This document shows, piece by piece, positions 1-28,452 of a DNA stretch of 28,452 bases (positions are counted from its first letter, which is position 1; each line of letters begins with the position of its first letter). This DNA comes from Trametopsis cervina. Lineage: Eukaryota > Basidiomycota > Agaricomycetes > Polyporales > Irpicaceae. Position numbers and translations under genes: made by a program. The notes beneath the pieces are model-generated. The model worked only from the letters and a program-made list of their open reading frames with translations. It had not been told where the DNA came from and did not search any database. The DNA lies in assembly GCA_022385755.1 (NCBI GenBank), contig MU278393.1:2079-30530 (forward strand), given 5' to 3'.

Positions 1-326
1 ACAATAGGAATGGTGCCACTCCGGGCGTAATTACTAATGCCGAGCCTGAGTCATAGACCGATGGACCGGAAGTCCGAAGGGTCGGGGAAAGGAAGAGTCC
101 GAGGTTCCGGAGGGATCCGGAGACCGTGCGGAGCTGCAGGGCCGGTGATGTCATTATCAGTCCGGGCCGAGTGAGGAGCGCGAGTGCGCGTGCATGTGCA
201 AGTCATGTGATCGTGCAGGTCATGAGACCGTGTCGACGAGTCACGTGACCGCGAGGACATGTAGGACGTGCCAAAATAAAAGAAAGAAAATCGAATAAAT
301 TGGGCGCTACACGTATAACCATGACA
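1..326 (-). repeat. 3' LTR of the left gypsy element, truncated by the window edge
   Basis: This matches the last 326 bp of the complete LTR at 6463-7163 without visible gaps, ending in ATAACCATGACA at 326. Only the U3 end is present, because the element is on the minus strand. Several differences between the copies are C/T or G/A changes at CpG sites. A minus-strand open frame across this LTR recurs in all three LTR copies and is not taken as a gene. Confidence 0.9.
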
Positions 327-331
327 GTCGG

Positions 332-342
332 CTCCCTTCCTC
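332..342 (-). other. Polypurine tract of the left gypsy element
   Basis: On the minus strand the 11-base purine run GAGGAAGGGAG lies 5 bases before the 3' LTR. It is in the correct place to prime plus-strand DNA synthesis. This supports reading 1-326 as the 3' LTR of a minus-strand element. Confidence 0.6.
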
Positions 343-453
343 ATCTAGAGGAGGGGCCTTATGCTTGTTGGCTCGAGTGAGTATGCCTGCCTGAGCGTGG
401 AGGCTCAGAGGCTACTCATCTACTTGAGCTTCGTGGCGGCGGCCTGTCGTCAG

Positions 454-888
454 CTATCCCTCAGCCATGAACACCTCAGGGGTGGTCTCATTGAATTGAG
501 AGGGGACATATTCGAAGTGAGAGTGGGTAGTTTTCGCCCCCGGCTCGTTAAGTTGAGCACTTACAGGGTGGTGAGAGAGGATGACTTGGACTTCTCTCGC
601 TAAGCTCGTGGACGACGCCCTAGAGTGGCTGCGTGTCACAGGGCCAGTAGTTGGTTCACAGACTGGGGCGTCTTCGTCAGCGACTTCTTGTACGCTCGCT
701 GTTCGGTCTGACTTGGTCGGGTAGCGCACTTTTGGGTGATTGATACCTGGGTTGAGGTCGTGCCCGAGTGCTGCGAGGTCGTCCCTTGCTGTAGGGTCCT
801 CAGGCCTTCTTGCTGTGGTCCCTGCTTCGATTCGCGCAGCAATGCTCCTTGGAATCTTTGATCTGCTCTTCCGTTTGGTGTTGCTCAT
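454..888 (-). CDS. Orphan 144-codon ORF between a foreign LTR and the 3' LTR
   Basis: I do not recognise this ORF. It starts at a true ATG (888-886) and ends in TAG (456-454). The product is basic at the N terminus (MSNTKRKSRSKIPRS) and rich in Ser, Thr, Arg and Pro, with a TRSHSRASS stretch near residue 90. It has no transmembrane segment or cysteine motif. It lies 78 bp downstream of the minus-strand LTR at 967-1196. Two explanations fit. It may be the N-terminal part of a gag from the family that owns that LTR, or a 3' accessory ORF of the host gypsy element. It has no integrase or chromodomain residues, so it does not supply the missing integrase end. It could also be a chance frame. Confidence 0.35.
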   Translation of the reverse strand: MSNTKRKSRSKIPRSIAARIEAGTTARRPEDPTARDDLAALGHDLNPGINHPKVRYPTKSDRTASVQEVADEDAPVCEPTTGPVTRSHSRASSTSLAREVQVILSHHPVSAQLNEPGAKTTHSHFEYVPSQFNETTPEVFMAEG

Positions 889-966
889 GATGCTTGAGCG
901 GTGAGTAGTTCATTCGGCGTTTGCGCGCGCGCCATGTAGGTTCGTTCTTTCGAGAACTTAAAAAAG

Positions 967-1196
967 TGTAAGATGTTGATCTTGGATGCTTACAGTCCTG
1001 CAAGAGTAAGTTTGACCAAATATATTCGGAACCTACAGGTTATACAAGAGTAAGGTAAAAGATGAAGATCTCCTACAGAGATCTTCCAGCATTATCATCA
1101 CATCACTAACTATACAGTTGCATCAGATCTTACAATTAGTCCATGTCCCTGGAACTCGGCTCAGTCCTGTGAGCGGTCACTGATGTCTCCCTTACA
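967..1196 (-). repeat. LTR of the second family, inserted in the integrase gene
   Basis: Read on the minus strand, this starts TGTAAGGGAG at 1196 and ends ATCTTACA at 967 (230 bp). It aligns along its length with the 220-bp LTR reconstructed from 10991-11180 plus 16954-16983. Shared blocks include CGAGTTCC, a palindromic AGATCTC/GAGATCT hairpin, CATCTTTTA, CCGAATATAT and GGTCAAACTTAC. The flanking pentamers (962-966 AAAAG, 1197-1201 GATTC) do not match, and the integrase frame does not resume beyond it. It is therefore a recombination or deletion product rather than a clean solo LTR. Confidence 0.75.
1064..1086. repeat. Hairpin in the minus-strand LTR, 9-bp stem
   Basis: GAAGATCTC (1064-1072) and GAGATCTTC (1078-1086) form a perfect 9-bp stem around a 5-nt loop. 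The homologous hairpin in the related LTR is at 11093-11115. One stem pair is A-T here and G-C there, a compensatory difference. Confidence 0.7.
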
Positions 1197-3901
1197 GATT
1201 CCCTCAGCTGTCACGGTTGACGTGGTGGGGACGAGATGGCACTGGTTTGAGAAGTGGTCGTCGTAGACGGTGATCATGTTGAAGCCGTTGCTTGCGGGCA
1301 ATAGACCAATGAGGTCGACACCGATGTTCTCCCAGGGACCGGAAGGGACCGGTTGGGGCTGGAGAGTAGCTTTGGGGTGACGTGCAGGCTTGACGCGCTG
1401 ACAACGATCACAGCCGAGAACATACTGTTCTACTGATGACGCCATCTTGGGTCACCAATAGTGACAAGTCACAAGCTCGAGCGTTCCGTGTTTGCCCGGA
1501 TGTCCGGCAGTCGGAGCATCATGGCAGGTTTTGATGATCTGCCCGTGGAGCTCCTTATCGTTCGGAATGTAGAGCTTCCCTTTGTAGTAGAGAAGCCCAT
1601 CCTGTTCCTCCCATTCAAGGACTCCGTTGACGAGTCGTCGCGGACCCTTCTTTCGAAGAAGGTCCAAAGCTTGAGCCACTTCATCCTCGTGTGTGGAGGA
1701 CTGTCAGATTCAATCTTCAAGATCCGTGGACTCAGAAAGCCCCTGCGTAGCGAGAATGCAAAAGTGCTCCGGCTTCAGTACTATCTGATCCTTGTTGTCT
1801 TCGGAGTTAGATACTGCGTGTCGTAATTGGCGCGAGAGAGGGTCGGCGATGACCATCTCATGGCCGGGCTTATGAATGAGCACAAAGTTGTAATCAGCCA
1901 GGAGCAGAGCCCAACAGGCTTGACGACGGGTCAGATGTTGCGCATCACGCCAGAATGTCAAGTTCTGATAATCAGTCCAGATCTCGAAGGGTTCAGGAAG
2001 ACCCTCGAGGTATTGGCACTAATCTTTTAACGCTTCAGTGATGGCCAGCATTTCACGATTGTAGATCTCGTAGTTACGCTCAGCTTCGTTCATGGAGGCC
2101 GATCGGTAAGCTATCAGATGATATTGACCGTCTTCTGTCCGTTGAGCAATGACTCCACCAGTTGCGTATCCTGACGCGTCAACGGCAATTCGGGTGGGTG
2201 CATTCTGATCAAACATCACGAGTACAGGTCGTGAAGTAAAGCAAACTTTAGCTTGTCGAATGCTTCTTGCTGAGCAGCTCCCCAAGTAAACGGAATGTCT
2301 TTCTTGGTGAGGTCGTGAAGGGGTCGAGCAAGCTTAGAGAAGTCCTTGATGAACCGGCGGTAGAAGTTGCCGAATCTGATGAACGCTCGTACATCCTTGA
2401 GGTTCTTTGGAACTGGCCATGACATGACAGCATCAATCTTTACCGGGTCCATCTCTACCTTGCCGGGCTTGATGATGAGCCCGAGGTACTTGATTCGATC
2501 TCGTTCAAACTCGCACTTTTCAGGGCGCAAGTAGAGATCATGATCGTGAAGACGTTTCAACACCTCGTGTACTATTTTACGAGGAGTTGACAACGTATCA
2601 CTCCAGATGAGGATGTCATCGAGGTAAACTGCGACTTTTCCTTCCGCAATGAGATCAGCAAAGATGTGATTCATCAGGGATTGGAAAGTAGCCGGCGAGT
2701 TTGTCATCCCGAAGAACATGACCTTAGGTTCGTACAATCCGTATGGAGTGATAAAAGCTCCCTTCCATTTGTTGCCTTCTTTGATGCGGACATTGGTATA
2801 GCCCCATCGGACATCAAACTTAGTGAAGATGTTGGCATCTTTCAGCTTATTGATGATATCTGATGTGAGGGGCAAGGGGTAGCGGTTCTTGACCGTAAAC
2901 TTGTTCAGTGGCCGGTAGTCTTGGATCAGACGGAGTTCTCCGTTCTTCTTTTTGACAAAGAAGACAGGAACGGAGTAAGGAGATTTAGAAGGACCGATGG
3001 TGCCTTTCTCGCTTTCCTCCTTGATCCATTGACGTAAGGTTTCGTGTTCGGCAGGAGACAACGGGTATACCTTGCTGCGGATCGTCTGCGGCGCATCGGG
3101 TGACAAGTCGATGGCGTGATCCCACGGCTGATGTTTAGGTAACCGGTGCGACTCCTCCTCAGAGAAGACCTTGGCGTGAACATGGTATTCGGATGGCACT
3201 AACTCGTTGAAAGACTTCTTGGGTTTATCTTTTAAGGCGTCAACCGCAAGTTTCGTAGAGTAGGTAAATCCAGCACAGCTCCAGACTTCATCGTCTGAGT
3301 GGTAGATAATACCGGCCTTAATCCATTGACGACGCTCGAGCCGATTGGCCTCGACGCATGCAAATAAGTCGTCTGCTTCTTCCAAGCTGACCGGAAGAGT
3401 CATTTCTCCTTTTGTCCAGTTAATGATGGGATTGATGCGCTTAAGCCAAGGAAGGCCTACAATCAGATCCTCTGGTCCGATGTAAGTTACAAGGAACTCG
3501 ACATTTTCCGTGTAATCTCCGAGTGTAAGTTGAAGTCGTACGGAATGAGTGATAGATCCAGCTTTATTATTGCTACCGTCAATGTTACGGAGGCCAATAA
3601 TCTTATTGAGCGGGTGCTGTATCATGTTGTTATTGCGTGCAAACTTAGAGCCGATGAATGTTGCTGTTGCACCAGAGTCGACCATTGCGGGGATAACAAG
3701 ACTTCTATTTATTCCGGTGATGGTTACAGGTACACGAAAATGAGACGAGTTCGCATCTAGACTGCTTATTGTACATGAGGAAATTGAGTCGTACGTAGAC
3801 CGAGACACAGGAGACGAGGGGACATGAGAGATGAGAGACGAGGTGCGTGACGACGCTGAAGACGGGCCCAAAGCCTCAGCTTTGGTTTGAGCCCGTTCTA
3901 A
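1197..3901 (-). pseudogene. pol: Pol of the left gypsy: protease, RT, RNase H, partial integrase
   Basis: The first open stretch (to about 2216) holds the aspartic protease motif VDSGAT, then reverse transcriptase with the IQDYRPLN block and catalytic YLDD. Near 2237 one base is missing and the frame changes inside FALTSRP. The second frame carries RNase H (DASG, YEIYNREMLAI), a TDYQNL block where TDH is usual, then the integrase zinc finger (GHPGKHGT...CDRCQR) and the start of the core (GVDLIGLLP). Stops in this frame lie at 2021-2019 (TAG), 1712-1710, 1706-1704 and 1454-1452 (TGA). Each is one transition from Trp or Arg; TAG and the last TGA replace expected Trp in DWCQ and YWWP. The integrase stops at a foreign LTR before its DDE motif is complete. 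Pol overlaps the end of gag in the -1 frame. Confidence 0.88.
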
Positions 3902-5271
3902 AAATGTCCTTGGACTTTCTTCATGAGTTCGTCCATGCCCTTCTGCTGGATCTTGATCATGTCAAGCATCGCAGCGAGGGAAGCTTCTGCAGGCTCAGAC
4001 GTCGATAACAATGCTGCGACGGAGGCGGGAGCGGGGGTAACCGTGACGGGGACGGAGGCAGCAACTCTTTGCGATCCATCAGACTTGGGTCGGCCGAGGA
4101 GGCGGTTCAAGCAGACGTTAGACCAGTGGCCTTCCTTTTCGCAATACTTGCACTTCTGCTCACCCTGATGTACACCGTCGTTCTTCCGATGCTTCGTGGA
4201 ACCACAGGTCATACATCGTTTGGACATGATCTTGCGGTGACCAGCACGGATTGATTCGATGTCGCGAGGGGTGATTTCGGCAAACTCCTTTTCGAGGTTA
4301 ACGGCGGAGATGCTTTCGAACCGACTTGCGTCGATGTCCATGGGCGTGGCGGTGGAGGCGGGGGTCTGACGGTGGTTTCCGGAGGACCTAGACGACGAGG
4401 ACATGTACGCGGGGAGCTCGCCGCGTTTGGCAGCTTTGTCGCCCTGCAGGTCTCGGATCTGGGTCTCAGCCTTCTGGCACTGACTGACGAGCTCGGCATA
4501 GGTCGTGGCGCGATGCTCGTAGTAAGAGATACGGGTGCCATATTCGTCGTTGAGCCCGAGACGAAGGTAATCCATGAGGCCAGCGTCATCCCAACCAGTA
4601 CGTCCAGAGTACTGTTCGAACTCCGCTTTGTACGCCGCAAAGGACTTGCTTCCCTGCCGAATTTGCCGGAACTTGGCGCGAGCTTCCTGTTCCTCGTTCA
4701 GGGGTTCAAAATTCGCCTTATAGTTGTCCATAAACTTATCCCAGCTGTCTTCGAAGATGTTGTCACCCTGACCAAGTTTTTCCATGTGCGGGCGGGCCCA
4801 ACTGGCCGCTTTACCGGTGAGGAAGGACATGAAGGATGCCATCCGTTTGGTGTTCTGGATGACGGGTTTTCCATCCGCTGTCTTTTTCAGGGAGTTGTCC
4901 GCGTTTCGCTCTGTGAAGCGGTCAACGTTGTCGATAAGCCACACTTGGAAGTTTGTCCGGTAAACTCGTGACGCATCCATCCCTTCACCGTCGTAGGTGT
5001 CAGGACATCTTACAACACCTTCTCGACGAGAGGATGAGGCCAGGGCAACCGTGGTTGCAGAGATTGTTCCAGTGTGGGCGGTCAGGTTCGTAACCTGGTT
5101 TGTCAGATTGGTCACGTTCGTGGTTAGATTGTTGACCGTATCGGTGAGCGTAGCTAACGCTCGGATGAGCTGATCAGGGGTGAGGGCGGCAGCCATGACG
5201 GGGGAGACCGGAGGAGGATCGGATGCGAGTGGAGGGGGAGAGGCTGCTCTGGGCATGTGCGGGAGAGATCA
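3898..5271 (-). pseudogene. gag: Gag of the left gypsy element
   Basis: The 452-codon frame from the ATG at 5256-5254 ends with TAG at 3900-3898. The N-terminal part has a heptad-like run (VNNLTTNVTNLTNQVTNLT), suggesting a short coiled coil. The middle matches the retrotransposon gag/capsid pattern (VWLIDNVDRF; WDKFMDNYKANF; FRQIRQGSKSFAAY). Near the C terminus is a CX2CX4HX4C zinc knuckle, CKYCEKEGHWSNVC, for RNA binding. The same frame is open upstream to about 5530 except for one TGA at 5271-5269 just before the ATG, so the original protein may have been longer. The last codons are CAT TTT TAG; a -1 slip on the T-run would continue into pol. Capsid assembly is inferred from the family. 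Confidence 0.85.
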
Positions 5272-5531
5272 GAGTACGTTTAGGAAAGTCTCAAATCTCG
5301 GGGAGTTGATGACGAACGGGATTCGTTGTACTTCACTCGAAAAGAGACGGAGGACTTCGTTGATGTCTGGGTGTTCGGGGTTATTGTGACGATATGGGCA
5401 CGGTTGGTCATTACAAGGGAAGAAGCTAGTTCTGCCTTGATCGTCTTGGGTAGCCCAGACGTCGTCACCGTCAGAGAATACAAAGTGCGCAGCGTCAGAA
5501 TGCGACCAGATGCGAGAAGCCACTTTTTATT
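5272..5531 (-). pseudogene. Open stretch in the gag frame upstream of the gag ATG
   Basis: This roughly 85-codon stretch shares the gag frame and is separated from gag only by the TGA at 5271-5269. It has no ATG. It contains an acidic patch (FSDGDDVWATQDDQG) and a Cys/His-containing segment (FFPCNDQPCPYRHNNPEH). I infer it was part of a longer gag, possibly joined to the coiled-coil ORF at 5540-6139 across an indel or small intron near 5530. The product family is not recognised. Confidence 0.45.
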
Positions 5532-5539
5532 TACTACTT

Positions 5540-6299
5540 CTAGTGTTTTATAGTAAATAGTGGTGTACCGAACTCCTCTACAACAAAGCGTACATGCTCC
5601 TCGTACTTTGAACGGAGTGGGGTGAAGGAACGTCCCTTCAAAAGCAGGAAGCAGCGTTCGAGGACTTTCTTGTCCTGAAGCGACCAGCTTTCCAGTCTTA
5701 GCTCAAGCACCTGATAGAGGTCGTCTACCAGGTGTGCCACACGTTCAAGACCTTGTTTCAGGTCTGGGGCGAGCTTGTATCTCTTTTCGCAATTGAAAAG
5801 AGGCAGCAAGCGCCTTTGAACGGCTTCGAAACGGGGACCTAGGAGCTTAGCTAGATCCTCGTTTGTTTTCTTGTTGAAGTCAATTAAGATCGGCTTCGGG
5901 GCGGAGAGGGTTGCCGCGGCTTTACGAGCGTTGGCGGAGGCGGCGTCGGATAGGCGTTCGAGGAGAGGGGGCTTCGGAGGAAGCGCTGCGCGTTCTCGCT
6001 CGAGGTCGGCTTTCTCGCGGCGGAATTGTTCGTAAGCCTTGTCGAGAGCTTCACGATCTTGACGAAGGCATTCTTCGGTGAGGACGGGGCGATGGACTCG
6101 TTCCGGAGGGGTGGAGACGAAGTCGACAATGGCGCGCACGTCGGAGTTGGTGAACCGGTGGGGAGAACCGGCTTGTCATTTTTCTTTGAACGCGTCAAAG
6201 AAAGATTGTGGGAGCTTGTTCCGTACTCGTGGAACAGAGGCGGGAGGGAGATCCTTGCGAAGGTCTTTCGACTTCGAAGAAGACGCCTTGGGCACTATG
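5540..6299 (-). pseudogene. Leader ORF with coiled coil upstream of gag
   Basis: The uninterrupted part (about 6172-5540) encodes roughly 200 residues with no ATG. It has a charged helical stretch (DREALDKAYEQFRREKADLE) that should form a coiled coil, then a Leu/Arg-rich helical C-terminal half ending in FGTPLFTIKH. Upstream the same frame continues past one TGA near 6178. It reaches a Lys/Ser-rich segment (VPKASSSKSKDLRKD) preceded by ATA at about 6299-6297, which could be a decayed ATG. I infer a gag N-terminal domain or accessory ORF of the same element. It lies between the primer site and gag, where such a protein would be translated first. The function is unknown. Confidence 0.5.
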
Positions 6300-6450
6300 C
6301 AGAGCCAAGCGTTAGCAAAGCACCAATGCTTTCAGCGGCCTTCCCAACAGGGAGAGGTTATGCTTACTATTGGCGTTGTGATTTGGAAAGTGGAATAAAC
6401 TTTTTAAAGCAGGCGGGGGAGCCCGAAAACTAGCCACCAGGCCTGAAGAG

Positions 6451-6462
6451 ATCTCGACCTAA
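6451..6462 (-). other. Primer binding site, self-priming type
   Basis: Directly inside the 5' LTR the minus strand reads TT then AGGTCGAGAT (6460-6451). No tRNA-type TGG start is present. The ten bases are the exact complement of ATCTCGACCT, which lies at 6670-6661 in the LTR about 34 nt downstream of a TATA box, where transcription should start. This is the arrangement known from Tf1 and Sushi-group elements, whose mRNA 5' end primes its own reverse transcription. Confidence 0.7.
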
Positions 6463-6696
6463 TGTCACAGAGACTGAGTCACGTGACGTATAGGGATTAC
6501 TCCTATCTCAAGACACCAATCGGTGTAAGCTCCTTATTCAGGAGTGAACAGCCAGCGAACTGTGCGCAAGTCTAGCCCAGTAAAGACCAAGTGATATTAG
6601 TTAGTAACTATAATAAAGGACAAGTACTAATACGGCTTACCTAGCCCAGTAAAGACCAAGAGGTCGAGATGGGGGCTAGGAGCGAAGGAGGCCGGG

Positions 6697-6704
6697 TATT
6701 TATA
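6697..6704 (-). promoter_or_regulatory. TATA box of the 5' LTR
   Basis: The minus strand reads TATAAATA. It lies 34 nt upstream of ATCTCGACCT, the predicted mRNA 5' end. The third LTR keeps TATATATA at 8117-8110 and the same 34-nt spacing to the identical ATCTCGACCT. Confidence 0.65.
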
Positions 6705-6748
6705 CTACTGGAGGCTGTGCACGGATCACTTTAGGGTGGGACAGTAAA

Positions 6749-6844
6749 GACAATAGGACGTGGCAGCGGGACAATAGGACATTAGTGCGGCGCGACAATA
6801 GAAACGGAGACAATTAGAAAGAACAATGACTAGAGAGACAATAG
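6749..6844. repeat. Array of GACAATAG-like motifs in LTR U3
   Basis: Copies start at about 6749, 6770, 6794, 6809, 6821 and 6837. Most read GACAATAG(G), with GACAATTAG and GAACAATG variants, spaced 12-24 bp. The third LTR has seven related copies at 8162-8253, including GACAAAGG. The ACAAT/ACAAA core resembles HMG-box protein sites, so this may be an enhancer array. Confidence 0.6.
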
Positions 6845-7163
6845 GAATGGTGCCACTACGGGCGTAATTACTAAGGCCGAGTCTGAGTCATAGACCGATG
6901 GACCGGAAGTCCGAAGGGTCGGGGAAAGGAAGAGTCCGAGGTTCCGGAGGGATCCGGAGACCGTGCGGAATTGCAGGGCCGGTGATGTCATTATCAGTCC
7001 GGGCCGAGTGAGGAGTGCGAGTGCGCGTGCATGTGCATATCATGTGATCGTGCGGGTCATGAGACCGCATCGACGAGTCACGTGATCGCGAGGACGTGTA
7101 GGACGCGCCAAAATAAAAGAAAGGAAATCGAATAAATTGGGCGCTACACGTATAACCATGACA

Positions 7164-7877
7164 ATCTGCTTTCAAAGGAGGTGTTGCATTGGTATAATGC
7201 AGAAGTCAGGGCACCGGAGAGGCAACATCATAAATGGACGCTGCTGAACGTCGTGTACGCATTGCAGGAACGCTTCGTACACAAGGCTACAGCACAGCTG
7301 GCGTCGGATAGATTCGACCAAGTGCGGTTCCAGGCGACCACAGGAGTCACAGGACTATCCAACGAGCTCATCAAGCACGCCAGCCGCATGATCCAACCAC
7401 CAGACCCATATTCTATGAGGAGGCGGTTCATGAGTGCCCTCCCATCTAACGTTGCCCGACAATTGATCCAAGTGCACCGCCTTACGGCAGAAAATTCGAA
7501 GTACCGGAGGCTCCTCCATGAAGCCATCAAAGTCGAAAATGCGAATAGAGCACTGGAACTCTACCAGCAACAACGCGATAACCAGACTCGACCAGAACAC
7601 CCTCCATCGAAACGGGAAAGTAATGCACCACGCGCGCAAGACCAACCCCTTGTCAGGACACAAGCCAACCCGCGCAATAATCGACGGGAGCTTCATGGCG
7701 AATCTGATACTAGAGACAGGGACAGGCGTGTGCACACACCATAGAATCTGGCGACCTTGGCAACTGCAGGTGTGCATGGCACACCACGACGCCAACCGGC
7801 TGCAGCAAGTCCGGTGACCGACGAATCTCATATCCAGTGCTACAACTGTCGGAACTTTGGGCACAAAGCGAACAACC
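7164..7877 (+). pseudogene. gag: Gag fragment of another retroelement, plus strand
   Basis: One frame (from 7166) is open across the whole fragment except for a TAG at 7742-7744. It begins inside a gag domain (LLSKEVLHWYNAEVRAP; LQERFVHKATAQ; RFMSALPS), continues through a Gln/Arg/Pro-rich linker, and ends in the zinc knuckle CYNCRNFGHKANN. The fragment stops exactly where the last knuckle cysteine should be, at the start of the LTR at 7878. Both ends are internal to gag, so this is a slice of an older element on the opposite strand. The left gypsy element inserted in it at 7163/7164. No start codon, protease or RT of this element is in the window. Confidence 0.8.
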
Positions 7878-8572
7878 TGTCACGGAGACTGAGTCACGTG
7901 ACTAAAAGGGATCGCTCTAGAACTCAAGACACCTAAGGTGTAATCCTTTATTCAAGGATAACAGCTAACAAGCTGTGCGCAACGCTAGCCCAGTAAAGAC
8001 CAGAATACATTAGTAAAGTAGTTTACAATACAAACAAGTAAGTAAAGGCTTACCTAGCCCAGTAAAGACCAGAAGGTCGAGATGAGGGCTAGGAGCGGTG
8101 AAGGCCAGGTATATATACTACTGGAGTCTGCGCACGGACCACTTTAGGGTAGGGCAGACGAGACAATAGAACAATAGCGTGACGCGACAATAGAAAGAGA
8201 CAAAGGGAAGAGAACAATAGGGAACGGAGACAATAGACCGAGGGGACAATAGGAATGGTGCCACTCCGGGCGTAATTACTAAGTGCCGAGCCTGAGTCAT
8301 AGACCGATGGACCGGGAGTCCGAAGGGTCGGAGAAGAGAAGAGTCCGAGGTTCCGGAAGGATCCAGAAGCCGTACGGAGTGGCAGGGCCAGTGATGTCGC
8401 TATCAGTCCGGGCCGAGCGAGGAGCGCGAGTGCGCGTGCATGTGCATATCATGTGATCGTGCAGGTCATGAGACCGTGTCGATGAGTCACGTGATCGCGA
8501 AGACGTGTAGGACGCGCCAAAATAAAAGAAAGAAAATCGAATAAATTGGGCGCCACGCGTATAACCATGACA
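7878..8572 (-). repeat. Third LTR of the left gypsy family, solo or recombinant
   Basis: At 695 bp it aligns end to end with 6463-7163 in the same orientation, with TGTCA/TGACA ends, TATA at 8117-8110 and ATCTCGACCT at 8083-8074. Neither flank has the family's primer site or purine tract, so it is not an end of a full element. The flanking pentamers CAACC and GGTGG differ. Gag sequence on its left does not resume on its right. I infer recombination between elements at two sites, or a deletion. Confidence 0.85.
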
Positions 8573-8928
8573 GGTGGTAGTAATGTACATAAAATACAAA
8601 GAACAAAAACATATTCACGTAACAGATAGATGCGTCGTGTACGGCCGTAGGCCCTGTAGATTAGATATTCAGCCTTGTAGATAACGACACGCACTCTTAT
8701 CGCCGCGGAGCACCCAACTAATCGCCACTGGCGCTTCCGCCGGTATTTTCTCGCTCTTTTCCGTCTCTCTCCCTTCCTCTCTCACTCTCTCTCTTTCTCT
8801 CTCTTCTCTCGCTCTCCGTGATGCCGAAACCCTCACCCTCAGTGCCACACTACTCAATTTCTTAGCCCCTTTCTCTACCACCTACCCTTCGTCCTGTGCT
8901 CGATTATATCGAGCCTTTTGACTGTCCC
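8573..8928 (+). promoter_or_regulatory. Leader of the long ORF with a polypyrimidine tract
   Basis: No gene is visible here. Positions of about 8750-8815 are almost pure C/T with CTCT repeats, a composition common in fungal promoters and 5' leaders. There is no LTR end or recognisable primer site. Confidence 0.35.
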
Positions 8929-10917
8929 ATGCATCCCTACCGCCGCTCCTCCTACCGCCGTCGGGATACCCGCCGTAGCCGGACGCGTTCCCAGACTCGC
9001 TCGCCCGCACCTCCTGCACCACCACGCATCGAGGCTTGGAAGTACCATGCAAACGTGGGCATCATTATGCACGGGGCGTCCTGCCAGCAGTGCACCAACT
9101 GGCTGGGCCATAGGATGGTGTCGGAGCGGGATCACACCTGGCACACCGCGCGTGACGAGGAGGAGGTCGACTGGACGGACACCCTCACGGGTAAGGGGTT
9201 CATGTCGCCCTCGCAAGTCCGGGAGCACGTTGCCCGTGCACGCGCCGAATGGGAGGACGACGCGGTGGAGCTCGAGCGAGGACGCACCCGTCAGCGGTCT
9301 ACCAGCTGCCTCAGTGACGCTCCCGCCACAAAAAAACAAGCTGCCACAACACCGCGTTCCCGTACGCGGACACCACCACCTCCTGTGCCTGCCACAGGCG
9401 ACTCCATCTCCACTAGGCTCGAGGACCTTGAGCACATTGCAGAGCAGCTGCGCCGCGCTCTCGCGTCCCATGGTGATCACAGGTTGAACACTTGGTCCGA
9501 GCACACAGCCGCGCTCAGCGATTTGGAGCTCAACCGGCGTGTTGCGCTTTGCTTCACGCGTGACATACCATCGGAACCGGACGACGACATCGACGAAGTC
9601 GACCACACCACCGAACTCCGCAGGCGGCGTCGTGCTGCGTTTAAAGCCGGTTGCCGTTGGATTTCTTAGACGGTCAGTCAAGAATCTCACTCCGCGGAGC
9701 CTCCAGCAGTCGACAAAGGGAAGGCAAAGGCCGCACCGCCGCTCGAAGTGCGCATTACGGACTGGGGGGAGCAGGCTGGAGACTCCGACTGGATCGCAAG
9801 AGGGGATCACAGCTCTACCACAGCAGACGCAACACTCCGCTCCTCAACACATCCACAACTCCCAGCTGCAGACAGGCTCGAGCGTCTCGAGCACGATATT
9901 CAGATGATCAGCCAGGACACTCGTCCGAGTGGAGGCGAATGCGAAGAGGACAACCGCGAGGACAGCGGGACACCGTCCCTGTCATCACGGATATCTAACC
10001 CCATCCCATTGGCGGAGAGATCCGACGTCTCGATACCAAGTCGACCGCACACTGCCTTGCCCCCACGCAAGCATGTCGGAATGGAATGGCGAACCCCATT
10101 GGTGGAGGAAGTCCTACAGAACTACTACCACGAGTTCGATGCGGCAGGCGAGCAGGTGCTCCTCCTCGAGAAACAACCTGGAAAATATTGCATCGTATAC
10201 GAACGGCTCATCCATCTCAGCATGGACTTCCCGCCAACTCCGCCTGTGCTTGGATGGAATAATCCATTCACAGGCCGCCCATGGACAACAGCCGAACTAT
10301 CGTTATACCCTCGCAGGTTCCCAAACTGGCCATCATGGGGTGTCGACAAGATCTCAGAGGCAGAATGCATAGGGATGCCTGTTGGAACTGCATCTCTCGT
10401 CGGAGGAAAATACGACGGACGTATCAATAGCAACCGGCCTCGGAATGACAAAGACATGCACCTAATCCGTGACATGGACAGATCGAAACACCTCCTCCCC
10501 CTGCGGATAGTGGAGACTGGTGGCAGATGGGCCCCTCCTCAAACCATTGATGAGATAGAAACCCTCAGGAGGGTCGCCAGGACTGCCTGCAACCTCATGG
10601 CGTGGAACCACTGGTCCGCGATCGTGTCATCGACACAGAAAATCCCGGCGCACAAACAAACTGACGTTCACCGGGCTGTCCTCCGACGTCCGCCTCCACG
10701 TCCATTGTGGGCAGAATGGATACGGCCCAAGTCACACGGCTCAAAATCAAACGAGTGGTATCGACAGACGAAGGAGACCCACTTGAACCTCTACGGGCCT
10801 GGACCGTCTAGAGCACGCCCTCAGGAACAGGGCGTAAGGGAGGACGATATAAAGGTCGAGGAAGGAGAATGGTTTGGCGGGAACTCTGGTCGACTGACGC
10901 CTAGCCGTCATATGTGA
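8929..10917 (+). pseudogene. Long ORF of the pol-less LTR element, one in-frame TAG
   Basis: One frame runs 663 codons from ATG 8929 to TGA 10915-10917, broken only by TAG at 9667-9669. The N terminus is Arg/Ser-rich (MHPYRRSSYRRRDTRRSRT). It has a CQQCTNWLGH segment resembling half of a zinc knuckle, an acidic/basic helical region (VREHVARARAEWEDDAVELE) and a predicted coiled coil (LEDLEHIAEQLRRALASH). The part after the TAG has a Trp/Pro-rich domain (NPFTGRPWTTAELSLYPRRF; RPPPRPLWAEWIRP). I recall similar hypothetical proteins in Agaricomycetes but cannot name a function. The basic N terminus and the position between leader and purine tract suggest a gag-like nucleic-acid-binding role; this is inference. 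No GT..AG intron of normal size removes only the TAG. Confidence 0.65.
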
Positions 10918-11092
10918 CATGGGCTGTGGAAATCGTAAGTTCAGCTCCCTTGTTATCGACTACACCCCTGGGCTTCGTCTAGGGGGAGTGTGTAAGGGAG
11001 CTGCCCACAGGGCGGGCGCTTACTCGACTGTACGAGTTCCGGGGGTCCGGACGCTTAGGTACTGTACAGTCATAGATTACACTTATATACGC

Positions 11093-11115
11093 GGGAGATC
11101 TCTGTGAGATCTCCC
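11093..11115. repeat. Hairpin in the LTR, perfect 10-bp stem
   Basis: GGGAGATCTC (11093-11102), loop TGT, GAGATCTCCC (11106-11115). Conserved in the diverged LTR at 1064-1086 with a compensatory G-C to A-T stem pair. It begins 9 bp after the start of the TATATA motif, so it overlaps the expected transcription start. Confidence 0.75.
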
Positions 11116-11175
11116 ATCTTTTATCACACACATTGTACTACGCGTAGGTACCGAATATATCTCGGTCAAACTTAC

Positions 11176-11180
11176 CTGGT
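11176..11180. repeat. Target-site duplication CTGGT, left copy
   Basis: CTGGT lies immediately before the 5' LTR at 11181 and again immediately after the 3' LTR at 16949-16953. Five bases is the usual duplication for Ty3/gypsy integrases. Confidence 0.9.
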
Positions 11181-11437
11181 TGTAAGCCTACACAGGCTCC
11201 ACATTCCGATCCCGCGCCCACACCTTCCCGATCCGTTCACTACGCTCTACTCATGCTCCCTATTCCGTCATTACACGACGCATCACATTCATACACACCT
11301 TCCCTTTTAGTATTCCGTACACATATATAAGACGACTCACAGATGTAGTTAGACAGTCTTCTTTCCCCCAACTTGAAGTTGAATACACACCCCGTGATAG
11401 TTTCCGTCTCCGAGTGTTTCCCCTCGCAGGGTTTCCA
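11181..11437 (+). repeat. 5' LTR of the plus-strand chromovirus
   Basis: Begins TGTAAGCCTACACAGG and ends GTTTCCA. TATATAAG lies at 11324-11331, so transcription should start near 11355. It differs from the 3' LTR at 11208, 11370, 11380 and 11393 only. Confidence 0.93.
11324..11331 (+). promoter_or_regulatory. TATA box of the chromovirus LTR
   Basis: TATATAAG, identical in the 3' LTR. I find no 9-base or longer complement between the region about 30 nt downstream and the bases just inside the LTR, so self-priming is not evident here. Confidence 0.6.
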
Positions 11438-11917
11438 CTTTTTTTGAAACTTCCCACGGTCTCCGTCTAGCCGCTGCCGTTCTCCCTGTCCCCAACCGTT
11501 ACTGTCTTGCTATCTTGATCGCTGTTTTCCGCCGCACTAGTTTCTCCAGCACGTCTCTGTCAGGTCGACACACTGGCAATAACTCGTCTCCAATCAAAGA
11601 GACGCACCGCCGCTATATCGTTATCCGCCACGGGTGACGTCTCAGCAGACACTGTCGTCGAACAACCTGTTCCCTCAGAAATTACACTGGACGCGTCATA
11701 CGTCTTCGTGCCCCGAACTGCCTCCGATAGCGTGGTACCCATACTCCCCTCCCCTCTAGTAGCAGCACCCCAGACTTCATCTCGCGAAGCATCGCGATCC
11801 CCAACACCAATCTCTCTGTCTAGCCGCGCCGCCTCCCCATCCTCATCGGTATCATCTTCCTCATCCTCGTCGGACCCACCTGCCGGTCGCCAAACATTCT
11901 CCACCGCCTTCACCAAC
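11438..11917 (+). other. Leader and open upstream part of the chromovirus gag frame
   Basis: The gag frame is open without an ATG from at least 11531 to the first in-frame ATG at 11918. It includes a Ser/Pro-rich stretch (PTPISLSSRAASPSSSVSS). Either translation starts at 11918 and this is leader, or an upstream ATG has been lost. No clear tRNA-type primer site follows the LTR, where CTTTTTTTGAAACTTCCC is found. Confidence 0.4.
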
Positions 11918-14900
11918 ATGTCGACGATTACCGGCAAACGCCTCCTCGCTCAAGCTATTTCCAACGGTCCCAAGAATGCACCGGAACTATCTCCTAGATC
12001 GATCGAACCCGACGTGTTACACCAATTTCAAATCTACTGTGTACACCATTTCCGGGCGAAGAGCATCCCTGTCGAGAAACAGGTCTCCACCATAGCCCCA
12101 GGTTTTCAGGACCCCGCTGTCGCGAACTGGTACTTCACAAATGAGGAAGACTTTCAGGCGATGACCATGGAACCGTTCCTCATGGAATTTCGTAGCCGCT
12201 GGCTCAAACGCAATTGGGCCGAGAATATCTTGTTCGACATCTCTTGCTCCTTCATGGCCGACTCCGAGGACTTCGCCTCTTGGGTCGAGAAGCTCAAGCG
12301 GAAGAATGCTCTCCTGCGCAGCGAGCCAGGACATCTCGATGAGCCTAAACTATATTCTCACCTGACGACTCACGTTTGCCAGAAACTTCGGGATTTCTGC
12401 ATGACCGATGCCACAAAGACGTATCTGTCCTACAAATCTCTCAAGACCGCGCTAATGGTCGAAGATGACAAATGACACGAATTCTATCGTGACGTTCTCG
12501 CGTTCTCTCGCTGTTACAACGCTCCTGTCGCCATCTTGCCTGCTGGCTCAAAACTGTCTCTGGTCGACCGTATCTCTGTTCCTAGGGCCCCCCTTGGTGC
12601 TCGCTTGTCCGACGCCGCTTCGTCTTCGCGTGCCGCTCTGCCGAAACTTACCGACGCCAAACGTGCGTATCTCACACATTTCCGTGGATGCTTCAAGTGT
12701 CGCCGTGTCAACGTCAGTCACTTGTCCAAAGAGTGTCCTAACGACTTCCCTGATGCGGCATCCTACCAACCCTTGTGCTCGTCGTCTTGGCGCGCTCCTT
12801 CTACCACCGCTCCTGTGGCTGTTGGTGTCGCACGTGCGACCCGGGTTAATGCTGTCATCGAAGATGATTACGCCTTGCCGTCCTTACCTGTCGGGGCTTT
12901 CAACTACGATGCCTTGCCTCCTGCCCGCTGCGATTCCGTCTTCAGCGCCGGAGATTCCTCCGACGAGGATTTCAAGTACGTCAATGCTCCCCTTACTTGC
13001 CCACACCTCTACTGGGACGCCTTCGTCCACTCGCCCTCCCACCTTCCTTGCCAAACGCGCATGCTGATTGATTCCGGCGCGCCCGCTGTTCTAGTTGACG
13101 ACGCTCTGGTCGGTCAATTAGGACTGAGGTGTCGTCCTCTTCCACAAACAAAATCATTTAGCACGGCGTGGGGAGGTGCAGCTCAGCTGGCTACGGAGTG
13201 GGTTAAACTCAGGTTCCCAAATAAGCATCAGTCTTGGACGTCTCGTACTTATATAGCAATCGTTGTCAAAGATCTCTTTGTCCCTATCATATTGGGGCTC
13301 CCCTTTTACACGCTGCATGGTTGTTCTATCGATCCGGTCTGCGCTACCATCATCCGCCAGGCCGATAACCTGGACATCATCAATTGCCCGCCCGAGCTCC
13401 CTCCTCCAGTCCTCGTCACTCCGCGCACGGCTGCCGCAGAAGCTGCGGAGGTGCGCGACCTTTCTGACCTCTACCTATGTCGTGTGTTTCGCGACGTTAT
13501 GCGTGAGCTGGTCATGGACCATCCTTCTGTTGCCGCTTTCATCCCCGTCCCGGAGGTCACTGCCCGCTCTGTGTTCAGCGCCATATGTCATCGCATTGCG
13601 GCTCTCGCGTCCATCGAGAACCTCCGCCAGGAAAATGATTGTATGCGCACACGCTTCGTCGATCTTTTCCCTGACGATATTCCACCAATGGATCAACTGC
13701 CCTCAGACGTTTACCATCGGTTCCGTTTGAAGGATCCAAACATGTCGTTTCCCCGCCGTCAGTATGGGTGTGCGAAACAACACCGCGAGGCTTGGCGCAC
13801 CCTCTTGAACCAACATCTTGCCGCAGGGCGCATGCGCCCCTCCTCCAGTCCTTATGCGTCCCCTGCCTTCCTCATTGCGAAGAAAGATCCCGCTGCGTTG
13901 CCATGATGGGTTAACGACTATCGCGCCCTCAACGCAAACACCGTGCCGGATGCACACCCGCTGCCTCTCATCTCGGACATCCTCTTCGACTGTGCTAAAG
14001 GCCAGTATTGGGCCAAAATCAACATGACGAACTCCTTCTTTCAGACGCGCGTCCGTCCCGATGACATCCAATACACTGCCGTCACTACCCCCTTTGGTCA
14101 GTACGAATGGACCGTTATGCCACAGGGGTGCCGCAACGCACCTGCAACTCATCAACGTCGCATGTTCTCTGCCCTTCGCGATCATGTGGGCACAATCTGC
14201 CATGTTTATCTGGACGATATCGGCATCTGGTCGCAAACTCTTGAAGAGCATTGTGTGAATGTCACTACCGTCCTCAGGGCGCTGCGCGCCCATTCACTCT
14301 ACTGCTCCCCTACCAAGACCGATCTATTCTGCACTGAATTAGACTTCTTGGGACATCACGTCTCACGCCGCGGTATCGAGGCGGATGCCTCCAAGGTGGA
14401 GAAGGTGCTCAATTGGCCTACGCCCCAATCTGTCAGCGACGTCCAGTCTTTCCTCAGCCTTGTACGCTATATTGCGAATTTCCTGCCAGCCTTGGTGCTG
14501 CACACTCACGTTCTGAATAAGCTTACCACATCCGAGGCCAAATTGAATTTCGTCTGGTTGCCAGAACATTCTCTCGCTTTCAACGCTATCAAACAGCTTG
14601 TTACTTCTCGTGAATGTCTCACGGTTATCAATCACAATAACCTGGGGGATAACAAGATCTTTGTGTCTACCGACGCGTCCGACTTCTGCTCCGGCGCTGT
14701 CCTGTCTTATGGTCTCACGCTCGAGTCTGCTCGACCGGTCGCCTACAAGAGCCAATCTTTCAAAGCCGCTGAATTGAACTACCCGGTCCACGAGAAGGAA
14801 CTCCTCGCAATCGTGCACGCGCTCGCTAAATGGCGCGTTGATCTCCTTGGCGTGCCTTTCATCGTCTACACCGATCACCGGACCTTGGAGAATTTCCATT

Positions 14901-16696
14901 TGCAGCCGGACCTCTCTCGATGTCAGATGCGATGGCAAGAGTTCCTGGCCCAGTATGACTACACCATCTGTTACATTCCCAGATCCGAGAACACTGCCGC
15001 CGACGCTATGTCCCGACATCCGCTTGCTCAGCCTGACGCGTGCCCGGTGGGTGCCGTCGTTACACATTTCTCCGTGGCTGCCAACGAATCTTGGATGTCA
15101 GATATCCTGCTCGGTTATGCGGAAGACAAATGGACCCTTCGCCTCACCGAAAGTCTGTGGACAGCCGCTGCAAAGGCCGCTGCCCTGCCTGCTGCTCGCA
15201 CGCTCTCTGCGACGGATGCCTTACGCTACGGTTTACTGAATGGCCGCTCACTCGCGGGCAGAAATGCCCGCGATGGTTTGTTGTATGTCGGCGATCGTCT
15301 CGTCATCCCGCGGGTACGCCACTTACGCAAACAGCTCTTCCGCCTGGCTCATGACAGTCTCGGCCACTATGGCGGTGACAAGTCCTATGCCGCTATGCGC
15401 GACGCATACTACTGGCCGCACATGCGGTCCGAGCTGGAAGGACTGTATATTGCCTCTTGTGAAGCTTGCCAGCGGAACAAGTCGCTCACGCGGAAGCCTG
15501 CCGGCCCCTTGCACCCCTTGCCCGTACCTGATGGGCGCTGCAAAAGTGTCGCTATCGACTTCGTTGGACCGCTTCCTGAGGATGACGGCTTCAATTGCAT
15601 CGTTTCTATGACGTGTCGATTGAATTCGGATCTGCGTATCGTTCCCACCAGGGCCAACATCTCTGCCGAGGACTTTGCTGCTCTGTTCTTCCGCCACTGG
15701 TACTGTGAAAATGGCTTGCCTCTCGATATTGTCTCTGACCGCGACAAACTTTTCATCTCTCGCTTTTGAAAGGCCCTGCATCTCCTCACCGGAGTCAAGC
15801 TCAAGATGTCAACAGCCTACCACCCCAAGACCGACGGCGCTAGCGAACGTTCGAACAAAACCATTATTCAAGCCCTCCGCTTTTATGTCGAGCGCAACCA
15901 AAAGGGTTGGTCTCGTGCCCTCCCACTTGTCCGTTTTAATTACATGAACACCGTGAACGCGTCCACTGGCTTCTCACCTTTCCAGCTTCGGCATGGCCGC
16001 TCACCACGCATCATTCCCACTCTCACACGGGCAGATACCGCCGCTGCAACCACCGCGATCGGGCAAGAGGCTATCACTGCGCAGGAAATTATCGACGCCA
16101 TCGATGCCGACGTCATGGAGGCACAGGACAATCTCCTGCTCGCTAAGTCTTCCCAGATGTATCACGCTAATCGCTCCCGTGCCGACGAGATCGTCTACGC
16201 TGTTGACAATAAGGTGCTGCTCTCCACCTTTCATCGCCGTCGCGACTACATGCGTAAAGGCGATAATCGTGTTGCCAAATTTATGGTACGCTACGACGGC
16301 CCTTACATTGTAACTCACGCCTTCCCGGACGCTTCTGTGTATACGCTGGACATCCCTGCTCATAGCCACGCATTCCCCACCTTCCACTCCTCTCTGCTCC
16401 GCCCTTGGCTCCGCAACGACGGCTCCTTGTTCCCCGCGCGCGAACACGAAGAACCTGGCCCTATCGCAACCCCGGATGACGCTGAACACATCGTGGAGCG
16501 AATCCTCGACCGTCATCCCGTTGGTCGTGGTTTCCGCTACCTTGTGCGATGGCGCGGTTATGGACCCGAACACGATGAGTGGTTGGCCGGTGCGAAGGTC
16601 AAAGACTTCGCAGAGTTGGATTTATTTTTGCACAAAAATGGTTTACCTAGCGTGTCTCCGGACGCCGTCTTTGCTTCAGAAGGGGGGAGAGTGTAA
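11918..16696 (+). pseudogene. gag-pol: Chromovirus gag-pol polyprotein with chromodomain, three TGA stops
   Basis: One frame of 1,593 codons with no frameshift. In order: gag (ANWYFTNEEDFQAM; EFRSRWLKRNWAENI), an unusual knuckle CX2CX6HX4C (CFKCRRVNVSHLSKEC), aspartic protease (MLIDSGAPAVLV), RT (WVNDYRALN, VYLDDIGIW), RNase H (STDASD, HEKELLAIVHALAKW, YTDHRTLENF), and integrase with a zinc finger (HDSLGHYGG...CEACQRNK) and DDE residues in AIDFVGPLP, VSDRDKL and TDGASERSN. It ends in a chromodomain (EHIVERILDRH, YLVRWRGYGPEHDEW). TGA lies at 12473-12475, 13904-13906 (where the RT motif expects a residue before WVNDYR) and 15767-15769 (where Trp is expected after SRF). Chromodomains of this class are known to direct integration to heterochromatin; that role here is inferred. 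Confidence 0.93.
16678..16691 (+). other. Polypurine tract of the chromovirus
   Basis: AGAAGGGGGGAGAG is directly before the 3' LTR and overlaps the last sense codons of the chromodomain protein. It primes plus-strand DNA synthesis in this element class. Confidence 0.8.
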
Positions 16697-16948
16697 GCCT
16701 ACACAGGCTCCACATTCCAATCCCGCGCCCACACCTTCCCGATCCGTTCACTACGCTCTACTCATGCTCCCTATTCCGTCATTACACGACGCATCACATT
16801 CATACACACCTTCCCTTTTAGTATTCCGTACACATATATAAGACGACTCACAGATGTAGTTAGACAGTCTTCTTTCCCCCGACTTGAAGTCGAATACACA
16901 CCCTGTGATAGTTTCCGTCTCCGAGTGTTTCCCCTCGCAGGGTTTCCA
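16692..16948 (+). repeat. 3' LTR of the plus-strand chromovirus
   Basis: 257 bp, gap-free match to 11181-11437. Differences at 16719 (A versus G), 16881 (G versus A), 16891 (C versus T) and 16904 (T versus C). At each, one copy has CpG and the other TpG or CpA. Confidence 0.95.
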
Positions 16949-16953
16949 CTGGT
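16949..16953. repeat. Target-site duplication CTGGT, right copy
   Basis: Matches 11176-11180. Removing the chromovirus and one copy restores a continuous 220-bp LTR with TGTAAGGG/CCCTTACA ends. Confidence 0.9.
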
Positions 16954-16983
16954 ACATACTGTGAGTAGAAGCTCACCCTTACA
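16954..16983 (+). repeat. LTR of the pol-less element, right part
   Basis: The last 30 bp of the split LTR, ending CCCTTACA. Its counterpart in the minus-strand LTR ends ATCTTACA. The next five bases are GGATC; a matching left duplication is not available because the 5' end is lost. Confidence 0.8.
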
Positions 16984-17242
16984 GGATCACCAAGTCCCAC
17001 ACAATGTGTGTAACAGCATTTTTGTCAACCTCCCCTTTGGCAGGATTGGGGTGCAATTCCCCTTTTACAGCAGACAGATGTGGGGCTGACTTTGTTGGCT
17101 GCCTGCCGTCAGCGGCCCACAAGGGCTGCAACGCTCCTTCAAAAAAAAAAAGAACAAAAAACATCTTACACTCAGACAACTGCTCATTTGCTGATGTGAT
17201 GTACTAATTTGATTAGTACTATGTAATATATACAAAAATTGT
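16984..17242. other. Spacer between LTR and the H3-mimic gene
   Basis: Contains an 11-base A run at about 17143-17153 and an A-rich stretch after it, then a perfect 8-bp inverted repeat (17201-17219). Two overlapping frames of about 66 codons on opposite strands are open, but nothing marks either as a gene. It should include the 3' UTR of the minus-strand gene to the right. Confidence 0.4.
17201..17219. repeat. Perfect inverted repeat GTACTAAT-TTG-ATTAGTAC
   Basis: An 8-bp stem with a 3-nt loop, 24 bp beyond the last possible stop codon of the minus-strand gene. It could be a 3' UTR hairpin or a dyad protein site. Confidence 0.45.
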
Positions 17243-18802
17243 TTAATCCCTGCCCCCTTCCTTTATCCAGGTACCCATATTGCCCTTTTTGACAAGCATG
17301 GTGTGTGGATTCTTCGGAAATCTCAGTGTTTTGTCACACTGCCTTTTATCGGTGAGTATGGTCTTACAAGAGAAGACGAGAGTCTCAGCAGCCTCAACCT
17401 TGGGGGCACTCCAGCTCCAAATTGCCTTGCAAGAAGGACATTGATATGGTAGAAAGTGGCCTCAAGGGCGGGTCACCCTTTCTACCCATGTAAACCGGAC
17501 TGCGCTGAGATTAGGCCGCATCCACACGATTGCTGTATGTCGACCAACAACATAGCATTGGTCCAGCACCTTTTCCAGGTGGCGAGCTGGATCGAGGTTG
17601 CGAAGGATAGTCTGCTCAACATATCCTTCAACAAACGGGTAGGTCGTATGGCTGATCAAGCCCTGTGCCGCAAATGCAAACGCATGATCAATATTAAGCC
17701 TGCAAGCTTGTGTTTGAGATTTATCAAGTGAAGATGAGATGAAGTGCTCACAAGTTGATTTGACCTTTCAACTGGTCAAAGGACTCTTGATGAAGAACCG
17801 TCCCACCACAAGCCAACAAGAAGAATGACTTCTTGGTGGCTGTGAGTGGCTGAATCAAATGTGATAGGAGCAATTCAAAAAACTAGAGTACCTTGTCAGT
17901 ACTTACTAAGAGAAGTTATTCTTACTCACTTCATCAATCGTGCAGGCACCGTCAGGCATGTAAATGATATCCCCCCGATCTTCATCTGCATGCGCACACA
18001 AAAACAGGATCAAGTGCTCGTATCTGGACCACGAGACTTGAGTGGCAGGTTTGCAGCAACAGTAAGAAATAACTCACTGAGCAATTTGTTTGGCAAGTTT
18101 TTTTAGACGGGATTGCTGTTGGTCAATGCTTCTGGCTTTGGTAAAGTCAAGCGGGTGCGCCAGGTACTTGAGACGGTCCTTGTCCTTGAATGGTGCATAC
18201 CACGGCCAAAGTCGTTCAGAGAGAAGATGACCAGGTCCACCTCGAGGGTCCAGAGGCGGAATATGGAGATCTAATATGAAGATGGAGGGGAGGCAAAACC
18301 TTGGAGTTAGCGGCACGTAATTGTCGTGCTGAACTATTAGGCCATCGGGGAATACAGGGGCGCCATCTTCGTAGTATAGGCCCTACAAATATAAGAGATG
18401 AGAAATATCATAAGAGAGCAGGACATCTAAAACTTACTAGGTATGACTTGCCCTTTCGGTCACCTTGCTTGTCGCACTCGGGACAACGAAAGATGGCCAG
18501 CCCCAGCACGCCAGGTGGCACGGTCTTTAATTGGGGCGCGCAGCCATTACACAATGTTCTTCCGCAGGTACATTCAATTAGGTCGCCGCCATTTAAACAG
18601 ACACAGCACCACTGTCGCAAACAGTCAGTACGTCTCATAAACCAAACACCTCTGTACGCACCGGGTCCGCCTCTGCAATGCCAGCAGGTTCCCACTGGGC
18701 TCCGACCGGTTCTGCAACAGGTACTGATTCCACGCTACCCAGAGGTTGACGAGGTGCCTTCCCGCCGACAGCTTTCTTCGCGCTATGTTTTGTACGGGCC
18801 AT
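17243..18802 (-). CDS. Histone-H3-tail mimic with PHD-like finger and caspase-like segment
   Basis: Exons (minus): 18802-18662, 18611-18438, 18382-18078, 18023-17930, 17882-17752, 17699-17462. Introns are 50, 55, 54, 47 and 52 bp with GT..AG borders, several with CTGAC branch sites, and all phases fit. The 360-residue product starts MARTKHSAKKAVGGKAPR. After Met this matches histone H3 residues 1-17 at 12 positions, including K4, K9, K14 and R17, with S10 to A and T11 to V. Residues 49-93 hold eight cysteines (C49, C52, C61, C63, C68, C71, C90, C93) in a PHD-like spacing, with Cys at the usual His position. Residues 208-282 have the pattern ILFLCAH(218)ADEDRGD ... FFLLAC(263)GG, resembling the His/Cys dyad of caspase-fold proteases. 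TGA at 17464-17462 is followed in frame by 72 codons with four spaced cysteines (CPSC, SC, QC) and TAA at 17245-17243. The TGA may be a mutation of Trp. A chromatin-linked role is inferred. Confidence 0.75.
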
Positions 18803-19129
18803 ACGTTGCAGCGTCAGAGCACGGTGTAGTCTTGTTCAGAACGCGTCAACCTTAGAGGCGCTATACTTCTCGGTAGTCGCTGGATCATGTGACTGTGCAT
18901 TCGCGGGAAGTCATCCTCATATTATTTCGTCAGCGTAAGTTCCGCTATTCGTTTATTATCGATAGCGGCTGCTTCCTATAGCAAGGGGTCCTTCCGAGGC
19001 CCCTTGCTAGGACCCAATTTTCTCCAGCTCTTCCAACTCCCAACGCGACCTCCGGTTTGGTTCCGAAGTTCTCATCTCAACTTAGGCATCTGGGGATGCT
19101 GTTCGGGCCTTTGGTAAGTTCATCGCTCG
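18803..19129. promoter_or_regulatory. Intergenic region upstream of the H3-mimic gene
   Basis: It lies between the minus-strand H3-mimic ATG and the first duplicated plus-strand unit, so it may serve both directions. No clear TATA box is seen. It contains the 10-bp hairpin at 18979-19009. Confidence 0.35.
18979..19009. repeat. Hairpin with 10-bp stem TAGCAAGGGG/CCCCTTGCTA
   Basis: TAGCAAGGGG (18979-18988) and CCCCTTGCTA (19000-19009) pair perfectly around an 11-nt loop. It lies in an intergenic stretch between divergent units. The role is unknown. Confidence 0.5.
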
Positions 19130-21500
19130 CCCGTTTTTATGTTTTACTCACGTGCATGGTCATCGACCACAGTCGCGCAACGATTGTGCATGCCGCACAC
19201 GACTCCGTGTTGTGGTACAGCCGCTGTTAAACCGCCTGCACCTTCACTCCTCGCGCCACCGTCGCACATCAAGCCGATGCACGCAGACGAAGTCGTGGTT
19301 GATTAATATCAGATCTTTCTGCACGCAAAAGCAGAGCACGACTCGAGGGACCTGCGACACACTCTTTTGATCCCCTTGGCCCAGGACGTGCCTGCATGCT
19401 CTTATGCAGCGAAGATGTCCCCTAGTAGGAGCACGTAGTGGAAATCAAGTGTTTTGGGGCGAATGTGGATGGGCTGTCGTGTACGTGAGTTATTATATTT
19501 GCCTACTACTTTCCTCAAACGTCGTGACACTCTGCAATCTCACGCAGACTATTCCGCCGCTGACCAGTACAAGCCGACAATAATCCACCCATACCCGCTC
19601 CCGATCCGCGATCCGCACTCCTCTCACTCTCAACCCTGATTCAGAAGACTCTGCATAGCTAGTCGTGTATTCCAATGCCTCGCAACGTGATGATCAAGAA
19701 CGCAACCTCGCGAGCCCAGTGCATCATCTGCGTCACACTGGATCCCGCATAAAATCGAACGGCGCCACAGTGTGCGTGTGGCGTGTGGACAGACAAGAAG
19801 CTGTCAGCAAGTCCCCCGGAGCACACACTGATTAGCTTCCCTGGATTGTCTGTGCGCGCGACGTGGTGTGTGGACTGATGAGGACCCATCCGCGAACATC
19901 TCGAATCTCACACCCCATGGACCACCTCAGTCGCCTTCTCCTCAGTCGGGAACCGCCGATTTCCTCCCAAGACGCCGCAATCCCCTGTGAATGGCTCGGC
20001 CCACGCGTTCCTCTGAGGTTCTCCCGGAGATCCATCCGAGTCCTCGCTCACGGGCTATGAGATACCCGACTTGCGGCCGTGCAGCAACGATCAGCGGAGG
20101 CTCGGAGGACGACACTCAACGAGCACCGTCTCTTCCAGTGCATTGTGCCCTTCGCGCTATAGGTGGGTTGAGCGTGCAGTAATCGCTGTTGCCCTCTACT
20201 CACGTTCGCGCGATCCCACAGCCTGCCATGTGGCTTGTCCAGTCTCCCGCAGGTGTCTCATGGCTTCAGTCCCAGCCACAGCCGCGCGACATGTGATGCG
20301 CCGAGTCCAGACCTCAAGCTATATGCCTCACACGTACGTCCCGCTGCCCATCTGAGTCTGATAGCGTGCCCAGCAAACAAATACTGTCAGCACGCTCACA
20401 GATCATGAACTTGTTGAGTTGTGGCAGAGGACCGCACCCAGTTCACTGTAATCTCAGACCCGTAAGTTGTCCCCCTTCCCCCTAGCATCGATCAATATAC
20501 TTGCATCGTGGTTAATTCGTACTACCTAGGTCAATCGGATGCGCGTGCTCACTATTCAAGGCTTTACCAGTTGAAGTCGTCGCATCCCAAACACAATGTG
20601 TCGTGCACATTCACTCAACACTGAATCGACATACAGCACGGGCTGGCGTTTGGACGACTTGGAGGATGTCCCTCTTTGCCTTGCTCTGCTACAGGATGTG
20701 GGGCCCTCACACTGTACCAAAAAATCGACCTTTGTTGTGTGTGCTGCTTGTGAGTGTTTTCGCCGCATATATCCAACTCAGTGATCATAATTATGTCATT
20801 TGCCTGCCTATTCACCCTTCTGGACCGTTTTTAAAGCCTCCTGGTCTCCCCTGAGGGTATATCCCACCCCGCCGGATAACGTTGGCGACGCAGCGTCCGA
20901 ACCGCCTCCGCGTGCGAAATTCAGCTGAAGTCCGTGCCGCTTTAATTTTGGAACTATGAATCGGACCCTCCACTCAAGTTGTGGCATCCATGACAACCGC
21001 TCTCTCTCGCTCAATTTCTCAAGCTATAGGACTTCCACGGACCCGATCGGTCTCTTGAGGATTCGCTAGAAGGGTGCGCCTCCAAAGATGGTGCAAAGCA
21101 CGGCTGCGATGCTAACATGTACACGTGAGGCGAGTGACGCATTGCGGTACGTCTCAAGCTCTCAGCCTGAGCTCTATTCGTACATTCACGATAGACTCCC
21201 AGGTGTCTCATCACAATCATCCGTGGAGTCGTGTCAAAGATATGGCGAGCGGTACGTGTCTACAGATCACAATTGATGTTCTGCGCTGAATATACCCTCG
21301 TATACCTGTCAGTCTAGTGCGCCGTGGTCGATCTCTAGAGCTTTATACGTCCTCGCTCTTACGTGCCGTTTGGAATTATACTCATGGGCAGAAACTCGCA
21401 CACGGCCACGCTCAACGCCATCCTCGACGATTCTGATCGGGCCTCACGTATCAGAGCCGAGCCCTCGTTTCCAAGTCCGAAGTCGCGATGGACATGCTAC
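19130..21500 (+). repeat. Diverged intron-bearing unit, copy 1
   Basis: Colinear with 24890-27440. Anchors: CTTCGTGTTGTGG-like block near 19204; ATCGAACGGCGCCACAG near 19753; ATCAGCGGAGGC near 20090; TTGAGCGTGC at 20168-20177; CGCATATATCC near 20763; GATAACGTTGGCGACG near 20875. Four GT..AG segments occupy matching places in both copies: 19485-19547, 20163-20221, one starting at 20750, and 21147-21202. An exon at about 20080-20354 reads ISGGSEDDTQRAP, then ends VPLPI and stop, matching ISGGAQDDMRRE and FFLI stop in copy 2. No continuous gene model holds, because stops appear in other exons. I do not recognise the family. It may be a decaying paralogue of copy 2. Confidence 0.55.
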
Positions 21501-22190
21501 GGTAAGCCGAAGACTAACAGCACTGCTCTGTGAAGTGTGGTACACTTCGTTCTTACGGCTGTCGAAGGTATTGTGAGCACAACCGATATGAGATTGTCTG
21601 CGTTCTATTTGTTGCCTATTTAATATAGAGTTGCTGCGTTCTCCAGGCGCATAAACGATGGGCAGTGTTCCATAGATGTCAAAATCCTCGATCCGAACTG
21701 GACTGGACTTAGCGCACACACAGTAGATAGGTCTGTCGATAGTCTGTCGAATCATGGACCGCCAACGAAACATTAGCGAGAGACCTGTAGGTAGCGTATG
21801 CACCTAATGCCATCGCTGATACATTGGGAATGCGAGTGGGGTTTGTCGCTTTCGTTTATGTTAAGCATCGGATTATCTAGATCACTTGTAAACACAGGCT
21901 GACGTCGGCCGTTGGACGATGCAGGGTAATGAATCGTTACCGCCCCTCATCTCCGGAGCATTTGGGAACCGATATACAGACAAACGCGCCCCGAAGATGC
22001 TAGTACAGTCCTTTTTATGCCAATTTTGCACCCTGCCGGATATCGATCTGAAATTCTACTTCCCCTTCTGCTATGGTGACGTCATAAAGAAAGGGATGAA
22101 CGGGGATAAGGAGCTGTAACAGTCGAAACCGAGAGACCTGGGCGATGGTTTCAGCTGCAGCCATGAATTTACCAGAGAACGTCACTTGTT
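21501..22190. other. No gene recognised
   Basis: Short frames only. A 66-codon plus frame (21919-22119) has an ATG but no motif or homologue that I can see. I see no repeat shared with other parts of the window. Confidence 0.3.
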
Positions 22191-23360
22191 GAATTGCTGT
22201 GGAGTCGTCGTGTCAAGTTTCAAGATGGGCGGAGATGTGGTTTGACCAAACAGCACGGCTACGACATAACTCCAGTGCCACGCATTCGCGTAAGTCAGGC
22301 GCTACAAGATAGTGAACTGCGCGGGTCGGCACAAATGGAGACTCGCCTCTGCAAGTGGGCAGACGGCATGTATCTCTGGAGAGTTCAGGAATTGCGGCGA
22401 GCACAGGCCTTTGGGATGGGATGCATTTGGTGGCGAACGGTCAACAGAGACCAAGGACAGCGGGTTCGCGGCAGACCTGCGGGTTTTCAACGCGTGATTA
22501 TCGTCAAAAAATGCAGGAGGCAATCGGAAGACATGCAAAGTATGCGTCTCAGGGGGTGAGAGCGTGTGTGAGGTCTGAACGGTGGAAGAACACACAAATT
22601 TGACGGCGCACATGCCTCAGGCAAGCTACCGCAGAGGTCAGTGGACGGTGAGTGTCTATACAACACACAATCCGATCGCAACTCACCTGCCGGTTCTGCG
22701 TATTCGCTCTCACTTCCCCGCTAACGATTGCTCAGTCACAGAGCTTCACGGACGGAGCTTGAGATTGTGGGAACAATGTCAGTACACCAACGTGAGACGT
22801 CAACGGTATGTGCTCACCAATCTAACCCCGTATACCGGATCCAATGATGAATGCTGTGGATGTCGTAGATAAACGGATACACACGGCGAATGCGCAGGCA
22901 TCTCGCAAGCTGTCGAGCTGAGGTGACTGATGAGGACATGTTAGACAAGAGGGGTAAACGTAATGCTATGTAGATGTGTGCAGGCACGGGGACGTATTGA
23001 GTGTATCGGCACATGTGGACAGAGAGCGAACGCAGATCACATGAAAATAGCTCAGCGGTGACTACTATTCGTGACGGACACACCACCCATCAGGATCCGG
23101 ATATATCCTCAAGTGAACCTGTCCAGTGCTTCACTCACAATGTGCGAGATTCCAACCTACGTCTGCAGCCTGCGCTGTGCGGGCTGAAAGGTGCGAAATG
23201 GCATGGAATGTCGTGCATGAAGAGACCAATGGTACTTACTGAGCGGATAACATCGTCTTGCGAGATCTCGAGTGAGAGACCTTCCTATCGTTCTCCAGTA
23301 GAACTGAAATCATATCCATTAACTGGCAGCGCAATACCATACGAATCATATTAGAAAACA
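22191..23360 (-). repeat. Minus-strand unit, copy A (core 22565-22690)
   Basis: The core aligns with 24205-24345 at roughly 70% over about 117 bp with one indel. On the minus strand it contains a 61-bp GT..AG segment (22686-22626) with an ACTGACC branch-like site. The first exon-like side shares a GCACATACCGT(T/C)GACG block with copy B. The reading frame is not kept across the exon-like part because of a 1-nt indel, so this is a gene relic or a noncoding transcript unit. Outside the core the alignment is weak and the limits given are approximate. Confidence 0.4.
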
Positions 23361-24200
23361 CAAGCAGCGGGGCAACGGCGTTAGTTGGGAGTCGTGTCGG
23401 AAGTAGGCCGCGTTCAGTTTAAGCCTTGGATCGCGATCATTGGTCATTAAAGAGCGCATCTGTTTAGTGAGCCCGATGATAAGCTGCGAGAATTGATGGA
23501 CAGAAAAAGTATATTAGCTTACTGTATTTTGCCTGAAGGTGATCAAGACAACTATGAGTCGATGTCCTACCGATGGCTGAGTTCGGCGCACCTTGATTCG
23601 CCAATCCGTGAGCAGATACTGGTCTTCCTGGAGCTTCTTCTCTAGTACCCAGAGCCGAAGACGTAGAGCTCATCCTGGGAGCGCAAAGGTATGCAGCAGG
23701 GTAGCGTTCGTGATGTAAAAGCTCCAAGTGTTTTTTTCTACTTCTGGCGCAGAAGGTCACGAGGCGATAGCGGACAGCGAGAATTCTCGGCGGAGACAGG
23801 GAAGCGTTGAAATCGACATCCCCGAGATCGTGTCAGCATGCGTCCCGGCCAGCGCGGGCAAGCAAATTCAGTTCCAGACGTCTCAGCCACTCTGAGTCGT
23901 GAAGCAGCGTGCAGTTAGGGTTTTGTGGGTCGAAGACTTAACAGGAATTAAAAACTCACCTCTGCGAGCTGATACACCACGAGTATCTCCTTGCGGCCCC
24001 AAACCGCCTGTGAGGGTAGACGTTCAAGTTGAGATGTGTTCCTGCGTGCGCGCTGAAAGATAGGCGGAGTGCAGTACCATCGGCAGGGGCAGGGACCGAG
24101 ATTGGGAGCGAATTCAAGGTAAGCGTGCATATTTGCACCGTATTGGATCCGAGTCCGACTGGGAAGGCGTATGAATAGAGGGCATGCATGTTGTGCTACC
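23361..24200. other. No gene recognised
   Basis: Minus-strand frames of 77-126 codons cover 23948-24328 but overlap one another and include the exon-like end of copy B. No domain or motif is visible, and I found no repeat here beyond the copy B boundary. Confidence 0.3.
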
Positions 24201-24640
24201 TCGGTGCCTGAGAGGGAGCGTCCTGTATGAACGGTGGGATGAAGCAGTAAACTTGAAGGCGCACGGACTTTACGCAACCTACAACAGAGCGGAACAAACG
24301 GTGAGTTTTCATACAACACGCAATGCAATCGCCACTCACCTCACATCCCCCACTGACGGTCTCCACGTTACAGACAACGCTTGATACTGCATGCAAGGAG
24401 AACAACGGTGCACACGAACGCGATTCGTCGACGGTATGTGCCTGCGAACTGGATCGTGCACAATGGTTCGGGCGATGAAGATCAATGAGGGACGGTTCAA
24501 GCGTTGGTCAGAAGTCACAGAGATCAAGCTGACACGTCCACTCACCACGCGTCTTAGGATTGATTATGCCCTTGCTGACAGGTGATAAAACTGAGGCGCG
24601 ACAGTGTGAGGTTCAATGGAGGTGAGTGCTTAAGTTGAGA
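24201..24640 (-). repeat. Minus-strand unit, copy B
   Basis: Paralogue of 22565-22900. The minus-strand GT..AG segment at 24339-24279 is also exactly 61 bp. The exon-like part continues as VRAPSSLLLHPTVHTG in an open frame reaching 23948. The product is not recognised. Confidence 0.45.
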
Positions 24641-24889
24641 TCCGGATCAGTTGATGCGTCGGCGAGAGCCGCCGTGTCGGGTTTGATCCACAGAGGTTAT
24701 CGCATCAGAGGATCTGAGAGTCGCATCATACCGGCGGCACCTGCGCACGCGACAGAGTGCGCTTCCCTCTCCTTGCGACTCTCAGCGTACGACGCCTATC
24801 CCAGCCTGTTCACGTTCTTTACCGTCGCACCTAGACTTAGCTCTGGTGTATCCCTAATGAGTTCGTTTACAATGCTTCTTCCATTTGCA

Positions 24890-27440
24890 GGCGGGTTTCT
24901 TTCACTCAAATGAACACCGACCACAGTGTCCTAACGGTACAGTATACTTGCCTGCCTCGACTTCGTGTTGTGGAATCACTGCTCACACCCGCGGCACCAG
25001 GTCATCTGCAACTCCAACACACGCGGTCGGTATCGATTATCCAACATCAAGGACGCCGACGTCGCTCACTCCCAACGCATGCAAAGAAGAACACGCGCGA
25101 GGTGCTGCGACCCTCTTTATTCAACGACCTTCGCCCACGAGCACACTCAGCAGCCGTTTCCCCTTTCCAGCGGGCGGAGATTATACTATGACATCCTACT
25201 AGAGCGCGTGGTGCAACAGCGAAGTAACTGGGTACCGTTTGATGGATGGCTGTTCGCGTAAGTCTCCTCACTTTGTTTGCGCACTGGTGTTTCGACAAAC
25301 GCAACACACTTTCTGACATCGCGCAGTATATCCCCCTTCATATACGTCCAAGCAGATTATGCTCTGCTCGAAACTTTTCCTCGACGTACGATCTGCAAGA
25401 TGCGCCTCGTCAACAGTCTGTCTCTCCTGCGGCGTTTTACTCGGCAGAGGCTGCTCTGGAGACGAGTAGACAGTGAGTTGCGTGCGTGGAGAGATTATCC
25501 CTCCCGCTGGTTCCGGTGTTAGCTGGCGGAGGGTGACACCCGTCTCTGTGGATTCGATGGTACGGCTGCGGCGTGAGGCAAGTATGATAGTGCGATTCAG
25601 GTATCGAATGCACGGCCATGGGCTGACCACGCACTTCGCAGTGAGTCTCGGCCGGTGAGCAGGTCCGTGCACCGCGATCGAACGACGCCACAATGAGGCT
25701 GTGGCGCGAGGAAGCACGAGAAGCCATCAGCCAATCCTTCGTCCCTCGCTCCTCGCACTCGTTGGCTCACCTCAGTCCCCCTCTCGCTGAATGAACGATC
25801 GAATCGAACGACTGCCCCAATCTCGAGCGGTGCCACACCCGTCTATGTCATTGGCGGCCTTCTCAAAGGCCTGCCCTGATCATCGCTCGCGGGCTACTAG
25901 ACGTCAAGGTTGTGGTATCGCAGGCTCGAGCCAGTTGATGACCCCGGGCAGCGAGATCAGCGGTGGCGCACAGGACGACATGCGTCGAGAAACATCGTCC
26001 ACAACGCACCGTGCACATTTCGTCCCAGGTGAATTGAGCGTGCTAATATCCATTCTCACTCCCTGATCACATTCGTTTGATCCCTCAGCCCATCATCCGG
26101 TTTGCTTGGTTTCGTACGGGTGGCCGGCAGCTCCAATCTTAACCACAGCCATGCGACGCGTGATCCGCGCGAGTTCAGAACCAGAGTCTGAGCGTACCTC
26201 ACGTGTGCGTCCCACATTCTTTTTAATATAATCCCCGAATTCGCCCAAACGTCGCTCACACTGCTCGCAGTTGGTGAGTTGATGGCGTGTACCTCAAATA
26301 TGTGAGTCTCTCCTGCTTCATAAACTCCCGCGTCGCTGCTACTTTGCGATTCTCAGTTCAGTCCGCTACGCAGCATATCCGTAATGTTCAAAACAAGACG
26401 TGCAAAGCTACCACATTCCGAATCAGGACGTAGAGGGATTGCCTACATATATTCGGAGGGGCCTACTCGTCCACTCACACTCGACGTCAACCGTCATTAC
26501 ACTGTCGATCCACGATGCGATACGGTCTTGGAAGATACAATATAAGTGAGTACTTTCCCGCATATATCCGGCTCAATAACCACAGCTACGCTGTTCGTCT
26601 ATTCGCCAACCCTCCAGACCTACTATCAACGCTTCTTCGCGACCTCGGGGCAGGACCTCACAGTGCCCGCCAACACAGATTCCGCGGACCATCTTACAGC
26701 CCCAATATCTGCGTTCTCCTCCGAGGACATATCGCGCCGTCCTGGTGACATACTCGGGAATAACATTGTCGACGAAGCGTCTGCTACGCGTCCCAGGGAA
26801 CCTGAGCACGACGCGAACTTCGAAATGGTGCGCCATACGATTGTCTTCTAACGTGGTGTGGCGTGCGGAAGCACGACGACCTACCAGCTAAAGCCTCCCA
26901 GTCCATACACCACGGTCGTCCTCTCATCTTACCTGGCAGGTTTACGATTGCACTGCGGGATCCCACGCGCCGATCCGAGGTGGAAGACCTCCCGGGAGAC
27001 ACCCCGACTACGTCTGTACGATTCGGATATGGAGCATTCACCTCCCTTCACCCTTATTTACCTCACAAGGAATACTTGCTTTCCATCTCTCTGTTGAGCG
27101 CGTTCGTCGTCTCCACCGCGCGCAATACTGCTACCACGACTTCGTATCGTCTATCCGTCCACTTGGACATGCTGGATGACGGTACGTCCTGCCGCGTGCC
27201 TGTGCCGCTTCCTCTACTGACCGTGTATATGCGTCCCCTCTAGCTGTCTTGGATCACAGGAGCGGCGACATCGTTATCCCTCGGCGTGAATTCGCCCTCT
27301 GAGTCGATACAGATTGCTAATTGCGATCCTAGCGATCTGGCATCTTTTTGGTTTACTAGGGCGCACTCTCGCTCATCAGTTCCCAACACGAACGCGATGG
27401 TCGCGGTGTTAACATTTGTTTATTTCGTTCGCAGGTATAA
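24890..27440 (+). repeat. Diverged intron-bearing unit, copy 2
   Basis: Paralogue of 19130-21500 in the same order and strand. Matching GT..AG segments are 25258-25326 (CTGAC branch), 26029-26088 (CTGAT), one starting at 26546, and 27182-27243 (CTGACC). Frames are more open than in copy 1: 25791-26028 spliced to 26089 reads ISGGAQDDMRRE ... SRVRPTFFLI and stops, and 26515-26748 includes FPAYIRLNNHSYAVRL, matching FAAYIQLSDHNYVICL in copy 1. An ATG at 24910 aligns with an ATG at 19158. I cannot build one uninterrupted protein and do not recognise the family. It could be a living fast-evolving gene, with copy 1 as the decayed one. Confidence 0.5.
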
Positions 27441-28452
27441 TGCCTCGTAATGTACACAATTCCTGTACGTTAACTACAACACCGAAGGACATAACCGTCC
27501 TATCCATATGTTGCTCCCCACTTCCTCTCCGTTGATGTTTTGCCCATGATCCGCGTCTTCATAGTGCCCTTCCTTAAGGGTATGTGGTCGTCGGCTGCTT
27601 GCCTGCTTCGCTTGTACAGTATACAAATGACTGTCGAAATACCGGGACAAAGGCGACGCGTACACGGGACGCCTGTAACGATCAGCCAGCCGTGAATGAC
27701 ATCAAGCATAAATGATGGATAAATCAGGACCGCTCCTCACGAGTATATGACGACGCTGTAGGACAGTGACACTGCCTGCGGCGGTGGGTAAGATTTAGAA
27801 CAGAGATCCCTAGCAGCGCAGAATATCAGAGAATCACCTCGGAACTGGGGGATGGCGCGCCTGCAACGACGATAAACTCACCTGCGGCCCCTTTCAGATA
27901 GAGTGAGAGAGCGGGGTAACAGTGTAACGGTACGCCGCTTTTGAGATGCTGGACCGCAGACGGCGAGGGCGATGAGTGCTGGGAAATTACTCTGGGTTAT
28001 TTCGATGCACGACGGCGAGGTATGTGTACTTACTTACCGTCGGGCACAATATCACGATGCCCTCTGCTCGCCCGTCTTCGTCCATTGTTGCGAAGTTTGC
28101 CCCGTCTCGCGGGATATCATGGAGGGAATCCTTGCGATTTTCCACAGAGACGGCGTTGAGGACGCGGTTCGCGGCTTGTGAGGAGTGGAGTAGACGGTGC
28201 GAGACTGGGAAGATAGTCCAGTCTTTCTACTGCACCAGTCCGGATGCACGACTAGAAAACGGGGGCCCGGATCGCATTGAGTGAAGACATAGAAGTTTCC
28301 CAGGCCGCAGAGATTTCGTACGAGGCATGCGAGATCCTTGTTCAAGGTGAATTGCAGAACCGAGCGACGCGACCTTGTAGCGCAGTGATTTGAGCACTGT
28401 ATGGGCACGGGTGATGTGTGTTCAATGTGTTCAAGCTCTTTTAGTGCCTTGA
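27441..28452. other. No gene recognised
   Basis: The longest frame is minus 28408-28052 (118 codons, basic, Ser/Thr-rich, no motif). Minus-strand splice-donor-like GTGAGTTTATCG and GTAAGTAAGTAC occur near 27875 and 28037, so a minus-strand transcript is possible. I could not assemble a convincing model. Confidence 0.25.

Follow-up and report, generated by a model that had tools for sequence, protein, structure and literature searches.

A histone H3-like N-terminal tail ahead of a PHD-like finger and a caspase-like core in a narrow family of fungal proteins

A gene of the wood-rotting fungus Trametopsis cervina (Polyporales) encodes a protein with a genuine and unusual histone mimic at its N-terminus. 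After removal of the initiator methionine the protein starts ARTKHSAKKAVGGKAPRQPL, and this tail is identical to histone H3 at 12 of residues 1-17 and at 13 of residues 1-20. It is followed by a PHD-like finger and a caspase/CHAT-like core, and it is retained in a second genus, Cytidiella. Tentatively, we propose that the tail may act as a built-in ligand that occupies an H3-reading pocket and thereby sets the state of the caspase-like domain.

The gene lies in the window, i.e., the 28,452-nt stretch of DNA analyzed here, which comprises bases 2079-30530 of the 88.4-kb contig C46 in the 29.4-Mb T. cervina genome. It is encoded on the minus strand in six exons, separated by introns of 50, 55, 54, 80 and 52 nt, with a frame of 349 residues that ends at 17462 and an in-frame stop upstream of the ATG. 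Exon 1 (18662-18802) is translated to MARTKHSAKKAVGGKAPR and consists of the H3-tail mimic (codons 1-22, 18802-18737) and a poorly conserved linker. Exon 2 (18438-18611) encodes the eight-cysteine PHD/RING-like finger, WCCVC..GGDLIECTCGRTLCNGC..FRCPEC. According to the AF2 model and structure comparison, the caspase/CHAT-like domain begins in exon 3 (18078-18382). It continues with predicted strand b3 and His218 (codon 17992-17990) in exon 4 (17930-18023) and with predicted strand b4 and Cys252 (codon 17810-17808, motif LLACG), a region covered by the caspase profile matches, in exon 5 (17752-17849). In the translated frame, exon 6 (17462-17699) holds the end of the domain, where a TGA (17464-17462) closes the frame. 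The initial annotation had placed the first exon at exactly the interval given here, and rightly so: the interval is open on the minus strand, a GTGCGT...CAG intron lies behind it, and the start is identical in P0001, the nr model of the same gene (T. cervina, 405 residues; 100% identity over 99% of the 349-residue query). The five introns proposed at the same time were also recovered (50-80 nt), but the proposed length of 360 residues was not, as 349 were computed.

P0001 agrees with the 349-residue frame and owes its greater length to a sixth intron of 51 nt (17476-17426, GTGACC..AAG, donor GTGACC), by which it joins a cysteine-containing C-terminal segment (17243-17461, minus strand) that lies in frame past the TGA. 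In the Cytidiella melzeri proteins P0002 and P0005 the corresponding segment is uninterrupted coding sequence, and the T. cervina frame past the TGA aligns with theirs and still resembles it. This can be explained by a young nonsense change or by removal of the TGA through splicing. The TGA, which the initial annotation did not mention, may be a mark of decay of the T. cervina copy, and the C-terminus of this copy may be damaged.

The surroundings of the gene are rich in transposons. A Gypsy (Ty3-like) element (11181-16950) adjoins its 3' end with the opposite coding strand; the 259-nt terminal repeats of the element are 98% alike, its frames are interrupted, and a chromodomain closes the last of them (Pfam E 2.4e-8). 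A separate search for chromo-shadow domains was uninformative, with no match for the domain or for its control. The interval 1-7137 contains another reverse transcriptase frame of Gypsy type (2219-3961, minus strand), flanked by 300-nt repeats that are 95% alike, and a third copy of this repeat is found at 8247-8546 (84%). An open frame of 415 residues at 9670-10917 lacks a Pfam match at E<=0.01. Upstream of the mimic gene, the segment 19741-20594 is repeated near C46:56730 with 75% identity, and no long open frames were seen between 19000 and 28452 of the window.

The resemblance of the tail to H3 goes beyond composition. When the tail's own 17 residues were shuffled 200,000 times, not a single shuffle reached the 12 identities that had been claimed at the outset and that our count reproduces; the best reached 10. 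A profile built from two members (A1) retrieved H3 tails from the PDB with a best E-value of 7.3e-5. In agreement with the first description, K4, K9, K14 and R17 are present in the T. cervina tail, while S10 and T11 are replaced by A and V. Across the five tail-bearing proteins found, 13 to 16 of 20 residues match in H3 order, and the free N-terminal ART of H3 has its counterpart in P0001-P0003, all of which begin with MART. A generic basic or NLS-like stretch is ruled out by identities that include ART, GG and AP in order and by the outcome of the shuffling. A spurious join with an H3 gene, be it in the assembly or in the gene model, is also ruled out: the tail exon is contiguous in the window, 50 nt from the finger exon, and the H3 genes found sit on other contigs. 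The same holds for a decayed histone gene, which the initial annotation had correctly rejected, as neither the window model nor P0001 or P0002 gave a Pfam core-histone match at E<=10. The sole histone-related Pfam match was to the PAF15 'histone like' domain (residues 1-26, E 0.31, below cut-off).

Judging from gene structure, the tail could plausibly stem from the captured first exon of an H3 gene, because the tail of the genome's own H3 gene (C6:130385), in which S10 and T11 are present, is likewise contained in the first exon. Over the first 22 codons the mimic and this H3 share 14 residues, nine of which are specified by a different codon, each time differing at the third base. Unlike the C6 gene, a second H3 gene (C1:751714) has apparent introns inside the tail (MARTK / QTARKSTG.. 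/ GKAPRKQL).

Searches of about 5.8 billion proteins (E<=0.01 or E<=10), which relatives sharing no five-residue words or differing greatly in length could escape, returned P0001 and five models from C. melzeri (P0002-P0006) as the only homologues. P0002 represents a cluster of four sequences, one of which was analyzed. Both species belong to the Irpicaceae. The C. melzeri gene models are poor and patchy. Four of the five have the tail, with 13-15 of 17 residues identical to H3; over H3 1-20 the identity amounts to 15/20 for P0002, P0003 and P0004 and to 16/20 for P0005. The tails of P0004 and P0005 read ARTRQTSKKTTGG... and ARTKQTAPKSTGGNAPRRAL, respectively, and P0002 and P0003 carry the same 20-residue tail. 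In the P0004 and P0005 models leaders precede MART, and these may be annotation errors. The initial annotation had named homologues without the tail as evidence that would speak against its reading. Apart from the four models that keep the tail, there are two tail-less sequences: P0006, a truncated model of 234 residues from which the finger and some inner parts are missing as well, and a broken paralogous fragment in T. cervina (C46:83166-83689), which comprises the finger and part of the core, contains a frame break and shows no tail in its translated flank. Paralogue comparison yielded dN values of 0.36 and 0.30; dS could not be estimated and was taken as saturated. These values suggest past constraint on finger and core. 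Beside the decayed paralogue lies an open frame of about 882 residues (C46:79718-82363) without a Pfam match at E<=0.01.

Ten tail residues (A1, R2, T3, K9, G12, G13, A15, P16, R17 and L20) are constant in all five tail-bearing proteins, while K4 is replaced by Arg in P0002-P0004 and K14 by Asn in P0005. Sites 10 and 11 are A/V in T. cervina only and T/T or S/T in the C. melzeri relatives, so that, among these sequences, T. cervina alone has lost both S10 and T11, and the loss is no rule of the family. Between P0001 and P0002 the tail is identical at 14 of 22 positions without gaps, compared with 4/17 and eight gapped columns for the linker and 100/240 for the caspase-like part. Between P0002 and P0005, tail (15/22) and core (138/230) are about equally well held. 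Note that the excess of tail identity over the roughly 40% background of the body is modest (P about 0.02, binomial). Over 20 residues the tails of P0001 and P0002 have 12 in common, fewer than either has with H3, an indication that the ancestral tail was more similar to H3.

The finger (residues 48-93, WCCVCLNGGDLIECTCGRTLCNGC...FRCPEC) contains eight cysteines. PHD fingers bind zinc through a C4HC3 set of ligands; this pattern is absent here, with Cys68 at the usual His position. Since, in addition, no Pfam PHD match was obtained for the finger, we refer to it as PHD-like and do not file it as a PHD. Its best PDB matches with phmmer are nevertheless PHD fingers, i.e., those of PHF21A/BHC80 (E 3.6e-4), TRIM66 (0.0044), CHD4 (0.007), followed at lower strength by AIRE (0.19) and TRIM24; 13 of the 18 matches at E<=10 belong to this set or to TRIM33. 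The statement in the initial annotation that a PHD-like finger follows the tail is thereby supported. Among the proteins that recognize H3 when K4 is unmodified, PMC3471955 lists BHC80, AIRE-PHD1, CHD4 and TRIM24. The similarity of the T. cervina finger to such H3K4me0-reading PHD fingers, a point absent from the initial annotation, is supported at the sequence level. It shares with them the core C-x-x-C..GG-x-L-[IL]..C and differs by the cysteine in place of the usual histidine, a C-x-C second pair and an insertion before the last cysteine pair. RING-type matches below threshold were obtained for the paralogue. In C. melzeri, the models of P0003 and P0005 leave the finger out, and P0002 has its second half without the first cysteine pair, so the tail may work without a finger; a peptide in P0004 would fit a shifted reading of WCCVCMNGG.

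The core was likewise missing from the earlier description. Pfam scans of the T. cervina protein returned nothing above cut-off and no caspase or CHAT match. A three-sequence profile starting at residue 106, however, gave 19 PDB matches at E<=10. Of these, 18 are caspases, including 17 entries for caspase-7, and the best E-value is 0.0021. In the HMMER alignment to caspase-7 the family cysteine falls on the cysteine of ACRG, while the family histidine ends up three residues short of the caspase histidine. His218 and Cys252 are invariant in all six aligned proteins. An AF2 model from five sequences has a mean pLDDT of 46, and tail and finger, both below 50, are too low to judge contact. Within residues 131-330, 16 of 20 ten-residue blocks reach at least 50, while the stretches 218-237 and 252-260, which start at the histidine and the cysteine, stay below. 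In this low-confidence model, strands and helices follow one another as in the caspase/haemoglobinase fold, and strands b3 and b4 terminate in His218 and Cys252, respectively. Structure comparison by VIA-align 2 placed SAVED-CHAT, separase and caspase-6 on top, with clan CD in 41 of the best 50 rows, although scores almost equal to these were obtained for a TIR domain and for FMN reductases. The Foldseek list is mixed and weak, with clan CD in six of the best 50 rows; its first row, a glutamate receptor at an rmsd of 18.7, was taken as spurious, and SAVED-CHAT is second. In clan CD, histidine and cysteine lie at the ends of b3 and b4 and a glycine is conserved beside the catalytic histidine, according to the portion of PMC4357240 on which we draw. 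The predicted strand order and the invariant residues closing b3 and b4 thus match CHAT, separase and caspase proteins of this clan, whereas the glycine after the histidine is absent (HA in P0001, HS in the relatives), as is a Pfam caspase or CHAT match. Resemblance to caspases in profile and predicted topology is therefore supported, while peptidase activity of the core is only putative, given the missing glycine.

The combination of an H3-like tail, a finger of the H3-reader type and a protease-like domain in one chain suggests a latch or a chain link. The tail (peptide ARTKHSAKKAVGGKAPR) would be the ligand of an H3-reading pocket, either that of its own finger or that of nuclear readers. 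In T. cervina the nearest such pocket would be the protein's own finger, whose likeness to H3K4me0-reading PHDs makes a self-directed role of the tail possible. Binding in cis would create a latch, while binding in trans would allow chains to form and bring caspase-like domains together. If the tail were methylated, or if free unmodified H3 competed with it, the complex could open or rearrange and so switch the caspase-like domain. A precedent is BAZ2B, in which an H3-like interdomain linker competes with H3 for the PHD of its own chain, as outlined in part of PMC5663869, so that an H3-like segment is able to block a PHD in the same chain. Both proteins combine such a segment with a PHD or PHD-like finger; in BAZ2B, however, the mimic is an inner basic linker and no free N-terminal ARTK tail, and a protease-like domain is not described in that part of the source. 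Plant type I metacaspases carry an LSD1-type zinc-finger prodomain ahead of the caspase-like domain. They resemble the T. cervina protein in this order and differ in finger type and in having no H3 tail. Among the readings considered, the tail as a ligand is the most likely one, but we rate it as less likely than not because the family histidine does not match that of caspases and the AF2 model is weakest at the dyad. The atypical finger, the weak Foldseek result, the missing glycine, the variability of K4 and K14 and the TGA also count against it.

Somewhat unlikely, by analogy with integrated decoys, is a role as bait: nuclear H3 readers or writers would bind or modify the tail, which would either titrate them or alert a caspase-like effector when chromatin is attacked by a mobile element, a virus or an incompatible partner. 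That the protein could be modified like H3 or compete for its readers or writers had already been suggested in the initial annotation. The invariant A1-R2-T3 start and K9 in all five tails fit such a role, as do at least 15 matches to SET-domain genes in the genome and a narrow family that is multi-copy in C. melzeri; the variation at K4 does not. A precedent that makes the bait reading possible is a fungal cluster of two genes, linked to regulated death, whose CHAT caspase-like protease activates a gasdermin (PMC12881547). It is also unlikely that the tail is a captured H3 exon devoid of present function in a gene family decaying amid transposons. The in-frame TGA, the broken tail-less paralogue, the patchy C. 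melzeri models, the two Gypsy elements close by, the restriction to two genera and the modest excess of tail identity are all in line with such a relic. On the other hand, the tail is ungapped in all five proteins while the adjoining linker diverges between the genera, finger and core bear traces of past purifying selection, and the frame is open through exon 6. Very unlikely is a pseudosubstrate, i.e., an inhibitory or self-cleaved propeptide of a caspase-like domain that would cut H3 tails: the propeptide-protease order of domains, APR (R17) in all five tails and the arginine or arginine/lysine specificity listed for separases and metacaspases in part of PMC4357240 would suit it, but the HG glycine is absent and linker and finger separate the tail from the protease-like domain.

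PAF15 is a histone mimic, and to our knowledge such mimics are mostly short motifs in viral or chromatin proteins. Further examples, G9a, SNAIL1 and influenza NS1, are named in the pertinent section of PMC5663869. The T. cervina tail is akin to all four, which use H3-like segments to recruit H3 readers or enzymes, and differs in that the H3-like stretch covers roughly the first 20 residues of a chain that also contains a finger and a caspase-like domain. Searches of the open-licence PMC literature, at the level of titles and the openings of abstracts, for fungal H3-tail mimics or proteins uniting an H3 tail with a caspase-like domain brought up no description of this family. In contrast to the short mimics, the H3 copy seen here spans about 20 N-terminal residues of a caspase-like protein, occurs in two fungal genera and is accompanied by an H3-reader-like finger. 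Returning to the tail as a built-in ligand, its most far-reaching form would be that the Irpicaceae captured an H3 first exon as the regulatory prodomain of a caspase/CHAT-like protease, that the tail docks on the protein's own H3K4me0-type finger and that the protease is controlled by histone-code enzymes or by free H3. We regard this complete scenario as quite unlikely. If it were true, the histone code would be the language in which the activity of a protease is set and read out. Even apart from this scenario, an H3 copy of this kind on a caspase-like protein would connect the histone code with a module for proteolysis or cell death, and it offers a compact system for intramolecular histone mimicry, made up of one peptide and one domain.
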